Origin: Mesorhizobium sp. NZP2077
GTDB taxonomy: Bacteria > Pseudomonadota > Alphaproteobacteria > Rhizobiales > Rhizobiaceae
Direction of reading: 5' to 3'
DNA: 64,000 nucleotides
Assembly: GCF_013170805.1 (NCBI RefSeq)
Contig: NZ_CP051293.1
Span: forward strand, 496,001-560,000
Below the pieces are notes generated by a model. That model made no database searches. It was not told where the DNA came from and saw only the letters and a program-made list of their open reading frames with translations. A program made the position numbers and the translations under genes. Below, piece by piece: positions 1-64,000 of the stretch. Numbering within the stretch: the stretch's first letter is position 1; the number at the start of each line of letters is the position of its first letter.

Positions 1-2
1 CA

Positions 3-476
3 TGGCGGGCCGGGCCGAAGATGAGCGCAGCGCAATTCGAGAGCATGGATGAGGCCGCGACCTACGCCTACATGTTCCATGATCTCGAAGGCGCCGTTTC
101 GAAACTGCCAATGCCGGGCTGGAAGTCGTTCGACTACAAGATCCCATCGGCGCCGCTGACGCGAACCCTCGATGAGGGCGACGTGATCGATCTCGGCGAC
201 CGGCAATTCCGCGTCCTGCATCTGCCCGGGCATTCGCCGGATTCGATCGCGCTGTTCGACGAGGCCGACGGCCTGTTTTTCAGCGGCGACGCCATCTACG
301 ACGACACACTGATCGACTCGCTGCCGGATTCCGACCGTGCCGCCTATATCAACACCATGCAGCGGCTGCTCGACCTGCCGATCCGAGTCGGTCATGGTGG
401 CCACGGGCCGAGCTTCGACGGCAAACGTATGCGTGAGATTGCAACGGCTTACATCAGACAGACCGGCGATATCTGA
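3..476 (+). CDS. metallo-beta-lactamase-fold hydrolase, 5'-truncated by window edge
   Basis: C-terminal part of an MBL-fold metallohydrolase. The reading frame stays open to the first base of the window. The usual N-terminal HxHxDH metal motif is missing, so the real start lies upstream and the ATG at 21 is probably internal. Visible motifs are HLPGHSPDS (a later metal His), the bridging Asp in FFSGDAIYDD, and a final His in VGHGGHGPS near the C terminus. These fit a glyoxalase II or lactonase-like hydrolase. The substrate cannot be told. The gene ends in TGA, and the 257 bases before the protease gene probably separate the two transcription units. Confidence 0.8.
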   Translation, partial: WRAGPKMSAAQFESMDEAATYAYMFHDLEGAVSKLPMPGWKSFDYKIPSAPLTRTLDEGDVIDLGDRQFRVLHLPGHSPDSIALFDEADGLFFSGDAIYDDTLIDSLPDSDRAAYINTMQRLLDLPIRVGHGGHGPSFDGKRMREIATAYIRQTGDI

Positions 477-537
477 CCTTCGCGAAGACCGTGCGCTGGC
501 AGGAATGATCGCCAGGCGGTCGGGTGCTCATCGGCTC

Positions 538-557
538 ACAAAGAATTAAATCTTTGT
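538..557. promoter_or_regulatory. 7-bp inverted repeat upstream of the HtrA-family gene
   Basis: The arms ACAAAGA and TCTTTGT flank six A/T bases (ATTAAA) in a locally AT-rich stretch between the hydrolase and the protease gene. It could be an operator, or a weak terminator of the upstream gene. There is no long T-run after it. The function is inferred from position only. Confidence 0.3.
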
Positions 558-733
558 AATATAACCGAAAAAACCTAATTCGCCCGCATCCGCATCCTAG
601 ATTCCGGTTTCATCGACCTGAACGGCTGCTGCTTGAAGCGAGACAGGCAGCCGCGACGGCCGGTACGCCGAATGGGCCGCTTCCCCTCCCAAGGCCACGG
701 CGCCGAACCCAATGTCTCGCACGGACAACGACC

Positions 734-2275
734 ATGTCATCTCTCAACATCCTTCGCAGACATCGCGTCGCCGCATTGCTGGGCGCCGCCCTCATCGTCA
801 GCCCCTTCGTCGTTTCGTTTGCTCAAAGTGCCGGTAATACAGGCGTGAGCAACGTTGTCGCGACGACCCAGACCCCTGTTGCCGGCATTACGGCGCCCAA
901 CGGCTCCTTTGCACCGATCGTAGCGGCCGACAAGCCTGCAGTGGTGACGATTACCACCGTCATGAAAGCACAGCCGGCAAGCGCCGATGACGGGATGCCT
1001 CTCGGCAACTCGCCGTTCGACCAATACTTCCGCCAGTTCTTCGGTGACCAGGGCAGGCCCGCTCCGCAGACACCACCGCAACAGGCGCAACGCGCCGAAG
1101 CACTCGGTTCCGGCTTCATCGTCGATGCCGAGGGTGCCATCGTCACCAACAACCACGTTGTCGACGGCGCTTCCTCGATCAAGGTGACGCTCGATGACGG
1201 CACCGAACTTCCCGCCAAACTCGTCGGCCGCGACGCCAAGAACGACCTTGCCGTGCTAAAGATCAAAGCCGACAAACCCTTGCCGACGGTCAAATGGGGC
1301 GACTCCGACAAGTTGATGACCGGCGACCAGGTGCTGGCGATCGGCAATCCGTTCGGCATCGGCACCACCGTTACTGCCGGCATCGTTTCGGCACGCGGCC
1401 GCGATCTGCACAGCGGACCGTTCGACGATTTCATCCAAATCGACGCGCCGATCAACCACGGCAATTCCGGCGGCCCACTGGTCGATGTGAACGGCAATGT
1501 CGTCGGCATCAACGCGGCGATCTATTCGCCCAATGGCGGCAGTGTCGGTGTCGGCTTCGCCATCCCATCCGACCAGGCCCAGAAGGTCGTCGCCAAGCTC
1601 GAGAAGGACGGCTCGATCCAATACGGCTATCTCGGTGTCGAGATCCAGCCGGTGACGCCTGACGTGGCCAGCGCCATCGGACTCGATCATCCCGGCGGCG
1701 CGCTGGTTTCGAAGGTCAATGACAGTTCGCCCGCGGCCAGCGCCGGCGTCGAGACTGGCGACGTCATCACCGGCTTCGCCGGACAGGACGTGAAGGACCC
1801 CAAGGACCTGTCGCGGGCTGTCGCCGATGTGGCGCCCGGCGCCAAGGAGCCGCTTGATGTCTGGCGCAAGGGCAAAGCGATGCAGATTTCCGTCGATGTC
1901 GGGCAAAACAGCGACGACGTGAAGACCGCATCGACGGATGACTCCAGCGCGCCGAGCGCCGGACAGGGCGCGCGCGCGCCGGCGATCGGCCTCGGTCTGA
2001 TGGACATCACGCCAGACATTCGCCAGCAGATGAACCTCGCCGACAACGAGCATGGCGCGGTGGTTGCGCGCGTCAATCCCGACAAGGCGGCCGCCGCTGC
2101 CGGCATCCAGCCGGGCGATATCATCGTCGCCGTCAACCAGGCCCCGGTGAAGAGCGCCAAACAGGTGACCCAGGCGATCGCCCAGGCCAGCAAGTCCGGC
2201 CGCAAATCGGTGCTGCTGCTGGTTGAACGCGACGGCAGCCAGATCTATCTCGCCGTGCCGTTTGCCAATGGCTGA
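734..2275 (+). CDS. degP: HtrA/DegP-family periplasmic serine protease
   Basis: Do-type serine endoprotease and chaperone for misfolded envelope proteins. The 513-residue protein starts with a basic n-region and a hydrophobic segment (about residues 11-31) ending FAQS, a Sec signal. The trypsin-like domain has the triad His141 (NNHVVDG), Asp171 (NDLAVLK) and Ser245 (GNSGGPL). Two PDZ domains follow, at about residues 300-390 and 415-505, which is the DegP/DegQ arrangement. A flexible Ser/Asp/Ala-rich linker joins the PDZ domains. The gene stands alone: upstream is an AT-rich region with an inverted repeat, and a strong hairpin separates it from the convergent coaA gene. Rhizobia carry several DegP paralogs, so the symbol names the family rather than a proven ortholog. 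Confidence 0.93.
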   Translation: MSSLNILRRHRVAALLGAALIVSPFVVSFAQSAGNTGVSNVVATTQTPVAGITAPNGSFAPIVAADKPAVVTITTVMKAQPASADDGMPLGNSPFDQYFRQFFGDQGRPAPQTPPQQAQRAEALGSGFIVDAEGAIVTNNHVVDGASSIKVTLDDGTELPAKLVGRDAKNDLAVLKIKADKPLPTVKWGDSDKLMTGDQVLAIGNPFGIGTTVTAGIVSARGRDLHSGPFDDFIQIDAPINHGNSGGPLVDVNGNVVGINAAIYSPNGGSVGVGFAIPSDQAQKVVAKLEKDGSIQYGYLGVEIQPVTPDVASAIGLDHPGGALVSKVNDSSPAASAGVETGDVITGFAGQDVKDPKDLSRAVADVAPGAKEPLDVWRKGKAMQISVDVGQNSDDVKTASTDDSSAPSAGQGARAPAIGLGLMDITPDIRQQMNLADNEHGAVVARVNPDKAAAAAGIQPGDIIVAVNQAPVKSAKQVTQAIAQASKSGRKSVLLLVERDGSQIYLAVPFANG

Positions 2276-2300
2276 GGCGCGATGCGGATGACGTGAATGT

Positions 2301-2339
2301 CGATGTGGCGGGCTTGTCGGTGACGGGCCCGCCACATCG
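2301..2339. terminator. bidirectional hairpin between convergent degP and coaA
   Basis: A perfect 13-bp stem, CGATGTGGCGGGC (2301-2313) with its complement at 2327-2339, encloses a 13-nt loop. It fills the 71-bp gap between two convergent genes. No T-run follows on either strand, so it would end transcription weakly or with help from Rho. Confidence 0.6.
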
Positions 2340-2346
2340 GTATCCG

Positions 2347-3306
2347 CTATAGTTTGCGCAGCGCCACTTCCTCGATCAGATGATCGGCGCCCTTGCGCAA
2401 GATGAGGTCGGCGCGGGCGCGCGTCGGCAGGATGTTCTCGCGTAAATTCTTCAGGTTGATGTTGGTCCACAGGCCTTCGGCTATGGCGCGCGCCGAATCC
2501 TCCGATAGCTGCGAATAGCGGTGGAAGAAGGAGTCCGGATTGCGGAAAGCGGTCTCGCGCAGCCGCATGAAACGCGAGATGTACCACTGGTGGATCAGCT
2601 TCTCGTCGGCATCGATGTAGATGGCGAAGTCGAAGAAGTCGGACAGGAAGGGCACGATCTTGCCGTCCTGTGGCAGCTTGCCCGGCTGCAGGACATTGAT
2701 GCCTTCGAAGATCAGGATATCGGGCCGGTCGATGGTGACGAACTCGCCGGGAATGACGTCATAGGTGAGATGCGAATAGACCGGCGCGCGGACATCGGGC
2801 AGCGCCGACTTGATGCCCGAGAGGAAACGCAGCAGCGCGCCGACGTCATAGCTGTCGGGGAAGCCCTTGCGTTCCATCAGGTTTTCGCGCCGCAGCACCT
2901 CGTTGGGCAGTAGGAAACCGTCGGTGGTGATGAGATCGACCTTGGGGCTCGACGGCCAGCGCGCCAGCAACTCCTTCAGCACGCGGGCCGTGGTCGACTT
3001 GCCGACCGCGACCGAACCGGCGATGCCGATGATGAACGGCGTCTTGACGATATCGGCGGCGTTGAAGAAGGCCTGACGCTGCCTAAACAGAAGCTGGCTC
3101 GCCTCGACATGGGCGGATAGAAGGCGGGACAGCGACAGATAGATGCGCTTGACCTCTTCGAGGTCGACCGGGTCGTTGAGCGAACGCAGGCGGCGGAATT
3201 CATCCTCGCTCAGCGTCAGCGGCGTGTCGGCACGGAATCGCGACCATTGCTCGGCCGAAAAGAAACGAAAGGGGGAATATTTCTCGGTTGGCGCGAGCTG
3301 ATCCAT
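2347..3306 (-). CDS. coaA: pantothenate kinase, type I
   Basis: Catalyses ATP-dependent phosphorylation of pantothenate, the first and controlling step of coenzyme A synthesis, in the cytosol. The 319-residue length is typical of bacterial type I CoaA. The P-loop GSVAVGKS is at residues 97-104. The substrate-binding region is represented by [20 protein letters not shown] and IFEGINVLQ. It is the last gene of the minus-strand histidine operon, 24 bases after hisE. This is a conserved rhizobial arrangement, so it is probably co-transcribed with the his genes. The start ATG at 3306 fits the known N terminus. Confidence 0.96.
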
Positions 3307-3330
3307 CGAGATACCTGCCCTCCCTCGCGG

Positions 3331-3654
3331 TCAGCCCTTGGGCCGTGACGCTTTCTCGGCGATGCCCGAACGCCCGGTGCGGCTTTCGAGCTCCTTGAGC
3401 ACGTCGCCCAACGGCACACCCGAGAGGCCGAGAACGACGAGCCAATGATATATAAGATCGGCGCTTTCGGAAACGAGGCCCTGTGTGTCGCCCTTGACGG
3501 CGGCAATCACCGTTTCGACGGCTTCTTCGCCAAGTTTTTGCGCCGCCTTGTCGATGCCGCGCGAAAACAGTTTGGCCGTCCATGAATCCGGATCGCCGGA
3601 GTTGGCGCGGTCCCTGATGATTGTCTCCAGATCGGAGAACGAAAATTCAGCCAT
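3331..3654 (-). CDS. hisE: phosphoribosyl-ATP pyrophosphatase
   Basis: Hydrolyses phosphoribosyl-ATP to phosphoribosyl-AMP and pyrophosphate, step 2 of histidine synthesis. The 107-residue all-alpha MazG-like protein has the acidic metal-binding helices of the family ([23 protein letters not shown]). It is a stand-alone HisE, not fused to HisI as in enterobacteria. It starts 33 bases after hisF and is followed by coaA on the same strand. Confidence 0.95.
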
Positions 3655-3687
3655 GGAGCCTGAGAGCCTTTGTTAGCCGGGAAGCCT

Positions 3688-4479
3688 CTAGGGCCGAACG
3701 ACCGAGGAGTCCAGCCGCATCGGCAGACCGGCCTCGGCCATATGCGCCTTGGCCTGCGCTATGGTGTAAGTGCCGAAATGGAAGATCGATGCCGCCAGCA
3801 CGGCGCCGGCATGGCCGTCGCGAATGCCTTCGACAAGGTGATCCAGCGTGCCGACGCCGCCCGAAGCGATGACCGGGGCGCGCACCGCGTCAGCGATCGC
3901 GCGCGTCAGCGCGATGTCGTAGCCGGCCTTGGTGCCGTCGCGGTCCATCGAGGTCAAAAGGATCTCGCCGGCGCCGCGATCTACCATTTGACGCGCGAAT
4001 TCGACCGCGTCGATGCCGGTCTTCTCGCGCCCGCCATGGGTGAATATCTCCCAGCGGTCGGCTTCGCCGGCGCCGGAGACCTTCTTGGCGTCGATGGCGA
4101 CGACGATGCATTGATTGCCGAACTTGTCAGCTGCTTCGGCGACGAAATCCGGATTTTTCACCGCCGCCGTGTTGATCGACACCTTGTCGGCGCCGGCCAG
4201 AAGCAGCTTCCTGATGTCGGCGACCTGGCGCACGCCGCCGCCGACGGTCAGCGGCATGAAACATTGTTCGGCGGTGCGGGCGATGACATCGAAGATGGTT
4301 TCACGGTTGTCGGACGAGGCCGTGATGTCGAGGAAGCAGAGCTCGTCGGCACCGGCGGCGTCATAGGCCTTGGCCGCCTCGACCGGATCGCCGGCGTCGA
4401 TGAGATCGACGAAGTTGACGCCCTTGACGACACGGCCGTCCTTGACGTCGAGGCACGGGATGACGCGGGCTTTCAGCAT
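3688..4479 (-). CDS. hisF: imidazole glycerol phosphate synthase cyclase subunit
   Basis: Cyclase half of IGP synthase. It takes ammonia from HisH and converts PRFAR to imidazole glycerol phosphate and AICAR. The 263-residue (beta/alpha)8 barrel starts at [20 protein letters not shown]. Catalytic Asp is in CLDVKDG near residue 11, and the second Asp is in [12 protein letters not shown]. Phosphate-binding loops are GGGVR and ASGGVG. The frame is open well upstream, but the ATG at 4479 gives the family's exact N terminus. It shares one base with the stop codon of the preceding arginase-fold gene, indicating translational coupling. Confidence 0.97.
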
Positions 4480-5315
4480 CAGCGGCCCTCTATCGTGGCG
4501 ATGAGATCGTTGAGCAGCTGGCCAACCAGCGGCGGCACGTCGGACCGCCCGTCGAAGGCCGGATCGTAAGCGGAAACGGTGATGCCTACAACCGGCACCG
4601 CAAGCGCCATGGCACAGGCCGCGTCGCGCAATTGTTCGGGGCTCGGCCCGCCTGACGTGGCGTAGCGGTTGGCCTGCAACTCCTTGGGGTCGTGCACGTC
4701 GAGATCGAGATGCATATGGACGCTTTTCGCACCTACGGCTTTCAGCTTTTCGGTTGCTGATCCCACGCCGGGACATTCCGTGCGGATGATCGGCAAGGTC
4801 TTGAGAAGCTGTTCCTCCGCCGGATCGAGATCGCGGGCGTTGATGAGCACGCAACGCGAAGGATCGATCGGCTTGAAGCCGGGAATGGCCCCTGCCATCG
4901 GGCGCCAGCACAGGCCAAGCACGGTCGCCAGCGCCATGCCGTCGAGAAAGCCATATACCGATGTCTCGGGCGTATTGAGATCGCCATGCTGGTCGGCCCA
5001 GATGATCGCATCGGCGCCCTCGCCGGCGACCGCGCCGGCTGATGTCAGGCAGTTTCCGGCCAGCACGATGGGAAACCGCCCCCTGTCGATGGCGATGCGG
5101 ACCTCGCCCGAGACGGCGTTGCAGACGGCAAAGCCAGTGGCGATCTCGCGCTCCTGGTCGGGGCCGACCCTACCGATATCTTCGACCGCGACATCGTGGC
5201 CGGCCATGGTCAGGGCGTCGACGAGACCGCCTGCGATCAGCGCATCCGCACCCTGGCCCATGCCGCCGTGATAGTGGCCGCTGTCATAGGAGGCGAGGAC
5301 GATGGTGATTTTCAC
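4479..5315 (-). CDS. arginase/agmatinase-fold protein inside the his operon
   Basis: A 278-residue ureohydrolase-superfamily protein placed between hisA and hisF. The start is a GTG (5315) overlapping the hisA stop as GTGA, and it shares one base with the hisF start, so it is tightly coupled to both. Metal motifs seen are DQHGD (family DAHxD) and HLDLDVHDP (family DxDxxDP). The first motif, normally GGDHS, reads AGNCLTS, so the usual first His ligand is a Cys. Known family members hydrolyse arginine, agmatine, formiminoglutamate or guanidino compounds. The Cys variant makes the substrate uncertain. Its role in histidine metabolism, for example on a formimino compound, is only a guess from position. 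Confidence 0.85.
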
Positions 5316-6061
5316 GATCTCGCCTCCGCCACCGGCCGGCCCTGCAGGATCGCCAGCGCCTCGGCCGGATCGATGCGGCCGTCGTAGAGCGCGCGGCCCG
5401 AGATGGCGCCTTCGAGCTTTTGTGCGTCGGGCATGGTCATGCGCACGATGTCGGCGATCGAGGCTAGGCCGCCCGAGGCGATGACCGGGATCGATACGGC
5501 CTCGGCGAGGTCGATGGTGGCATGCCAGTTGATGCCGGTCAGCACGCCGTCGCGGTCGATATCGGTGTAGATGATGGCCGCGACGCCCGCGCCCTCGAAT
5601 TTCCTCGCCAGTTCGATGACGCCGAGGCTCGATGCCTCGGCCCAGCCCTCGACCGCCACCTTGCCGCCCTTGGCGTCGATGCCGACGGCCACCTTGCCCG
5701 GGAAAGCCTTGCAGGCCTGCTTGACCAGATCGGGATCGCGCACCGCCACCGTGCCGAGGATGACGCGGGCGAGGCCACGGTCGAGCCAGTCCTCGATCTG
5801 TTCCAGCGTGCGGATGCCGCCGCCGAGCTGCACCGGGTTCTTCGTCGCCTTGAGGATGGCGCCTACCGCGGCGCTGTTGACGCTCTGGCCCTTGAAGGCA
5901 CCGTTGAGGTCGACGACGTGCAGCCACTCGAAGCCCTGGTCCTCGAAGGCTTTTGCCTGCGCGGCGGGATCATCGTTGTAGATGGTCGCCGTCGCCATGT
6001 CGCCGTGCTTCAGGCGCACGCATTGGCCGTCCTTGAGGTCGATGGCAGGAAAAAGGATCAT
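5312..6061 (-). CDS. hisA: ProFAR isomerase
   Basis: Isomerises ProFAR to PRFAR, step 4 of histidine synthesis. The 249-residue (beta/alpha)8 barrel is a paralog of HisF. The N terminus [17 protein letters not shown] contains the catalytic Asp in AIDLKDG, and the second Asp is in [12 protein letters not shown]. The frame is open upstream to 6286, but the ATG at 6061 gives the standard N terminus. It follows the DUF1330 gene by one base and overlaps the arginase-fold gene by four. Confidence 0.97.
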
Positions 6062-6062
6062 T

Positions 6063-6353
6063 CTAGGCACCTTCCACGGTCGCAAAATGACCGGTTGAAG
6101 CCGCCACTCGATGCTGCAACGCCGTCTGGTAACCCTGCGACCGATAGCAGTTGAGGGCTGTTTCATAGGAGTCGAACTCGACCACCACATGCCTGCCAAA
6201 ATCGGATCCTTCGGGGTTTGTGACCTGTCCGCCGCGCACAAGGTAGCGGCCGCCAAAGTGCGAGATGGCATCGCCAATGGCCTCACGATAGCGCTGGTAA
6301 CCCTCCGCGTCGGTCACCGTCAGCATGACCACCCAGTAGCCCTTCTTGCTCAT
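6063..6353 (-). CDS. DUF1330-family small protein
   Basis: A 96-residue protein of the dimeric alpha-beta barrel (ferredoxin-like) type. Family hallmarks seen are [18 protein letters not shown] at the N terminus, [10 protein letters not shown] in the middle and [17 protein letters not shown]. No catalytic function is established for the family. It lies between hisH (6 bases upstream) and hisA (1 base downstream) and is almost surely co-transcribed with them. Whether it takes part in histidine synthesis is unknown. Confidence 0.85.
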
Positions 6354-6359
6354 GGTTCG

Positions 6360-7010
6360 TCAGGGCCTCCAGCGAAGGAAATTGGTGATCAGCGCCAGGC
6401 CCAGAGCTTGGCTCTTTTCGGGATGGAACTGCGTGCCGACGAGATTGTCGCGGGCGACGGTGGCCGTCACCGGGCCGCCATAGTCGGCGACCGCCAGAAC
6501 CTCGTCCGGCTTCCTCGCGTCGAGATGGTAGGAATGGACGAAGTAGGCGTGCAACCCCGCCGCGCCAGTTGGAATGCCGGCAAACAGCGGGTGCTCACGC
6601 CGAAGCTCGATCGTGTTCCAGCCGATCTGCGGGATCTTCAGCGCCGGATCGGCCGGCGTGATCTCCTTGACGTCGCCCGATATCCAGCCAAAGCCGTTGG
6701 TGACGGTCTTCTCCAGACCGCGCTCGGACATCAGCTGCATGCCAACGCAGATGCCGAGAAAGGGCCGGCCCTTGGCGATGGCGACGTCCTCGACCGCCTC
6801 CCAAATACCGTCGACGGCACGCAGGCCGGCCGCGCAGTCGGCATAGGCGCCGACGCCGGGCAGGACGATGCGATCGGCCGTGCGCACCCGGTCGGCATCG
6901 GCCGTCAGGTCGATCTCAGCCGATATGCCGGCTTCGCGTGCGGCGCGCTCGAAGGCCTTGGTGGCCGAGCGCAGATTGCCCGAGCCGTAATCGATGATTG
7001 CTACCCGCAT
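6360..7010 (-). CDS. hisH: IGP synthase glutamine amidotransferase subunit
   Basis: Class I glutamine amidotransferase that hydrolyses glutamine and passes ammonia to HisF. The 216-residue protein has the nucleophile Cys in GICVGMQLM and the His/Glu pair in TQFHPEKS, completing the triad. The N terminus [15 protein letters not shown] is typical. It follows the DUF2628 gene by one base. Its partner hisF is in the same operon, separated by three other genes. Confidence 0.97.
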
Positions 7011-7011
7011 G

Positions 7012-7488
7012 TCAGGGCCGTCCCGGGATGTGGGTCAGGCCCAGCGCCATGCCGGGCTGCGCCGGGCGGGCCAGGGCTGCATCGGGAACGATGCGCGGCA
7101 CCGGTGCGGCTTCCTCCGCATGCGCCTCGACGTCGAGGGCATAGCGCATGTCGGCGTCGTCAAGCGTACCGGCCTGAACCACGCCCCATTCGTGCCAGCC
7201 ACGCCGACGAAGGGCCGCGATGCGCAACCCCTGCCCTTCCAGGCCGACATAAAGCGAAACCAACAGCGACAGCAGCGAACCGGCCAATCCAAGGCCAAGG
7301 TTTTGGCCAAGCATCGAAAGCGCGCCCATGACGACGAAGGCGATCCCGGCTTCGATCCACAACCGGTGCCAGGCGAACCATAGCGGCGGCACCAGCAGGC
7401 CGATCCAAGTGAAGCCGTCGCGGACAAAAGTCGTTGTGTCGACCTTTTCGCTACGGCCGGGCGGTTCCATCACGACATAGGCGGCCAT
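7012..7488 (-). CDS. DUF2628 small membrane protein
   Basis: A 158-residue protein with a central hydrophobic region. Segments near residues 28-60 ([17 protein letters not shown] and the following stretch) and 65-90 suggest three or so membrane passes. A soluble tail rich in Ala, Pro and acidic residues follows. It fits DUF2628, a family often found between hisB and hisH in Rhizobiales. No enzymatic motif is seen. It lies 4 bases after hisB and 1 base before hisH, so it belongs to the his transcript. Function is unknown. Confidence 0.8.
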
Positions 7489-7492
7489 GGCG

Positions 7493-8092
7493 TTACCCCT
7501 TCAGCGAACCCTTGGTGGAGGGAACCGCGTCCGGCTGGCGCGGGTCGTGCTCGAGTGCCGCGCGAAGCGCGCGCGCCACCGCTTTGAAGCAGGTCTCGGC
7601 GATATGGTGGTTGTTGGCGCCATAATGGTTGGTGACATGCAGCGTGATGCCGGCATTTTGGGCCAGCGCCTGGAAGAATTCACGCACCAGTTCGGTGTCA
7701 AAGGTGCCGATTTTGGGCGACGAGAAGGATACGTTCCAGACCAGGAATGGCCGGCCGGACACGTCGATCGCCGCGCGCGTCAGCGTCTCGTCCATCGCGA
7801 GGTCGATCGAGGCATAGCGCATGATGCCGCGCCGTTCGCCCAGCGCCTTGGTCAGCGCCTGGCCGAGCGCGATGCCGGTGTCCTCGACCGTGTGGTGATC
7901 GTCTATGTGCAGGTCGCCCTTCGCCCTGACCGTCATGTCGATCAGCGAATGACGCGAAAGCTGGTCCAGCATGTGGTCGAAGAAGCCGACACCCGTGGCG
8001 ATATCGGATTTGCCCGAACCGTCGACATGAATCGACACCGAGATGTCGGTTTCCTTGGTCTTGCGGCTGGCTTCGGCGGAACGGGGCGCCAT
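7493..8092 (-). CDS. hisB: imidazoleglycerol-phosphate dehydratase
   Basis: Dehydrates imidazole glycerol phosphate to imidazole acetol phosphate, step 6 of histidine synthesis. The 199-residue protein is the monofunctional form, without the N-terminal phosphatase domain of enterobacterial HisB. The two manganese-binding motifs are DHHTVEDTG and NNHHIAE, together with FFDHML. It is the first gene of the minus-strand his operon. The promoter must lie in the 224-bp interval shared with hslV. Confidence 0.97.
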
Positions 8093-8117
8093 GACCTTGT
8101 CCTTGTCTCAGGGTTCA

Positions 8118-8136
8118 AAGCTCGAGAGACGAGCTT
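8118..8136. promoter_or_regulatory. inverted repeat just upstream of hisB
   Basis: The arms AAGCTCG (8118-8124) and CGAGCTT (8130-8136) flank AGAGA, starting 26 bases upstream of the hisB ATG. In the mRNA this would be a 7-bp hairpin in the 5' leader, and as DNA it could be an operator. No run of His codons is seen nearby, so it is not a classic his attenuator. Confidence 0.35.
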
Positions 8137-8316
8137 CGAGCATTCACCGGCTTGAAAACGAAAGCCTTCTAGCAGCATGATCCGGCGATTGCCAGTTGCC
8201 ATCCCGGCCGCTATCGAGCGGTTTGCAATCATTGGTCCCGTGCATACATATGGCCGATCGAAGTTACTCGTACCGCGCCAATCGCCTCTTCGGGATCGCG
8301 CGAATCGGAGCCAGGA

Positions 8317-8868
8317 ATGTCAAATGAACTGACCATGCACGCCACGACCATCGTGACGGTGCGCAAGGGCAACAAGGTGGTGATCGCCGGCGACGGCCAG
8401 GTCAGCCTTGGCCAGACCATCATGAAGGGCAATGCCCGCAAGGTGCGCCGTATCGGCAAGGGCGGCAATGTGATCGCCGGTTTCGCCGGCGCCACCGCCG
8501 ACGCCTTCACGCTGCTGGAACGGCTGGAAGCCAAGCTCGAACAATATCCCGATCAGTTGACGCGCGCCTGCGTCGAGCTTGCCAAGGACTGGCGCACCGA
8601 CCGCTATCTGCGCCGGCTGGAAGCCATGATGCTGGTCGCCGACAAGTCGGTCTCGCTGGCGCTGACCGGCAATGGCGACGTGCTCGAACCCGAATTTGGC
8701 GTCATGGCCATCGGTTCGGGCGGCAATTACGCGCTGGCGGCTGCGCGCGCGCTGATGGACACCGACAAGGATGCCGAGGAGATCGCCCGCAAGGCGATGC
8801 AGATCGCGTCCGATATCTGCGTCTACACCAACAACAATTTCGTCATCGAAACGCTCGATGCCGCCTGA
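8317..8868 (+). CDS. hslV: HslV (ClpQ) peptidase subunit
   Basis: Threonine peptidase of the HslUV ATP-dependent protease. The 183-residue precursor has a nine-residue propeptide (MSNELTMHA) before the mature N terminus TTIVTV, so the catalytic residue is Thr10. The family block [21 protein letters not shown] follows. An SD-like GGAG..AGGA stands just before the ATG. hslU lies two genes downstream. The stop overlaps the start of the acetyltransferase gene, suggesting one transcript of hslV, acetyltransferase, DUF2585 and hslU. Confidence 0.97.
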
Positions 8869-9379
8869 GAAGGTGGTGCTCTATGATTTTCGGCCGGTCA
8901 CTGAAAAAGACCTGCCGATGATCGCCGGCTGGCTCGCCGAGCCGCATGTGGCCGAATGGTGGGACGATCCGGAGACGGAAATCGCCGAGATTCGCGCTCA
9001 TATCGACTCGATTTCGGTCGAGCCGCTGATCGTCGAACTCGACGGCAAGCCGATCGCCTATCTGCAGAGCTACGACCCCCATCTGGAAGACGACCACCCC
9101 TATGCCGACCAGCCCTTCGGCACGCTTGGCATCGATTTGTCGATCGGCCGGCCGGAACTGCTCGGCATCGGACACGGTTCGGCAATCGTGCGCCAGTTCG
9201 TCGAAGATCTGTTCGACGAAGGTGTGCCCCGCGTCATCATCGACCCCGATCCGGCCAATCTCAGGGCTATTCGCGCCTATGAAAAGGCCGGATTCCGGGC
9301 CATTGATCGCAGGCAATCCAGACATGGCGACGTCGTGCTGATGGCGATCGATGCCGACGATGGGCAAATTGGGGAATAA
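8858..9379 (+). CDS. GNAT-family N-acetyltransferase
   Basis: A 173-residue acetyltransferase of the type related to AAC(6') aminoglycoside and IucB/lysine N-acyltransferases. The N-terminal block [16 protein letters not shown], the acetyl-CoA region [16 protein letters not shown], and [13 protein letters not shown] near the C terminus are typical of GNAT proteins. The chosen ATG at 8858 overlaps the hslV stop by 11 bases. The frame is open further upstream, but that part is only the shadow of hslV. The substrate is unknown, and a resistance role should not be assumed. It sits between hslV and hslU, a position kept in many rhizobia. Confidence 0.85.
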
Positions 9380-9383
9380 CCAG

Positions 9384-9983
9384 ATGAGCAAGCTAGGCGC
9401 GGACGATGGCTATTCGGCCTATGAAGACAGCTGGCGCATGGGTCTTCTGCTCGTCCTTGGCCTGCTCATCTTCCAGGCCGGGGCTCTCTATGGCATGGGC
9501 CGGACACCGATCTGCACCTGCGGCTATGTGAAACTCTGGCATGGCGTGGTGAACAGTTCGGAGAATTCCCAACACATTACCGACTGGTACACCTTCTCGC
9601 ACATCATCCATGGCTTCCTGTTCTATGCGCTAACAAGGTTCCTGTTCCCGCGTTCGCCGATCGGCTTGCGGCTGGCTTTCGCCGTTCTCATCGAGGGCGG
9701 CTGGGAGTTGCTCGAGAACAGTCCCTTCATCATCGACCGCTACCGCGCCGGTACCATCTCGCTCGACTATTACGGCGACAGCATCATCAATTCGGTGTCC
9801 GACACACTGGCCATGGTGCTGGGATTTGTGATGGCGCGCAGGCTACCTATATGGGTGATCGTCAGCCTCGCCATCCTTTTCGAACTGGGTACCGGCTATC
9901 TTATCCGGGACAATCTGACACTCAACGTGATCATGCTGCTGCATCCGTTCGAGGCCATCAAGCAGTGGCAAAGTGGAATTTAG
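9384..9983 (+). CDS. DUF2585 (UPF0314) membrane protein
   Basis: A 199-residue membrane protein with about four to five hydrophobic segments. Distinctive conserved blocks are [37 protein letters not shown] and [13 protein letters not shown], which match the UPF0314 family found mainly in Rhizobiales. The ATG at 9384 lies 4 bases after the preceding stop. The frame's earlier start (9351) would overlap the acetyltransferase. It is located directly before hslU in the same direction. Function is unknown. Confidence 0.85.
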
Positions 9984-9987
9984 TGAT

Positions 9988-11301
9988 ATGAGCACCTTTT
10001 CTCCCCGCGAAATCGTTTCGGAACTCGACCGCTTCATCATCGGCCAGAAGGACGCCAAGCGCGCCGTGGCCATCGCCTTGCGCAACCGCTGGCGCCGCCA
10101 GCAGCTGGAAGGCCAGATGCGCGAAGAGGTGATGCCGAAGAACATCCTGATGATCGGGCCGACGGGCGTCGGCAAGACCGAGATCTCGCGCCGCCTGGCG
10201 CGTCTGGCCGGTGCGCCTTTCGTCAAGGTCGAGGCGACCAAGTTCACCGAGGTCGGCTATGTCGGCCGTGACGTCGAGCAGATCATCCGCGACCTGGTCG
10301 AGATCGCCATTGGCCTGGTGCGCGAAAAGATGCGCGAGGACGTCAAGGCGCGCGCCCACGTCAACGCCGAGGAACGCGTGCTGGAAGCACTGGTCGGCAA
10401 GACGGCAAGCCCGGCGACGCGCGACAGTTTCCGCAAGAAGCTGCGCGACGGCGAACTCGATGACAAGGAGATCGAGATCGAAGTGGCCGACACCGGCACT
10501 GGCGGTATGCCCGGATTCGAGATTCCCGGCATGCCGGGCGCCAATATCGGTGTGCTAAACATCAACGACATGCTGTCGAAGGCGATGGGTGGCAAGAAAA
10601 CCAAGTCGCGCAAGACGACCGTCAAGGAATCCTACGCGCTGCTGGTCAATGACGAGTCCGACAAGCTGCTCGACCAGGACGAAGTGGTGCGGCGGGCACT
10701 CGATGCGACGGAGAATGACGGCATCGTCTTCCTCGACGAGATCGACAAGATCGCGTCGCGCGAAGGCGGCATGGGCGCCGGCGTCTCTCGCGAAGGCGTG
10801 CAGCGCGACCTGCTGCCGCTGATCGAGGGCACCACGGTGGCGACCAAATACGGGCCGTTGAAGACGGATCACATCCTGTTCATCGCTTCCGGCGCCTTCC
10901 ATGTCTCGAAGCCGTCCGACCTGCTGCCGGAATTGCAGGGCCGCCTGCCTATCCGCGTCGAGTTGCGCGCGTTGGAGAAGGACGATTTCGTCCGCATCCT
11001 GACCGAGACGGAAGCCAGCCTGATCAAGCAGTACATCGCGCTGATGAAGACCGAAGGCGTCGACCTGACCTTCACCGACGACGCCATCGATTCGCTGGCC
11101 GGCATTGCCGTCGACCTCAATGCCAGCGTCGAGAACATCGGCGCCAGGCGGCTGCAGACGGTGATGGAGCGGGTGCTGGACGAGATTTCGTATGATGCGC
11201 CCGACCGCAACGGCACATCGGTCACCATCGACGCAGCCTATGTGGAAAAGCACGTCGGCGATCTGTCGCGAAACACAGATTTGTCGCGATTTATCCTTTA
11301 A
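9988..11301 (+). CDS. hslU: HslU (ClpY) ATPase subunit
   Basis: AAA+ unfoldase that feeds proteins to HslV. The 437-residue protein has Walker A GPTGVGKT (57-64), the I-domain inserted after it, Walker [11 protein letters not shown] and sensor regions GRLPIRVEL and [13 protein letters not shown]. The C terminus LSRFIL matches the HslU tail that docks into HslV. The ATG at 9988 gives the family N terminus [14 protein letters not shown]. It lies 4 bases after the DUF2585 gene. Confidence 0.97.
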
Positions 11302-11305
11302 ACAA

Positions 11306-11328
11306 CGGCGCCGGCTGGTCCGGCGCCG
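11306..11328 (+). terminator. GC-rich hairpin after hslU
   Basis: The stem CGGCGCCGG / CCGGCGCCG (9 bp, perfect) with loop CTGGT starts 5 bases after the hslU stop. There is no U-tract, so it may act as a weak terminator or an mRNA 3'-end stabiliser. Confidence 0.5.
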
Positions 11329-11534
11329 GTTCAGGCAACGACTTCCGGCAGAACAAGCATGTGTGGCCAGATAGTACCATCTGGCCACCTTTCGTCTTGG
11401 TGGGCTAAGGGGCGCTCTCGACTCAACCCTGAGCACTACCCTAGTTTGCGCGGCAATTCTCGATCTCTGGTTTGACGCACTTCCGGACGGAAATCCGTTT
11501 CATACTTTTCCTGAAATTGCTTGGGCGGCGGCGC

Positions 11535-12494
11535 ATGAAAAAACTGATCCTGGTCATTCTCGGCTTGACGCTGGCGGCGACGCTGTTCGCCGCCGATGCG
11601 GCGACATTGGTGCCGGCGGGGAACCGAAACGCCGAGCAGCCCGACATTCCAGGCGCTTCGAGCCGGCGCACGCAGGCGACCAACACCACCTTCCAGGCGA
11701 AATACCGCAAGGTCTATGCCTTGCTGCAGAACGACACCGATCTGCGCGGCAAGATCAAGAAGGCTGCCGCCGCCTACGGCATCGATCCGATGCACATTGT
11801 CGGCGCCATCGTCGGCGAGCACACCTACAATGTCGACGCCTATGACCGGCTGCAGACCTACTACGTCAAGGCGATCTCCTATCTCTCCAGCAAGCTGTCC
11901 TTCGCCTATGACGGCGAGGACATCACCGATTTCGTGCAGCGCCCGGAATTCAAGAAATGCGCAGCAATGTCCGACAGTTACGATCTGTGGGAATGCCGCG
12001 AGCAGGTGTGGAACCATGCGTTTCGCGGCAAGAATGTTGGCGGCGAGGACTTCCCCGACGACCGTTTCGGCGCCACCTTCTTCCAGCCTTACTATGCCGG
12101 TCAGACTTTTGGGCTTGGCCAGTTGAACCCGCTCACCGCCCTGCAGATGAGCGATCTCGTGCACAAGGTGTCGGGCCTGCCGAAGCTCGATGTCGGCGAC
12201 CCCAATTCGGTCTACAAGACCATCATGGATCCGGACCTGACCTTGCCCTATGTCGCCGCGACGATCCGGAAATCGATCGATGCCTACAAGAGCATTGCCG
12301 GCTTCGACATTTCCGGCAATCCCGGACTGACCGCCACCCTCTACAATGTCGGCAATCCGGAACAGCGCGCCTATGCGCTGAAAGCGGAGAACGACAAGCG
12401 CCGCGCCGCCGGCGAACAGGCCAAACTGCCGGAAGAGAATTATTACGGCTGGCTGGTCAACGACAAGCTGCCGGAGCTCAAGGCGCTATTTTAG
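11535..12494 (+). CDS. DUF1402-family exported protein
   Basis: A 319-residue protein with an N-terminal signal (MKKLILVILGLTLAATLFAADA). The body resembles a lysozyme-like or transglycosylase-like helical fold: YGIDPMHIVGAIVGEHTYN has the family's Glu near the start of the domain, and FGLGQLNPLTALQMSDLVH recalls the GxGxxQ motif of soluble transglycosylases. DUF1402 is found almost only in alphaproteobacteria. A peptidoglycan role is an inference from these motifs. The ATG at 11535 is chosen because it begins the signal peptide. The gene is probably monocistronic. Confidence 0.8.
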   Translation: MKKLILVILGLTLAATLFAADAATLVPAGNRNAEQPDIPGASSRRTQATNTTFQAKYRKVYALLQNDTDLRGKIKKAAAAYGIDPMHIVGAIVGEHTYNVDAYDRLQTYYVKAISYLSSKLSFAYDGEDITDFVQRPEFKKCAAMSDSYDLWECREQVWNHAFRGKNVGGEDFPDDRFGATFFQPYYAGQTFGLGQLNPLTALQMSDLVHKVSGLPKLDVGDPNSVYKTIMDPDLTLPYVAATIRKSIDAYKSIAGFDISGNPGLTATLYNVGNPEQRAYALKAENDKRRAAGEQAKLPEENYYGWLVNDKLPELKALF

Positions 12495-12508
12495 GACTCA
12501 GATCGGCT

Positions 12509-13747
12509 TCAGGCCGCCAGCAACGACTTCAGCTTGACGGCCTGTGATCCCAGCGCCTCCGGCGCCGGCTTGGCCCGCTTGCCGATCAGCATTTCGGCCA
12601 GCCGGGTGTCGCGCGCGACCGCATTGCCGGGACCGATGCCGCTGGCCGCCACGAGCCTGCCGTCCTCGGCCAGATGGAAGAGGATGAAAGCGCCGTCGCC
12701 GAGATCGCGGCGCACGGTGCCGCGGCCTTCGTCCGAGAGTCCGGCGATCTGGAGGCTCAACCCATACTGATCCGACCAGAACCACGGCACCGCGGCATGC
12801 GCCTCGGCGGCGCCGAGCATGTTTTTCGCCGCCAGCGCGCCCTGTTCCTGCGCATTGCGCCAGGCCTCCAGCCGCACGCGGCGTCCGCCATAGACGGCAA
12901 GCGGGAACGAACAGCAGTCGCCGGCGGCAAAAATGTCGGGATCGCTGCTGCGCAGCTCGGCATCGACAGCGATGCCGTTGTCGATGGTCAGGCCGGCTTC
13001 GGCCGCCAGCCCGGTCACCGGCACGGCGCCAATGCCGATAATGGCAAAGTCGGCTGATATTTCGCGCCCGCCGGAAAGCGCTATGCGCACTTGGCTGCCG
13101 TCGTCGGCGATGGTGGCAATGCCTTGGCCGCACACTATGTCGACGCCTTCGGCGACATGCGCCTGATGGATGACTTCGGCGATCTCGGCCGGCACGCCGC
13201 GCATCAGGATGCGCGGCTGCGCCTCGATGACGGTGACCGCAGCGCCGAGCTTGCGGGCCGCGGCGGCGAGTTCGAGACCGATGAAGCCGCCCCCGATGAC
13301 GGCAATGCGGTTGCCGGGGCCGAGATGGGCGCGGATTGCCAGCGCATCGGCAAAGGTCCTGAGATAGACGCAGCGCGCGCCAAGACCCGGCATCGGCAGC
13401 TTGCGCGGGGCCGAGCCGGTGGCCAGCAGCAGCTTGTCGTAGGCAAGCACCGAACCATCCGCCAGGCGCACCCTATGCACCGCGCGATCGATCGCCACGG
13501 CCTGGATGGAATGGATATGCCGGATCGATTTCTCGGCCAGGATCGCGTCGCTGGCGATCGCCTTGATTTCAGGCGCGTCGCTGATCATCGCGTCCTTGGA
13601 CAGCGGCGGTCGCTCGTAGGGCAGATGCGGCTCGTCGCCGACCAGCGTCACCGGCCCGTCATAGCCGAGATCACGCAGCGTGAGTGCCGCTCGCCCGCCG
13701 CATTCGCCGGCGCCGATGATGACCATGCCGCGCGCCATCTCAGTCAT
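12509..13747 (-). CDS. FAD-dependent ferredoxin reductase
   Basis: NAD(P)H:ferredoxin-type reductase of the pyridine nucleotide-disulphide family (BphA4/RhlB-like). The 412-residue protein has an FAD GxGxxG motif IIGAGECGGR near residue 10, the family block PYERPPLSKD, a second nucleotide-binding motif VIGGGFIGLE near residue 150, and FAAGDCCSFP, which contacts FAD. A C-terminal reductase domain follows. It overlaps the Rieske ferredoxin gene by 4 bases and lies in line with the desaturase gene. It most likely passes electrons from NAD(P)H to the Rieske protein and then to the desaturase. An internal start at MARGMVIIG is possible. Confidence 0.88.
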   Translation of the reverse strand: MTEMARGMVIIGAGECGGRAALTLRDLGYDGPVTLVGDEPHLPYERPPLSKDAMISDAPEIKAIASDAILAEKSIRHIHSIQAVAIDRAVHRVRLADGSVLAYDKLLLATGSAPRKLPMPGLGARCVYLRTFADALAIRAHLGPGNRIAVIGGGFIGLELAAAARKLGAAVTVIEAQPRILMRGVPAEIAEVIHQAHVAEGVDIVCGQGIATIADDGSQVRIALSGGREISADFAIIGIGAVPVTGLAAEAGLTIDNGIAVDAELRSSDPDIFAAGDCCSFPLAVYGGRRVRLEAWRNAQEQGALAAKNMLGAAEAHAAVPWFWSDQYGLSLQIAGLSDEGRGTVRRDLGDGAFILFHLAEDGRLVAASGIGPGNAVARDTRLAEMLIGKRAKPAPEALGSQAVKLKSLLAA

Positions 13748-14058
13748 CCGATCTGAATCAGGACTTTGCCGGCATCGACCTTGACGGGATAAGTTTTCAG
13801 ATTGACGCAGACCGGTGCGCCGCGGGCATCACCCGTCTTGTAGTTGAAGCGGCCATTGTGCTTGGGGCATTCGATAATGTCGTCCATCACCAGACCGTCG
13901 GCGAGATGCACCTTCTCATGCGTGCAGAGTCCGTCCGTGGCGAAAAATTCGTCGTCGGGGCTGCGATAGATGGCGAAGGTGCGCCCGCCATGATCGAAGC
14001 GCATCACGTCTTCGTCATCGATGTCATCGGCAGCACAGGCCTCGACCCAGTCGCTCAT
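13744..14058 (-). CDS. Rieske [2Fe-2S] ferredoxin
   Basis: A 104-residue soluble Rieske ferredoxin. The cluster ligands are Cys45 and His47 (LCTHEKVHL) and Cys64 and His67 (ECPKHNGRF), the C-x-H and C-x2-H pattern of aromatic-oxygenase ferredoxins. There is no signal or membrane segment, so it is cytosolic. It lies between the desaturase gene (30 bases upstream) and the reductase gene (4-base overlap), so it probably shuttles electrons between the two products. Confidence 0.92.
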   Translation of the reverse strand: MSDWVEACAADDIDDEDVMRFDHGGRTFAIYRSPDDEFFATDGLCTHEKVHLADGLVMDDIIECPKHNGRFNYKTGDARGAPVCVNLKTYPVKVDAGKVLIQIG

Positions 14059-14088
14059 TCAGTCCTCCCATAAATCAGTATGGCACGA

Positions 14089-15180
14089 TCATTCCGCCGC
14101 AGCGGCAACGGCATCGCCATGGAATTCCTCGCGGTACGGCCTGGCGGTCGGCGGCAGTTCGCGCTTGAGGAAATAGTCCTCGTTGCGCAGCTGGCGCAGG
14201 AAGGCCGGGATCATCTCGCGGTAGCCGGCCAGGATCGACGGCGTCGGCGCCGGCAAATCATGCTTGATCAGCGCATGCAGCTTCGGCAGCGCGTGATAGG
14301 GCACCATCGGGAACATGTGATGTTCCACATGATAGTTCATGTTCCAGTAGATGAAGCGGCTGATCGGGTTCATGTAGACGGTGCGGCTGTTCAGCCGATG
14401 GTCGAGGACATTGTCGGCCAGACCACCATGCTGCAGCAGGCCGACCATGACGTGATGCCAGGCGCCATAGAGACGGGGCAGGCCGACCAGCATCAGCGGC
14501 AGGAATGAACCGAAGTACAGCGCCAGCGCGATGGTTGCGGCATAGATTGCGGTCCAGATGCGGGCAATGCGGATCGCCTTGGGCTGTTCCTGCTCGGGAA
14601 TGAAGGTCTTTTCGGCCGGGCTGATGTTGCCGACGGCGTTGCGCAGCATGTCCGACATCGCATGCCAGGCATCGAGCACGCCGACGAAGCCGAGGGCGGC
14701 GCGAGCCAGGTCCGGCGGCCGCATGACCGAGATTTCCGGGTCGCGGCCGACGATGATGGTGTCGGTGTGATGGCGCGTATGGCTCCAGCGCCAGGTCACC
14801 GGATTGCGCATGATCATGAAGCAGGCGATCTGATAGACCGCATCATTCATCCATTGCGTCCGGAACGCCGTGCCGTGGCCGCATTCGTGCCAGCGTGAAT
14901 CGGTGGAGGAGCCGTAGAGAACGCCATAGACGAAGAAGAACGGCACGCACCACCAGCTGCCCCACAACAAGGCGCCACCGGCGCCGCTGACGACCAGCGC
15001 GGCAATCCAGATCGCCGTGTCGCGGATCGCCGGTCCGTCGGAGCGCTGCATCAGCTCCTTCATCTGCTTGCGGGGAATGTCGGTGTGATACCACTCAGCC
15101 GCCGACAGGCCGTTCTCCACGGCGAGCTTGGCGTCGCGGCCGGTCAGGCTGTAGTCACGCCGGGACGGCGTTGTGGACAT
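14089..15180 (-). CDS. membrane fatty-acid desaturase/hydroxylase family protein
   Basis: Integral membrane di-iron oxygenase of the fatty-acid desaturase superfamily, 363 residues. The three His boxes are HECGH (98-102), HTRHH (134-138) and HVEHH (284-288). Hydrophobic segments lie around residues 55-95, 115-125 and 205-235. The substrate could be an acyl lipid, a carotenoid or another lipid and cannot be read from the sequence. The ATG at 15180 is used because the longer frame adds a non-conserved stretch overlapping the regulatory region. It is the first gene of a three-gene unit with Rieske ferredoxin and reductase, divergent from a LacI-type regulator gene 169 bases away. Confidence 0.88.
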   Translation of the reverse strand: MSTTPSRRDYSLTGRDAKLAVENGLSAAEWYHTDIPRKQMKELMQRSDGPAIRDTAIWIAALVVSGAGGALLWGSWWCVPFFFVYGVLYGSSTDSRWHECGHGTAFRTQWMNDAVYQIACFMIMRNPVTWRWSHTRHHTDTIIVGRDPEISVMRPPDLARAALGFVGVLDAWHAMSDMLRNAVGNISPAEKTFIPEQEQPKAIRIARIWTAIYAATIALALYFGSFLPLMLVGLPRLYGAWHHVMVGLLQHGGLADNVLDHRLNSRTVYMNPISRFIYWNMNYHVEHHMFPMVPYHALPKLHALIKHDLPAPTPSILAGYREMIPAFLRQLRNEDYFLKRELPPTARPYREEFHGDAVAAAAE

Positions 15181-15263
15181 GATTGCCTCCCTCGGCAAGA
15201 GCATCAGCCAGAGCAAATGCCCGCCAGCCCTTTACCTTGAGGCTCCAGAAATAGCGCAAGCGA

Positions 15264-15310
15264 ATGATAGACTCAACATCACAAAGATAGTTTCTATCAT
15301 TTCCTATCAG
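15264..15310. promoter_or_regulatory. candidate operator: clustered GATAG/CTATC repeats
   Basis: In the interval shared by the desaturase unit and the LacI-type gene there is a perfect palindrome GATAG-TTT-CTATC (15286-15298). It is flanked by ATGATAG (15264-15270) and CTATCAG (15304-15310), giving four half-sites of the same word. LacI-family proteins bind short palindromes near their own gene, so this is a reasonable operator for the regulator encoded at 15350. Confidence 0.5.
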
Positions 15311-15349
15311 AATGATGTAGGAACGCTCGAACACTGCATTGAGGCGAGC

Positions 15350-16381
15350 ATGGCGAAACGGCCGACCATATCAGATCTGGCGCGCATCTCCGGCGTCAGT
15401 GTTGCCACGGTGGACCGCGTGCTCAACAGCCGCCTGCCGGTGCGCCAGGACACGGCGCGCCGCGTCTACGAGGCAGCGACCGAGATCGGCTACCACGCCG
15501 CAGGGCTGATCAAGCAGCGGATGCGCCATGAATTGCCCGAGTATCGGCTCGGCTTCCTGCTGCTGCGGGGCAATTATGTCTTCTACAGCGAGTTCGCCCG
15601 TGAGCTTGAACTGGCCATGACGCGATCGCCCCGCTTTCGCGGCGTCGCCATCATCGATTTTGCCGACTCGCTGGCGCCCGACGAGATCGTCGAGCGCGCG
15701 CGCAAACTGGCGACCAAGTGCCGGGCCGTGGCGCTGGTCGGGCCGGATCACCCGACACTGACGGTCGCGGTCGAGGAGATGAAAGGAAAAGGGCTGCCGG
15801 TGTTTTCCCTGCTGTCCGACTTTGCCGCCGGCATTCGCGAAGGCTATGTCGGCCTCGACAACCGCAAGGTCGGCCGTACCGCGGCCTGGATGATCTCGAA
15901 GGCGGCGAAACGGCCTGGCAAGGTCGCGCTGTTCGTCGGCAGTCACCGTTTCCACGGGCACGAGCTGCGCGAGATCGGCTTTCGCTCCTTCTTTCGCGAA
16001 CAGGCACCGGACTTCACCTTGCTGGAAACGCTGGTCAATCTCGAGGCCAACCAGATCACGCAAGACACGTTGCTCGAGCTTCTTGATCGCCATCCGGATC
16101 TGGTCGGCTGTTACGTCGCCGGCGGCGGCATGGAAGGCGCGGTCGCGGCTCTGCGGCAAGCCAAGCCGGCCGAGATGCCGGCGGTTATCTGCAACGAGAT
16201 CACGGCGGTGTCGCGCTCGGCGCTGGCCGATAACATCCTGACGATGGTGATTTCCACGCCGCTGGCGGCCCTTTGCCGCGAACTGGTCGACCTGATGGCG
16301 CATGCCATCGAGACAGGTGCCGCGAACGCGCCTGGCCAGACCTTTCTGCCGTTCGACATCTATCTGCCCGAGAATATCTAA
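15350..16381 (+). CDS. LacI-family transcriptional regulator
   Basis: A 343-residue regulator. The N-terminal HTH (PTISDLARISGVSVATVDRVLN) is the LacI type. A hinge and a periplasmic-binding-protein-like effector domain of about 280 residues follow (LGFLLLRGNYVFYSEFARELE, VGPDHPTLTVAVEEMKGKGLPV, VGLDNRKVGRTAAWMI). The ligand is probably a sugar or polyol by family. The ATG at 15350 places the HTH at the N terminus, as the family requires. It is divergent from the desaturase-Rieske-reductase genes, which it may control. The glycosyltransferase-like gene downstream may be a separate unit. Confidence 0.9.
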   Translation: MAKRPTISDLARISGVSVATVDRVLNSRLPVRQDTARRVYEAATEIGYHAAGLIKQRMRHELPEYRLGFLLLRGNYVFYSEFARELELAMTRSPRFRGVAIIDFADSLAPDEIVERARKLATKCRAVALVGPDHPTLTVAVEEMKGKGLPVFSLLSDFAAGIREGYVGLDNRKVGRTAAWMISKAAKRPGKVALFVGSHRFHGHELREIGFRSFFREQAPDFTLLETLVNLEANQITQDTLLELLDRHPDLVGCYVAGGGMEGAVAALRQAKPAEMPAVICNEITAVSRSALADNILTMVISTPLAALCRELVDLMAHAIETGAANAPGQTFLPFDIYLPENI

Positions 16382-16452
16382 CGATGCTCTTGCGCCGTCA
16401 GGCATCGCCCAGTTGAGTTGACGCAGAATCCGGCCGCCAATATAGACCGCTG

Positions 16453-17244
16453 ATGGGTGAGGACAGGTTCGGGTACATCGCGTTCGGCAAGGACGAGCTC
16501 TATGCTCGCGGGGCGCTCTTCAGCGCCCTTCGACTGTTGCATTATACGCCCGGAGCCAGAATTTCAGTCCTGACCGACCGGCCGGGCGTTTTCGACGGCT
16601 ATCCAATCGAAGCGATCGAGCTTACCGCCAAAGACATGGCCGATATGTCTTTTGGCGATCGGTACATGTTTGGCATCAAGGCTGCCGGCATTATCAAATT
16701 ACTGCAGCGTTGCGAGCGGCTGTTTGTCCTGGATACGGACATATATCCGGTAGGCGATATCTCAGGCTGTTTCCGCCGCATCTCCCCTACGACCTCGATC
16801 ATGTACAAGCGTGAGGGGCGTCCGAAGCAAGAATATCGAGGCCTCCGCGGCAAAGGCATTGCTCTTCAGGGCCAGGAGATCACAGGTGATGAGACGATGT
16901 GGGCGAGCGGCGTTCTTGGCGTTCACCATGACAACATTCCGGCGCTAGAGCGGGCATACTCCACCGTCATGAAGGTGCGGGACTTTGTCGGGGTTCACAC
17001 TCCAGAGCAGTTTTGTACAGGCATTGCGCTCTCGCAGGAGGGTCGCTCAATCACACCTCATCATCTGCCCATCCGCAACTACACGACCCGGGGGCGCAAG
17101 CTTTTTGCTCGACAGAGAATTGATGCCTTTTTCGAGCAGACCAGCAGCCTTGGCGTGTCTGAGCAGATCGAGCAGGCGGGGCGTTATCGGGTTTGGCGGG
17201 CGCCGCTGGACCTGTTGATGCAACGGGATATCTGGCACTTCTAG
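16453..17244 (+). CDS. putative glycosyltransferase (GT-A-like), lone gene
   Basis: A 263-residue protein with no signal or membrane segment. It has a GT-A-like layout: an N-terminal part ending before SVLTDRPGVFDGYP, then FVLDTDIYPVGDIS, whose DTD resembles the metal-binding DxD of nucleotide-sugar transferases. The later ETMWASGVLGVHHDN resembles the acceptor region of such proteins. The gene is clearly less GC-rich in feel than its neighbours, with more mixed codons (ATA, TCA, TTT). No clear Shine-Dalgarno sequence precedes the ATG. It is unlinked to other polysaccharide genes, so transfer is possible. Donor and acceptor are unknown. Confidence 0.6.
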   Translation: MGEDRFGYIAFGKDELYARGALFSALRLLHYTPGARISVLTDRPGVFDGYPIEAIELTAKDMADMSFGDRYMFGIKAAGIIKLLQRCERLFVLDTDIYPVGDISGCFRRISPTTSIMYKREGRPKQEYRGLRGKGIALQGQEITGDETMWASGVLGVHHDNIPALERAYSTVMKVRDFVGVHTPEQFCTGIALSQEGRSITPHHLPIRNYTTRGRKLFARQRIDAFFEQTSSLGVSEQIEQAGRYRVWRAPLDLLMQRDIWHF

Positions 17245-17596
17245 GCCACGCGCACTGTCCCGTCGCTGATTTTCCCAGACTTGCCTCGGCTTGGGCCGGC
17301 ACTGGCAAGGCACATACTTGCTCACCCGCCTCGACGTCGTTTCCCCGGCATCGGCCAAAATCGCGCCTCCGGTTTTGGAATCGCCCTTGACGCCTCGTGG
17401 CGAAATGGAATAAATATTTCACCGACTGTACATTTTGGTCCTTTCGTTCCGTAACACCTGTTTTAAGCAGAGGGTTGGCGTTCCAGCAAATGCAGGGAAT
17501 GCGGAACGAGACGGCATCAGGGAGAGATTCCCCGGGGAGATCGGGGATTCCGGATCGATCGGTGCAACCGGACACCAAAAGTGGAGGAGAAATACA
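17245..17596 (+). promoter_or_regulatory. 352-bp regulatory interval before the inositol-type transporter
   Basis: No convincing gene is seen here. A TTGACG element (17387-17392) could be a -35. Just downstream lies GGAA-TAAATA-TTTC (17407-17420), a one-mismatch form of the GGAA-N6-TTCC motif reported for the inositol repressor IolR of Sinorhizobium (from memory). A GGAGGAG-like sequence precedes the ATG at 17597. Confidence 0.5.
17407..17420. promoter_or_regulatory. IolR-like box upstream of the sugar-binding protein gene
   Basis: GGAA-N6-TTTC lies 15 bases downstream of TTGACG, over the presumed -10 region. It has the same single mismatch (TTTC for TTCC) as the second box before iolC at 27418-27431, and a similar place within a promoter. 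A repressor bound here would block transcription of the transporter genes. Confidence 0.5.
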
Positions 17597-18538
17597 ATGA
17601 AGAAACTGCTTTTGGGCGTCGCTTTCGCGGCGCTGATGAGTTCATCGGCCATGGCCGCCAAGATCGGCGTGTCGATGGCCAAGTTCGACGACAACTTCCT
17701 CACCGTGCTGCGCAACGGCATGATCGCGCAGGCCAAGGGCATAAGCGGCGTTGAGCTGCAGGTCGAAGACGCGCAGAACGACGTTGCCAAGCAACTCGAC
17801 CAGATCAAGAATTTCGCCGCTTCGGGCGTCGACGCGATCATCGTCAATCCGGTCGACACTTCGGCCACGCAGGCGATGTCGGACGCTGCCGCTGCCGCCA
17901 AGATCCCGCTGGTCTACGTCAATCGCCAACCGGTCAATGTCGACACGCTGCCGGCCAACCAGGCCTTCGTCGCCTCGAACGAAGCCGATTCCGGCACGCT
18001 CGAGACCAAGGAAGTCTGCCGCCTGTTCAAGGAAGCCGGCAAGAAGGAAGCCAATGTCTATGTGATCATGGGCGAGCTTTCCAATCAGGCAGCCGTGCAG
18101 CGCACCAAGGACATCGAAGAGGTGATCGCCACGCCGGATTGCAGCTTCATCAAGATCATCGACAAGCAGACGTCGAACTGGAACCGCGACGAAGCGCAGA
18201 ACCTGATGACCAACTGGCTGTCGACGGGCAAGAAGTTCGATGGCGTTATCGCCAACAATGACGAAAGCGCCATCGGCGCCATCCAGGCGATGAAGGCCGC
18301 CAACATCGACATGAAGACTGTTGTCGTCGGCGGTGTCGACGCCACCCAGGACGCGCTGGTGGCAATGCAAGCGGGCGATCTTGACGCGACCGTGTTCCAG
18401 GACGCGGCCGGCCAAGGCGCGGGCGCTCTGGATGCAGCGCTCAAGCTGGCCAAGGGCGAGAAGGTCGACCACAAGGTCTACATTCCCTTCCAACTGGTCA
18501 CACCGGCGAACATCGCCAAGTTCCTGAAGAAGAACTGA
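17597..18538 (+). CDS. sugar/inositol ABC transporter substrate-binding protein
   Basis: A 313-residue periplasmic binding protein of the RbsB class (Peripla_BP_4). It has a Sec signal (MKKLLLGVAFAALMSSSAMA) and begins the mature domain at AKIGVSMAKFDDNF. Sugar-site motifs seen are DAIIVNPVDT, NRQPVN and NNDESAIGA. The next genes encode its permease and ATPase, then inositol dehydrogenase. This makes myo-inositol (like Caulobacter IbpA) the likely ligand, by context rather than proof. The ATG at 17597 begins the signal peptide. The longer frame upstream has no coding features. Confidence 0.85.
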   Translation: MKKLLLGVAFAALMSSSAMAAKIGVSMAKFDDNFLTVLRNGMIAQAKGISGVELQVEDAQNDVAKQLDQIKNFAASGVDAIIVNPVDTSATQAMSDAAAAAKIPLVYVNRQPVNVDTLPANQAFVASNEADSGTLETKEVCRLFKEAGKKEANVYVIMGELSNQAAVQRTKDIEEVIATPDCSFIKIIDKQTSNWNRDEAQNLMTNWLSTGKKFDGVIANNDESAIGAIQAMKAANIDMKTVVVGGVDATQDALVAMQAGDLDATVFQDAAGQGAGALDAALKLAKGEKVDHKVYIPFQLVTPANIAKFLKKN

Positions 18539-18653
18539 GTAGCGAACGGTTCGATACAGAGCGGCGCTCTCGACAGAAAGTCAGCGCCGCTCCTGTTTCC
18601 CTCGACGCCGGTAAGGCGGCGAGGGTGAGTGCAGCTGACGGAGGACAGAAAAC

Positions 18654-19730
18654 TTGTCACAGACATCCCATGGCGTCGGCGGGGTCAGCTATGACGCAAA
18701 GAAGCGGACATGGCCGGCCGAGTTCAACGTTTTCCTGGCGCTCGTCATCCTCGTCGTCATCTTCGAAGTCATCGGCCGCCTCTTTCTCGGCGACTCCTTC
18801 CTGTTCAACACCCGCAGCGACGTCTCCGGCATCTTCAACGAGGCGCGCCTGCAGATCATCATCCTGCAAGTGTCGATCGTCGGCATCATCGCTATCGGCG
18901 TCACGCAGGTGATCATTTGCGGCGGCATCGACCTATCCTCCGGCTCCATCGTCGGCGCCACCGCGATGATCGCCATGAGTTTCGCCCAGGTGGCGACCGT
19001 CAACGGCAATCCCAACCCCAAGGCGATGTTCCTGGCGCAAGGCTGGACCGACCTGCCGGTCATCGTGCCGGTGCTGGTGGCGATCGGCTGCGGCCTGTTC
19101 GCCGGCCTGGTCAACGGCGCCTTGATTGCCTACACGCGCATTCCGCCGTTCATCGCCACGCTCGGCATGATGGTGACCGCGCGCGGCATTGCCAAATGGT
19201 GGTCGAAGGGCCAGCCTATCTCGTTTCCCACCGACGGTTTCGCTGCGATCGGCAAAGGCCTGATGCCCGTCATCATCTTTCTGTCGCTGGCGATCCTGTT
19301 CCAGCTGATCATGACCTACACCAGGTACGGCAAGCATTGTTACGCGATCGGCTCCAACGAGGATGCCGCGCGCATGTCCGGCATCAAGATCGCCAATCAC
19401 AAGATCCTCGTCTACGTCATCGCCGGCATACTCGCCGCGCTTGCCGCGGTGGTGCTCTCTTCCAAGAATCTCACCGCGCAATCCGGCATGGGCGTGATGT
19501 ATGAACTCGACGCCATCGCCATGGCGGTCATCGGCGGCGTCTCGCTGTCGGGCGGCCGCGGCTCGATCGTCGGCACGGTGATCGGCTCGCTGATCTTCGG
19601 CGTCATCATCTCCGGCTTCACCTTCCTGCGCCTCGACGCCTACTACCAGGAGATGGTCAAGGGCGTGATCATTGTCGGCGCCGTCGTTCTCGACCAGTGG
19701 CGCCAACGCCTGCGGGCATTGAGGGCTTGA
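18654..19730 (+). CDS. sugar/inositol ABC transporter permease
   Basis: A 358-residue RbsC-type permease with about eight to ten hydrophobic segments. The family signature region is GALIAYTRIPPFIATLGMMVTARG, whose cytoplasmic loop contacts the ATPase, and AVIGGVSLSGGRGSIVGT is conserved. Translation most likely starts at TTG (18654): GGAGGA stands 8 bases upstream and no better in-frame ATG exists nearby. It is second in the transporter operon, 115 bases after the binding-protein gene. Confidence 0.88.
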   Translation: MSQTSHGVGGVSYDAKKRTWPAEFNVFLALVILVVIFEVIGRLFLGDSFLFNTRSDVSGIFNEARLQIIILQVSIVGIIAIGVTQVIICGGIDLSSGSIVGATAMIAMSFAQVATVNGNPNPKAMFLAQGWTDLPVIVPVLVAIGCGLFAGLVNGALIAYTRIPPFIATLGMMVTARGIAKWWSKGQPISFPTDGFAAIGKGLMPVIIFLSLAILFQLIMTYTRYGKHCYAIGSNEDAARMSGIKIANHKILVYVIAGILAALAAVVLSSKNLTAQSGMGVMYELDAIAMAVIGGVSLSGGRGSIVGTVIGSLIFGVIISGFTFLRLDAYYQEMVKGVIIVGAVVLDQWRQRLRALRA

Positions 19731-19732
19731 CC

Positions 19733-20500
19733 ATGTCAGACATTGTCCTGAAGACCGAAAACCTGACCAAGCGCTATGGCGGCGTGCATGCGCTGGAAGG
19801 CGCCAACTTCGAGCTGCGCAAGGGCGAGCATGTCGCCATCATGGGCGACAACGGTGCCGGCAAATCGACCTTCGTGCGCCAGATCACCGCTGTCGAACAA
19901 CGCACGAGCGGCCAGATCTGGTTTGACGGCAAGGAAGTGAATTTTGCCGGGCCTATCGAGGCCCGCACGGCGGGCATCGAGACCGTGTTCCAGAACCTGG
20001 CGCTGGCCGACGACCTCGACGTGCCGTCGAACCTGTTCCTCGGCCGCGAAAAGGTGCTGTTCAATCTCGGCCCATTCTCGATCCTCGACCGCAAATACAT
20101 GCGCAAGGCGACCGAAGCGGCGCTGATCCGCACGGCGGTGAAGATCCCCAACCTGTCCAACACCATCCGTCACATGTCGGGCGGCCAGCGGCAGTGCGTG
20201 GCGATCGCCAGGACGGCAACCTTCGCCTCCAAGCTGATCATCATGGACGAGCCGACGGCGGCGCTCGGCGTGCAGGAGACGGCGCAGGTCGAAAACATCA
20301 TCCGCACACTGAAAGACAATGGCGAGCCGCTGATCCTGATCAGCCACAATATGCGCCAGGTGTTCGACCTTTGCGATCGCATCGTCGTCTTCCGGCGCGG
20401 CCGCATCGTCGCCAATCTGCGCAAGGAGAACACCGACGGCCAGGATATCGTCTCCTACATCACCGGCGCCAAGACCGGAGAGGCGGAACTCGCGGCTTGA
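19733..20500 (+). CDS. sugar/inositol ABC transporter ATP-binding protein, single domain
   Basis: A 255-residue ATPase with Walker A GDNGAGKST, signature MSGGQRQ and Walker B IIMDEPTAALG. It contains a single nucleotide-binding domain. RbsA/MglA-type sugar ATPases, including the one at 38339-39880 in this window, usually have two fused domains of about 500 residues. A homodimer would be needed here. The ATG at 19733 lies 2 bases after the permease stop, so translation is coupled. Confidence 0.88.
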   Translation: MSDIVLKTENLTKRYGGVHALEGANFELRKGEHVAIMGDNGAGKSTFVRQITAVEQRTSGQIWFDGKEVNFAGPIEARTAGIETVFQNLALADDLDVPSNLFLGREKVLFNLGPFSILDRKYMRKATEAALIRTAVKIPNLSNTIRHMSGGQRQCVAIARTATFASKLIIMDEPTAALGVQETAQVENIIRTLKDNGEPLILISHNMRQVFDLCDRIVVFRRGRIVANLRKENTDGQDIVSYITGAKTGEAELAA

Positions 20501-20560
20501 GGCCGGCCGGCTGGTCACCCTGCTCCGGGACGATCTGCCGCGCCAAGAAAATACCCCAGC

Positions 20561-20583
20561 CACCTTTCCCGGAGGGGAAGGTG
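20561..20583. repeat. hairpin between transporter ATPase gene and iolG
   Basis: A 10-bp stem, CACCTTTCCC (20561-20570) pairing with GGGGAAGGTG (20574-20583) through one G-U pair, has a 3-nt loop. It sits in the 124-bp gap within the cluster. It resembles the palindromic intergenic repeats frequent in rhizobial genomes and may affect the balance between upstream and downstream mRNA. Confidence 0.45.
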
Positions 20584-20624
20584 CGGACACAACTCTCTCG
20601 AACCCATCCCTAGAGGAAATATCC

Positions 20625-21620
20625 ATGACTGTTCGCTTCGCCCTCCTCGGTGCCGGCCGCATCGGCAAGGTCCATGCCCGCGCCGTCGGTTCAAACCCGC
20701 AGGCCAAACTGGTTGCCGTTGCCGACGCCTTCGAGAAGGCGGCAAAGGAACTGGCATCGGCCTATGGCGCCGCGGTGCGCACCATCGACGCCATCGAGAA
20801 ATCCGCGGATATCGACGCCGTCGTCATCTGCACACCGACCGACACCCATGCCGATCTGATCGAGCGCTTCGCCAAGGCCGGCAAGGCGATCTTCTGCGAG
20901 AAGCCGATCGACCTGAGCGTAAAGCGTGTGGAAAAATGCCTGGCCGTGGTCGAGAAGGCCAAGGCGACGCTGATGGTCGGTTTCAACAGGCGCTTCGACC
21001 CGCATTTCGCCGCCGTGCGCAAGGCGATCGACGACGGCGCGATCGGCACCGTCGAGATGGTCACCATCACTTCGCGCGATCCCGGCCCGCCGCCGCTGGA
21101 CTATATCGCCCGCTCGGGCGGCATTTTCCGCGACATGACCATCCACGATTTCGACATGGCGCGCTTCCTGCTCGGCGAGGAGCCGGTGGCGGTCAGCGCG
21201 CATGCCTCGGTGCTGGTCGACAAGAAGATCGGCGAGGCCGGCGATTTCGACTCGGTCAGCGTCATCCTCGAAACCGCTTCCGGCAAGCAGGCCGTCATCT
21301 CCAACTCGCGCCGCGCCACCTACGGCTACGACCAGCGCATCGAGGTGCATGGCTCGAAGGGCATGATAGCTGCCGAAAACCAGCGGCCGGTATCGATCGA
21401 ACTGGCCAACGAGAAGGGCTATACGCGCCCGCCGCTGCACGACTTCTTCATGACCCGCTATCTCGACGCCTATGCCCTTGAAATCGCTGCCTTCATCACC
21501 GCAGCAACCTCCGGCAAGAAGGCGGCACCGAGCGGCGCGGATGGGCTCGTGGCGCTGAAGCTGGCGGATGCGGCGCTGAAGTCGGCGACCACGGGCAAGA
21601 CCGTCCGTCTCGACAAGTAA
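20625..21620 (+). CDS. iolG: inositol 2-dehydrogenase
   Basis: NAD-dependent oxidation of myo-inositol to 2-keto-myo-inositol, the first catabolic step (called idhA in Sinorhizobium). The 331-residue Gfo/Idh/MocA protein has the Rossmann motif GAGRIGKVHA near residue 8, the catalytic Lys in CEKPIDL, and the active-site Asp/His in GGIFRDMTIHDFDMARF. It follows the transporter genes and precedes an SDR gene. Other enzymes of the pathway lie 7-12 kb downstream on the same strand. Confidence 0.92.
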   Translation: MTVRFALLGAGRIGKVHARAVGSNPQAKLVAVADAFEKAAKELASAYGAAVRTIDAIEKSADIDAVVICTPTDTHADLIERFAKAGKAIFCEKPIDLSVKRVEKCLAVVEKAKATLMVGFNRRFDPHFAAVRKAIDDGAIGTVEMVTITSRDPGPPPLDYIARSGGIFRDMTIHDFDMARFLLGEEPVAVSAHASVLVDKKIGEAGDFDSVSVILETASGKQAVISNSRRATYGYDQRIEVHGSKGMIAAENQRPVSIELANEKGYTRPPLHDFFMTRYLDAYALEIAAFITAATSGKKAAPSGADGLVALKLADAALKSATTGKTVRLDK

Positions 21621-21650
21621 GAACCGGACCCAAGCCACAGGAGCAGAACG

Positions 21651-22445
21651 ATGAGCGCATCAGCCGATCGCAATTCACAGACACGCGCCATCGTTACCGG
21701 CGGCGCGCAAGGTATCGGCTTTGCAGTCGCCGAGGCGCTGGCCGACGAGGGCTGCCGCGCACTGGCGCTCCTCGGCCGCTCGCAGGAGAAGGGCGACAAG
21801 GCTGTCGCTCACTTCAAGAAAGCCGGCGTCGACGCCATCTTCATCAGCGCCGACGTTTCAAAGGTGGCCGACTGCAAGCGCGCGGTAGCGACAGCACTCT
21901 CGCATTTCGGCACCCTCAACGCGCTGGTCAATGCCGCCGCCACGTCGGCGCGCGGGTCGCTGGTCGAAACGTCGGAAGAGCTTTTCGACCAGATCTTCGA
22001 CACCAATGTGCGCGGACCCTTCTTCCTGATGCAGGGGCTGGTCGCCCATCTGCTGGAGCGCAAGGCGCCGGGCTCGATCGTCAACGTGCTGTCGATGTCG
22101 GCGCATGCCGGCCAGTCCTTCCTGACGCCCTATTCAACCAGCAAGGGCGCGCTGATGACGCTGACCAAGAATGTCGCCAGCTCGTACCGGAAGAACCGCA
22201 TCCGCTGCAATGCCGTGCTGCCCGGCTGGATGGACACCGAAGGTGAGGCGATCGTGCAGAAGAAATGGCACGATGCGCCGGATGACTGGCTGGAAAAGGC
22301 CGAGGCCGCGCAACCGATGGGCCAGTTGGTGAAGCCGGCACAACTCGCCCGGCTGATCAGCTACATGATCAGCCCGCAGGCCGGCGTCATGACCGGGTCG
22401 CTGGTCGACTACGACCAGAACATTGCCGGGGTGGTCGGCGAGTAG
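21651..22445 (+). CDS. short-chain dehydrogenase/reductase
   Basis: A 264-residue classical SDR. The cofactor motif is TGGAQGIG, the structural NAA motif reads NAAATSARG, the catalytic Ser is in NVLSMSAHAG and Tyr/Lys are in YSTSK. The C terminus VMTGSLVDYDQ fits the family. It lies 30 bases after iolG and is likely co-transcribed. It may oxidise or reduce an inositol-related polyol such as an epimer, but the substrate cannot be read from sequence. Confidence 0.85.
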   Translation: MSASADRNSQTRAIVTGGAQGIGFAVAEALADEGCRALALLGRSQEKGDKAVAHFKKAGVDAIFISADVSKVADCKRAVATALSHFGTLNALVNAAATSARGSLVETSEELFDQIFDTNVRGPFFLMQGLVAHLLERKAPGSIVNVLSMSAHAGQSFLTPYSTSKGALMTLTKNVASSYRKNRIRCNAVLPGWMDTEGEAIVQKKWHDAPDDWLEKAEAAQPMGQLVKPAQLARLISYMISPQAGVMTGSLVDYDQNIAGVVGE

Positions 22446-22450
22446 GGGGC

Positions 22451-22479
22451 GTGACAAACGCCTCCGCATCAACTATATG
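22451..22479 (+). promoter_or_regulatory. candidate promoter of the DAHP synthase leader transcript
   Basis: GTGACA (22451-22456) and TATATG (22474-22479) are separated by 17 bases, a plausible sigma-70-type pair. The expected start, about 7 bases after the -10, is the A of the ATG at 22486. The leader mRNA would then begin with its own start codon, as described for the Sinorhizobium trp leader. Confidence 0.5.
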
Positions 22480-22485
22480 AGCCGC

Positions 22486-22557
22486 ATGATCAACCTGTCC
22501 GCCACGTATTGGTACTTTAGGAGCTCGCTGGCGGCGGGAGGATTGCGCTCGATCTGA
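22486..22557 (+). CDS. leader peptide with Tyr-Trp-Tyr-Phe run (attenuator control)
   Basis: A 23-codon ORF from ATG 22486 to TGA 22557. Codons 8-11 (22507-22518) are TAT TGG TAC TTT, four aromatic residues in a row (YWYF). An in-frame ATG at 22477 would lengthen it by three residues but overlaps the presumed -10. There is no Shine-Dalgarno sequence, which fits leaderless initiation at the transcript's first AUG. Scarcity of charged aromatic tRNAs should stall a ribosome at YWYF. The run lies inside the loop of a possible 1:2 hairpin (22499-22504 with 22529-22534), and a terminator follows. DAHP synthase is the entry to Tyr, Trp and Phe synthesis, so all three amino acids fit as signals. Confidence 0.8.
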   Translation: MINLSATYWYFRSSLAAGGLRSI

Positions 22558-22610
22558 AGATTGCAGCAACAACATCCGAACAGCCGCCAGACCTGGCGGC
22601 TTTTTTGTTT
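22528..22610 (+). terminator. attenuator: terminator hairpin with competing antiterminator
   Basis: Terminator: GCCGCCAG (22583-22590) pairs with CTGGCGGC (22593-22600); a 6-bp stem with a 6-nt loop is the practical form. TTTTTTG and TTT follow at 22601-22610. An exact copy of CTGGCGGC lies at 22528-22535 and can instead pair with 22583-22590, preventing the terminator. That upstream copy overlaps TGGCGG (22529-22534), which can be sequestered by CCGCCA (22499-22504). The 1:2, 2:3 and 3:4 scheme of a translation-coupled attenuator is therefore complete. It ends 38 bases before the DAHP synthase start. Confidence 0.85.
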
Positions 22611-22647
22611 CAGCCGGCAGGTCTCCTAAACCCAGGAGAAGAAAGCC

Positions 22648-23739
22648 GTGTTGACCACCACAGACGACCTTCGGGTCAAGGAAATCCGAGAACTGAGTAC
22701 ACCGGATCAGGTGATGCGGGAGATCCCGCGCACGCTGACGGCAACGCGCACCGTGAGCGCGTCACGCAACGCCATCCACGCCATCCTGAACGGAACCGAC
22801 GACCGGCTGCTCGTCGTCGTCGGGCCCTGTTCGATCCACGATCCGGTCGCGGCCGTCGACTATGCCAGCCGTCTGGCGGCGCTGCGCGAGACCCTGTCCG
22901 ACCGGCTCGAGATCGTGATGCGCGTTTATTTCGAGAAGCCGCGCACCACGGTAGGCTGGAAGGGCCTGATCAACGATCCCGATCTTGACGGCAGCTTCAA
23001 CATCGACAAGGGGCTGCGGATGGCGCGCAACGTGCTGTCGGCGGTCAACAATCTCGGCCTGCCGGCGGCAACTGAGTTCCTCGACATGACGACGCCGCAA
23101 TACATTGCCGACCTTGTCGCCTGGGGCGCCATTGGCGCGCGCACCACCGAGAGCCAGATCCATCGCGAACTGGCCTCGGGCCTATCCTGCCCGGTCGGCT
23201 TCAAGAACGGTACAGACGGCAATCTCAGGATCGCCGCCGAGGCGGTGAAATCCGCCGCCCAGCCGCATCATTTCATGGCGGTGACCAAGGGCGGACGCAG
23301 CGGCATCGCAACGACGACCGGCAATGAGGACTGCCATGTCATCCTGCGCGGCGGTGTTCAGCCCAATTATGACGCGGCAAGCGTCGAAGCCGCATCTGTG
23401 GAACTCGCCCATATCGGTGTCGCGCCTCGGCTGATGATCGATGTCAGCCACGCCAACTCAGCCAAGAAGCCCGAGAACCAGCCCATGGTCGCGGCCGACG
23501 TGGCGGGCCAGGTGGCGGCGGGCGACGAGCGCATCATCGGCCTCATGATCGAGAGCAATCTCGTTGCCGGCCGGCAGGACGTGGTGCCCGGCAAGCCGCT
23601 CGTCTACGGCCAGAGCATCACCGATGGCTGCATCGACTGGGCGACCACCGAGACCGTGCTGCACGGCCTTGCCGGGGCCGTCGAATGGCGCCGCTCAGCG
23701 CGCCGCGCCATGCTGGAAAGCCGGCAGGGCGCCGCCTGA
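22648..23739 (+). CDS. aroG: DAHP synthase, class I (AroF/G/H type)
   Basis: Condenses phosphoenolpyruvate and erythrose 4-phosphate to DAHP, the first step of the shikimate pathway. The 363-residue protein has GPCSIHD with the metal Cys, EKPRTTVGWKG, GARTTESQIHRE, KGGRSGIATTTGN and IDVSHANSAKKP, all blocks of the E. coli AroF/G/H class. Many rhizobia rely on the unrelated class II enzyme, so this may be a second isoenzyme. The start is GTG at 22648 with AGGAGAA placed well upstream. Expression is probably set by the attenuator directly before it. The position inside the inositol region appears accidental. Confidence 0.92.
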   Translation: MLTTTDDLRVKEIRELSTPDQVMREIPRTLTATRTVSASRNAIHAILNGTDDRLLVVVGPCSIHDPVAAVDYASRLAALRETLSDRLEIVMRVYFEKPRTTVGWKGLINDPDLDGSFNIDKGLRMARNVLSAVNNLGLPAATEFLDMTTPQYIADLVAWGAIGARTTESQIHRELASGLSCPVGFKNGTDGNLRIAAEAVKSAAQPHHFMAVTKGGRSGIATTTGNEDCHVILRGGVQPNYDAASVEAASVELAHIGVAPRLMIDVSHANSAKKPENQPMVAADVAGQVAAGDERIIGLMIESNLVAGRQDVVPGKPLVYGQSITDGCIDWATTETVLHGLAGAVEWRRSARRAMLESRQGAA

Positions 23740-23776
23740 TACAGTTGGTGATATAGCAGGGCGGCGCTAACAGGGG

Positions 23777-24412
23777 CTACGCCGCCCTCAGTCCCTCCCA
23801 GGCGGTAAATACGGCAACCGCAAAGAGCAGCAGTCCGGCCGCGCGGCCGGCAAGAGTGGTCGCCCGCGGATTGGCGATCAAAAGATTGCGGCTGCGGCCG
23901 GCTGTGATCGCGAGCCCACCATAGATCGCGGCCTGGGTCAGGACCGTCATCATGCCCATGACAGTCGCTTGCATCCAGATCGGGCCGTAGTCCGGCTTCA
24001 GGAACTGCGGATAGACGGCAAGCACGAACAAGTATGCCTTGGGATTGATCAGGCAGGTTACGAGTCCTTGTCGAAACGCCTTCCATGCGGAGCGGCTGCC
24101 GGCGGGTCCGCCCTCGCCAACAGTGATGGAACTGCGCATCAGCATGATGCCGATGAAGGCCATGTAGGCGGCGCCGGCGATCAGCAGCGGCTTGAACAGG
24201 ATCGGCACGAAATGCATCAGCAGGCCGACGCCGATGGCGCCGTTCAGCGTGTGCACCATGCCACCGACCATGATGCCGCCGGTCGCGGCCAGGCCCCTGT
24301 CGCGTCCGCCGGTCAGCGCATTGGCAAGCACGAACAGCATGTCCATGCCCGGAACGACGATGATGCCGAACAGCAGGATAAAGAAAAGCCAGAGATTTTC
24401 CGCATAACCCAT
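23777..24412 (-). CDS. LysE/RhtB-family amino-acid exporter
   Basis: A 211-residue inner-membrane protein with about six hydrophobic segments. Family markers are the N-terminal LLFGIIVVPGMDMLFVLANALTGGRDRG, with the Pro-Gly-Pro-like turn reading VPGMD, and GLVTCLINPKAYLF in the middle. Such proteins export amino acids or related metabolites. The ATG at 24412 is chosen because the longer frame adds a polar, non-conserved N terminus. It is divergent from a WYL-domain regulator 129 bases away, which may control it. Confidence 0.88.
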   Translation of the reverse strand: MGYAENLWLFFILLFGIIVVPGMDMLFVLANALTGGRDRGLAATGGIMVGGMVHTLNGAIGVGLLMHFVPILFKPLLIAGAAYMAFIGIMLMRSSITVGEGGPAGSRSAWKAFRQGLVTCLINPKAYLFVLAVYPQFLKPDYGPIWMQATVMGMMTVLTQAAIYGGLAITAGRSRNLLIANPRATTLAGRAAGLLLFAVAVFTAWEGLRAA

Positions 24413-24541
24413 GTCAGTTGCCTGTCGCCTCGCTCCGCCAAGCCGCTGCGGAACCTGTTGATTTTCAATTCGATAGGCGATCCTATAGATCAGCCCAACT
24501 GACGATGGTGTGTCAGTTGTGATCGGCATCGGGTGAGAAAA

Positions 24542-25240
24542 ATGCGCAAAGCGTCACGCCTGTTCGAGATCATACAGATCCTGCGGTTGGCAAGGCAGCC
24601 GGTGACGGCGGCCATGATCGCCGAGCGGCTGGAAGTGACGATACGGTCGATCTATCGCGATATTGCTGCCCTGCAGGCGATGCGCGTGCCGATCGAAGGC
24701 GGGCGCGGCATCGGCTATATATTGCGCCCTGGCTTCGACCTGCCGCCGCTGATGTTTTCGATCGAGGAGATGGAGGCGATCGTGCTGTCGCTGGCGCTGC
24801 TAGAGCGCACGGGCGACGACGAGCTCAAGCAGGCGGCCAAGCGGGTCAGCGCCAAGATCGCCGGCGCCGTGCCGCCGCCTTTGCGCCAGACATTCGAAGC
24901 CAATGCGCTGCATGCTTGGGGTTTTTCCGCGCCTTCGGCCGGCACGATCGACCTGGCGCTTGTGCGCCGCGCCATCCGCGACGAGGAGAAGCTCGACCTT
25001 TCCTATCGCGACGAGATGGGCCGAACCTCCGAGCGCCTCATCCGCCCGATCGCGCTCATCTACTACGCCGAGACCGCCAACATCGTCGCTTGGTGCGAGT
25101 TGCGGCAAGCCATCCGCAATTTCCGCAGCGACCGCATCGAGGATTGCCAGCCGACCGGGCTACGCTTCAAGGGCGAAGGCGATCGCTTGCGGCAGGTCTG
25201 GGTGAACGGCTGGGAGGCGAACGCCGCTGCCGGTGGTTGA
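24542..25240 (+). CDS. YafY-type HTH and WYL-domain regulator
   Basis: A 232-residue DeoR-like transcription factor. The winged HTH (residues 5-60, VTAAMIAERLEVTIRSIYRDIAAL) is followed by a WYL domain with DLSYRDEMGRTSERLIRPIAL and IVAWCELRQAIRNFRSDRI. WYL domains sense small ligands or nucleic-acid ends. The frame could also start at a GTG nine bases upstream (24533). It is divergent from the LysE-type exporter gene, the likeliest target. Confidence 0.87.
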   Translation: MRKASRLFEIIQILRLARQPVTAAMIAERLEVTIRSIYRDIAALQAMRVPIEGGRGIGYILRPGFDLPPLMFSIEEMEAIVLSLALLERTGDDELKQAAKRVSAKIAGAVPPPLRQTFEANALHAWGFSAPSAGTIDLALVRRAIRDEEKLDLSYRDEMGRTSERLIRPIALIYYAETANIVAWCELRQAIRNFRSDRIEDCQPTGLRFKGEGDRLRQVWVNGWEANAAAGG

Positions 25241-25244
25241 GGTA

Positions 25245-26354
25245 TTACCGCACATCCACCCAGCGCTTGTCCTCGAAGGAGCGCGCCATTGCGTGCACGG
25301 TGCGCTCGATCTCCAGCCCCTCGGCGAACTCGATCAGCCGCGCCGGTCTGCCGGCAAGCCGCGTCAGCAATTCGTGACACTCGATGATCTTGAGGTCGTT
25401 GAAGCCGAGACCGTGCCCGGGTGCCGGCAGGAAGGCGTCGTAGGGCTTGTGGTGCGGCGCCACCAATATGGTGCGGTAGCCCTGTTCGGTCGGGCGATCT
25501 GACGTGACATAGAGCTGGATTTCATTCATCCGCTCCTGGTCGAACAGGATCGACCCCTTGGAGCCAAAGATCTGGATGGCGATGCGGCCCTTGCGGCCCC
25601 AGGCCGAGCGGTTGACCAGCAGTGTGCCGGCAATGCCGTTTTCCAGATGCATCAAGACGCTGGCGATATCATAGGTCTCGACCGCGCGGCGGCCGCCGCC
25701 AGCCACCTTGCGGTCGGCATAGGGCTTGGCCATGTCGCAGATGACGCTGGCGACGCGGCCGAACAGGGCCGAGACCAGCGACAGCGGATGGACGGCGAAA
25801 TCGTCGAGCGCGCCATAACCGGAAGCGGCCTCGTGCTTCCAGAAGAACAGCGCCTCGGGGTCGGCCATGAAATCCTCGTCCATCTCGATGCGCAGATGGT
25901 TGACCTCGCCGATGATCTTCTGGTCGAGCAGCGCGCCGATGTGGCGGATGGCCGGGCTCTGGATGTAATTGTAGCCAAGGGCTGCGATCTTGCCGGACTT
26001 TTTGGCTGCCGCCGCCATCGCCTCGGCTTCGGCAAAGCTCGGCGCCATCGGCTTTTCGCACCACAGATGCTTGCCGGCTTCGAGAATGGCGATGGCCATT
26101 TCCGGATGAAATTGGTTTGGTGTGGTCAGCGAGACGATGTCGACCTCCGGGTCGTTGACGACGGCACGCCAGTCGCCGGACGCCTTGGCGAAGCCGAACT
26201 CGCCGGCCTTGCGCTGGGCCAACTCTTCGTTGACCTCGCCGAGATGGACGAGCCTTGGCTTGGCGACGTCGGGAAAGACGGCGCCGACGGCGCTCCATGC
26301 GATAGCGTGGCATTTGCCCATGAAGCCCGTGCCGATAAGACCTACGCCGACCAT
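25245..26354 (-). CDS. Gfo/Idh/MocA-family oxidoreductase beside iolR
   Basis: A 369-residue NAD(P)-dependent sugar/polyol dehydrogenase. The Rossmann motif is GLIGTGFMGKCHA and the catalytic Lys lies in WCEKPMAPS. The region GYGALDDFAVHPLSLV contributes the active-site Asp and His. It differs clearly from the IolG at 20625. It is divergent from iolR, so it probably acts on an inositol isomer or a ring-opened derivative, for example as a scyllo-inositol-type dehydrogenase. That specificity is inferred from position only. The ATG at 26354 starts directly at the Rossmann strand. Confidence 0.88.
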   Translation of the reverse strand: MVGVGLIGTGFMGKCHAIAWSAVGAVFPDVAKPRLVHLGEVNEELAQRKAGEFGFAKASGDWRAVVNDPEVDIVSLTTPNQFHPEMAIAILEAGKHLWCEKPMAPSFAEAEAMAAAAKKSGKIAALGYNYIQSPAIRHIGALLDQKIIGEVNHLRIEMDEDFMADPEALFFWKHEAASGYGALDDFAVHPLSLVSALFGRVASVICDMAKPYADRKVAGGGRRAVETYDIASVLMHLENGIAGTLLVNRSAWGRKGRIAIQIFGSKGSILFDQERMNEIQLYVTSDRPTEQGYRTILVAPHHKPYDAFLPAPGHGLGFNDLKIIECHELLTRLAGRPARLIEFAEGLEIERTVHAMARSFEDKRWVDVR

Positions 26355-26387
26355 TTTCCGTTTTCTCCATTGCCTGGAATTCTGGGT

Positions 26388-26401
26388 GGATGAATTAATC
26401 C
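26388..26401. promoter_or_regulatory. possible IolR autoregulatory site
   Basis: GGAT-GAATTA-ATCC lies between the divergent dehydrogenase and iolR genes. It keeps the GG-N10-CC spacing and symmetry of the GGAA-N6-TTCC motif, with one symmetric change in each arm. The published repressor controls its own gene, so a site is expected here. Sequence support is weaker than for the boxes before iolC. Confidence 0.35.
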
Positions 26402-26478
26402 ATTTTCTCCGGGAATGGAATGTCTGCCTCATTTTTAATGGCGTTCTTGCGCAGGCTCGCTATGATGAGGCAGAGAGG

Positions 26479-27357
26479 ATGCTTTCACCGATGAGCTTGG
26501 ACGGGCCGACGATGGACGAACGGGTACCTCGCGACTTCGAGACGCTGCGCGCCACCATCCTCGATCGGCGCGAAAGCCTGCCCAAACGCATCGCCCAGAT
26601 CGCCGCCTATGCGCTCGACAATCCCGACGACATCGCCTTCGGCACCGCCGCCAGCATCGCCGCCTCGGCCGGCGTGCAGCCGTCGACCCTGATCCGCTTT
26701 GCCCAGCAGCTTGGCTTCGACGGCTTCACCAGCTTGCAACAGGTGTTTCGCGAGCGGCTGCGCGAGCGCAACTCATCCTATGACGAACGGTTGCAGGCGC
26801 TGCGCGTCAAGGCCGAGGGCGGCGCCGGTCATCGTGCCATCTTCGACGGCTTCGTCGCCGCCGCCAGCACCTCGCTCAACGACATTTCCCGCACGCTGGA
26901 CGATGCGCATCTGGAAGATGCGATTTCGCTGCTGGCAAAGGCGCAGACCATCTATGTCTTGGCCAAGCGGCGCTCCTATCCGGTGGCGTCCTACATCGCC
27001 TATGCGCTAGGCAAGTTGAAGATCCGCAACCAGTTGATCGAATCGGCCGCCGGGCTGAATGCCGAGATGATCGGTTTCGCCACACCGGTGGACGCCGTCA
27101 TCGCCATCAGCTTCTCGCCCTATGCGCCGGCCACCATCGAGGAAGCACGCACCATTTCGGAACAGGGCGTGCCGATCGTTGCCATCACCGACAGCTCGTT
27201 TTCGCCGCTTGCCCAGTTCGCCAAGGTCTGGTTTGAGGTTGCCGAGGCTGACTTCGCCGGCTTCCGTTCGCTGTCGGCAACGATGGCGCTGGCCATGGCG
27301 CTGACCGTCGGCGTCGGCGAGAAACGGCGCGACGCTACCCGCAAGCGCAAAGACTGA
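26479..27357 (+). CDS. iolR: inositol catabolism repressor, RpiR/MurR family
   Basis: A 292-residue regulator with an N-terminal RpiR-type HTH (about 20-95: LPKRIAQIAAYALDNPDDIAF, ASAGVQPSTLIRFAQQLGF) and a C-terminal SIS sugar-phosphate isomerase-like domain (about 135-270: IYVLAKRRSYPVASYIAYAL, AISFSPYAPATIEEA). It resembles Sinorhizobium IolR, which senses an inositol breakdown product. The start at 26479 has GAGG 8 bases upstream, while 26491 is an alternative. It is divergent from the second dehydrogenase and lies directly before iolC, whose promoter carries two IolR-like boxes. Confidence 0.88.
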   Translation: MLSPMSLDGPTMDERVPRDFETLRATILDRRESLPKRIAQIAAYALDNPDDIAFGTAASIAASAGVQPSTLIRFAQQLGFDGFTSLQQVFRERLRERNSSYDERLQALRVKAEGGAGHRAIFDGFVAAASTSLNDISRTLDDAHLEDAISLLAKAQTIYVLAKRRSYPVASYIAYALGKLKIRNQLIESAAGLNAEMIGFATPVDAVIAISFSPYAPATIEEARTISEQGVPIVAITDSSFSPLAQFAKVWFEVAEADFAGFRSLSATMALAMALTVGVGEKRRDATRKRKD

Positions 27358-27387
27358 TCGGACCCCGCAAAAAGCAAAATCGGCTCG

Positions 27388-27433
27388 GGAACGCTCATTC
27401 CATATTGACTACGGATTGGAATTATTATTTCAT
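27388..27433 (+). promoter_or_regulatory. iolC promoter with two IolR-like boxes
   Basis: TTGACT (27405-27410), 17 bases, then TTTCAT (27428-27433) form a plausible promoter. A perfect GGAA-CGCTCA-TTCC (27388-27401) sits just upstream of the -35. A second box GGAA-TTATTA-TTTC (27418-27431, one mismatch) covers the spacer and -10. Two repressor sites bracketing the -35 is a typical repression layout. The motif identity rests on memory of the published Sinorhizobium IolR site. Confidence 0.65.
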
Positions 27434-27512
27434 ATTCCCGGCACCACGCTGCCGCTCGCGCGTGTTACCCAAACAATGTTGTTCCTGACAACAAGACTGA
27501 CGGGAGGTTCCA

Positions 27513-29447
27513 ATGAGCGAAGCCGTGGACGCCAAACAGGCGCCGCTCGACGTCATCACCATCGGTCGCGTCTCCGTCGACCTTTATGGCCAGCAGATCG
27601 GCTCGCGGCTGGAGGACATCACGTCATTCGCCAAGTCGGTCGGTGGCTGCCCGGCCAACATCTCGGTCGGCACGGCAAGGCTCGGCCTGCGCTCGGCGCT
27701 GCTGACCCGCGTCGGCGACGAGCAGATGGGCCGCTTCATCCGCGAACAGCTGAAGCGCGAAGGTGTCAACACGGACGGATTGAAGACCGACAAGGAACGG
27801 CTGACCGCGCTGGTGCTGCTCTCGGTCGAGAGTGAAGGCGTTTCGCCGATGATCTTCTATCGCAGCGACTGCGCCGACATGGCGCTGGCGCCGGAGGACA
27901 TTGACGAGGCCTTCATCGCCTCGGCGCGCTCGATCGTCGTCACCGGCACGCATTTTTCCCGACCCAACAGCGACGCCGCCCAGCGCAAGGCGATCCGCAT
28001 CATGAAAACCAAGGGCGGCAAGGTTGTTTTCGACATCGACTATCGGCCCAACCTCTGGGGTCTCGCCGGCCATGCCGAGGGCTTCGAGCGCTATGTCAAG
28101 TCGGACCGGGTCTCGTCCCAGTTGAAGACCGTGCTGCCCGATTGCGATCTCATCGTCGGCACCGAGGAAGAGATCATGATCGCGTCGGGCGCCGACGACT
28201 GCCTGAGCGCGCTGAAGACGATCCGTTCGCTGTCCTCGGCCACCATCGTCTTGAAGCGCGGCGCCATGGGCTGCATCGTCTATGACGGACCGATCAGCGA
28301 CGATCTCGAAGACGGCGTCGTCGGCAAGGGTTTCCCGATCGAGATCTACAATGTGCTGGGTGCGGGCGACGCCTTCATGTCCGGCTTCCTGCGCGGCTGG
28401 CTGGGTGGCGAAGACCACGCGACGGCGGCGACCTGGGCCAATGCCTGCGGCGCCTTTGCCGTGTCGCGGCTGCTCTGCGCGCCGGAATATCCGACCTTCG
28501 AGGAATTGCAGTTCTTCCTCAAGAACGGCAGCAAGCATCTCGCCCTGCGCAACGACGAGGCGATCAACCACATTCATTGGGCAACCACCCGCCGGCGCCA
28601 GATCCCCTCGCTGATGGCGCTAGCCTGCGACCATCGCATCCAGCTCGAGGATGTGGCGGCAAAGGCCGGTGCCGACCCGGCGCGCATCCGCGATTTCAAG
28701 GTGCTGACCGTCAAGGCAGCGGCAAAGGTTGCCGCCGGCCGCGACGGCTACGGCATGCTGCTCGACGAGAAACATGGCCGCGAGGCGATGTTCGAGTTCG
28801 CCAGGCATTCCTTCGCCTGGCTTGGACGGCCGGTCGAACTGCCGGGTTCGCGGCCGCTGCGCTTCGAATTCTCGCAGGATATCGGCTCGCAGCTCACCGA
28901 ATGGCCTGTCGATCACTGCATCAAATGCCTGTGCTTCTACCACCCCGACGATCCCCAGGCACTCAAGGAAGAACAGCAGCAGAAGCTGCGCGCGCTGTTC
29001 GAGGCCGCTCGCAAAGTCGGCCGGGAACTGCTCATCGAGATCATCGCCGGCAAGCACGGCAAGCTCGACGACACGACAATCCCGCGCGCGCTGGAAGAGC
29101 TCTATGCGCTGGGCATCAAGCCCGACTGGTGGAAGCTCGAGCCGCAGGCATCGAGCGGCGCCTGGGCCAAGATCGAAGCGGTAATCCTGAAGCATGATCC
29201 CTGGTGCCGGGGCATCGTCCTGCTCGGCCTGGAAGCGCCGCAGGACGAGCTGGAAGCGGCTTTCGCCGCCACCGCCAAGGCGCCGATCGTCAAGGGTTTT
29301 GCCGTCGGCCGCACCATCTTCGTCCATGCGGCCGAAGAATGGCTGGCCGGCAGGATGTCTGATGACGAGGCTGTCGCCGACATGGCCTCGCGCTTCGAAC
29401 AGTTGACCGAGGCGTGGCTTGCCGCGCGTGGCCGTAAAGCAGCATAA
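27513..29447 (+). CDS. iolC: 5-dehydro-2-deoxygluconokinase fused to DUF2090 domain
   Basis: The N-terminal PfkB kinase domain (about 1-330) phosphorylates 2-deoxy-5-keto-gluconate. Evidence includes GRVSVDLYGQQIGSRLED, the substrate region GGCPANISVGTARLG and the anion-hole signature NVLGAGDAFMSGFLRG. The C-terminal part (about 335-644: MALACDHRIQLED, IKCLCFYHPDD, WWKLEPQAS) is DUF2090, which is LacD/aldolase-like. It may cleave the phosphorylated product, replacing a separate IolJ. The 644-residue fused form is common in proteobacteria. It is the first gene of iolCDE-x-B, behind an IolR-regulated promoter. Confidence 0.93.
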   Translation: MSEAVDAKQAPLDVITIGRVSVDLYGQQIGSRLEDITSFAKSVGGCPANISVGTARLGLRSALLTRVGDEQMGRFIREQLKREGVNTDGLKTDKERLTALVLLSVESEGVSPMIFYRSDCADMALAPEDIDEAFIASARSIVVTGTHFSRPNSDAAQRKAIRIMKTKGGKVVFDIDYRPNLWGLAGHAEGFERYVKSDRVSSQLKTVLPDCDLIVGTEEEIMIASGADDCLSALKTIRSLSSATIVLKRGAMGCIVYDGPISDDLEDGVVGKGFPIEIYNVLGAGDAFMSGFLRGWLGGEDHATAATWANACGAFAVSRLLCAPEYPTFEELQFFLKNGSKHLALRNDEAINHIHWATTRRRQIPSLMALACDHRIQLEDVAAKAGADPARIRDFKVLTVKAAAKVAAGRDGYGMLLDEKHGREAMFEFARHSFAWLGRPVELPGSRPLRFEFSQDIGSQLTEWPVDHCIKCLCFYHPDDPQALKEEQQQKLRALFEAARKVGRELLIEIIAGKHGKLDDTTIPRALEELYALGIKPDWWKLEPQASSGAWAKIEAVILKHDPWCRGIVLLGLEAPQDELEAAFAATAKAPIVKGFAVGRTIFVHAAEEWLAGRMSDDEAVADMASRFEQLTEAWLAARGRKAA

Positions 29448-29479
29448 AGGCGCGGCAGAAGACTGCGGAGGAAACCACC

Positions 29480-31330
29480 ATGAGCAAGACAATCCGCCTG
29501 ACGATGGCGCAGGCGCTGACCCGCTTTCTCAGCAGGCAGATGACCGAGATCGACGGCAAGACGGTGCCGATCTTCGGTGGCGTCTGGGCGATCTTCGGCC
29601 ATGGCAACGTCGCCGGCATCGGCGAGGCGCTCTACCAGGTCCGCGACGCATTGCCGACCTTCCGCGCCCATAACGAACAGGCAATGGCGCATGCGGCGAT
29701 CGCCTATGCCAAGGCCAATTTCCGCCGCCGCTTCATGGCTGCGACCTCGTCGATCGGCCCCGGCGCGCTCAATATGGTGACGGCGGCAGCACTTGCGCAT
29801 GTCAACCGGTTGCCCGTCCTGTTTCTGCCCGGCGATGTCTTCGCCAACCGTATCCCCGACCCGGTGCTGCAGCAGGCCGAGGACTTTTCCGACGGCACGG
29901 CGACGGTCAATGACTGCTTCCGTCCGGTGTCGCGCTATTTCGACCGCATCACCCGGCCGGAACAGATCATCCCGGCGCTCAGCCGTGCGATGGCTGTGCT
30001 GACCGATCCGGCTGAATGCGGCCCGGTGACCCTGTCGCTTTGCCAGGACGTGCAGGCCGAGGCCTATGACTATCCCGAGAGCTTTTTCGCCGAACGGGTC
30101 TGGCACCAGCGCCGGCCGCGACCGGACCGCCACGAGCTTGCGGCAGCGGTGGCAGCGCTCAAGAGTGCCAAGAAGCCGCTGGTCATCGCCGGCGGCGGCG
30201 TTCTCTATTCGCAGGCCTCCGATGAGCTGGCCAAATTCGTGCAAGGCGCCGGCATTCCTGTCTGCGAAACGCAAGGCGGCAAATCCTCACTGCCGGACGA
30301 GCACCCGCTCAACATGGCGGCGGTCGGCGTCACCGGCACTTCGGCCGCCAACCGCCTGGGGGAAGACGCCGATGTCGTGCTTGCCATCGGCACGCGCCTG
30401 CAGGATTTCACCACCGGCTCATGGGCGCTGTTCAAGAATTCCGGCAAGACCATTATCGGCTTGAACGTCCAGCCTTTTGACGCCGGCAAGCACCGCGCGC
30501 TGCCGCTGGTTGCCGATGCGGCCGAGGGTCTCGCTGAACTCGGTGCCGCACTGAAGGGCTGGATGGCGCCTGCCGCCTGGACCGACAATGCAGCCACCGG
30601 CAAGAGGGCCTGGCAGGCCGACGCCGCCAAGGTGACGGCCTCGACCAACGCCGCCTTCCCGTCCGATGCGCAGGTGATCGGCGCCGTGCAGCGCGCCATG
30701 GGATCCGGCGTGACGCTGCTGCATGCCGCCGGCGGGCTGCCGGGCGAGTTGCACAAGCTTTGGCAGGCCGGCGCGCCGGGCTCCTATCACGCCGAATACG
30801 GCTTCTCGACCATGGGCTACGAGATTGCCGGCGGGCTCGGCACCAAGATGGCCAAGCCCGGTGAAGAGGTCGTCGTCATGATCGGCGACGGTTCATACCT
30901 GATGCTGAATTCCGAGATCGCCACCTCGGTGATGCTCGGCCTCAAGCTGACCATCGTGTTGCTCGACAACAGGGGTTATGGCTGCATCAACCGGCTGCAG
31001 ATGGCCACCGGCGGCGCCAACTTCAACAATCTCCTGAAGGACTCGCGCCACGAGATCCTGCCCGACATCGATTTCGCCGCGCATGCGGCGAGCATGGGCG
31101 CGATATCAGAGAAAGTGCCATCGATCGCCGGGCTGGAAAACGCACTGCAAAAGGCCAAAAAGAACGACCGCACCACCGTGCTGGTCATCGACACCGATCC
31201 GCTGGTCTCCACCGATGCCGGTGGCCATTGGTGGGATGTGGCAGTGCCGGAAGTGTCGGCACGTCCGCAGGTCAATGCAGCGCGCAAAGCCTATGACGAG
31301 AAGCGGCAAATGCAGAGCGTTGGCGATTGA
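29480..31330 (+). CDS. iolD: 3D-(3,5/4)-trihydroxycyclohexane-1,2-dione hydrolase
   Basis: Thiamine diphosphate-dependent ring-opening enzyme of inositol catabolism. The 616-residue protein has the acetolactate-synthase-like three-domain layout: a PYR domain (GVWAIFGHGNVAGIGEAL, conserved Glu in HNEQAMAHAAIAYAK), a central Rossmann-like domain near 200-350, and a PP domain with the ThDP motif starting GDGSYLMLNSEIA and ending NNLL. GGAGGAAACC precedes the ATG. It lies 32 bases after iolC. Confidence 0.95.
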   Translation: MSKTIRLTMAQALTRFLSRQMTEIDGKTVPIFGGVWAIFGHGNVAGIGEALYQVRDALPTFRAHNEQAMAHAAIAYAKANFRRRFMAATSSIGPGALNMVTAAALAHVNRLPVLFLPGDVFANRIPDPVLQQAEDFSDGTATVNDCFRPVSRYFDRITRPEQIIPALSRAMAVLTDPAECGPVTLSLCQDVQAEAYDYPESFFAERVWHQRRPRPDRHELAAAVAALKSAKKPLVIAGGGVLYSQASDELAKFVQGAGIPVCETQGGKSSLPDEHPLNMAAVGVTGTSAANRLGEDADVVLAIGTRLQDFTTGSWALFKNSGKTIIGLNVQPFDAGKHRALPLVADAAEGLAELGAALKGWMAPAAWTDNAATGKRAWQADAAKVTASTNAAFPSDAQVIGAVQRAMGSGVTLLHAAGGLPGELHKLWQAGAPGSYHAEYGFSTMGYEIAGGLGTKMAKPGEEVVVMIGDGSYLMLNSEIATSVMLGLKLTIVLLDNRGYGCINRLQMATGGANFNNLLKDSRHEILPDIDFAAHAASMGAISEKVPSIAGLENALQKAKKNDRTTVLVIDTDPLVSTDAGGHWWDVAVPEVSARPQVNAARKAYDEKRQMQSVGD

Positions 31331-31339
31331 TGCTAGCTC

Positions 31340-31368
31340 CCTTCTCCCCGTCCCATACGGGGAGAAGG
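31340..31368. repeat. rhizobial palindromic intergenic repeat
   Basis: A perfect 12-bp stem CCTTCTCCCCGT / ACGGGGAGAAGG has a CCCAT loop. It is followed by GCGCCGCCAGGCGGATGAGG, which matches the body of an intergenic repeat widespread in Mesorhizobium and related genomes (RIME-like, from memory). It fills most of the gap between iolD and iolE and may act as an mRNA processing or stabilising element. Confidence 0.75.
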
Positions 31369-31435
31369 CGCCGCCAGGCGGATGAGGGGCGCGCCAGCGG
31401 CCAAAGATTGAACTGTTCTAAACCGGAGTGACGAC

Positions 31436-32353
31436 TTGAAAGCCAAACTGGGCATGTCCCCCATTGCATGGTGGAACGACGATCTTGCGGAACTCAGCGA
31501 TGACGTGTCGCTGGAGGAATGTTTGCGCCAGTCGCGTTCGGCCGGATTCACCGGCATGGAAATGGGCCGGCGTTTCCCCAACGATCCCGCTGTCATGCTG
31601 CCGATCCTGAAGAAAGCCGACGTGACGCTGTGCGGCGGCTGGTTCTCAGGCACGCTGGTCGATGAGGAGATGGGCAAGAACAAGGATCGCATCCAGCCGA
31701 TGATCGACCTGTTCAAGGCGGTCAACGCGCCTTGCATCGTCTATGGCGAGGTCGGCCGCTCGATCCAGGGCGACCGCTCCAAGCCACTCGCCACCAAGCC
31801 GAAACTTTCTGGCGATGAGATGAAAGCCTATGCAAGGCGGCTGACCGAATTCGGCGAATGGTGCGCCGAGCAAGGCATGCCGCTCTCCTATCACCATCAC
31901 ATGGCGGCGGTGGTCGAGACCGAGCCGGAGCTCGATGCCTTCATGCGCCATTCCGGCGAAGGCATTCCGCTGCTGCTCGATGCCGGACACCTGGCCTTTG
32001 CCGGCGGCGATGTGCTGCGCGCCATCGACAACCACCACAAGCGCATCAGCCATGTGCATGTGAAGGATGTGCGGACGGGCGTGATCGACAAGCTCGACCG
32101 CACCAAGCAGTCCTTCCTCGACGCGGTGGCGCTCGGCGCCTTCACGGTGCCGGGCGACGGTTCGCTGGATTTCGGCGCCATCGTGCAACGCTTCGCCGAC
32201 CATGGCTATGAAGGCTGGTTCGTGGTCGAGGCAGAGCAGGACCCGAAGAAGAACCCGCCGCTCAAGATGGCGCAGGTCGGCCACAAGGAATTGATGCGTG
32301 TGATGACCGCCGCCGGCTACACGGTCGAAACCCAGGGCTTTCCCAATGCCTAG
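31436..32353 (+). CDS. iolE: 2-keto-myo-inositol dehydratase
   Basis: Dehydrates 2-keto-myo-inositol to the dione used by IolD. The 305-residue TIM-barrel protein of the xylose-isomerase-like family has the metal-binding blocks SYHHHMAAVVET, LLLDAGHLAF and ISHVHVKDVR. Translation probably starts at TTG (31436), with GGAG 7 bases upstream. The first ATG is six codons later and badly placed for that Shine-Dalgarno sequence. It follows an intergenic repeat in the iolCDE unit. Confidence 0.93.
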   Translation: MKAKLGMSPIAWWNDDLAELSDDVSLEECLRQSRSAGFTGMEMGRRFPNDPAVMLPILKKADVTLCGGWFSGTLVDEEMGKNKDRIQPMIDLFKAVNAPCIVYGEVGRSIQGDRSKPLATKPKLSGDEMKAYARRLTEFGEWCAEQGMPLSYHHHMAAVVETEPELDAFMRHSGEGIPLLLDAGHLAFAGGDVLRAIDNHHKRISHVHVKDVRTGVIDKLDRTKQSFLDAVALGAFTVPGDGSLDFGAIVQRFADHGYEGWFVVEAEQDPKKNPPLKMAQVGHKELMRVMTAAGYTVETQGFPNA

Positions 32354-32414
32354 GGTTTCCCGAATGCCTGATGCGATGGGTTCACGGCGTGCCAGGTTGC
32401 TGTAGATTGGCCCG

Positions 32415-32633
32415 ATGAAAGATTACGAGCACCCCTTCTTCCGCCCGCTATGGCGGCGTGTCGCCGTCGTCGCGGTCTGCGTCATCTGGTCGATCATCGA
32501 ATTCGCCACCGGCACGCCGTTCTGGGGTGTCATCGCGCTCGGCTTTGCCGGTTATGCCGTCTGGCAGTTTTTCTATCTCTACAAGCCAGCCGATGAGAGC
32601 AAGGCAACGGCCGAGGCCGAACCGAAGGAGTAA
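32415..32633 (+). CDS. small membrane protein between iolE and iolB
   Basis: A 72-residue protein with two hydrophobic stretches (about 14-32 and 36-54) and a short, charged C-terminal tail. It may belong to the small DUF3329-type proteins annotated next to iolB in Mesorhizobium; that is memory and not certain. It lies 61 bases after iolE and 4 bases before iolB, so it is co-transcribed. No function is known. Confidence 0.7.
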   Translation: MKDYEHPFFRPLWRRVAVVAVCVIWSIIEFATGTPFWGVIALGFAGYAVWQFFYLYKPADESKATAEAEPKE

Positions 32634-32637
32634 CCCG

Positions 32638-33450
32638 ATGTCGAAGCTGCTGGTAAAGGCCGACAAAGGCCATGGCCGCGTTGCCCATGTGACGCCAAAA
32701 AACGCCGGCTGGACCTATGTCGGTTTCGACCTGCATCGGCTGAAATCAGGCGAAGGCGCCTCAGGCAAGACGGAGGATCGCGAAATCTGCCTGGTGTTCG
32801 TCACCGGCAAGGGCACCGCGAAAGCCGGCGGCGAGGATCTTGGCCTGCTCGGCGAACGCATGTCGCCCTTCGAAGGCAAGCCGTGGTCGGTCTATGTTCC
32901 CCAGGGATCGGACTGGTCGGTGACGGCCGATACGGAGCTGGAACTCGCGGTCTGCTCGGCGCCTGGCTTAAGCGGCGGGCTGCCGGTCCGGGTGATCGGA
33001 CCCGACGATCTCGGCCAGGAGGTGCGCGGCAAGGGCACCAATACGCGCTACGTCACCAACATCCTGCCGGAAGGCAAGCCGGCCGACTCGCTGCTGGTGG
33101 TCGAGGTCATCACGCCCGGCGGCCACACGTCGAGCTATCCGCCGCACAAGCACGACCAGGACAATCTGCCCGCGGAATCCTATCTCGAGGAGACCTACTA
33201 TCATCGTCTCAATCCGCCGCAGGGCTTTGCCTTCCAGCGCGTCTATACCGACGCCGACAAGGATGGCCATCGCGCGCTCGACGAGGCCATGGCGATCGAG
33301 GATGGCGATGTCGTGCTGGTGCCCAAGGGTTATCACCCCTGCGCCGCCTGCCATGGCTACGACCTCTATTATCTCAATGTCATGGCCGGACCGAAGCGGA
33401 CGTGGAAATTCCACAATGCGCCCGAGCACGAATGGTTGATGAAGGCCTGA
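32638..33450 (+). CDS. iolB: 5-deoxyglucuronate isomerase
   Basis: Isomerises 5-deoxy-glucuronate to 2-deoxy-5-keto-gluconate, the substrate of IolC. The 270-residue bicupin has the metal-site block SSYPPHKHDQDN, an acidic ligand in LEETYYHRLNPPQGF and a distal GYHPCAACHGYDLYYLN. The ATG at 32638 gives the usual N terminus MSKLLVKA. The long upstream extension of the frame is a shadow of the small membrane-protein gene. It is the last gene of the iol unit. Confidence 0.94.
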   Translation: MSKLLVKADKGHGRVAHVTPKNAGWTYVGFDLHRLKSGEGASGKTEDREICLVFVTGKGTAKAGGEDLGLLGERMSPFEGKPWSVYVPQGSDWSVTADTELELAVCSAPGLSGGLPVRVIGPDDLGQEVRGKGTNTRYVTNILPEGKPADSLLVVEVITPGGHTSSYPPHKHDQDNLPAESYLEETYYHRLNPPQGFAFQRVYTDADKDGHRALDEAMAIEDGDVVLVPKGYHPCAACHGYDLYYLNVMAGPKRTWKFHNAPEHEWLMKA

Positions 33451-33602
33451 CCGGTTCCAGATTCCGGCTGAACTTATTGGTCCAGCTGGGAAAAATCGTC
33501 GGCTAAGGACTTCTTGGGTCGATTTGCCTTCGAAAACCCGTCAAAGCTTCGTCAATCCGTCATGGAAATCACCTATGGCAGCGGGACCGACGAGGACTTC
33601 CC

Positions 33603-34310
33603 ATGCGTTATGCCATCTACTTCACCCCCCGGCAGGACGAACCGCTGGCGCGGATTGCCGCCAACTGGCTGGGCCGTGACCCGTTCGGCGCCGCGACAAA
33701 GCCGGTTGAGGCCGTGGCCGACCTCTCTGCGGCGGAAGTTGCCTTCCACACCGCTTCGGCACGCCGCTATGGTTTCCACGCGACGCTGAAAGCCCCCTTC
33801 CGCCTGGCTGCCAACGAGACCGAGACCTCGCTGCGCGCGGGGCTCGACCATTTTGCCGAAGCAACGCCTGTCGTGACGATCCCGCGTCTCGTCGTCAGCC
33901 AGATCGACAGCTTCTTCGCGCTGGTGCCGGAGGGGCCGTTGCCGCCGCTCAACCGCTTTGCCGACGATGTCGTGCGCGACTTCGACCGGTTTCGCGCACC
34001 GCTGTCCGAGGCCGAGATCGAGCGGCGCAGCCCGGATTCGCTGAAGCCGGCCGAGTTCCGCAACCTCTGCCAGTGGGGCTACCCTTACGTCTTCGAAACC
34101 TTTCGTTTCCATATGACTCTGTCCGGCCGGGCCGGGTCACAAGAAAGCCCTCGTCTGCGCGCAGCAATCGACAGCCTGTTCGCCGACGTGCTGCGCCAGC
34201 CGGTGCTGGTCGACGCGCTGACGCTGTTTGTCGAAACCGAACCCGGTGCGCCGTTCATGGTGCTTTCCCAGCACGCGCTGGGACGCCGCCCGGCCAGAAG
34301 AATCGCCTGA
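33603..34310 (+). CDS. DUF1045 phosphonate-metabolism protein
   Basis: A 235-residue protein of the 2H phosphoesterase-like family linked to C-P lyase operons. One of the two expected HxT-type motifs is seen as YGFHATLKAPF, and a second, FRFHMTLSG, lies near residue 170. In other bacteria such proteins hydrolyse cyclic ribose phosphates formed by C-P lyase. The gene directly precedes phnM and phnN. The start ATRYAIYFTPR-like N terminus (MRYAIYFTPRQDEPL) is at the first ATG after an apparent intergenic gap. Confidence 0.88.
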   Translation: MRYAIYFTPRQDEPLARIAANWLGRDPFGAATKPVEAVADLSAAEVAFHTASARRYGFHATLKAPFRLAANETETSLRAGLDHFAEATPVVTIPRLVVSQIDSFFALVPEGPLPPLNRFADDVVRDFDRFRAPLSEAEIERRSPDSLKPAEFRNLCQWGYPYVFETFRFHMTLSGRAGSQESPRLRAAIDSLFADVLRQPVLVDALTLFVETEPGAPFMVLSQHALGRRPARRIA

Positions 34311-34347
34311 ACAAGCTCTGCCCCAAAAGAATCAAGGACTGCCCGAA

Positions 34348-35487
34348 ATGACCGCCGAGACCGTTCTTTCCAACGCCCGCATCGTGCTTGCCGACGAGAT
34401 CGTCGAGGGTTCGCTGGTGCTGCGTGACGGCTTTATCGCCGGCATCGATGCAGGTTCTTGCCGGACCGGCGAGGATATGGGGGGCGACTATGTCATTCCC
34501 GGGCTGGTCGAACTGCACACCGACCATCTCGAGGGCCATTACGCGCCACGGCCGAAAGTGCGCTGGAACCCGATCGCCGCGGTGCTTGCCCATGATGCGC
34601 AGGTGGCGACCGCCGGCATCACTACGGTGCTCGACGCGCTGCGCGTCGGCATGGACGAGGACGCCGACCTGACATCGGACGATATCCGCAAGCTGGCCGA
34701 TGCAATCGAGGACAGTGTGCAGCAGGATCGGCTGCGCGCCGACCACTTCATCCATTTGCGCTGCGAGGTTTCGGCGCCGGACTGCCTCAAGGCCTTCGCC
34801 AATTTCGACGGCGATGAGAGGGTCAAGCTGGCATCGCTGATGGACCATGCGCCCGGCCAGCGCCAGTTCGTCAATCTCGAAACCTATGCCTACTACTACC
34901 AGCGCAAGCTGAAATTGACCGACCGCGACTTCAAATTGTTCTGCGAGAAGCGGATGGCGGAATCGGCGCGCAATTCGGCGCCAAACCGGGCGGTGATCGC
35001 CGCCGCCTGCCGTGAGCGCGGCATCGTGCTCGCCAGCCATGACGATGCCACGTCGGGCCATGTCGACGAGGCGATCGAGCAAGGCGTGCGGGTCGCCGAG
35101 TTTCCGACCACCCAGGAAGCCGCGCGTGCCTCGAAGGCAGCGGGCTTGGGCGTGTTGATGGGGGCGCCCAACGTCATGCGCGGCGCCTCGCATTCGGGCA
35201 ATGTCTCGGCACGCACGCTGGCCAGCGACGGCCTGCTCGACATCCTGTCTTCAGACTATATTCCCTTCAGCCTGATCCAGTCGGCCTTCTTCCTCGGCGA
35301 TATGGTCGAAGGTATTTCGCTGCCGCAGGCGGTCGCCATGGTGTCGAAGAACCCGGCCGAAGCCATTGGCCTCAACGATCGCGGCATGATCGAGCAGGGC
35401 CGTAGGGCCGATCTGGTGCGTGTGCGCGTCGACGACCATGTGCCGGTGGTGCGCACCGTCTGGCGGCAGGGGCGCCGCGTCGCATGA
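34348..35487 (+). CDS. phnM: alpha-D-ribose 1-methylphosphonate 5-triphosphate diphosphatase
   Basis: Amidohydrolase-fold enzyme of the C-P lyase pathway that removes pyrophosphate from the ribosyl phosphonate triphosphate. The 379-residue protein has metal ligands in GLVELHTDHLEGH near residue 57 and in LASHDDATSGH, with later PSDYIPFSL-like residues (SSDYIPFSLIQ). The start at 34348 gives the usual N terminus. It overlaps phnN by 4 bases. The C-P lyase core genes phnGHIJKL are not in this window. Confidence 0.93.
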   Translation: MTAETVLSNARIVLADEIVEGSLVLRDGFIAGIDAGSCRTGEDMGGDYVIPGLVELHTDHLEGHYAPRPKVRWNPIAAVLAHDAQVATAGITTVLDALRVGMDEDADLTSDDIRKLADAIEDSVQQDRLRADHFIHLRCEVSAPDCLKAFANFDGDERVKLASLMDHAPGQRQFVNLETYAYYYQRKLKLTDRDFKLFCEKRMAESARNSAPNRAVIAAACRERGIVLASHDDATSGHVDEAIEQGVRVAEFPTTQEAARASKAAGLGVLMGAPNVMRGASHSGNVSARTLASDGLLDILSSDYIPFSLIQSAFFLGDMVEGISLPQAVAMVSKNPAEAIGLNDRGMIEQGRRADLVRVRVDDHVPVVRTVWRQGRRVA

Positions 35488-36113
35488 TGGTGTCGGCCTT
35501 GATCGAGCGTGAATTGTCCGCTGAAACGTTTCCGATCCGCCATGGCGTCTTTGTCGCGGTCGTCGGCCCAAGCGGTGCCGGCAAGGACACGGTGATCGGC
35601 TACGCCCGCGCGCTTTTCGCCGACGAAAGCCGGCTGGAGTTCGTCCGCCGCGTCATCACCCGGCCGAGCGATGCGGAGAGCGAGGACCACGACACCCTGG
35701 CCGACGCCGCCTTTGTCGAGGCCGACGCCGACGGCGCCTTCGCCATCTCGTGGGAGGCGCATGGGCTTCGCTATGGCTTGCCCGCCGATGTCGACTGGTC
35801 GGTCGCCAACGGCCATGTCGCCATTGCCAATGTGTCGCGCGCCATCATTCCGGTGCTGCGCGAGCGCTATGCCAATCTGGCCATTGTCGAGATCACCGCC
35901 TCGCCCGACGTGCTGGCCGAGCGGCTGGCGATGCGTGGCCGTGAATCGCGCGGCGAAGTGCTGGCACGTCTGGCGCGCAGCGCCAATGTGACCCTGACCG
36001 GCCCTGGCGTGACCTCGATCGACAATAGCGGTCCGCGCGAGGTGGCCGGCGAGCGCTTCGCCGAGATCCTGCGCAAGGCAATGGCCTTTTCGGACATGTC
36101 GGGTCTGATCTGA
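35484..36113 (+). CDS. phnN: ribose 1,5-bisphosphate phosphokinase
   Basis: Phosphorylates ribose 1,5-bisphosphate to PRPP, returning C-P lyase by-product to central metabolism. The 209-residue P-loop kinase of the guanylate-kinase-like fold has Walker A GPSGAGKDT and the acceptor region RRVITRPSDAESEDHDTL. It overlaps phnM (ATGA), and a nearby second ATG at 35487 is an alternative start. It ends the DUF1045-phnM-phnN unit. Confidence 0.93.
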   Translation: MMVSALIERELSAETFPIRHGVFVAVVGPSGAGKDTVIGYARALFADESRLEFVRRVITRPSDAESEDHDTLADAAFVEADADGAFAISWEAHGLRYGLPADVDWSVANGHVAIANVSRAIIPVLRERYANLAIVEITASPDVLAERLAMRGRESRGEVLARLARSANVTLTGPGVTSIDNSGPREVAGERFAEILRKAMAFSDMSGLI

Positions 36114-36304
36114 TTTAGACGTGCATCCTCAGGCTGCAACGCGTGCGCCTCGATCGGCCCAAAGCGCCGCCCCGTTGGCGCCTCACTTGCTTTCCCGCGG
36201 CCTCCGGAGCGCTATGTGGTGCGGACCGCACCAGTGATTCTGGGCCGCGCTTGCCGGGAAAGCCGCCCAGAAAGCCCGGGCGAACGACAGAACAGGAAGC
36301 CCTG

Positions 36305-37060
36305 ATGCAGACACTGACACCCATCCTTTCGACGATCACGGCGGCATTTCTTGCGTCCGTCGTCGAGGTGGTCGAAGCCTTCACCATCGTGCTTGCGGTC
36401 GGCGTGACGCGCAGCTGGCGCCCGGCACTGACGGGTGCGGCCCTGGCGCTGGCGTTGCTGGCGGCTCTGGTGCTGGCGTTCGGACCGCTTTTGGCGCTGG
36501 TACCGATCACCACGCTGCAATTCATCGTCGGCGTGCTGCTGATCCTGTTCGGCATGCGCTGGCTGCGAAAGGCCATTTTGCGCAGCGTCGGCGTCATCGC
36601 CCTGCATGACGAGGAGGCGGCCTTCGCTGAGGAGACCGCCGCCTTGCACCAGCAGGCCAATGACCGCCGCGCCGACTATCTCGCAGGACTGGCCTCGTTC
36701 AAGGCGGTGCTGCTCGAGGGTGTCGAGGTGGTGTTCATCGTCATTGCCGTGGGTGCTGCCCACGGGCAGACGCTGTATGCCGGCCTTGGTGCGCTGGCGG
36801 CATTCATCCTGGTGATGCTCATCGGGCTGGTGGTCCACCGGCCGCTGGCGCGCGTGCCGGAGAATTCGCTCAAATTCGTCGTCGGGCTGATGCTGACCAG
36901 CTTCGGCATTTTCTGGACCGGCGAAGGCATCGGCGCCGACTGGCCGAGTGCCGATCTCGCTCTGCTCGCCATCTTCGCCATCGTCGCGCTGGCTTCCTTT
37001 GCCATGGTGCGCTGGTTGCGCAGCGCCTACCCCGTAACCGCCGGAGGGCTCGCCCGATGA
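36305..37060 (+). CDS. COG4280-type membrane protein with two-fold internal repeat
   Basis: A 251-residue, six- to seven-segment inner-membrane protein. The two halves look duplicated: FLASVVEVVEAFTIVLAVG near residue 20 and FKAVLLEGVEVVFIVIAVG near 142. In both, paired acidic residues sit inside an otherwise hydrophobic helix, as in ion or metal transporters of the TerC/FTR1/UPF0016 type. This resemblance is only a pattern, and the substrate is unknown. The ATG at 36305 is placed directly before the first segment. Its stop overlaps the next small gene by 4 bases. Confidence 0.75.
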   Translation: MQTLTPILSTITAAFLASVVEVVEAFTIVLAVGVTRSWRPALTGAALALALLAALVLAFGPLLALVPITTLQFIVGVLLILFGMRWLRKAILRSVGVIALHDEEAAFAEETAALHQQANDRRADYLAGLASFKAVLLEGVEVVFIVIAVGAAHGQTLYAGLGALAAFILVMLIGLVVHRPLARVPENSLKFVVGLMLTSFGIFWTGEGIGADWPSADLALLAIFAIVALASFAMVRWLRSAYPVTAGGLAR

Positions 37061-37272
37061 ACGCCATTCGTCTTGTTGCCAGAGAATTCTTCGGCATGTT
37101 CGTTGATGACGGTAGTCTGGCGCTGCTGGCGCTGGTGCTGGTGGCCGCCGTCACCGCGGCGGTCAAGCTGCTCGCGCTGCCACCGCTGCTCGGCGGTGCG
37201 TTGCTGCTGGTCGGCTGCCTCGGCATCCTGCTGCAAAGCGTTCGCCGCGCGGCACGCACGATCAGCCGATAG
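37057..37272 (+). CDS. small two-segment membrane protein
   Basis: A 71-residue protein, mostly hydrophobic (segments about 20-40 and 43-60), with a basic C terminus RRAARTISR. It overlaps the preceding membrane-protein gene by 4 bases (ATGA), so it is likely a partner subunit or co-translated accessory. No family is recognised with confidence. Confidence 0.65.
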   Translation: MNAIRLVAREFFGMFVDDGSLALLALVLVAAVTAAVKLLALPPLLGGALLLVGCLGILLQSVRRAARTISR

Positions 37273-37283
37273 GCGGCAAGGCG

Positions 37284-38279
37284 TTATTCCGCCGGGGCAC
37301 CGGCTACGTTCTTGCGGGCCGCGTCGATCATCAGACGTCGTGCCCGGAACACGCCCCATTGCTGGTCGACGAGCACGCCGATAAGGATGACGCCGCCCAT
37401 CACCGCGAAGTTGAGCGAGGAGGGGATGCCGAGCAGATTGACGAGGTTCTGCAGCTCCTGCAGCAGCACTGTGCCGAGGACAACACCAATCAGCGAGCCT
37501 TCGCCGCCGCGCAGCGAGAAGCCGCCGAGCACGGCCGCGGCAATGGCATAAAGCTCATAGAACTGGCCGTGGCTGGCCGGCGAGATCGAGCGCGTGTACA
37601 TGGCGAAATAGATCGCCGACAGCGCCGTCAGCACGCCGCAGATGACATAGGCGGCCATGACGATGCGGCCGGTGCGGATGCCGGAATATTTAGCCGCCTC
37701 CTCGTTCTTGCCGATGGCGTAGAGATAGCGGCCGAACACCGAGCGGTGCAGCACCACCCACATGATGATGGCAATGACGATCAGCGCAATGAAGCTGTTG
37801 GGCACGCCATAGGACCGGCCGGCGGTGAGGAATTCCAGGTCCGGAAAATTCTGGCCGAAGGCGAAACCGGCGGTGCCGTCGCCGGTGTAGAAGCGCGCCA
37901 CGCCGCGATAGATCAAGAGGCCGCACAGCGTGACGACAAAGGGCTGCAATTTCAGCCGCGTGATCAGCCAGCCATGCGCCAGGCCGATGATGGCGCCGAG
38001 CACCAGGATGAGCACGAAGGCGACAGGCCATCCCATGCCACGGACGGCGATGAAGTCGATGAACAGCGTGCCCAGCAGCGCCACCACCGAGCCCACCGAC
38101 AATTCGATGCCGCCGGTGATGATGACGAAGGCCTGGCCGATCGACAGTATGCCGAAGAGGCCGATCAGGTTCGAGGTGTTGGCGAGGTTGATCGGCAGCA
38201 GGAAGCGCGGATTGATGATGGCGACGATTGCGCCCACCACCAGGATCAGGATCAGCAGGCCGAGATCTTTCTTGCTCAT
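37284..38279 (-). CDS. sugar ABC transporter permease
   Basis: A 331-residue RbsC-type permease with about ten hydrophobic segments. Typical blocks are GQAFVIITGGIELSVGSVVAL, LQPFVVTLCGLLIYRGVAR (the ATPase-contact region) and AAAVLGGFSLRGGEGSLIGV. It is the last gene of a binding protein, ATPase, permease operon on the minus strand. The two membrane-protein genes upstream on the plus strand converge on it. Confidence 0.9.
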   Translation of the reverse strand: MSKKDLGLLILILVVGAIVAIINPRFLLPINLANTSNLIGLFGILSIGQAFVIITGGIELSVGSVVALLGTLFIDFIAVRGMGWPVAFVLILVLGAIIGLAHGWLITRLKLQPFVVTLCGLLIYRGVARFYTGDGTAGFAFGQNFPDLEFLTAGRSYGVPNSFIALIVIAIIMWVVLHRSVFGRYLYAIGKNEEAAKYSGIRTGRIVMAAYVICGVLTALSAIYFAMYTRSISPASHGQFYELYAIAAAVLGGFSLRGGEGSLIGVVLGTVLLQELQNLVNLLGIPSSLNFAVMGGVILIGVLVDQQWGVFRARRLMIDAARKNVAGAPAE

Positions 38280-38338
38280 CGTCGTCTCCCCAATGCCTGC
38301 CCGAGCGGACCGCGCTTCGGCGGGGTCCGTGGCAAAGA

Positions 38339-39880
38339 TTATTTCGGCTGCTTGCCCACCGCCAGCAGCAGCACGTTTTCCTGGCTGAACTGGTCCTTGT
38401 CGAGAATGCCCGAGATCTGGCCCTCATGCATGACGGCGATGCGGTCGGACACGCCGATCACCTCTTCCATGTCGCTTGAGATCATCAGCACGGCGACGCC
38501 GGCGTCGGCCAGCGCGCGCATCAGCCCGTAGATTTCCGCCTTGGCGCCGATATCGATGCCGCGCGTCGGTTCGTCTAGGATCATCACCTTCGGGTTCATG
38601 GCCAGCCACTTGCCGAGTACGACCTTCTGCTGGTTGCCGCCCGATAGCGTGCCGGTGCGCGTCTGCACCGAGGGCGCCTTGATGCCGAGATCTTTTTTCT
38701 GCTTTTCGGCGGTTGCCGTTTCGGCACTTGCTGACACCAGCGAACGCTTGGCATGCGCCGGCAAATTGGGCAGCGAGATGTTCTGGGCGATCGACAAATC
38801 GAGCAGGATGCCGGTCAGCTTGCGGTCTTCCGGCACCAGGAAAATGCCGTGCGCGACGGCGTCGGCGGCCGAGCCCAGCACAAGCGTCTTGCCGTCGAGT
38901 TCGAGCGTGCCGCCAAGGCTGCCGTCGATGCCGAAGAACACACGCGCCAGCTCGGTGCGGCCGGAGCCGACCAGGCCGGCAAGGCCGAGGATCTCGCCGC
39001 GCCTGACATCGAGGCTAACAGGCCGGCTGGGATAGGTGGGGGTGCGGATGGCCTTGGCCGCAAGGGCGACGGCGCCCGGCGCCCGCGCGGACTCGGAGGC
39101 CTTCTCGCGCTCCTTCAGCATGCGGCCGATCATCAGCTTGACCATCTGGTCATGGCCGATGTCGCGCTTCTGCAGCGTGCCGGCCAACATGCCGTCGCGC
39201 AGCACGACGACGCGGTCGGCGACGCGCTCGACCTCGTGCAGGCGGTGCGAGATGAAGATGACGCTGATGCCGTCGGCCTTCAGCGCCTTGATGACGTCGA
39301 GCAGTTTGTCGGTCTCGGCGAGCGGCAGGCTGGATGTCGGCTCGTCGAGGATGACCAGCCTTGCCTTGATCGACAGCGCCTTGGCGATCTCGACCATCTG
39401 CTGCTGGGCGAGCGACAGGTCGGCGACCTGCGCGTCGGCGGTGAAATTGGCGCCAACGCGTTTCAACAGCGGCGCCACCATCTCCCGCAGCTTCGTGCGG
39501 TCGACAAGCTTGAGCGGCCCGGCGCGCAGCGGTTCGCGACCAAAGAAGATGTTGGCGGCGACGTCGAGATTATCGAACAGATTGAGTTCCTGGTGGACGA
39601 AGGCGATGCCGGATCCGAGGCTGCCTTCGACGCTCAGGCCTTTATGGGCGGTGCCGTCGACCGTGATCGTGCCGGTGTCCGGCGTGGTGACGCCGCCGAG
39701 GATCTTCATCAAGGTCGACTTGCCGGCGCCGTTCTCACCGACGAGGCCGATGACCTCGCCCGGCCTCACCTCCATCGAAAAACCATCGAGCGCGACAACA
39801 CCCGGATAGGTCTTGCGCACGTTCTCGAGGCTGAGGAACGGTGTGGTCGTGGCGATGGATGTGTCGGAATAATTCATCAT
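38339..39880 (-). CDS. sugar ABC transporter ATP-binding protein, two-domain
   Basis: A 513-residue RbsA/MglA-type ATPase with two fused nucleotide-binding domains. Domain 1 has Walker A GENGAGKST and signature region LSLAQQQMVEIAKAL; Walker B is ILDEPTSSLP. Domain 2 has GLVGSGRTEL as a degenerate Walker A, the signature LSGGNQQKV and MILDEPTRGID. It energises the permease encoded downstream. A start at the second ATG (39877) is equally possible. It contrasts with the single-domain ATPase of the inositol-type transporter. Confidence 0.92.
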   Translation of the reverse strand: MMNYSDTSIATTTPFLSLENVRKTYPGVVALDGFSMEVRPGEVIGLVGENGAGKSTLMKILGGVTTPDTGTITVDGTAHKGLSVEGSLGSGIAFVHQELNLFDNLDVAANIFFGREPLRAGPLKLVDRTKLREMVAPLLKRVGANFTADAQVADLSLAQQQMVEIAKALSIKARLVILDEPTSSLPLAETDKLLDVIKALKADGISVIFISHRLHEVERVADRVVVLRDGMLAGTLQKRDIGHDQMVKLMIGRMLKEREKASESARAPGAVALAAKAIRTPTYPSRPVSLDVRRGEILGLAGLVGSGRTELARVFFGIDGSLGGTLELDGKTLVLGSAADAVAHGIFLVPEDRKLTGILLDLSIAQNISLPNLPAHAKRSLVSASAETATAEKQKKDLGIKAPSVQTRTGTLSGGNQQKVVLGKWLAMNPKVMILDEPTRGIDIGAKAEIYGLMRALADAGVAVLMISSDMEEVIGVSDRIAVMHEGQISGILDKDQFSQENVLLLAVGKQPK

Positions 39881-39992
39881 GCCTGACAGCGATTGGCGAG
39901 CAGAACCATCGGCAGACTGACGGTCTCAGCAGGCTTCGTCAATGCGCGCAGCCGGCTCAAGCAGAGTTGAGCCGGCTGAACTGCCTGTGGTC

Positions 39993-40961
39993 TTAGTTTC
40001 CAGACATTGCCTTCAGATTGGCGGCATAGGCGTCGACGTCATCCTTGCCGATGATCTTGGTCGGGATGATGATGAGGTTGCCGGCCGGGATGCCCGACTT
40101 GTCGCCCTTGAGATAGGCGGCCATCAGCTTCATGCCCTGATAGGCCCATTCGAAGGGCTGCTGTACGACGGTAGCGGCAATGGTGCCTTCCTTGACGCCG
40201 CCCAGCGTGATCGGATCGTCATCGAAACCGACGACCGTGATCGCGCCGAGCTTGCCGGCATCGCGCAGCGCTTCATAGATGCGCGGCGTGTTGTAGGAGT
40301 AGAAGCCGACCATGCAGGTGACGTCAGGGCTGGCGACCAGCGCGTCCTCGACATTCTTCTTGGCGCGGGCCTGGTCGATGTCGTCGCCGCGCACGTCGAC
40401 GAGTTCGATCTTGGTGCCGGCCAGACCATCCTTCATGCCCTGGATACGCTCCTTGGCATTGTCGGCGCCGAGCAGGCCGACGAAGCCGAGGCACTTGCCG
40501 CCATTGGGCATCGCCTTCTTGGCGATTTCGGCCGCCTGCTTGCCGGCATCGACATTGGACGAGCCGATATAGGCGACACGCTTGGTCTGCGGGGCGTCGC
40601 TGTCGGTGGTGAACAGCGCTGTTTCCGAGGCGATCTTGTTCAGGCCGTCGGTCGAGGTCTTCGGGTCAACGGCCGAGACCATGATGCCCTTGACACCGGC
40701 CGTCACCAGATCGTCCATCAGCCGCTGCTGGATGGCGACCGAGGATTGTTCCGGATATTTGAGTTCCAGCGTGTAGCCGGGCAGTTCGGTCTGCGCCTTC
40801 TTGACGCCGGCTTCGGCCGCTTTCCAGAAATCGGAAGCGCCGTTGACGACGAAGGCCAGCGTCGGCTTGTCGTCGGCGCGCGCGATGGCCGTCGCCGTGA
40901 GGCCCAGCAGCAGAGCTGCGGTGGCCACGGATGCATTGCGTATCAAGGATTTCATGTTCAA
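39993..40961 (-). CDS. sugar ABC transporter substrate-binding protein
   Basis: A 322-residue RbsB-class periplasmic protein. The signal peptide (about 1-30, ending AIARA) is followed by the mature domain starting DDKPTLAFVVNGASDFW. Ligand-site motifs are SAVDPKTST, FTTDSDAP and GFDDDPITLGG. It is the first gene of the operon and is divergent from a LacI-family gene across a 596-bp regulatory interval. The sugar is unknown. An alternative start at the next Met, two codons on, is possible. Confidence 0.9.
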   Translation of the reverse strand: MNMKSLIRNASVATAALLLGLTATAIARADDKPTLAFVVNGASDFWKAAEAGVKKAQTELPGYTLELKYPEQSSVAIQQRLMDDLVTAGVKGIMVSAVDPKTSTDGLNKIASETALFTTDSDAPQTKRVAYIGSSNVDAGKQAAEIAKKAMPNGGKCLGFVGLLGADNAKERIQGMKDGLAGTKIELVDVRGDDIDQARAKKNVEDALVASPDVTCMVGFYSYNTPRIYEALRDAGKLGAITVVGFDDDPITLGGVKEGTIAATVVQQPFEWAYQGMKLMAAYLKGDKSGIPAGNLIIIPTKIIGKDDVDAYAANLKAMSGN

Positions 40962-41557
40962 CCTCCCGTTTTGGTCCAGCCTTCGGGCTGACCGGTCTTG
41001 CTCACTAGAATTGCCTTGCTCACCTGGATTTGCCGTTTGTGGCTTGGACGCCCCTCCTCCTCAGGGGTTCCCGGCACTGAAAGAATGGCGTCGTCCTGCC
41101 ACGGTCACGGACTTTAGAGACTCATCCCTCATTCGTAAATAGTCCGATTTGTCTGACATATCACATATCTGCTATAAGGCTTGCGGAGGCAATATCCGCT
41201 CACCATCGGACCATTCACGAGTACTCCCGCCGCACCCGGGATCCATCGGGCCGGACGCGACGGATTGACGTTACAGCGCATCATTGTATTAGTAAATAGT
41301 ATTAGTTCCGACCCGTGCCTGGACACATCGGTGCGACGTCGCAACCGATCTGCCAATGATGGGCTGCCTTGCCAGCGCGGCAGTCAAAGCCTTTCTGTTC
41401 CTGCCTTTCTGAATGCCCGGAGCCGCATGACCGATGGATCAACAGTGTACTAATAAATATAAATGCAGCACGATTCCTATAAATTGACGCCGCCGCGCCG
41501 CCTTGTCGGACCGGCAGGCTGACGCTAGACAGGCTGGGGATTGGGGACACGGATGCA
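40962..41557. promoter_or_regulatory. 596-bp divergent regulatory interval with repeated GTATTAGT words
   Basis: No gene is convincing here. The half nearer the LacI-type gene is AT-rich. The word GTATTAGT occurs at 41286-41293 and 41299-41306 (13-bp spacing), and its complement core ACTAATA lies at 41449-41455 within GTACTAATAAATA. A related CGTAAATAGTC lies at 41134-41144. These are candidate operators for the LacI-family protein, controlling both itself and the transporter operon. Confidence 0.45.
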
Positions 41558-42661
41558 ATGAGCGAGACCAGGGATCCGGCCATCGAGATCGCGAAGCGCC
41601 GCAAGGCGCCGGCAAAGCCCAAGGGGCGGGTCACCATGACCGACATCGCCAGGGCCGCCGGCTGTTCGCAGGCGACCGTTTCCTTCGTCCTCAACAATTC
41701 GCCAGGCATCCGGCTGTCGCAGCAGACCCGCGAACGGGTGATCGAGGCCGCAAGAACGCTGGGCTACAGCGCGCCGGCTTTCTCGGCGCTGCGCAAGCCT
41801 GTTGCTGCCTTCGATGGGCTTGACGGGGTGATCGGCTTCGCCGTCGACCAGCTGGCGACCAGCCCGGAGGCGGTGGTCGCCATCGAAGGCGCGCGCCAGG
41901 CTTCGTGGAATGCCGGCAATGTGCTGCTGGTGGCGCAGACCATGGGCGACGCCGTGATGGAGCCGCGCGCCATCCAGGCACTGACCCGGCGGGGCATTTC
42001 GGCGCTGATCTACATGACCATCTTCACCCGCGAGATCACGGCGCCCGATTTCCTCTACAGCCTCGACATTCCGGTGATCCTGCTCAATTGCTACACGGCC
42101 GACTACGCCTTCCCGGCCGTGGTGCCTTCCGAGATCGCCGGCGGCCAGAGCTCGACCCGGCATCTGATCAGCTACGGCCACCGCCGCATCGCCACCATCA
42201 CCGGCGAGCCGTGGATGCAGGCCGCACAGGACCGGCTGAAGGGTTATCGTCGCGCGCTTGCCACCGCCGACATCCCGTTCGACGCGGACCTGGTGGTCGA
42301 GGGCGACTGGTCGGCCAGTGCCGGCTATGCCGCGACCGTGAAGTTGTTGGCCCTAAAAGACCGCCCGACGGCGATCTTCTGCCAGAACGACCGCACCGCG
42401 ATCGGCTGCTACGAAGCGCTGAAGGAAGCCGGTCTGCACATCCCCCAGGACATTTCCGTGGTCGGCTATGACGACGAGGAAATCGCCCGGCACCTGTTCC
42501 CGCCGCTGACGACCTCGATCCTGCCGCATATGGCGATGGGCCAATGGGCGATCGAGCAGCTCGAAGCGCCGGCGGCGCCCGGGCAGGGGCGTTATCCCAT
42601 CACTAAGCTGGAGTGCCCCTTGGTGGAAAGGGAGAGTGTGCGGGCGGTGGCGGGAGCGTGA
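41558..42661 (+). CDS. LacI-family transcriptional regulator of the sugar transporter
   Basis: A 367-residue regulator. The LacI HTH begins near residue 27 (VTMTDIARAAGCSQATVSFVLNN), after a Lys/Arg-rich N-terminal extension that is longer than usual. The effector-binding domain has VIGFAVDQLATSPEAVVAIEG, VIGLL-type core strands, and the C-terminal ISVVGYDDEEIARHLFPPLTT typical of the family. It is divergent from the sugar ABC operon, which it most likely regulates. A start nearer the HTH is possible. Confidence 0.88.
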   Translation: MSETRDPAIEIAKRRKAPAKPKGRVTMTDIARAAGCSQATVSFVLNNSPGIRLSQQTRERVIEAARTLGYSAPAFSALRKPVAAFDGLDGVIGFAVDQLATSPEAVVAIEGARQASWNAGNVLLVAQTMGDAVMEPRAIQALTRRGISALIYMTIFTREITAPDFLYSLDIPVILLNCYTADYAFPAVVPSEIAGGQSSTRHLISYGHRRIATITGEPWMQAAQDRLKGYRRALATADIPFDADLVVEGDWSASAGYAATVKLLALKDRPTAIFCQNDRTAIGCYEALKEAGLHIPQDISVVGYDDEEIARHLFPPLTTSILPHMAMGQWAIEQLEAPAAPGQGRYPITKLECPLVERESVRAVAGA

Positions 42662-42840
42662 CGGGTCGAGAAGGCTGACCGTCGGTCTCGGCGTGCTCAT
42701 CGGCGCACCCCCTGCGGTCCGCGGTTGCCGGCATCGACCCGGGAGCCACGGTTGAGAATAGGCCGCGCCTGATATAGATGGCTCGCGCCAGACCGCCGCA
42801 TCGGGTCGGAAGGTGTCCAACTCGAGCGACAGAGGCGATC

Positions 42841-43146
42841 ATGGCCGACGAAAACGAAGACTACATCTACGATGAGGCCACCGGTGAATGGCGTCCGGCC
42901 TCGGAGATCGCTGCCTCCGCCGAGGCGGGGCGCATTGTGCCACGCGATGCCGCCGGCAATGTTCTTGCCAACGGGGATTCGGTGATCCTGATCAAGGACC
43001 TCAAGGTGAAGGGCGCCGGTCAGACGCTGAAGCAGGGGACACTGATCAAGTCGATCCGGCTTACCGACAATCCGGATGAAATCGATTGCCGGCATGAGGC
43101 GATCAAGGGCCTCGTCCTTCGCACGGAGTTCGTGCGCAAGCGGTGA
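42841..43146 (+). CDS. PhnA/YjdM-type protein without zinc ribbon
   Basis: A 101-residue protein whose C-terminal two thirds match the PhnA domain: GNVLANGDSVILIKDLKVKG, KQGTLIKSIRL and EFVRKR. The usual N-terminal zinc ribbon with four Cys is absent; instead there is an acidic YIYDEATGEWRPASE segment. Despite the historical name, PhnA-family proteins are not firmly linked to phosphonate use. The ATG at 42841 begins the protein, and the frame upstream is not conserved. It stands alone between the LacI-type gene and a tRNA gene. Confidence 0.82.
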   Translation: MADENEDYIYDEATGEWRPASEIAASAEAGRIVPRDAAGNVLANGDSVILIKDLKVKGAGQTLKQGTLIKSIRLTDNPDEIDCRHEAIKGLVLRTEFVRKR

Positions 43147-43305
43147 GCGTTACCGGCTGGCCGCGATGCTGTAAACGCGGTCAGCACGGGACCAGGGCAG
43201 GTCGAGGACCTAATCTGGCTGGCTTCCTTCATGGACAACGATTTGGGATGTTTCGATGATGAGACGTGCAGGCTCGAACCACTCCAAAACCCCTTCGGGC
43301 CAAAA

Positions 43306-43352
43306 GTGTTACCCATGTCTCCGGTATAAACCGTAACCCACATGCCCGGAAG
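43306..43352. mobile_element. possible remnant of an insertion-sequence end
   Basis: GTTACCCATGTCTCCGG (43308-43324) is followed by an imperfect copy GTAACCCACATGCCCGG (43333-43349). The first resembles terminal repeats of IS481-like elements in rhizobia, from memory. No transposase frame adjoins it, so at most this is a decayed end. It lies close to the 3' end of the tRNA gene. Confidence 0.3.
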
Positions 43353-43366
43353 GGATCTGATTTTAT

Positions 43367-43443
<77 letters not shown>

Positions 43444-43795
43444 TTCCCGGCGGGCCGGAAAACGAACCAGCCGATGAACCGGCAAGTCACGGCTTCTTAG
43501 CGGAAGCCGGCGCGGGCTTCAACGGGCAATTGGCGGGCTGCAGGGCTGTGAACCCGGATTAACGCGTTTTCGGGATTGCTGATGCCACCCTTGATCCTCG
43601 AAGACTCCGGGACGCCAAGGCGCCTGAGGGAAGAAGGTGGCGCCTGAAACGAAAAACCCGCCTCCGCGGCGGGTCGCTGGCGCAAATCAGCACCATAGGC
43701 GAATTTATAGCATAATTGCCGTCACCGGGCAACCGATCGCGAGATCGCTGTCATGATCGCCTCCGGTCTTTTGCGGGCTCCCTGCCCTTCAGGCG
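43444..43795. other. 352-bp interval without a gene
   Basis: The interval lies between the tRNA gene and the DUF1003 gene. It holds the minus-strand terminator at 43652-43674 and a direct repeat GGCGCCTGA (43619-43627 and 43639-43647). No coding frame has support. The tRNA promoter should lie just above 43443. Confidence 0.6.
43652..43674 (-). terminator. Rho-independent terminator (minus strand)
   Basis: On the minus strand, stem ACCCGCC / GGCGGGT (43668-43674 and 43656-43662) with a 5-nt loop is followed by a run of five T (43652-43656). It lies 122 bases downstream of the DUF1003 stop and would end that transcript before the tRNA gene. Confidence 0.75.
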
Positions 43796-44725
43796 TCACT
43801 GCCCCGCCTCACTCTTCACCGTCCGCCTTCTCGCGCCACGCACGGCCCGCTTCACCTTCTTGGCGCCTGCCAGCTCCTGCATGGCCTCGAGCTGCATCTG
43901 CTGCATCTCCGCCAGCCGCGTCCACTGGCGCGAGATGAGGTAGTCGAGTTTTTCGTGGAGATGGCGCACTTCGAGCTCGGCCTTGAGGTTGACGCGGTAT
44001 TCGTTGAAGGAGCGCAAGCGGTCTTTCACCTCCTGGCGCTTCTGGCTCATCATGATGATCGGCGCCTGGATGGCGGCGATGCAGGAGAGCAGGAGGTTGA
44101 GCAGGATGAAGGGATAGGGGTCGAAGGCGCCATTCAAGCCCTCGAACAGGTTGATGCCGATCCAGACCAAAAGCACGCTGGCAAAGGAGATCAGGAACCA
44201 CCAGCTGCCGCCGAAGGCAGCCATGTTGTCGGAGACGCGGTCGGGGAACGTCCGGTGCTCCTCGAACTCCTCTTCCGAGTTTTCGGAAATCGTGTCCTGC
44301 CTGGCGATCGATTCCACCACCTGGCGGTCGAGCTCGGAGAATTCGCCGTGCTCCTGCTGCAGCAGCTCCTCCATGTAGCGCATGCGGTAGCGGCCGAGCT
44401 CCTCGCGGCTGATGCGGGCGCCCCTGGGCAGGTCCGGGTGGTCGGCGTGAATGCGGTCGGCGAGGCTCGGGCGCAGCGTGTCGATGCGCACGAGGTCGCG
44501 CTTGCGGAATTTGCGGCCCGAGATCGCCGACGGTTTTTTCCTCGGCTTTATCCGCGATGCGCCGGGGCCCGATGGTTCGGAGTCCGGCACTTCGGGCGTG
44601 TCGAAATGCTCGTCCGAAACCTCGTGCAGGTCTTCTTCAGTGGTCGGCGCCTCGAAATATTCGCCGCCGCTGTCGTTCTCATTGTCCGCCGCCTTCTGCT
44701 CTGGCGTTTTGGGGACAGTGCTCAT
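43796..44725 (-). CDS. DUF1003 membrane protein
   Basis: A 309-residue protein. The first 70 residues are acidic and disordered. A middle soluble part (about 75-165) leads to the DUF1003 core, with two membrane segments (WWFLISFASVLLVWIGINLF and YPFILLNLLLSCIAAIQAPIIMMS). A charged coiled-coil-like region (QKRQEVKDRLRSFNEYRVN) and a basic tail follow. The family has no proven function. It appears monocistronic, with a terminator downstream and a long palindrome upstream. Confidence 0.85.
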   Translation of the reverse strand: MSTVPKTPEQKAADNENDSGGEYFEAPTTEEDLHEVSDEHFDTPEVPDSEPSGPGASRIKPRKKPSAISGRKFRKRDLVRIDTLRPSLADRIHADHPDLPRGARISREELGRYRMRYMEELLQQEHGEFSELDRQVVESIARQDTISENSEEEFEEHRTFPDRVSDNMAAFGGSWWFLISFASVLLVWIGINLFEGLNGAFDPYPFILLNLLLSCIAAIQAPIIMMSQKRQEVKDRLRSFNEYRVNLKAELEVRHLHEKLDYLISRQWTRLAEMQQMQLEAMQELAGAKKVKRAVRGARRRTVKSEAGQ

Positions 44726-45046
44726 GGTGCGGGCTCCTGCTGTGGCGCTAAGGTGTGATGATATTCAGGTGAGGCCGGCCTGCAAACGACGGCTTTCTGC
44801 GCTTCCGGTGCTCACGTACGAAAAGTACGCTCCGCTCCGGTACTCGAAAGCCATCGTTTTCGGCTCGGCCTGACCTGAATCTCAACACACCTTGGGCCTT
44901 CTGCCTGTCGCAGGCAGACGATACGCCAACGGGGCGGCGCATAGCCATCGTCGGTTTTCGCAGCCTATGCCATGGCTTCCGGACAATTGCGTGACAGTCA
45001 TGAAACAATAGCCGGCTGCCCACCTTTGTTGGCTCAGGCCGCAGGA
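44726..45046. other. 321-bp interval holding a long palindromic element
   Basis: The interval separates dacA-like (upstream on the minus strand) and DUF1003. Apart from the palindrome at 44750-44893, no gene or clear promoter is seen. The remainder probably carries the end of the dacA-like transcript and the start of the DUF1003 transcript. Confidence 0.6.
44750..44893. repeat. 144-bp imperfect palindromic repeat
   Basis: Nested arms are visible: AAGGTGTG (44750-44757) with CACACCTT (44886-44893); ATTCAGGT (44763-44770) with ACCTGAAT (44873-44880); and, further in, AGGCCG with CGGCCT and GGCTTTC with GAAAGCC. The centre is ACGTACG...AAGTACG. Such long cruciform-like units resemble Mesorhizobium intergenic repeats, but family membership was not checked. 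Confidence 0.65.
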
Positions 45047-45940
45047 CTACTGCTGTTCGGCGAACATCAGCCTGGTCTTGGTGCCATCCATGGTCGGCGA
45101 CAGGCTGCGCTGGATCAGCGCCTCGACATGGTCGTTGCGCTGGCGGGCGGAGTCGGCGCCCATAACCACCACGATCAGCTGGCGGCCGTCGGCATTGTAG
45201 GAGGTGACGATGTTGAAGCCGGAAGCCCTGATATAGCCGGTCTTGATGCCGTCGACGCCGCGCACGCGGCCGAGCATGTCGTTGTGGCCGCGCACGAGCT
45301 TGCCGCGGAACATGAAGTCGCTTTCGGAGAAATAGTGGAAATGCTGGGGAAAGCGCTGGCGCAGCGCCATGCCGAGCACCGCCATGTCGCGCGCCGTCGT
45401 CATCTGGCTGTCGTCGGGCAGGCCGGATGCGTTGCGGAAGGTGGTGCTGGACATGCCGAGCGAGCGCGCCTTGGAGGTCATCATGGCGGCGAACTGGTCC
45501 TCCGAGCCGCCGAGATATTCGCCGACCGCCACCGCCACGTCATTGGCCGACTTGACGACGATGGCGCGGATGGCGGAATCGACATCGATCGTTTCGCCGC
45601 GGCGGAAGCGCATCTTGGTCGGCGGCTGGGAGGCGGCATGGTCGGAGACCGGGATCTGCGTTTCCTTGGTGACGCGGCCGGACTCCATCGCCTCGAACAG
45701 GCGGTAGAGCGTCATCATCTTGGTCAGCGACGCCGGATAGCGCTGCGCCGTCGAGTTGACCTCGAACATCTGCTTGCCGGTCTTGGCGTCGACGACGATG
45801 GCCGCATACTTTTGCGGCGGCGCCGGCACGGCCAGCACTTGGTCCGGCGGGGTCGTGGTCGAGCAGCCGGCGACCAGCAGCAACAGGCCGAGGGCGACGA
45901 AAATTCTCTGGAGGAGCGGAAAGGGACGCAGGTTGGACAA
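45047..45940 (-). CDS. D-alanyl-D-alanine carboxypeptidase-like lipoprotein
   Basis: Penicillin-binding serine peptidase of the S11 family acting on periplasmic peptidoglycan. The 297-residue protein begins with a signal ending in a lipobox (LVAGC, Cys26), so it is probably lipid-anchored. Active-site motifs are SLTK (Ser71, Lys74), SAN (131-133) and KTG (233-235). The C-terminal PBP5-type beta domain is absent, making a short form. It seems to be a single-gene unit. Confidence 0.92.
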   Translation of the reverse strand: MSNLRPFPLLQRIFVALGLLLLVAGCSTTTPPDQVLAVPAPPQKYAAIVVDAKTGKQMFEVNSTAQRYPASLTKMMTLYRLFEAMESGRVTKETQIPVSDHAASQPPTKMRFRRGETIDVDSAIRAIVVKSANDVAVAVGEYLGGSEDQFAAMMTSKARSLGMSSTTFRNASGLPDDSQMTTARDMAVLGMALRQRFPQHFHYFSESDFMFRGKLVRGHNDMLGRVRGVDGIKTGYIRASGFNIVTSYNADGRQLIVVVMGADSARQRNDHVEALIQRSLSPTMDGTKTRLMFAEQQ

Positions 45941-46181
45941 GGGCAGGACTGTTCTGGCGATGCTGTTGCTGAGATGAGGCGAAGCTAACGTAACGCGCTT
46001 GATGCGTCCATTTGGTTAATGGCTGACAGACCCAGGATTGTCGAGCCTTCGCGGGATTTGGGTTCCTCGCCTCACGAAGCGGGGCGAGGAACCAAGACCT
46101 GATGCAAAATGCCGGTTGCGGTGCTTGCGCAATCCCCGCCGAAAGGCTTCTGTTTGCGCCTTTAGAATCGGTGAGAACGCA

Positions 46182-47282
46182 ATGACCATCAGCACGATCA
46201 AGGCCCGGGGCATTTCGGTTTCGCTCGACCTCACCGTCGGCCATATCGCCGACATGACCGTCGAGAGTGGCGGACGCCAGCTGAAGCCGCTGCACCGCGC
46301 CCCCTGGGTCGATGCCGGCGAGACGCTGCCTCCGGACCTGCCGCAAGGCACGGTGCGGCTCTCCGGCGATTTCCTGTGCGCGCCGTTTTCGCGCAGCGAC
46401 GTCGAGGAGGCGCCGCTGCATGGCTGGACCGCCAACAGCGCCTGGGACGTCACCGAGAGCGGCGCGACGGAGGGCGGATGGCGCGCGGTCTTCCGGCTGC
46501 GGCACAAGGTCATGGGCGCCAGCGTCGACAAGATCTTTACGCTCATCGACGGCCATCCCTTCCTCTATCAGGAACATGTGTTTTCCGGCGGGTCCGGCGC
46601 GATTTCCGTCGCCCATCACCCGATGACGGTGATGAAAGGTGGCGGCAGACTGGCCTTTTCGCCGAAGCGATTTGCCGCAACGCTGGACGATCCGCTGGAG
46701 CCGGATCCGGCGCGCGGCCGCTTCATGCTGGCCTATCCGGCGCGATCCTCCGACCTCAACCATTTTCCCGCCGCCGCCGGCGGCACGGCCGACCTGACGC
46801 AATACCGCATGGGTGATCGGCGCGAGGATTTCATCACCCTGGTCGAGGCCGACCATGGCGGACCGGGCTGGACGACACTGGCGCGCCAGGCCGAGGACGA
46901 CCTGGTGCTGGTGCTGAAAAACCCGGCCGAGCTGCCCATCACCATGCTGTGGCTCAGCAATGGCGGGCGCGACTACGCGCCTTGGAGCGGCCGGCATCTC
47001 GGCGTGCTCGGCATCGAGGACGGACGCGCCGCTGTCGGCCATGCCGCCTCGATCGGCGACAACTGGCTGAAGCGCGAAGGCGTGGCGACCGCCTTTGCGC
47101 TCGGCGAAGGCCACAGCTTTTCGTTCCGCCACGTCATCGGCGCCCTGCCCCTGTCCGGCGGCCAACCGCCGCAGGAAATTATCACCGCCGACGGCCAAAT
47201 GCGGCTCTCGGCCGGCGGCTCGACATCAAATGTGCCGTTCGACAGCGCGTTCCTGCGCATTGGTCAGCCTGTTGCCGCCTAA
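46182..47282 (+). CDS. aldose 1-epimerase-like (galactose mutarotase fold) protein
   Basis: A 366-residue protein fitting the galactose-mutarotase-like beta-sandwich fold. GGRQLKPLHRAPWVD near residue 30, GDFLCAPFS near 65 and LHGWTANSAWDV near 85 match the pattern of aldose 1-epimerase homologs, including the His of the HG motif. Blocks such as SVAHHPMTVM and WLSNGGRDYAPWSG support a sugar-binding site. The exact sugar is unknown. The ATG at 46182 starts the conserved part. A P-loop sugar or nucleoside kinase gene follows on the same strand. Confidence 0.75.
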   Translation: MTISTIKARGISVSLDLTVGHIADMTVESGGRQLKPLHRAPWVDAGETLPPDLPQGTVRLSGDFLCAPFSRSDVEEAPLHGWTANSAWDVTESGATEGGWRAVFRLRHKVMGASVDKIFTLIDGHPFLYQEHVFSGGSGAISVAHHPMTVMKGGGRLAFSPKRFAATLDDPLEPDPARGRFMLAYPARSSDLNHFPAAAGGTADLTQYRMGDRREDFITLVEADHGGPGWTTLARQAEDDLVLVLKNPAELPITMLWLSNGGRDYAPWSGRHLGVLGIEDGRAAVGHAASIGDNWLKREGVATAFALGEGHSFSFRHVIGALPLSGGQPPQEIITADGQMRLSAGGSTSNVPFDSAFLRIGQPVAA

Positions 47283-47378
47283 GCGGGGTTGTGCCAGCGC
47301 GGGGTTTGAAATTTCCACCGACTGCCGCCAAGATGCGGCGGAAACATCGTGCCTATCATCAGGGCAAGTGAGGCTCCC

Positions 47379-47990
47379 ATGTCCGAAATCGCCCATCTCG
47401 CCGCCACCATCTTCAAGCGCGCCGGCAAGGCAAAGCGCTTCATCGTCGCCATTGCCGGGCCGCCGGGGTCGGGGAAGTCGACATTGTCGGCCGGCTTACA
47501 TGACCTTTTGCCGGAAGGGGCGGTGGAAGTCGTCCCAATGGACGGCTTCCACTATGACGACATCGTGCTCGACGCGCGCGGGCTGCGGGCGCGCAAGGGC
47601 GCGCCGGAAACCTTCGACTTTGCCGGCTTCGAAACCCTGATGAAGCGCATCCGGGCCGGCGAACCCGACATCGCCATTCCCGTCTTCGACCGCGGCATGG
47701 AACTGTCGCGCGCCGCCGCGGCAATCGTCGGCACCGAGACCAAGTTCATCCTCGTCGAAGGCAATTACCTGCTGCTCGACGAGGAGCCGTGGTCGCGGCT
47801 GGCGCCGCTGTTCGATTTCTCGATCTTCGTCGACGTGCCGCGCAATGAGCTCGAGCGCCGCTTGATGGAGCGCTGGCACGGCCATGGCCGTTCAGATGAG
47901 GATGCGCGCGCCTGGATCGCGTCCAACGACATGCCCAATATCGAACGCGTGCTGGCCCGGCGCCGGGCCGCCGACCTGGTCATTGGTTAA
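47379..47990 (+). CDS. uridine-kinase-like P-loop kinase
   Basis: A 203-residue phosphoribulokinase/uridine-kinase-family protein with Walker A GPPGSGKST near residue 29, VPMDGFHYDD as the acceptor Asp/His region, and LVEGNYLLLDEEPW as Walker B-like. It resembles FrcK, the kinase beside the fructose ABC transporter of rhizobia, as well as pantothenate/uridine kinases. The substrate is not determined. It lies 96 bases after the mutarotase-like gene. The ATG at 47379 fits the family N terminus. Confidence 0.82.
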   Translation: MSEIAHLAATIFKRAGKAKRFIVAIAGPPGSGKSTLSAGLHDLLPEGAVEVVPMDGFHYDDIVLDARGLRARKGAPETFDFAGFETLMKRIRAGEPDIAIPVFDRGMELSRAAAAIVGTETKFILVEGNYLLLDEEPWSRLAPLFDFSIFVDVPRNELERRLMERWHGHGRSDEDARAWIASNDMPNIERVLARRRAADLVIG

Positions 47991-48083
47991 CACGCTTAAT
48001 TTTCGGTATTTTCTGACGGGAACCTTAAGAGTTTCCCGCCGTTATGCCTGAGAAACCGTTTGTTCGGCGTAAGGGATTTTCCG

Positions 48084-48392
48084 ATGGCAACCAAGGCAAA
48101 AAAACCCGCGAAGACCAGGCCTGCGAAGGCAACTCAGGCGAAAGCCGGTGCTGGCCCAGCGATTGCCGAACGCTCGAAAGACGCCAAGGGCGCTTTCGGC
48201 AAGGCCGCACCTAGAAAGGTCGTGCCGGCCGCAAAGACCGCCAGCGCGCGCAGACCGGCGCCGGCCAAGCCCGGTGCCGTTAGGACGGCGGCGAACATTG
48301 CCGCGGGCGCCGTGGTCGCAACCGCGCGCGGTGCCGTCTCGCTGGCCGCTTCCGTGCTCGGCAGGGGCGGTTCGAAAGCCAAGGCGAAGTAG
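48084..48392 (+). CDS. basic Lys/Ala/Pro-rich small protein
   Basis: A 102-residue low-complexity protein with a strongly basic N-terminal two thirds made of KAKKPAKT-, AKATQAK- and ARRPAPAKP-like units, resembling histone H1-like or AlgP/HU-tail sequences. The C-terminal third (about 70-95) is an Ala/Val-rich stretch that is mildly hydrophobic. A nucleic-acid-binding role is possible but not shown. It has its own upstream gap with an imperfect GGGAA...TTCCC hairpin (48018-48040). Confidence 0.65.
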   Translation: MATKAKKPAKTRPAKATQAKAGAGPAIAERSKDAKGAFGKAAPRKVVPAAKTASARRPAPAKPGAVRTAANIAAGAVVATARGAVSLAASVLGRGGSKAKAK

Positions 48393-48442
48393 CAAAAGGG
48401 CCTGCACCGTCCGCCCGGCCAAAGGCAATCAACGGGCTCGTT

Positions 48443-49147
48443 TCAACCCCTTGCAGGAATGGTCAGGCCCTTTTGCACCGCCGGCCGGGCCAGGCCGCGC
48501 TCCAGCCATGCAGCGACATTGGCGAAATCATCGAAACCGACGAGGTCGCGTGCTTCGTAGAAGCCGATCAAATTGCGCACCCAGCCGAGCAGCGAGATGT
48601 CGGCGATGGTGTAGTCATTGTCCATGATCCATTTGCGGCCCTTGAGCCTGCGGTCAAGCACACCGAGCAGCCGCCGCGATTCGTCGCGATAGCGCTCCAA
48701 CGGCCGTTTGTCGGCGATCTCGCGGCCGGCGAATTTGTGAAAGAAGCCGACCTGGCCGAACATCGGCCCGACCGACGCCATCTGGAAGAAAACCCACTGG
48801 ATCGTCTCGTAGCGCCGCGCCGCATCCACCGGCATGAGCAGGCCGGTCTTTTCGGCGAGATAGAGCAGGATGGCGCCGGATTCGAACAGGCCGATCGGCT
48901 TGCCGTCCGGGCCGTTGGGATCGATGATTGCCGGGATCTTGCCATTGGGGTTGAGCGACAGGAACTCCGGCGTCCAGCTTTCATCCTTGCCGATGTTGAT
49001 CAGATGCGGCTCATAGGGCAGGCCGATCTCTTCCAGGGCGATCGATACCTTCACGCCGTTCGGCGTCGTTGCCGAATAGAGCTGGATCTGGTCGGGATGT
49101 TTGGCCGGCCAACGGGTGGTGATCGGAAAGGCGGACAGGTCGGCCAT
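48443..49147 (-). CDS. glutathione S-transferase, YfcG/Ure2p-like
   Basis: A 234-residue GST. The thioredoxin-like N domain has LYSATTPNGVKVSIALEE and the cis-Pro block NGKIPAI, then the glutathione-binding FESGAILLYLAEKTG. The helical C domain has DYTIADISLLGWV. The N-terminal TPNG pattern is that of YfcG/YghU disulphide-bond reductases. Reaction and substrate are inferred from family. It is a single gene. Confidence 0.88.
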   Translation of the reverse strand: MADLSAFPITTRWPAKHPDQIQLYSATTPNGVKVSIALEEIGLPYEPHLINIGKDESWTPEFLSLNPNGKIPAIIDPNGPDGKPIGLFESGAILLYLAEKTGLLMPVDAARRYETIQWVFFQMASVGPMFGQVGFFHKFAGREIADKRPLERYRDESRRLLGVLDRRLKGRKWIMDNDYTIADISLLGWVRNLIGFYEARDLVGFDDFANVAAWLERGLARPAVQKGLTIPARG

Positions 49148-49301
49148 TGAAAACTCCTGGGCGGGGGGATTTGCGACGAGCGGCGCAGTGTTGGCGGGTC
49201 GGCCAAGAATTAGGCGTACGACACGACGTGATCAATATGGCGGCGACAGTTTCGCCATGCACGGACAGTCAATCGAATCGAACGTGGGGGAGATGCGACT
49301 G

Positions 49302-49347
49302 ACCGCCCGAGCAGGTGGCAACCGCCCGGTGCGGTGGTGACCGCCCG
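49302..49347. repeat. 19-bp tandem repeat, about 2.4 copies
   Basis: ACCGCCCG recurs at 49302, 49321 and 49340, a period of exactly 19 bases. The units also share GGTGG at the same offset (49315-49319, 49334-49338). The array ends 4 bases before the stop codon of the NodE-like gene, in the gap to the GST gene. It is too short and regular for a CRISPR array. It may be a variable-number repeat. Confidence 0.7.
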
Positions 49348-49350
49348 GGA

Positions 49351-50559
49351 TCAAATTGCCTTGAAGGCCAGCACCGCGTTGGTGCCGCCGAAGGCGAAAC
49401 CGTTGCTGATCGCGGCGCGCACCTTGCGCTCGCGCGCGACATTGGGCGTCACGTCGAGATCGCAATCGGGATCGGGCTCGCGGTAATTCGCGGTCGGCGG
49501 CACGACACCTTCGCGGATGGCCATGACGCAGGCGATCATCTCCAGCCCGCCCGACGCACCCAGGCAATGGGCATGCATCGACTTGGTCGAGGAGATCGAC
49601 AGCGCGCGCGCATGCTCGCCAAAGACGCGCTTGATCGCGTTGGTCTCTATCTGGTCGTTGGCCTTGGTGCCGGTGCCGTGGGCGTTCAGATAATCAACGT
49701 CTTCGGGATTGAGCCCGGCATCGGCGAGGCAGAAGCGCATGGCAGCTTCCGGTCCCTCAATGGTCGGGGCGACGATGTCGGAGGCATCGGCCGAAAGGCC
49801 GGCGCCGGCGATTTCGGCGAGGATGGTGGCGCCGCGCGCCATGGCGTGATCGTAGCTTTCCAGAACCGCCATGCCGGCGCCTTCGCCGAGCACCAGGCCC
49901 TGGCGGTCGGCCGAGAAAGGCCGGCAGGTGTCCGGCGACAGCACGCGCAATGCCTCCCAGCCCTTGAGCACACCCCAGACCAGCGGCGCATCGGTGCCGC
50001 CGGCGACCATGACATCGGCACGGCCGAGCCTGATCTGGTCGACAGCCGAAGCGATGGCGTGGTTGGCCGACGAGCAGGCCGAAGTGACGCCGAACACCGG
50101 CCCACGCAGGCCAAGGTGCATGCTGACCTGGCCGGCGGCGGCGCCCGGCATGACCCGGGGCACGGTGAAGATGCCGGCGCGATTCTTGCCCTCTACCAGG
50201 ATGGCGCGATAATTCTCTTCGACCGTCTCGAAGCCGCAGACGCCGACGCCGACAATGGTGCCCATGCGATAGGTGTTGTCGGCATGAGCGGCCAATCCGG
50301 ACTGCTGCAAGGCTTCCCGGGCCGCAATCACCGCCAGCAGGCTGAAGCGGTCCATCGAAACCAGCTGCTTGCGCTCGATGCCGTGATCGGGCAGCACCTT
50401 GACCTCGCAGCCGGTCCTGACCTTCAGATCGTGCAGGGAATGATTTTCGATCGGGCCTATGGCCGAACGGCCAGCGCGCATCTCACCCCAGATAGCCGGC
50501 ACATTGGTGCCGAGTCCGCATAGCCCGCCAAGGCCGGTGATGACGACGCGTTTCAGCAT
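49351..50559 (-). CDS. NodE-like beta-ketoacyl-ACP synthase
   Basis: A 402-residue condensing enzyme of the FabF type with catalytic Cys162 ([10 protein letters not shown]), His294 ([11 protein letters not shown]) and His331 (KSMHAHCLG). Long blocks, notably [34 protein letters not shown] and [18 protein letters not shown], match my memory of NodE, which elongates the special acyl chain of rhizobial Nod factors, more closely than FabF. It directly follows a NodF-like ACP gene (4-base gap). No other nodulation gene or nod box is visible here. It may make a specialised acyl chain for lipid A, a signal or another lipid. Confidence 0.85.
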
Positions 50560-50563
50560 TTGG

Positions 50564-50818
50564 TCAGGCTTTTTTCGCGATCAGCGCGCGAACGGCCTCG
50601 ACCATGTCGCCAACATTCTTCAGATTGCTCCAGGCATCGACCGTGTTCATCTCGATCTCGATGCCATATTGCTCCTCGAGATCGAAAATGATCTCCGTCA
50701 ACTCGAGCGAATGGATGCCTAGCGACGTCAATTCGGTGCTGGTGGTGATTTCCTCACCGCCCGGCTCGGCATGGGCCTTGATCTTCTCGATAATATCCGT
50801 TGCCAGTTGGTCAGCCAT
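50564..50818 (-). CDS. NodF-like acyl carrier protein
   Basis: An 84-residue ACP. The phosphopantetheine Ser is Ser37 in [11 protein letters not shown]; the residue before it is His instead of the usual Asp. The overall sequence, including [23 protein letters not shown] and [13 protein letters not shown], closely resembles rhizobial NodF as I recall it, far more than housekeeping AcpP. The ATG at 50818 begins the NodF-like N terminus; a longer frame is non-conserved. It precedes the NodE-like gene and is divergent from ureD. Confidence 0.88.
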
Positions 50819-51020
50819 TCGGTCTCTTCCCCACTTTGTCGTTACCCGACGCCAACTGAACAGCGCCTTCTTGTCCTCGATATCAGGCCGCGATTGTCGC
50901 CTTCTACCCCCGCCAAGCATCGCCTGACCGTACCGAGGTGGCTCCCTCTATAGAAACGGAAACGCCATCAAGCAACAAGCTATATATCGACAAAACCGCC
51001 ACAGTGCTTAACCTGACGGC
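50819..51020. promoter_or_regulatory. divergent promoter interval between NodF-like ACP and ureD
   Basis: A 202-bp gap. The half near ureD has AT-rich stretches (CTATAGAAACGG, AGCTATATATCGAC) that may hold promoters for either direction. I looked for a nod box and found no recognisable match. Confidence 0.4.
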
Positions 51021-51863
51021 GTGGATACGATCGAATATACCAAGTTTTCGGCCCCTTTGGCCCAGCGCGCCGCGGGTCTGGCGCAGTTGGGCTGCGCCAG
51101 CGTGGACGGCCGCACGCGGCTGCGGCGCCTCTACCAGGACGGCTCCGCCAAGATAAGGCTGCCGGCGGTTTCGGCCGATCCGCTGGAGGCGGTGCTGATC
51201 AACACCGCCGGTGGATTGACCGGCGGCGACCGCATCGGCTGGGAAGTGGATGTCGGCGCAGAAGCCTCGGCGTCGATAACCACCCAGGCCTGCGAGAAGG
51301 TCTACCGCGCCGCATCTGACCATGCCCAGGTGCGGGTCAGGCTGAGCGTCGGCGAAAACGGCCGCATCGCCTGGCTGCCGCAGGAAACCATCGTCTTCGA
51401 CCGGGCGGCCTTTGCCCGCACATTGGATGTCGAGCTTGCCGCGGGGGCCGAGGCGCTGGTGCTGGAGGCCACCGTCTTCGGTCGCCTGGCCATGGGCGAA
51501 CATGCCGCGCAGGGCACTTTTCACGACCGCTGGCGTGTTCGCCAGGATGGTTTGCTCATCCATGCCGAGGATTTCCGCATCGGCCCAGATATCGCCGCGA
51601 CCCTGGCCCGTCCGGCGGCGGCCGACGGCGCAATCGCGGTGGCAACGCTGCTGCTGGTGTCGCCGCGGGCCGAGGCTTTGCTCGACCCGGTCCGGAAAAT
51701 CGTCGGCGACCAGGGCGGCGCCAGCGCCTGGAGCGTGAAGGCATCTGGCAAGCTTCTTGCGAGGCTTTACGCCGAGGACGGCTACCAAATGCGCCAGCGG
51801 CTGGTTCCGCTCGTCGGATTGCTCAACGGAAGGGCGGGACTGCCCAAATTATGGTCACTGTGA
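51021..51863 (+). CDS. ureD: urease accessory protein UreD
   Basis: Scaffold that binds apo-urease with UreF and UreG for nickel insertion, in the cytosol. The 280-residue protein has the conserved [23 protein letters not shown] and [11 protein letters not shown] blocks. It starts with GTG (51021). It is the first gene of the urease cluster and is followed at 28 bases by ureA. Confidence 0.95.
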
Positions 51864-51891
51864 TTCTGTCTGCCTCATCTTTGGAAACCGC

Positions 51892-52194
51892 ATGAACCTG
51901 ACACCGAGGGAAAAAGACAAGCTGCTGATCGCCATGGCGGCGATCGTGGCACGCAAGCGGCTGGAGCGCGGCGTCAAGCTCAACCATCCGGAAGCGATCG
52001 CGCTGATCACCGATTTCGTCGTCGAAGGCGCCCGCGACGGCCGCCCGGTGGCCGAACTGATGGAGGCCGGCGCTCATGTCGTCACCCGCGGGCAGGTGAT
52101 GGAGGGCATCGCCGAAATGATCCATGACGTGCAGGTGGAAGCCACCTTCCCCGACGGCACCAAACTGGTGACCGTGCACGAGCCCATCAGATGA
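51892..52194 (+). CDS. ureA: urease subunit gamma
   Basis: Smallest structural subunit of urease, 100 residues, with [20 protein letters not shown] at the N terminus and [19 protein letters not shown] at the C terminus, both invariant in the family. It is a separate gene, not fused to the beta subunit. The DUF1272 gene follows 10 bases later, before ureJ and ureB. Confidence 0.97.
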
Positions 52195-52204
52195 GGAGAC
52201 CGGG

Positions 52205-52459
52205 ATGCTTGACCTGCGCCCGAACTGCGAGTGCTGCGACAAGGACCTGCCGCCGGAGGCGGCGGATGCGCTGATCTGCACCTTCGAGTGCACTTTCTGT
52301 GCCGATTGCGTGGAACATGTGCTGGACGGCGTCTGCCCCAATTGCGGCGGCAATTTTTCGGGCCGGCCGATCCGTCCCGCCGCGATGCTGAAGAAATATC
52401 CGGCTTCGACCAAGCGCGTCCTCAAGGCCGAGGGCTGCGGCCCGCGCAAGGCCGCGTGA
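52205..52459 (+). CDS. DUF1272 small Cys-rich protein
   Basis: An 84-residue protein with four Cys pairs: NCECCDKDL, CTFECTFCADC and CPNCGG, a likely zinc-binding arrangement of the DUF1272 family. Conserved FSGRPIRP follows. It lies between ureA and ureJ, probably in the same transcript. The family is not a known urease component, though metal binding would suit the neighbourhood. Function is unproven. Confidence 0.88.
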   Translation: MLDLRPNCECCDKDLPPEAADALICTFECTFCADCVEHVLDGVCPNCGGNFSGRPIRPAAMLKKYPASTKRVLKAEGCGPRKAA

Positions 52460-52493
52460 ATACCGTGACACTGGAAACGGAAGGCAAATAGAA

Positions 52494-53081
52494 ATGATCC
52501 CTGCCAAACGACTGTCCCTCTCGGCGATCCTGTTTCTGGCCGCGGCCATGCCCGCCTACGCCCATGTCGGTATCGGTACGACGTCGTCCTTCACGGCCGG
52601 CTTCATGCATCCCTTGTCCGGCCTCGATCATATGACCGTGATGATCGCGGTCGGGTTGTTGGCTGCCCTCAAGGGCGGCAGGGCGATCTGGGCGTGGCCG
52701 GCAGCCTTTGTCGGCGTCATGCTTGGCGGCGCGGCCCTCGGCATGGCGCATGTGCCGGTGCTCTTCGTCGAGCCTGGCATACTGGCCTCCGTCGTGGCGC
52801 TTGGCCTGCTGATGGCGCTGGCCATCGACCTGCCCATCTTGGCCGGTGTCGCCATTATCGGCCTGTTCGCGCTGTTCCACGGCCATGCCCATGGCACCGA
52901 AGTGCCGGAAAACGCCGGCGGGTTCGAGTACATGGCCGGCTTTGCCGTCGCCACCGCGCTGCTTCATGCCACCGGCATCGCCGCCGGCCTGAGCCTCGGT
53001 CTCAGGTTCCGTGGTCTGGCCCGTGTCGCGGGCGCGGCCTGCGCGGCGATCGGCGTCGGCCTCGCCTTCGGCGTCGTGTGA
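52494..53081 (+). CDS. ureJ: HupE/UreJ-family nickel permease
   Basis: A 195-residue inner-membrane protein with a cleaved or uncleaved signal-like first segment and about six more hydrophobic segments. Family His motifs are [12 protein letters not shown], close to the N terminus, and FHGHAHGTE in the middle. These bind nickel. In this position it likely supplies Ni2+ for urease. It ends 4 bases before ureB. Confidence 0.9.
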
Positions 53082-53085
53082 TCAG

Positions 53086-53391
53086 ATGATCCCCGGCGAA
53101 ATCATCCCCGTTCAAGGCGACATCGAGCTCAACAACGGCCTGCCGACCGTCACGCTGAAAGTCGCAAACAGTGGCGACCGGCCGATCCAGGTCGGCAGCC
53201 ACTACCATTTCTACGAAACCAATGAGGGGCTGAAGTTCGACCGCGAACAGGCGCGCGGCATGCGCCTCGACATCGCCGCCGGCACCGCCATGCGCTTCGA
53301 GCCCGGACAGGAACGCGACGTCACGCTGGTGCCGCTTGGCGGCAAGCGCGAGGTCTATGGATTCCAGCAGAAGGTGATGGGCAAGCTGTGA
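53086..53391 (+). CDS. ureB: urease subunit beta
   Basis: Structural beta subunit, 101 residues, with [15 protein letters not shown] near the start and [17 protein letters not shown] and [13 protein letters not shown] later, all family hallmarks. The ATG at 53086 gives the standard N terminus. The following 613 bases up to ureC carry an antisense gene, so ureC may need a second promoter. Confidence 0.97.
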
Positions 53392-53465
53392 GACCGGTGG
53401 CGTCGACCGCTTGCGACCCTTCGATGCGGCCGGCGGACCGGATACCGGCCCGCCGCCCCGCTTCG

Positions 53466-53843
53466 TCAGCTGGCCTTCTTGGTGATCAAGGTCAGCGCGC
53501 CATTGGGCTCCATACTGGCCGCGACCACTTGCGCCGAGGTCATTCCCTTGGCCTCGAGGGCGGACTTCACCTTGGGGGTGGCGTCGATCGAGCTGCGCAG
53601 TTTCTGCAGGCCTTGATCGCCGCGCTGGGCGATCACCTGATTGACCTGCGTCTGGGTGTCCTTTGGCAGCTCGGTGATGTCGACAATGTTGACGCTCTGG
53701 ATCGCCGGCGCGGCCTGCTGACCGCCGGGGGCGCGCGTGGCCGGAGCGGGGGCAGGCGTGGCCGGAGCAGGTTGCTGCTGGGCACTGGCGGCACCGGCCA
53801 GCATCAGGCTGGCAGCGGCTGCAAGAACTATCGTTTTGCGCAT
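53466..53843 (-). CDS. small exported protein, antisense between ureB and ureC
   Basis: A 125-residue protein with a Sec signal (MRKTIVLAAAASLMLAGAASA), then a Gln/Pro/Ala-rich linker (about 25-50) and a compact Asp/Gln/Lys-rich domain. It resembles small periplasmic proteins of unknown function in rhizobia. It lies on the opposite strand inside the urease cluster, which is unusual. The start at 53843 begins the signal; an earlier ATG is too far upstream of it. Confidence 0.72.
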   Translation of the reverse strand: MRKTIVLAAAASLMLAGAASAQQQPAPATPAPAPATRAPGGQQAAPAIQSVNIVDITELPKDTQTQVNQVIAQRGDQGLQKLRSSIDATPKVKSALEAKGMTSAQVVAASMEPNGALTLITKKAS

Positions 53844-54004
53844 GGATTTTCCTTCCATCGATTTGGCAAACTGTGGTTTTGGGGTGACCTGTCAACCTCA
53901 ACCGCCAAATCGGATCAGAAGGTGTCGCCCAGCGGGTCATTGCGTGACCATTGGATGGCGGCAATGTGCAGCTCAATCACACCGCATTCCGGGAGCAATC
54001 GCTG

Positions 54005-55717
<1,713 letters not shown>

Positions 55718-55778
55718 TGCGAATAGTGATTGGCGGGTAACGATTGGCTTGGGATCGAAAACGGCGCATTATGCGACC

Positions 55779-56273
55779 ATGAACAAGATCCAGATACAGC
55801 GGCGACATAAGTCTACACCCATTGAGACAGACTATGCTCAGTGGTGCGCCGAACAGGGCGCGCTATTGCGCGAAGGTCGTCTTTCCGACCTCGATCGCGA
55901 GAATCTTGCCGAGGAGATCGAGAGTTTGGGGCGGAGTGACAAGAGGGAGATTGCGAACAGACTTGGCACGCTGCTTTTGCATCTGCTGAAGTGGCAATTC
56001 CAGGCGGAACGACGCAAGGCAGGTTGGTTGCTCACCATTCGAGAGCAGCGGTATCAGATCAAGAAGCTGATCGACGAAAGTCCAAGCCTCAAGACCTATC
56101 CGGGAACGCAGCTTTCTGGCGAATTCGAGTTTGCCCGACTGAAAGCGATTGACGAAACGGGTATGCCCGAAAGGAATTTCCCCGTCGATTGTCCTTATCA
56201 AATTGCCGACGTGCTCAATCAGGAATTTTTCCCTGGCGCGCCTTGGTTGCCGGATCAACTCATTCGCGACTAG
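55779..56273 (+). CDS. DUF29-family protein inserted in the urease cluster
   Basis: A 164-residue soluble protein fitting DUF29: YAQWCAEQGALLREGRLSDLDRENLAEEIESLGRSDKREI near the N terminus and LLLHLLKWQFQAE in the middle are family hallmarks. It is common in cyanobacteria and some proteobacteria, often near mobile genes. Composition is lower in GC than ureC. It lies 61 bases after ureC and immediately precedes a membrane-protein gene. It has no urease link by sequence. Confidence 0.8.
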   Translation: MNKIQIQRRHKSTPIETDYAQWCAEQGALLREGRLSDLDRENLAEEIESLGRSDKREIANRLGTLLLHLLKWQFQAERRKAGWLLTIREQRYQIKKLIDESPSLKTYPGTQLSGEFEFARLKAIDETGMPERNFPVDCPYQIADVLNQEFFPGAPWLPDQLIRD

Positions 56274-56276
56274 GGC

Positions 56277-56869
56277 ATGGCCAGCGAAATAGCCTCCCCC
56301 ACGACATCTTCCCACATATCCGCATCGTCATGGGCATGGTGATCGGGCTTGGCGTCACCCGCCTGCTATCGGGGCTCGCCCGCATCGTCCAGCATCCCGG
56401 CCAGTACCGGCTCTATTCCGTGCATCTGGCCTGGGTCGGCTCCATGCTGTTGCTGCTGGTGCATTTCTGGTGGTGGGAGTTCGGCCTCTACGCCATCGAG
56501 ACCTGGACCTTCGGCAAGTATCTATTCCTCATCTTCTACGCGATCACGCTGTTCCTGCTCTGTGCGCTGCTGTTTCCGGATTCGATGCTGGACTACACCA
56601 GCTACGAGGATTTCTTCTATTCGCGCCGCGCCTGGTTTTTCGGCCTCCTGGCGACGACCTATCTGCTCGACGTGGTCGACACGCTGCTGAAGGGGCCCGA
56701 GCACTTTGCCCGCTATGGCAACGAATATCTGTTTCGCACCCCGGTCTTCGTCGCGCTGTGCATTGCCGCCATCCTGGTGCGCAACCGCCGGTTTCACATC
56801 GCCTTCGTCGCCGGCACGCTGATCTATCAGATATCGTTCATCCTGCGGCTCTTCGACACGATCGTATGA
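56277..56869 (+). pseudogene. membrane protein with apparent 5' frameshift
   Basis: From about 56305 the plus-frame reads HDIFPHIRIVMGMVIGLGVTRLLSGLARIV, then several hydrophobic segments, a clear membrane protein of about 180 or more residues. No start codon lies in this frame before the ATG at 56330, although coding-like sequence extends upstream of it. An ATG at 56277, 3 bases after the DUF29 stop, runs MASEIASP in another frame. One extra base in the run of five C (56296-56300) would join the two. Either a 1-base deletion inactivated or shortened the gene, or the real start is 56330 (179 residues). Function is unknown. Confidence 0.6.
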
Positions 56870-56913
56870 CTACAGCGGATGGTCTAGAGTCGAGGGAAAG
56901 GCAGGATTTTACC

Positions 56914-57519
56914 ATGTACAAGGCCATCGGATCGCGGGGGTCCCGGGTCAGCCGCGTTCTCTGGATGCTCGAGGAACTCGGGCAGCCCTATGAATTCGTC
57001 GAGGTCAAACTGCGCTCGCCGGAAGCCTATGCGCTCAATCCGTCGGGTAAGGTGCCGATCCTTATCGACGGCGAGCTGACGGTGACGGATTCGGCGGCGA
57101 TCTGCGTCTATCTGGCCGACAAGCACGCGGACAAAGGCATGGGCGCCAATCCAGGTGTCGCCGGCCGTGCCGAGATGGATTCCTGGATGCATTTTGCCCA
57201 GAGCGAGTTCGAGGCGCCGCTGTGGAACAAATTGCGCCACCGCTTCCTGCTGCCCAGGGAAGTGCGGGTCGATGTCGGCCCCGCGGCGGCCTATGATTTT
57301 GCTTCGGAAGCCAAGGCGCTGGACCGCCGGCTTGGCGACAAAAATTTTGCGCTCGGCGAGCGATTTTCCGCCGTCGACGTGTTGCTCGGCGACATGGGCA
57401 GTTGGGCCCGCGCCGGAAAATTTCCGATCGAGTCCGACCGCGTCAACGCCTATCTCGACCGCGTGCTGGCGCGGCCCGCCCGTGCGCGGGCACAAGCCAA
57501 CGGAGGCTCCATGAAATGA
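56914..57519 (+). CDS. glutathione S-transferase-family protein
   Basis: A 201-residue GST with [21 protein letters not shown] at the N terminus, the cis-Pro block [11 protein letters not shown], the GSH block [19 protein letters not shown] and a helical C domain with [12 protein letters not shown]. The start at 56914 has AAGGCAGG about 8 bases upstream. It overlaps the ureE start by 4 bases (ATGA), so it is translationally coupled to a urease accessory gene. This coupling is unexpected and of unknown meaning. Confidence 0.85.
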
Positions 57520-58136
57520 AGCTCAACCTCAACACCGACTTCACCAAATTCCCGCGCGCCGTCTCCGTACTGCCCGCCGGCAATGCCGGAAAAACGGCGC
57601 CCTCCGGCCAAGCGGTTCTCCCTCATGACGAGCGGCATCTGCGCCGCCGTGCCATCGAACTTGCCGACGGCAGCAAGGTGCTGGTCGACCTGCCCGAACC
57701 CGTTGCCCTGAACGATGGCGACCGACTGGTGCTGGAGGATGGCCGTCATGTCGAGATCCTTGCGGCGCCGGAGGAGGTCTATGACATCCGCGCCCGTGAC
57801 GGCGTACATCTGACCGAGCTTGCCTGGCATATCGGCAACCGTCATCTCGCGGCAGGCATCGAGGCGGATCGCATCGTCATCCTGCGCGATCACGTCATCA
57901 AGGCGATGCTGGAGGGGCTTGGCGCCACGGTGCGCGAGGTCTCCGAACCGTTCAAGCCGGTTCGCGGCGCCTATTCCGGGCATGGCGGCGGCCATGGTCA
58001 TGACCATGGCCACGATCACAGCCATGCCGAGGCGCACGCGCATAGCCATGGTGAGGCACATTCCCATTCGCACAGCGAATCGCATTCCCACGCTCACAGC
58101 CATTCGCACGCCGGCCATCACCACGATCATGACTGA
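57516..58136 (+). CDS. ureE: urease accessory protein UreE with long His-rich tail
   Basis: Nickel-carrying metallochaperone for urease. The 206-residue protein has a peptide-binding N domain ([25 protein letters not shown]) and a metal-binding C domain ([25 protein letters not shown]), then a tail of about 50 residues with 22 His. The tail should bind several Ni2+ ions and act as a reservoir. It is longer than in many UreE proteins. The gene overlaps GST upstream and ureF downstream (8 bases). Confidence 0.96.
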
Positions 58137-58800
58137 CCAGCCTTCGAACATCGCCCTGCTGCGGCTGATGGCGTGGCTGTCGCCGGCCTTCCCGGTCGGC
58201 GGCTTTGCCTATAGCCACGGCCTGGAGCGCGCGGTGCATGATGGGTTGGTGGCCGATGCCGCCAGCCTTGCCGGCTGGTTGGAGACGCTGGTTGAAATGG
58301 GTTCAGGTTGGAACGATGCGGTGCTCTTTGCCGAGAGCTGGCGCTGCGCACGTCACGCCGGCGATCTCGACGTCGTCGCCGCACTGGCCGAGGCGCTCGC
58401 CGGCTCACGCGAGCGCCACACCGAGACCATGCTGCAAGGTTCAGCCTTCCTCAAGGCTGCCGCCGCCTGGCCCAATCCCGTGCTGGAGCGCTTGCCGGCC
58501 GAATGCCCCTATTGCATCGCTGTCGGCGCCATTGCCGGTGGCAATGGCATTGCGCTGCAGGATGCGCTGGCCGCCTTCCTGCAAACCTTCTTCTCCAATC
58601 TCGTCCAGGCGACGATCAGGCTCGGTGTCGTCGGCCAGAGCGAGGCCACCACACTTCTGGCCGGCTTCGAGCCGCTGGCTCTGGCGACCGCCGCCCGCGC
58701 GTCCCGTTCGACACTGGACGATCTCGGCGGCTGTGCCTTCGTCTCCGACGTCATGGCGATGAAGCACGAAACCCAGTATTCGCGGCTGTTCCGCTCATGA
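58129..58800 (+). CDS. ureF: urease accessory protein UreF
   Basis: Component of the UreDFG complex that gates GTP-driven nickel delivery. The 223-residue helical protein has the family motif [22 protein letters not shown] near the start and [19 protein letters not shown] residues in the C half. It begins within the His-rich tail of ureE, an 8-base overlap, and ends by overlapping the next membrane-protein gene by 4. Confidence 0.95.
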
Positions 58801-59233
58801 TCGTCCTCGCCTTTGGCCTATCCTTCGTCCTGCTGCTGATCACCGCCCTGCATGTCTATTGGGGCATTGGCGGCATCTGGCCGGGCAGGGATGCGGCGTC
58901 CTGCGCCCACGCTGTTGTCGGTTTTCGCGGCGTCGATGAAATGCCGACGCCGTTCGCCAGCTTCGCCATTGCCGCCTGTCTCGGCCTGGCGACGCTCTGG
59001 CCGCTGGCGCTCATCGGCTTCTTTGCCTCGCCCTTCCCCAGGGAAGGCCTTGCCGCCACCGCGCTGCTCATCGGGCTGGTGTTCCTGGGGCGCGGCATAG
59101 CCGGCTTCACGCCGTGGTGGCGGCGGCTGGCGCCCGAGCAGCCTTTCGCGCGGCTCGATACCAGCTATTATTCGCCGCTCTGCCTGTTGATCGGGCTCGG
59201 CTTCGCCATCCTCGCCATCATGGAGTTCCCGAC

Positions 59234-59237
<4 letters not shown>
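58797..59237 (+). CDS. DUF3995 membrane protein between ureF and ureG
   Basis: A 146-residue protein with about four hydrophobic segments. [19 protein letters not shown] near residue 10 is the hallmark of DUF3995. It overlaps ureF (ATGA) and ureG (4 bases), so it is locked into the urease transcript. The family has no established urease role; membrane support for nickel handling is only a guess. Confidence 0.8.
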
Positions 59238-59875
<638 letters not shown>

Positions 59876-59962
59876 CAGACAAGAAGCTCTCCCTGCACCA
59901 ACCAAAACCCGTTGCGGGCAGCCGTCGGTCGCGGCATTCTCGCCAAAACCGGAGGATTTTCC

Positions 59963-60730
59963 ATGAGCATTGCCCGCCTGCAGAAAGAAACGCTGACCAA
60001 CCTGCCCTACTATGAAGAGCGCGTCGATCTCGCCGCGGCCTTCCGCTGGACGGCGCGGCTCAACATGCATGAGGCGGTGGCCAATCATTTCTCGCTGTCG
60101 GTCAACGAGGACGGCACCAAATTCCTGATGAATCCCAACCAGGTGCATTTTTCGCGCATCAAGGCGAGCGACCTGCTGCTGATTGACGCCAACGATCCCG
60201 AAACGCTGACCGGCCCCAACGCGCCCGATCCGACCGCCTGGGGCCTGCACGGCGCCATCCACCGCAACGTGCCGCATGCGCGCTGCGCCATGCATGTGCA
60301 CTCCATCCACGCCACGGTGCTGGCCTCGCTCGCCGACTCGACGCTGCCGCCGATCGACCAGAATTCGGCGATGTTCTTCAACCGCCATGTCGTCGACGCC
60401 CATTATGGCGGGCTGGCCTTCGAGGAAGAAGGCGAGCGTTGCTCGCAGCTTCTGACCGATCCCAAGGTCAAGGTCATGGTGATGGGCAATCACGGTGTGA
60501 TGGTCATCGGCGACACGGTCGCCGATGCCTTCAACCGCATGTTCTATTTCGAGCGAGCCGCCGAGACCTATATCAAGGCGCTGTGGACCGGCCGGCCGCT
60601 GCGCACACTGTCCGACGCGATCGCCGAGAAGGCGGCGAGCGAGATGGACGACTATCCCGGCCAGGCCGAACGTCATCTCGCCGAGTTGAAGGCGATCCTC
60701 GACGAGCAGGAACCCGTCTACCGGAATTAA
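59963..60730 (+). CDS. class II aldolase/adducin-family protein
   Basis: A 255-residue zinc enzyme of the fuculose-phosphate aldolase type. The zinc motif is AMHVHSIHATVL, with a further His in MGNHGVMVIGDTV. The catalytic Glu region is LNMHEAVANHFSL. The substrate, an aldehyde or sugar phosphate, is unknown. GGAGGA stands 5 bases before the ATG at 59963. Its stop overlaps the convergent HAD gene by 4 bases. Confidence 0.87.
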   Translation: MSIARLQKETLTNLPYYEERVDLAAAFRWTARLNMHEAVANHFSLSVNEDGTKFLMNPNQVHFSRIKASDLLLIDANDPETLTGPNAPDPTAWGLHGAIHRNVPHARCAMHVHSIHATVLASLADSTLPPIDQNSAMFFNRHVVDAHYGGLAFEEEGERCSQLLTDPKVKVMVMGNHGVMVIGDTVADAFNRMFYFERAAETYIKALWTGRPLRTLSDAIAEKAASEMDDYPGQAERHLAELKAILDEQEPVYRN

Positions 60731-61359
60731 AGGCCGAGTTCGGCGCGCAATTCCTCGGCGCTGTTGATGACGACGGCGCCGGGCGGTCCTTCCATCGGCT
60801 TTTCCGGCCAGAAGATCGTCTTCATGCCTGCCGCCAGCCCCGCCATGGCGCCCGGCCAGCTGTCGTCGACCGCGACCGCGTACGCGGGATCGACATCGGC
60901 CAGATAGGCGGCGCGCAGGAAAGGCTCTGCGTGCGGTTTTCCATCGCGCACGTCGTTGCGGCTGATCGTCTTCATGCCGGGATAGAAGAGGCCGACCATG
61001 CGCAGATTGGCGTCGACGATCATCCGGTCCGAATTGGAGACCACCGCCTGCTGTACGCCAAGCGCTCGTAATTCGTTGAAGACCTCGATGGCGCCAGGGC
61101 GCGGCTTTAGGCCCTCGATCAGCGGCAGATAGTGCTCGTATTTGCGCATGATCCAATCGTCGAAGGGCAGGTCCAAGCCGAATTCGTCGCGCATCATTTC
61201 ATAGACCGGCCAGGCGGCGACGCCGAGCACGCGCTCATGCAGGTCGGCAGGCGGCTTGAGACCGACATTGCGCATCGCCGCCACCAGGGCCGCCTCGTGG
61301 AGCGGCTCGCTGTCGACCAGCGTGCCGTCCATGTCCCAGAAAACCGCCTTCGGTGTCAT
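60727..61359 (-). CDS. HAD-superfamily phosphatase
   Basis: A 210-residue HAD hydrolase. Motif I is WDMDGTLVD (nucleophile and acid Asp), motif II is VVSNSDR, motif III has DVRDGKPHAEPF, and motif IV is VAVDDSW. Its helical cap places it near beta-phosphoglucomutase/2-deoxyglucose-6-phosphatase-type enzymes. It is divergent from the SorC-type regulator, so it may act on a sugar or polyol phosphate controlled by it. Substrate is inferred only. Confidence 0.88.
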   Translation of the reverse strand: MTPKAVFWDMDGTLVDSEPLHEAALVAAMRNVGLKPPADLHERVLGVAAWPVYEMMRDEFGLDLPFDDWIMRKYEHYLPLIEGLKPRPGAIEVFNELRALGVQQAVVSNSDRMIVDANLRMVGLFYPGMKTISRNDVRDGKPHAEPFLRAAYLADVDPAYAVAVDDSWPGAMAGLAAGMKTIFWPEKPMEGPPGAVVINSAEELRAELGL

Positions 61360-61508
61360 GCAGCGCTCCTTTTTTCGATCCCTTAAAGGGTTTGCGCCAG
61401 GAGATAAACCGTCGGGATCACAGAAGGTGGCTGCGACTGGAACCGAAGCCGCCTTGCTTTCTCCAGCCGGAGACTGATGGCGGGACAATACCGGTCTCGC
61501 AGTTGCGA

Positions 61509-61535
61509 ACAATTGCCCTTTATATTGACAATTGC
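61509..61535. promoter_or_regulatory. candidate operator: ACAATTGC direct repeat upstream of the SorC-type gene
   Basis: ACAATTGC occurs at 61509-61516 and 61528-61535, 19 bases apart, close to two helical turns. Each contains the palindrome CAATTG. The sequence between is AT-rich (CCTTTATATTG). It sits 42 bases before the regulator start and about 150 from the divergent HAD gene start. A SorC-family protein binding both repeats could control both directions. Confidence 0.5.
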
Positions 61536-61577
61536 GCAGACCGCCGTTCCCTGCGAAACTAGGAGCGGACCGCCTCG

Positions 61578-62564
61578 ATGAACGGCGGCCTTGGGAGGCA
61601 GGACGTGAATACCCGGCAGGACGGCGGCAGCAACAGGCTGGACGACGCGGCGCGCGCCGGCTGGCTTTATTATGTTGCCGGCAACACACAGGACCAGATC
61701 GCTGCCACGCTCGGCATTTCGCGGCAGACGGCGCAGCGACTAGTCTCGCTGGCGGTGTCGGAAGGCTTGATCAAGGTTCGTGTCGACCATCCGATCGCCA
61801 ACTGCCTTGATCTCGCGGCCCGGCTGAGATCACGCTTCGCGCTCGACCTGGTCGAGGTGGTGCCGAGCGATCCGAATTCATCCTCCACCACCATCGGCAT
61901 CGCCGAGGCTGCGGCCGCCGAGATCGAGCGGCGGCTGCGCTCGCCGACGCCGATCGTCATGGGCATCGGCACCGGGCGTACGTTGAAGGCGGCGATCGAA
62001 CAATTGCCGCCGATGGAATGCCCGCAGCACAAGGTGGTCTCCTTGACCGGCAACATTTCGCCTGATGGTTCGGCCGCCTTCTACAACGTCATCTTCACCA
62101 TGGCCGACCGGGTCAAGGCGCGCTCCTTCCCGATGCCGCTGCCGGTCATCGCCTCGTCGCCGGAGGAGCGCGAGATGCTGCTCAACCAGCCGATGATCCA
62201 GCCGACGCTGGCGCTGGCGGCGGAGGCCGACGTCACCTTCATCGGCATTGGCGATCTCGGTCCCAGGGCACCGCTCTACGAGGATGGCTTCATTTCCGAA
62301 AGCGAGTTGAAGGCGCTGCAGAAGGCTGGCGGCGTCGCCGAAATCGTCGGCTGGGTGTTCGACAGGGAAGGCCGCATGATCGAGGGGATCACCAACGACC
62401 GGGTGTCATCGGCGTCGTTGCCGTCACGCGAAAAATCACTTGTCATTGCGCTCGCCATGGGCGAGCGCAAGCTGCCGGGTATCCTGGCTGCGGCCAACCG
62501 GCGGCTGATCAACGGGCTCATCACCGATGAGCGGACGGCCGCGGCCCTTTTGGCCGCCATCTGA
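61578..62564 (+). CDS. SorC/DeoR-type sugar-binding transcriptional regulator
   Basis: A 328-residue regulator. The N-terminal HTH (about 30-65: YVAGNTQDQIAATLGISRQTAQRLVSLAV) is followed by the SorC-type sugar-binding domain with MGIGTGRTLKAAIEQLP, SLTGNISPDGSAAFYNV and FIGIGDLGPRAPLYEDG. These domains bind sugar phosphates or polyols. A GTG start at 61605 is possible. It is divergent from the HAD gene. Confidence 0.9.
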   Translation: MNGGLGRQDVNTRQDGGSNRLDDAARAGWLYYVAGNTQDQIAATLGISRQTAQRLVSLAVSEGLIKVRVDHPIANCLDLAARLRSRFALDLVEVVPSDPNSSSTTIGIAEAAAAEIERRLRSPTPIVMGIGTGRTLKAAIEQLPPMECPQHKVVSLTGNISPDGSAAFYNVIFTMADRVKARSFPMPLPVIASSPEEREMLLNQPMIQPTLALAAEADVTFIGIGDLGPRAPLYEDGFISESELKALQKAGGVAEIVGWVFDREGRMIEGITNDRVSSASLPSREKSLVIALAMGERKLPGILAAANRRLINGLITDERTAAALLAAI

Positions 62565-62628
62565 CCGGCGCCGCTGCGCTTGCGAGCCGTCACGGTACCG
62601 CAACTGCTTTTCGATAAAGCCAACAATC

Positions 62629-62814
62629 CTATCTATGCCTGCCAAAGGGGTCGTTGCCATCGAGGAAACCGACGTCGCGCTGCAAATGCGGCGACAGGTC
62701 CCTGATGTCGAGATGCGCCTTTTTTCTGGTCGCGAACCAGCCGAATCCGTCAGTGAGCCACGAAATCCAGCGGTGATCGGGAGCGGGAGTGCATTTTTGT
62801 TGCGCCATGGTCAT
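62629..62814 (-). CDS. DUF1127-type small protein
   Basis: A 61-residue protein whose C-terminal half (DIRDLSPHLQRDVGFLDGN) has the L..LS..L..DIG pattern of DUF1127 (YjiS-like). Short DUF1127 proteins of alphaproteobacteria bind RNA and tune phosphate and carbon metabolism. This member is longer at the N terminus. GAAGG lies 9 bases before the ATG at 62814. It is divergent from the LysR-type gene. Confidence 0.75.
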   Translation of the reverse strand: MTMAQQKCTPAPDHRWISWLTDGFGWFATRKKAHLDIRDLSPHLQRDVGFLDGNDPFGRHR

Positions 62815-62924
62815 GATCGTGAACCTTCGCTATCCTGAACCCGAATGACGGGCTGACACTGAATGTCGGTCTTGCCGGGCAGCTTTGCCAATCGAACGTC
62901 GATAAGGACCCATAAGGAGGCCTT

Positions 62925-63830
62925 ATGCCCGATCTGAGCTCGCCACAGCTTTCGCAACTCCCGCCGCTGCAGGCGATTCGGGTGTTCGAAGCGGTGGCGC
63001 GGCAGCTTTCCTTCACCAAGGCCGCCGTGGAACTCGGCATGACACAAGCTGCGGTCAGCTATCAGATCAAGGTGCTGGAGGAGCGCGTCGGTTCACCGCT
63101 GTTCCTGCGCCGGCCGCGGCAGATCGAGTTGACCGAAGCCGGACAGCGCCTCGCGCCCGCCGTCAGCGAGGCCTTTGCCATTCTTGGCCAGGCCTATGCC
63201 GCGGCGCGCGGCGGCGCGGACGGGCTGTTGTGCGTCACCACGGTACTCACCTTTGCCTCGAACTGGCTGGCGCATCATCTGGGCTCGTTCCAGATGGCTC
63301 ATCCCGCGCTTGCCGTGCGGTTGGAGACGTCGAGCCGGCTGACGGATTTCGCCCGCGAGGATATCGACCTCGCCATCCGCTCGGGCGGCGGCAAATGGCC
63401 GGGCCTGGAAGCCCACAAGCTGCTCGACGCCGATTTCACGCCGATGCTGAGCCCGAAGCTGGCGGCAAGCATCGGCGGCGTCAAGGAGCCGGCCGACCTG
63501 TTGCGGCTGCCGATCCTCGATCCGGGCGACGTCTGGTGGACGCAATGGTTCGAGACGGCAGGTGTGCACGCGCACGACCTTGCCACGCGGCCCGGCAGCA
63601 GCATGGGCGCGCAGGCCTACGAGGCCAATGCGGCCATTGCCGGTCACGGCGTGGCGATCCTGACCAGGGCGCTGTTCAAGGCGGAGCTCGCCGAAGGTCG
63701 CCTGATCCAACCGTTCGACCTGGTCGGCGACGACGGCCATGCCTACTGGCTGGTCTATCCCGAAGCGCGCCGCAACGTGCCGAAGATCCGCGCCTTCCGC
63801 GACTGGCTGCTGGCCGAGATCGCCTGCTGA
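62925..63830 (+). CDS. LysR-family transcriptional regulator, GcvA-like
   Basis: A 301-residue LysR protein. The winged HTH (about 12-72: LQAIRVFEAVARQLSFTKAAVELGMTQAAVSYQIKVLE) is followed by a GcvA-like effector domain (DIDLAIRSGGGKWPGLEAHKLL, ILTRALFKAELAEGRLIQPF). The effector is unknown. A target could be the divergent DUF1127 gene or a gene beyond the window. AGGAGG precedes the ATG at 62925. Confidence 0.92.
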   Translation: MPDLSSPQLSQLPPLQAIRVFEAVARQLSFTKAAVELGMTQAAVSYQIKVLEERVGSPLFLRRPRQIELTEAGQRLAPAVSEAFAILGQAYAAARGGADGLLCVTTVLTFASNWLAHHLGSFQMAHPALAVRLETSSRLTDFAREDIDLAIRSGGGKWPGLEAHKLLDADFTPMLSPKLAASIGGVKEPADLLRLPILDPGDVWWTQWFETAGVHAHDLATRPGSSMGAQAYEANAAIAGHGVAILTRALFKAELAEGRLIQPFDLVGDDGHAYWLVYPEARRNVPKIRAFRDWLLAEIAC

Positions 63831-64000
63831 CAGGCGCAGCGCAGCCGCTTCAGGCCTCCATGTCTTCCTGTCCCGTCGCCTGAAATTCGGCACGGGGGCG
63901 CGGCTTGCCGCCCCGAGTTTTCGTGAGTCCCTCGCGCGCCGGGAAGACCGAGTGCTGCACTGCAGCATCGAATCCGGCTTGACATAATTCACGCCAGGTG
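63831..64000. other. end of window, no gene recognised
   Basis: The last 170 bases after the LysR-type gene contain no frame with coding support on either strand. A gene beyond the boundary may begin or end just outside. Confidence 0.4.

Follow-up and report, generated by a model that had tools for sequence, protein, structure and literature searches.

The region upstream of the type I DAHP synthase gene of Mesorhizobium sp. NZP2077 is understood, with high probability, as a ribosome-mediated transcription attenuator of that gene, in which a short leader ORF carrying codons for tyrosine, tryptophan and phenylalanine would decide between a terminator and an antiterminator. The interpretation, put forward in an initial annotation of the same DNA as an attenuator with aromatic control codons and an antiterminator, is backed here by a comparison of DAHP synthase loci, of which 79 are alphaproteobacterial and 118 come from other groups. 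Coordinates refer to the window, that is, the whole stretch of 64,000 nt that was analysed (GCF_013170805.1, NZ_CP051293.1, positions 496,001-560,000), and the elements are arranged as follows.

22451-22456, + strand: GTGACA, -35 element of the promoter predicted for the leader (read in the letters)
22474-22479, + strand: -10 element TATATG, with a 17-nt spacer from the -35 element and 6 nt before the leader ATG
22486-22557, + strand: leader ORF MINLSATYWYFRSSLAAGGLRSI, 23 codons plus TGA (22555-22557), without Shine-Dalgarno sequence (letters, detector)
22499-22504, + strand: segment 1, CCGCCA, a possible, weakly supported partner of segment 2 (pairing tests)
22507-22518, + strand: control codons TAT TGG TAC TTT (Tyr-Trp-Tyr-Phe), codons 8-11 of the leader (letters, codon-position comparison)
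22528-22535, + strand: segment 2, CTGGCGGC, an exact copy of 8 bases of the terminator 3' arm (letters, pairing, folding)
22582-22590, + strand: segment 3, AGCCGCCAG, the terminator 5' arm (terminator scan, pairing)
22593-22601, + strand: segment 4, CTGGCGGCT, the terminator 3' arm (terminator scan, pairing)
22601-22606, + strand: T-run of the intrinsic terminator (terminator scan, letters)
22634-22638, + strand: AGGAG, Shine-Dalgarno sequence of the DAHP synthase gene (letters)
22648-23739, + strand: type I DAHP synthase gene (AroF/G/H type), GTG start (PF00793, TIGR00034)

The gene downstream is a type I DAHP synthase, as first annotated: its product matches PF00793 and scores 522.6 bits against TIGR00034 (cut-off 173.2), and when the genome was searched with this protein, the gene itself was the single match. 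A type II DAHP synthase gene is present elsewhere in the same genome, and the 150 nt before that match contain neither TTTT nor an ORF with an aromatic run. The leader ORF of 23 codons with its Tyr-Trp-Tyr-Phe run, the exact second copy of terminator 3' arm bases at 22528-22535 and the arrangement GTGACA-N17-TATATG followed by ATG at 22486 were all read in the letters where the initial annotation had placed them, and the terminator hairpin with T-run was recovered as the sole + strand site (22582-22601, 8 pairs, loop 4) in a terminator scan of 22200-22900. Two further sites of the same scan are on the - strand; the mean for the shuffled region was 0.4 sites, both strands taken together. A promoter scan omits the leader promoter because TATATG fails the rule of that scan requiring T at position 6. 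Over all six reading frames, the window holds 2 runs of at least four aromatic codons, of which YWYF is one; the other, FWWW at 56465, considered as a second (Trp) leader, was rejected, lying inside a 226-aa ORF with no terminator found in 56301-56900.

Ribosome-mediated attenuation is a textbook mechanism. For the present layout, the sequence, its conservation, the comparative pairing and the codon placement are shown by the data below, and we infer start site, stalling, termination and a response to each of the amino acids. Transcription would begin at the leader AUG, on its A or the base beside it. A ribosome would then load on the leaderless 5' end and trail RNA polymerase. A shortage of charged tRNA for Tyr, Trp or Phe would make the ribosome stall in the aromatic run and leave segment 2 free past its front edge, thus allowing the 2:3 antiterminator to form and the gene to be transcribed. 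When all three amino acids are plentiful, the ribosome would proceed to the stop codon and cover segment 2, upon which the 3:4 terminator would form and release a leader RNA of ~121 nt (22486-22606).

The complete leader pattern is far beyond chance. It was sought upstream of 197 DAHP synthase genes, 80 from named records and 117 from further genomes, with group labels taken from the record names for the former and from kinship and family columns together with leader resemblance for the latter. Of 397 genomes sampled from the phylum, 220 gave a match; the upstream sequence of 82, picked for family spread among the matches listed, was scanned. The listing omits the weakest matches, hence families with more distant genes fall outside the survey. 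A strict detector, requiring an aromatic cluster (4 of 7 codons) in a short ORF and then an intrinsic terminator, was positive at 129/197 loci, where the scan took one match per genome and related loci are not independent; the controls gave 4 positives each, among 1,960 dinucleotide shuffles and among 8,593 other stretches. The antiterminator was scored as complementarity of the leader to the terminator 5' arm, with 15 or more regarded as good. Strict positives with such a score numbered 120 among the 196 loci with enough upstream sequence, against 4/1,960 shuffles and 3/8,593 other stretches; the score lay below 15 in 9 of the 129 strict positives. A looser detector found the element at 76/79 alphaproteobacterial and 61/118 other loci, with control counts of 4/980 (shuffles) and 14/4,210 (other stretches).

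The initial annotation had proposed comparing the leaders upstream of orthologues, and this comparison shows the aromatic run, the terminator and the antiterminator pairing to be kept in Alphaproteobacteria. Aligned for the purpose were 72 alphaproteobacterial leaders, with 7 of the 79 loci left out that the strict detector had not placed. The terminator is paired in 97.4% of cells, compared to 25.3-73.1% in controls slid along the alignment, and the 2:3 antiterminator in 86.4%, compared to 16.0-56.4%. Neither percentage was reached by any of 500 re-dealt shuffles. Changes on both sides of a pair occur in 3 of 9 terminator pairs and in 4 of 8 antiterminator pairs, including a replacement of G-C by A-U in two rows. 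The number of doubly changed pairs was reached by 109/500 shuffles for the terminator and 10/500 for the antiterminator, and the covariation score by 0/500 and 7/500, respectively, so that covariation measured against re-dealt letters is modest for some of the measures. In at least three Devosia-type loci (L011, L012, L014), segment 2 is read in another frame (..RWQP.. versus ..SLAAGG..), showing that the RNA and not the peptide is constrained there. Two further pairings were considered. A hairpin of segment 2 with a downstream GCGC, suggested by RNAalifold, was rejected (p<=0.05 in 0/64 alphaproteobacterial, 0/34 beta/other and 0/15 Xanthomonadales leaders). A fifth segment, GCCGCCGG, follows the T-run, and its letters complement those of the terminator 3' arm; enrichment is seen in Alphaproteobacteria (25/72) and Xanthomonadales (6/15; p<=0.05). 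It is not enriched in the beta/other group (1/42), is not significant in the window (p 0.44) and does not form part of the model.

Placement of the control codons relative to segment 2 is conserved as well. Measured from the GGCGG of segment 2 in 60 alphaproteobacterial, 15 Xanthomonadales and 39 beta/other leaders, the aromatic codons are located mainly about -36 to -12 nt, and in the bins from -9 to -1 they make up 1/180, 0/45 and 1/117 of the codons, respectively. The boundary at ~12 nt before segment 2 is where the front edge of a stalled ribosome would be expected to fall. Folding agrees with this placement. The nascent RNA was ended ahead of the terminator 3' arm, and all bases as far as 13 nt past the first A-site base were held single-stranded; the window leader then has a mean computed 2:3 pairing of 1.00 with the A site on TAT, TGG or TAC, then 0.86 on TTT, 0.39 on AGG and zero from TCG onward. 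For 20 other leaders folded in the same way, the 2:3 pairing is near zero at 1-3 codons past the last aromatic codon of the run.

The 1:2 hairpin completing the classical scheme is less certain. The initial annotation had paired 22499-22504 with 22529-22534, enclosing the aromatic codons; the complementary letters exist, but conservation at these columns (59.7% paired) does no better than the slid controls (34.7-57.2%). A position-free version of the test reached p<=0.05 in 22/64 alphaproteobacterial, 17/41 beta/other and 4/15 Xanthomonadales leaders, suggesting that some 1:2 pairing may exist. Of 21 leaders folded without ribosome, 7 have a 2:3 pairing below 0.5, and in the window leader it is complete. 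The 1:2 hairpin as a protector favouring the terminator is thus a weak part of the proposal, and if there is no effective protector, read-through might occur on a leader that is not translated.

Transcription is predicted to start at or beside the A of the leader ATG (22486), which would make translation of the leader leaderless. The proposal of a probable leaderless start, made initially from this locus, agrees with promoter spacing and the lack of Shine-Dalgarno matches across loci. The motif GTGACA(A) is seen by eye at about the same distance in many alphaproteobacterial loci. The distance from the end of the best -10 element to the leader ATG is 6-7 nt in 57 of 72 alphaproteobacterial loci (360/7,200 in shuffled upstream sequence) and 7-8 nt in 11 of 15 Xanthomonadales loci (61/1,500). 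With a Shine-Dalgarno match defined as a duplex energy of -6 or lower with the 16S 3' end in the 20 nt before the ATG, only 1 leader in 128 has a match, compared to 88/128 DAHP synthase genes, for which the 23 nt ahead of the protein match were used, a match whose start may lie a few codons inside the gene. Leaderless translation is a prediction for Alphaproteobacteria and Xanthomonadales, and a start free of a Shine-Dalgarno sequence is predicted elsewhere. A published leaderless case is the trpL leader of S. meliloti, as the cited passages have it (PMC10117765, PMC7298713). These same signals bear on an alternative that retains the attenuator and derives its transcript from upstream, for instance by read-through from the sugar-transport/iolG/SDR genes, with the leader translated behind a 5' extension. 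The SDR gene ends at 22445, five bases before the -35 element, no + strand terminator is seen before 22582 in the scan of 22200-22900, an in-frame ATG is available at 22477, and in beta/other loci the best -10 element lies 15-39 nt before the ATG in 35/41 cases. Set against the -10 spacing in Alphaproteobacteria and Xanthomonadales and the near-complete lack of Shine-Dalgarno matches in the leaders, we regard such an upstream origin as unlikely.

Type I DAHP synthase is patchy in Alphaproteobacteria, present in 39 of 297 genomes of the order sample and 18 of 387 of the class sample (3 genomes shared), and the strict test was passed by 39/39 and 16/18 of these genes in the sampled genomes. Over all 79 alphaproteobacterial loci, 72 were positive by the strict detector, 76 by the loose one and 77 by either. 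The two strict failures of the class sample, L111 and L114, were missed by the loose detector too, as was L138, which the strict detector caught. L111 starts at a contig edge, and another contig of that genome ends in a leader whose last ~60 bases recur at the start of L111; L114 has the layout when read by eye, with Phe-Tyr only in its leader. Among named loci outside the class, the element occurs in Burkholderia and relatives, Oxalobacteraceae, Xanthomonas, Stenotrophomonas and Dyella, and neither detector, strict or loose, found it at the enteric and Vibrio-group loci of the set (Erwinia, Pectobacterium, Serratia, Enterovibrio and Photobacterium) or at those of Thauera, Azoarcus, Dechloromonas, Methylotenera and Chitinimonas. 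This pattern of presence and absence indicates that the element is neither universal in Betaproteobacteria nor limited to Alphaproteobacteria. Of all 118 DAHP synthase loci from outside the class, 57 were negative with the loose detector.

A covariance model built from 33 alphaproteobacterial leaders gave 29 strong matches (75 bits or more), one in each of 29 genomes. A DAHP synthase gene follows at 24 of 25 fetched loci, the 25th being a contig edge, and one further strong match (G005) adjoins a type I gene by its coordinates, giving 25 beside the gene out of 26 placed. When plasmid records were searched for distant DNA matches to 22451-22660, none was found. One of the weak covariance matches, L230, shares sequence with the end of an ORF, where there is an aromatic stretch that is out of frame. 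The position of the strong copies beside the gene speaks against the possibility that the terminated leader RNA, the 23-aa peptide or both are the main product and act in trans, with control of DAHP synthase secondary, and the altered frame of segment 2 in the Devosia-type loci, retaining RNA and not peptide, does so too. There exists a precedent within the same bacterial class in rnTrpL/peTrpL of Sinorhizobium meliloti, as described in the passages cited (PMC10117765, PMC7298713); for the present leader we consider a primary role in trans to be highly unlikely.

That the hairpin is a plain terminator damping read-through, with an aromatic-rich ORF before it by chance, could be entertained given that intrinsic terminators are common between genes, and ten weak covariance matches (23-33 bits) that were read do look like plain terminators, following other sequence. 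Leader, codon position, segment 2 and terminator are conserved together when compared to the controls, which renders this explanation extremely improbable. T-boxes and riboswitches can occupy such sites, and we give virtually no credence to a ligand-binding element of this kind in place of the ribosome, considering that no Rfam family reached its gathering score at the locus (sub-threshold matches are weak), that no Rfam T-box model did so in the window and that in 40 related loci the one Rfam family to reach its gathering score was a glycine riboswitch ~0.9 kb past the gene in L052. A weak match of the Rfam sRNA BjrC1505 that spans precisely the leader (13.4 bits, E 3.6) is likewise attributed to chance, because strong copies occur elsewhere, in the same genome (72.7 bits) and also in 4 other genomes searched, and the three copies that were read precede unrelated genes.

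Codon choice adds a further feature to the attenuator. Phenylalanine is encoded in the leaders predominantly by TTT, against the usage of the genes they precede (TTT:TTC in leaders versus the gene sequence covered, 133:33 versus 20:354 in Alphaproteobacteria, 34:4 versus 5:62 in Xanthomonadales and 139:42 versus 45:189 in beta/other), where p-values for codon choice are not to be taken literally, related genomes not being independent. Tyrosine codons shift in the same direction and to a smaller degree (TAT:TAC of 112:74 versus 164:155, 17:30 versus 8:55 and 47:47 versus 68:164, respectively). Alphaproteobacterial leader codons between the start and the run end in G or C in 378/425 cases, thus making a generally low GC content of the leader inadequate as the origin of the TTT bias. 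Slower decoding of UUU, or its freedom from structure, is a possible reason for the preference.

Regarding known systems, neither the mechanism nor the idea of a DAHP synthase attenuator is new; the proteobacterial element itself is well supported. The initial annotation had named no published description of this particular attenuator. A DAHP synthase attenuator is in print for aroR-aroF of Corynebacterium glutamicum (Neshat et al. 2014, as described in PMC11802643, PMC4046766 and PMC7356990). As there described, aroR shares with the window leader its position before a DAHP synthase gene, the aromatic codons and attenuation by ribosome stalling; it differs in having Phe-Tyr-Phe, with no Trp mentioned in the passages cited, as opposed to Tyr-Trp-Tyr-Phe, and in belonging to Actinobacteria. 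It is reported to respond to Phe limitation and not to Tyr limitation despite its Tyr codon (PMC11802643), meaning that a codon alone is no proof of sensing. The trp attenuator of S. meliloti with its rnTrpL is likewise an alphaproteobacterial ribosome-mediated attenuator, differing, according to the cited passages, in its consecutive Trp codons and its control of trpE(G) (PMC10117765, PMC7298713); its peptides, as given there, resemble the window leader by eye only in aromatic residues. In Acholeplasma, uORFC-13-1 is likewise a predicted uORF with terminator before a DAHP synthase gene (aroF), distinguished in the source's account by Phe codons, a ribosome binding site in the motif and an occurrence limited to Acholeplasma and environmental sequences, with 24 examples (PMC8632094). 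The E. coli pheA, pheST and trp attenuators follow the same logic of leader codons, antiterminator and terminator at other genes and for single amino acids, as outlined in PMC11802643. Attenuators were predicted or hypothesised before aroF or aroF-tyrA in Shewanella, Vibrio and E. coli (PMC2659441, PMC1173090, PMC8632094), that of E. coli aroF as a hypothesis (PMC8632094), and the passages cited give no leader peptide of the present layout. No description of the present proteobacterial element was found in the literature searched; the survey of proteobacterial attenuators by Vitreschak et al. 2004 or the Merino database of predicted attenuators (cited in PMC1173090) might list it. Among the sequences scanned, no Rfam, Pfam or NCBIfam family covers the leader: Phe_leader (RF01859) scores 20.0 bits at the locus, compared to a gathering score of 55, and a scan of 10 leader peptides matched nothing in Pfam or NCBIfam at E values of 1 or less.

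Lastly, our analysis suggests a wider view of these leaders. The DAHP synthase genes of E. coli are under TyrR/TrpR, as stated in the cited passages (PMC11802643). For Alphaproteobacteria, Betaproteobacteria and Xanthomonadales, we lean slightly towards the leaders being one RNA class that moves as a unit with the type I gene and that would serve, at the entry to the shikimate pathway, as an OR gate for the three aromatic amino acids where enterics use TyrR/TrpR, with a start free of a Shine-Dalgarno sequence and with Phe codons chosen against the bias of the gene (UUU over UUC). The points of note are the breadth of the element, its three-amino-acid run and its Shine-Dalgarno-free start. If true, more than 100 natural leaders would be available for the study of how a ribosome integrates three amino acids, of Shine-Dalgarno avoidance and of the UUU preference, and the first enzyme of the shikimate pathway would be under simple control in many non-enteric bacteria, including the nitrogen-fixing symbionts Mesorhizobium and Bradyrhizobium.

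In five leaders of the Rhizobium type (loci L122, L149, L041, L136 and L150), the sequences as read carry CAGCGG in segment 2, the antiterminator strand within the leader ORF, matched by CCGCTAG in segment 3, the 5' arm of the terminator, while segment 4, the terminator 3' arm, retains CTGGCGG and so places a U-G pair in the terminator. Judged from these pairings, the difference in segments 2 and 3 is a compensatory change predicted to preserve the antiterminator at the cost of that U-G pair. L122 and L149 are included in the terminator and antiterminator pairing counts.

A further complementary element is found beyond the terminator. Many alphaproteobacterial and Xanthomonadales leaders have GCCGCCGG or GCCGCCA 3' of the T-run, complementary to the terminator 3' arm; this complement reached p ≤ 0.05 in 25/72 alphaproteobacterial and 6/15 Xanthomonadales leaders and in 1/42 of the beta/other group. 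The window holds just an imperfect form:

22607-22625, post-T-run segment, imperfect GCCGGCAG

Because of this complementarity, read-through RNA could fold the post-T-run segment with the terminator 3' arm into a hairpin having the T-run as its loop.

At L063, whose contig is assigned to Anaerolineae (Chloroflexota), the short ORF MSRYFSFFSWYGYF... lies about 200 nt 5' of a type I DAHP synthase gene, together with a long GC-rich hairpin lacking a T-run; it is perhaps an independent attenuator, or else the contig is mis-binned. In genome G451, the assembly is broken at the DAHP synthase leader (contigs C5 and C83; L111, L226), with the gene start near the edge of one contig, leader and terminator at the edge of the other, and about 60 bases shared between them.

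Other RNA matches, all to Rfam, were as follows, the first three lying in the window:

54155-54446, -, 5_ureB_sRNA
56875-56964, +, MH_s36
43370-43443, -, tRNA
G000:C1:1257893-1258036 (L203, elsewhere in the genome that holds the window), BjrC1505 sRNA, 72.7 bits

The 5_ureB_sRNA match is antisense to ORF 53951-55717, taken by eye as urease alpha subunit. The BjrC1505 copy is upstream of an ORF of 177 aa, similar by eye to the ORF downstream of BjrC1505 in Bradyrhizobium. A Phe-Trp-Trp-Trp run at 56465 was rejected as a leader, as it sits within a 226-aa ORF, hydrophobic by eye.

Upstream of the DAHP synthase leader are the following genes:

17435-22445, genes of a sugar ABC transporter, one gene resembling inositol 2-dehydrogenase, and one SDR gene

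They end five bases 5' of the -35 element; transcription reading through from them could provide an additional entry into the leader.
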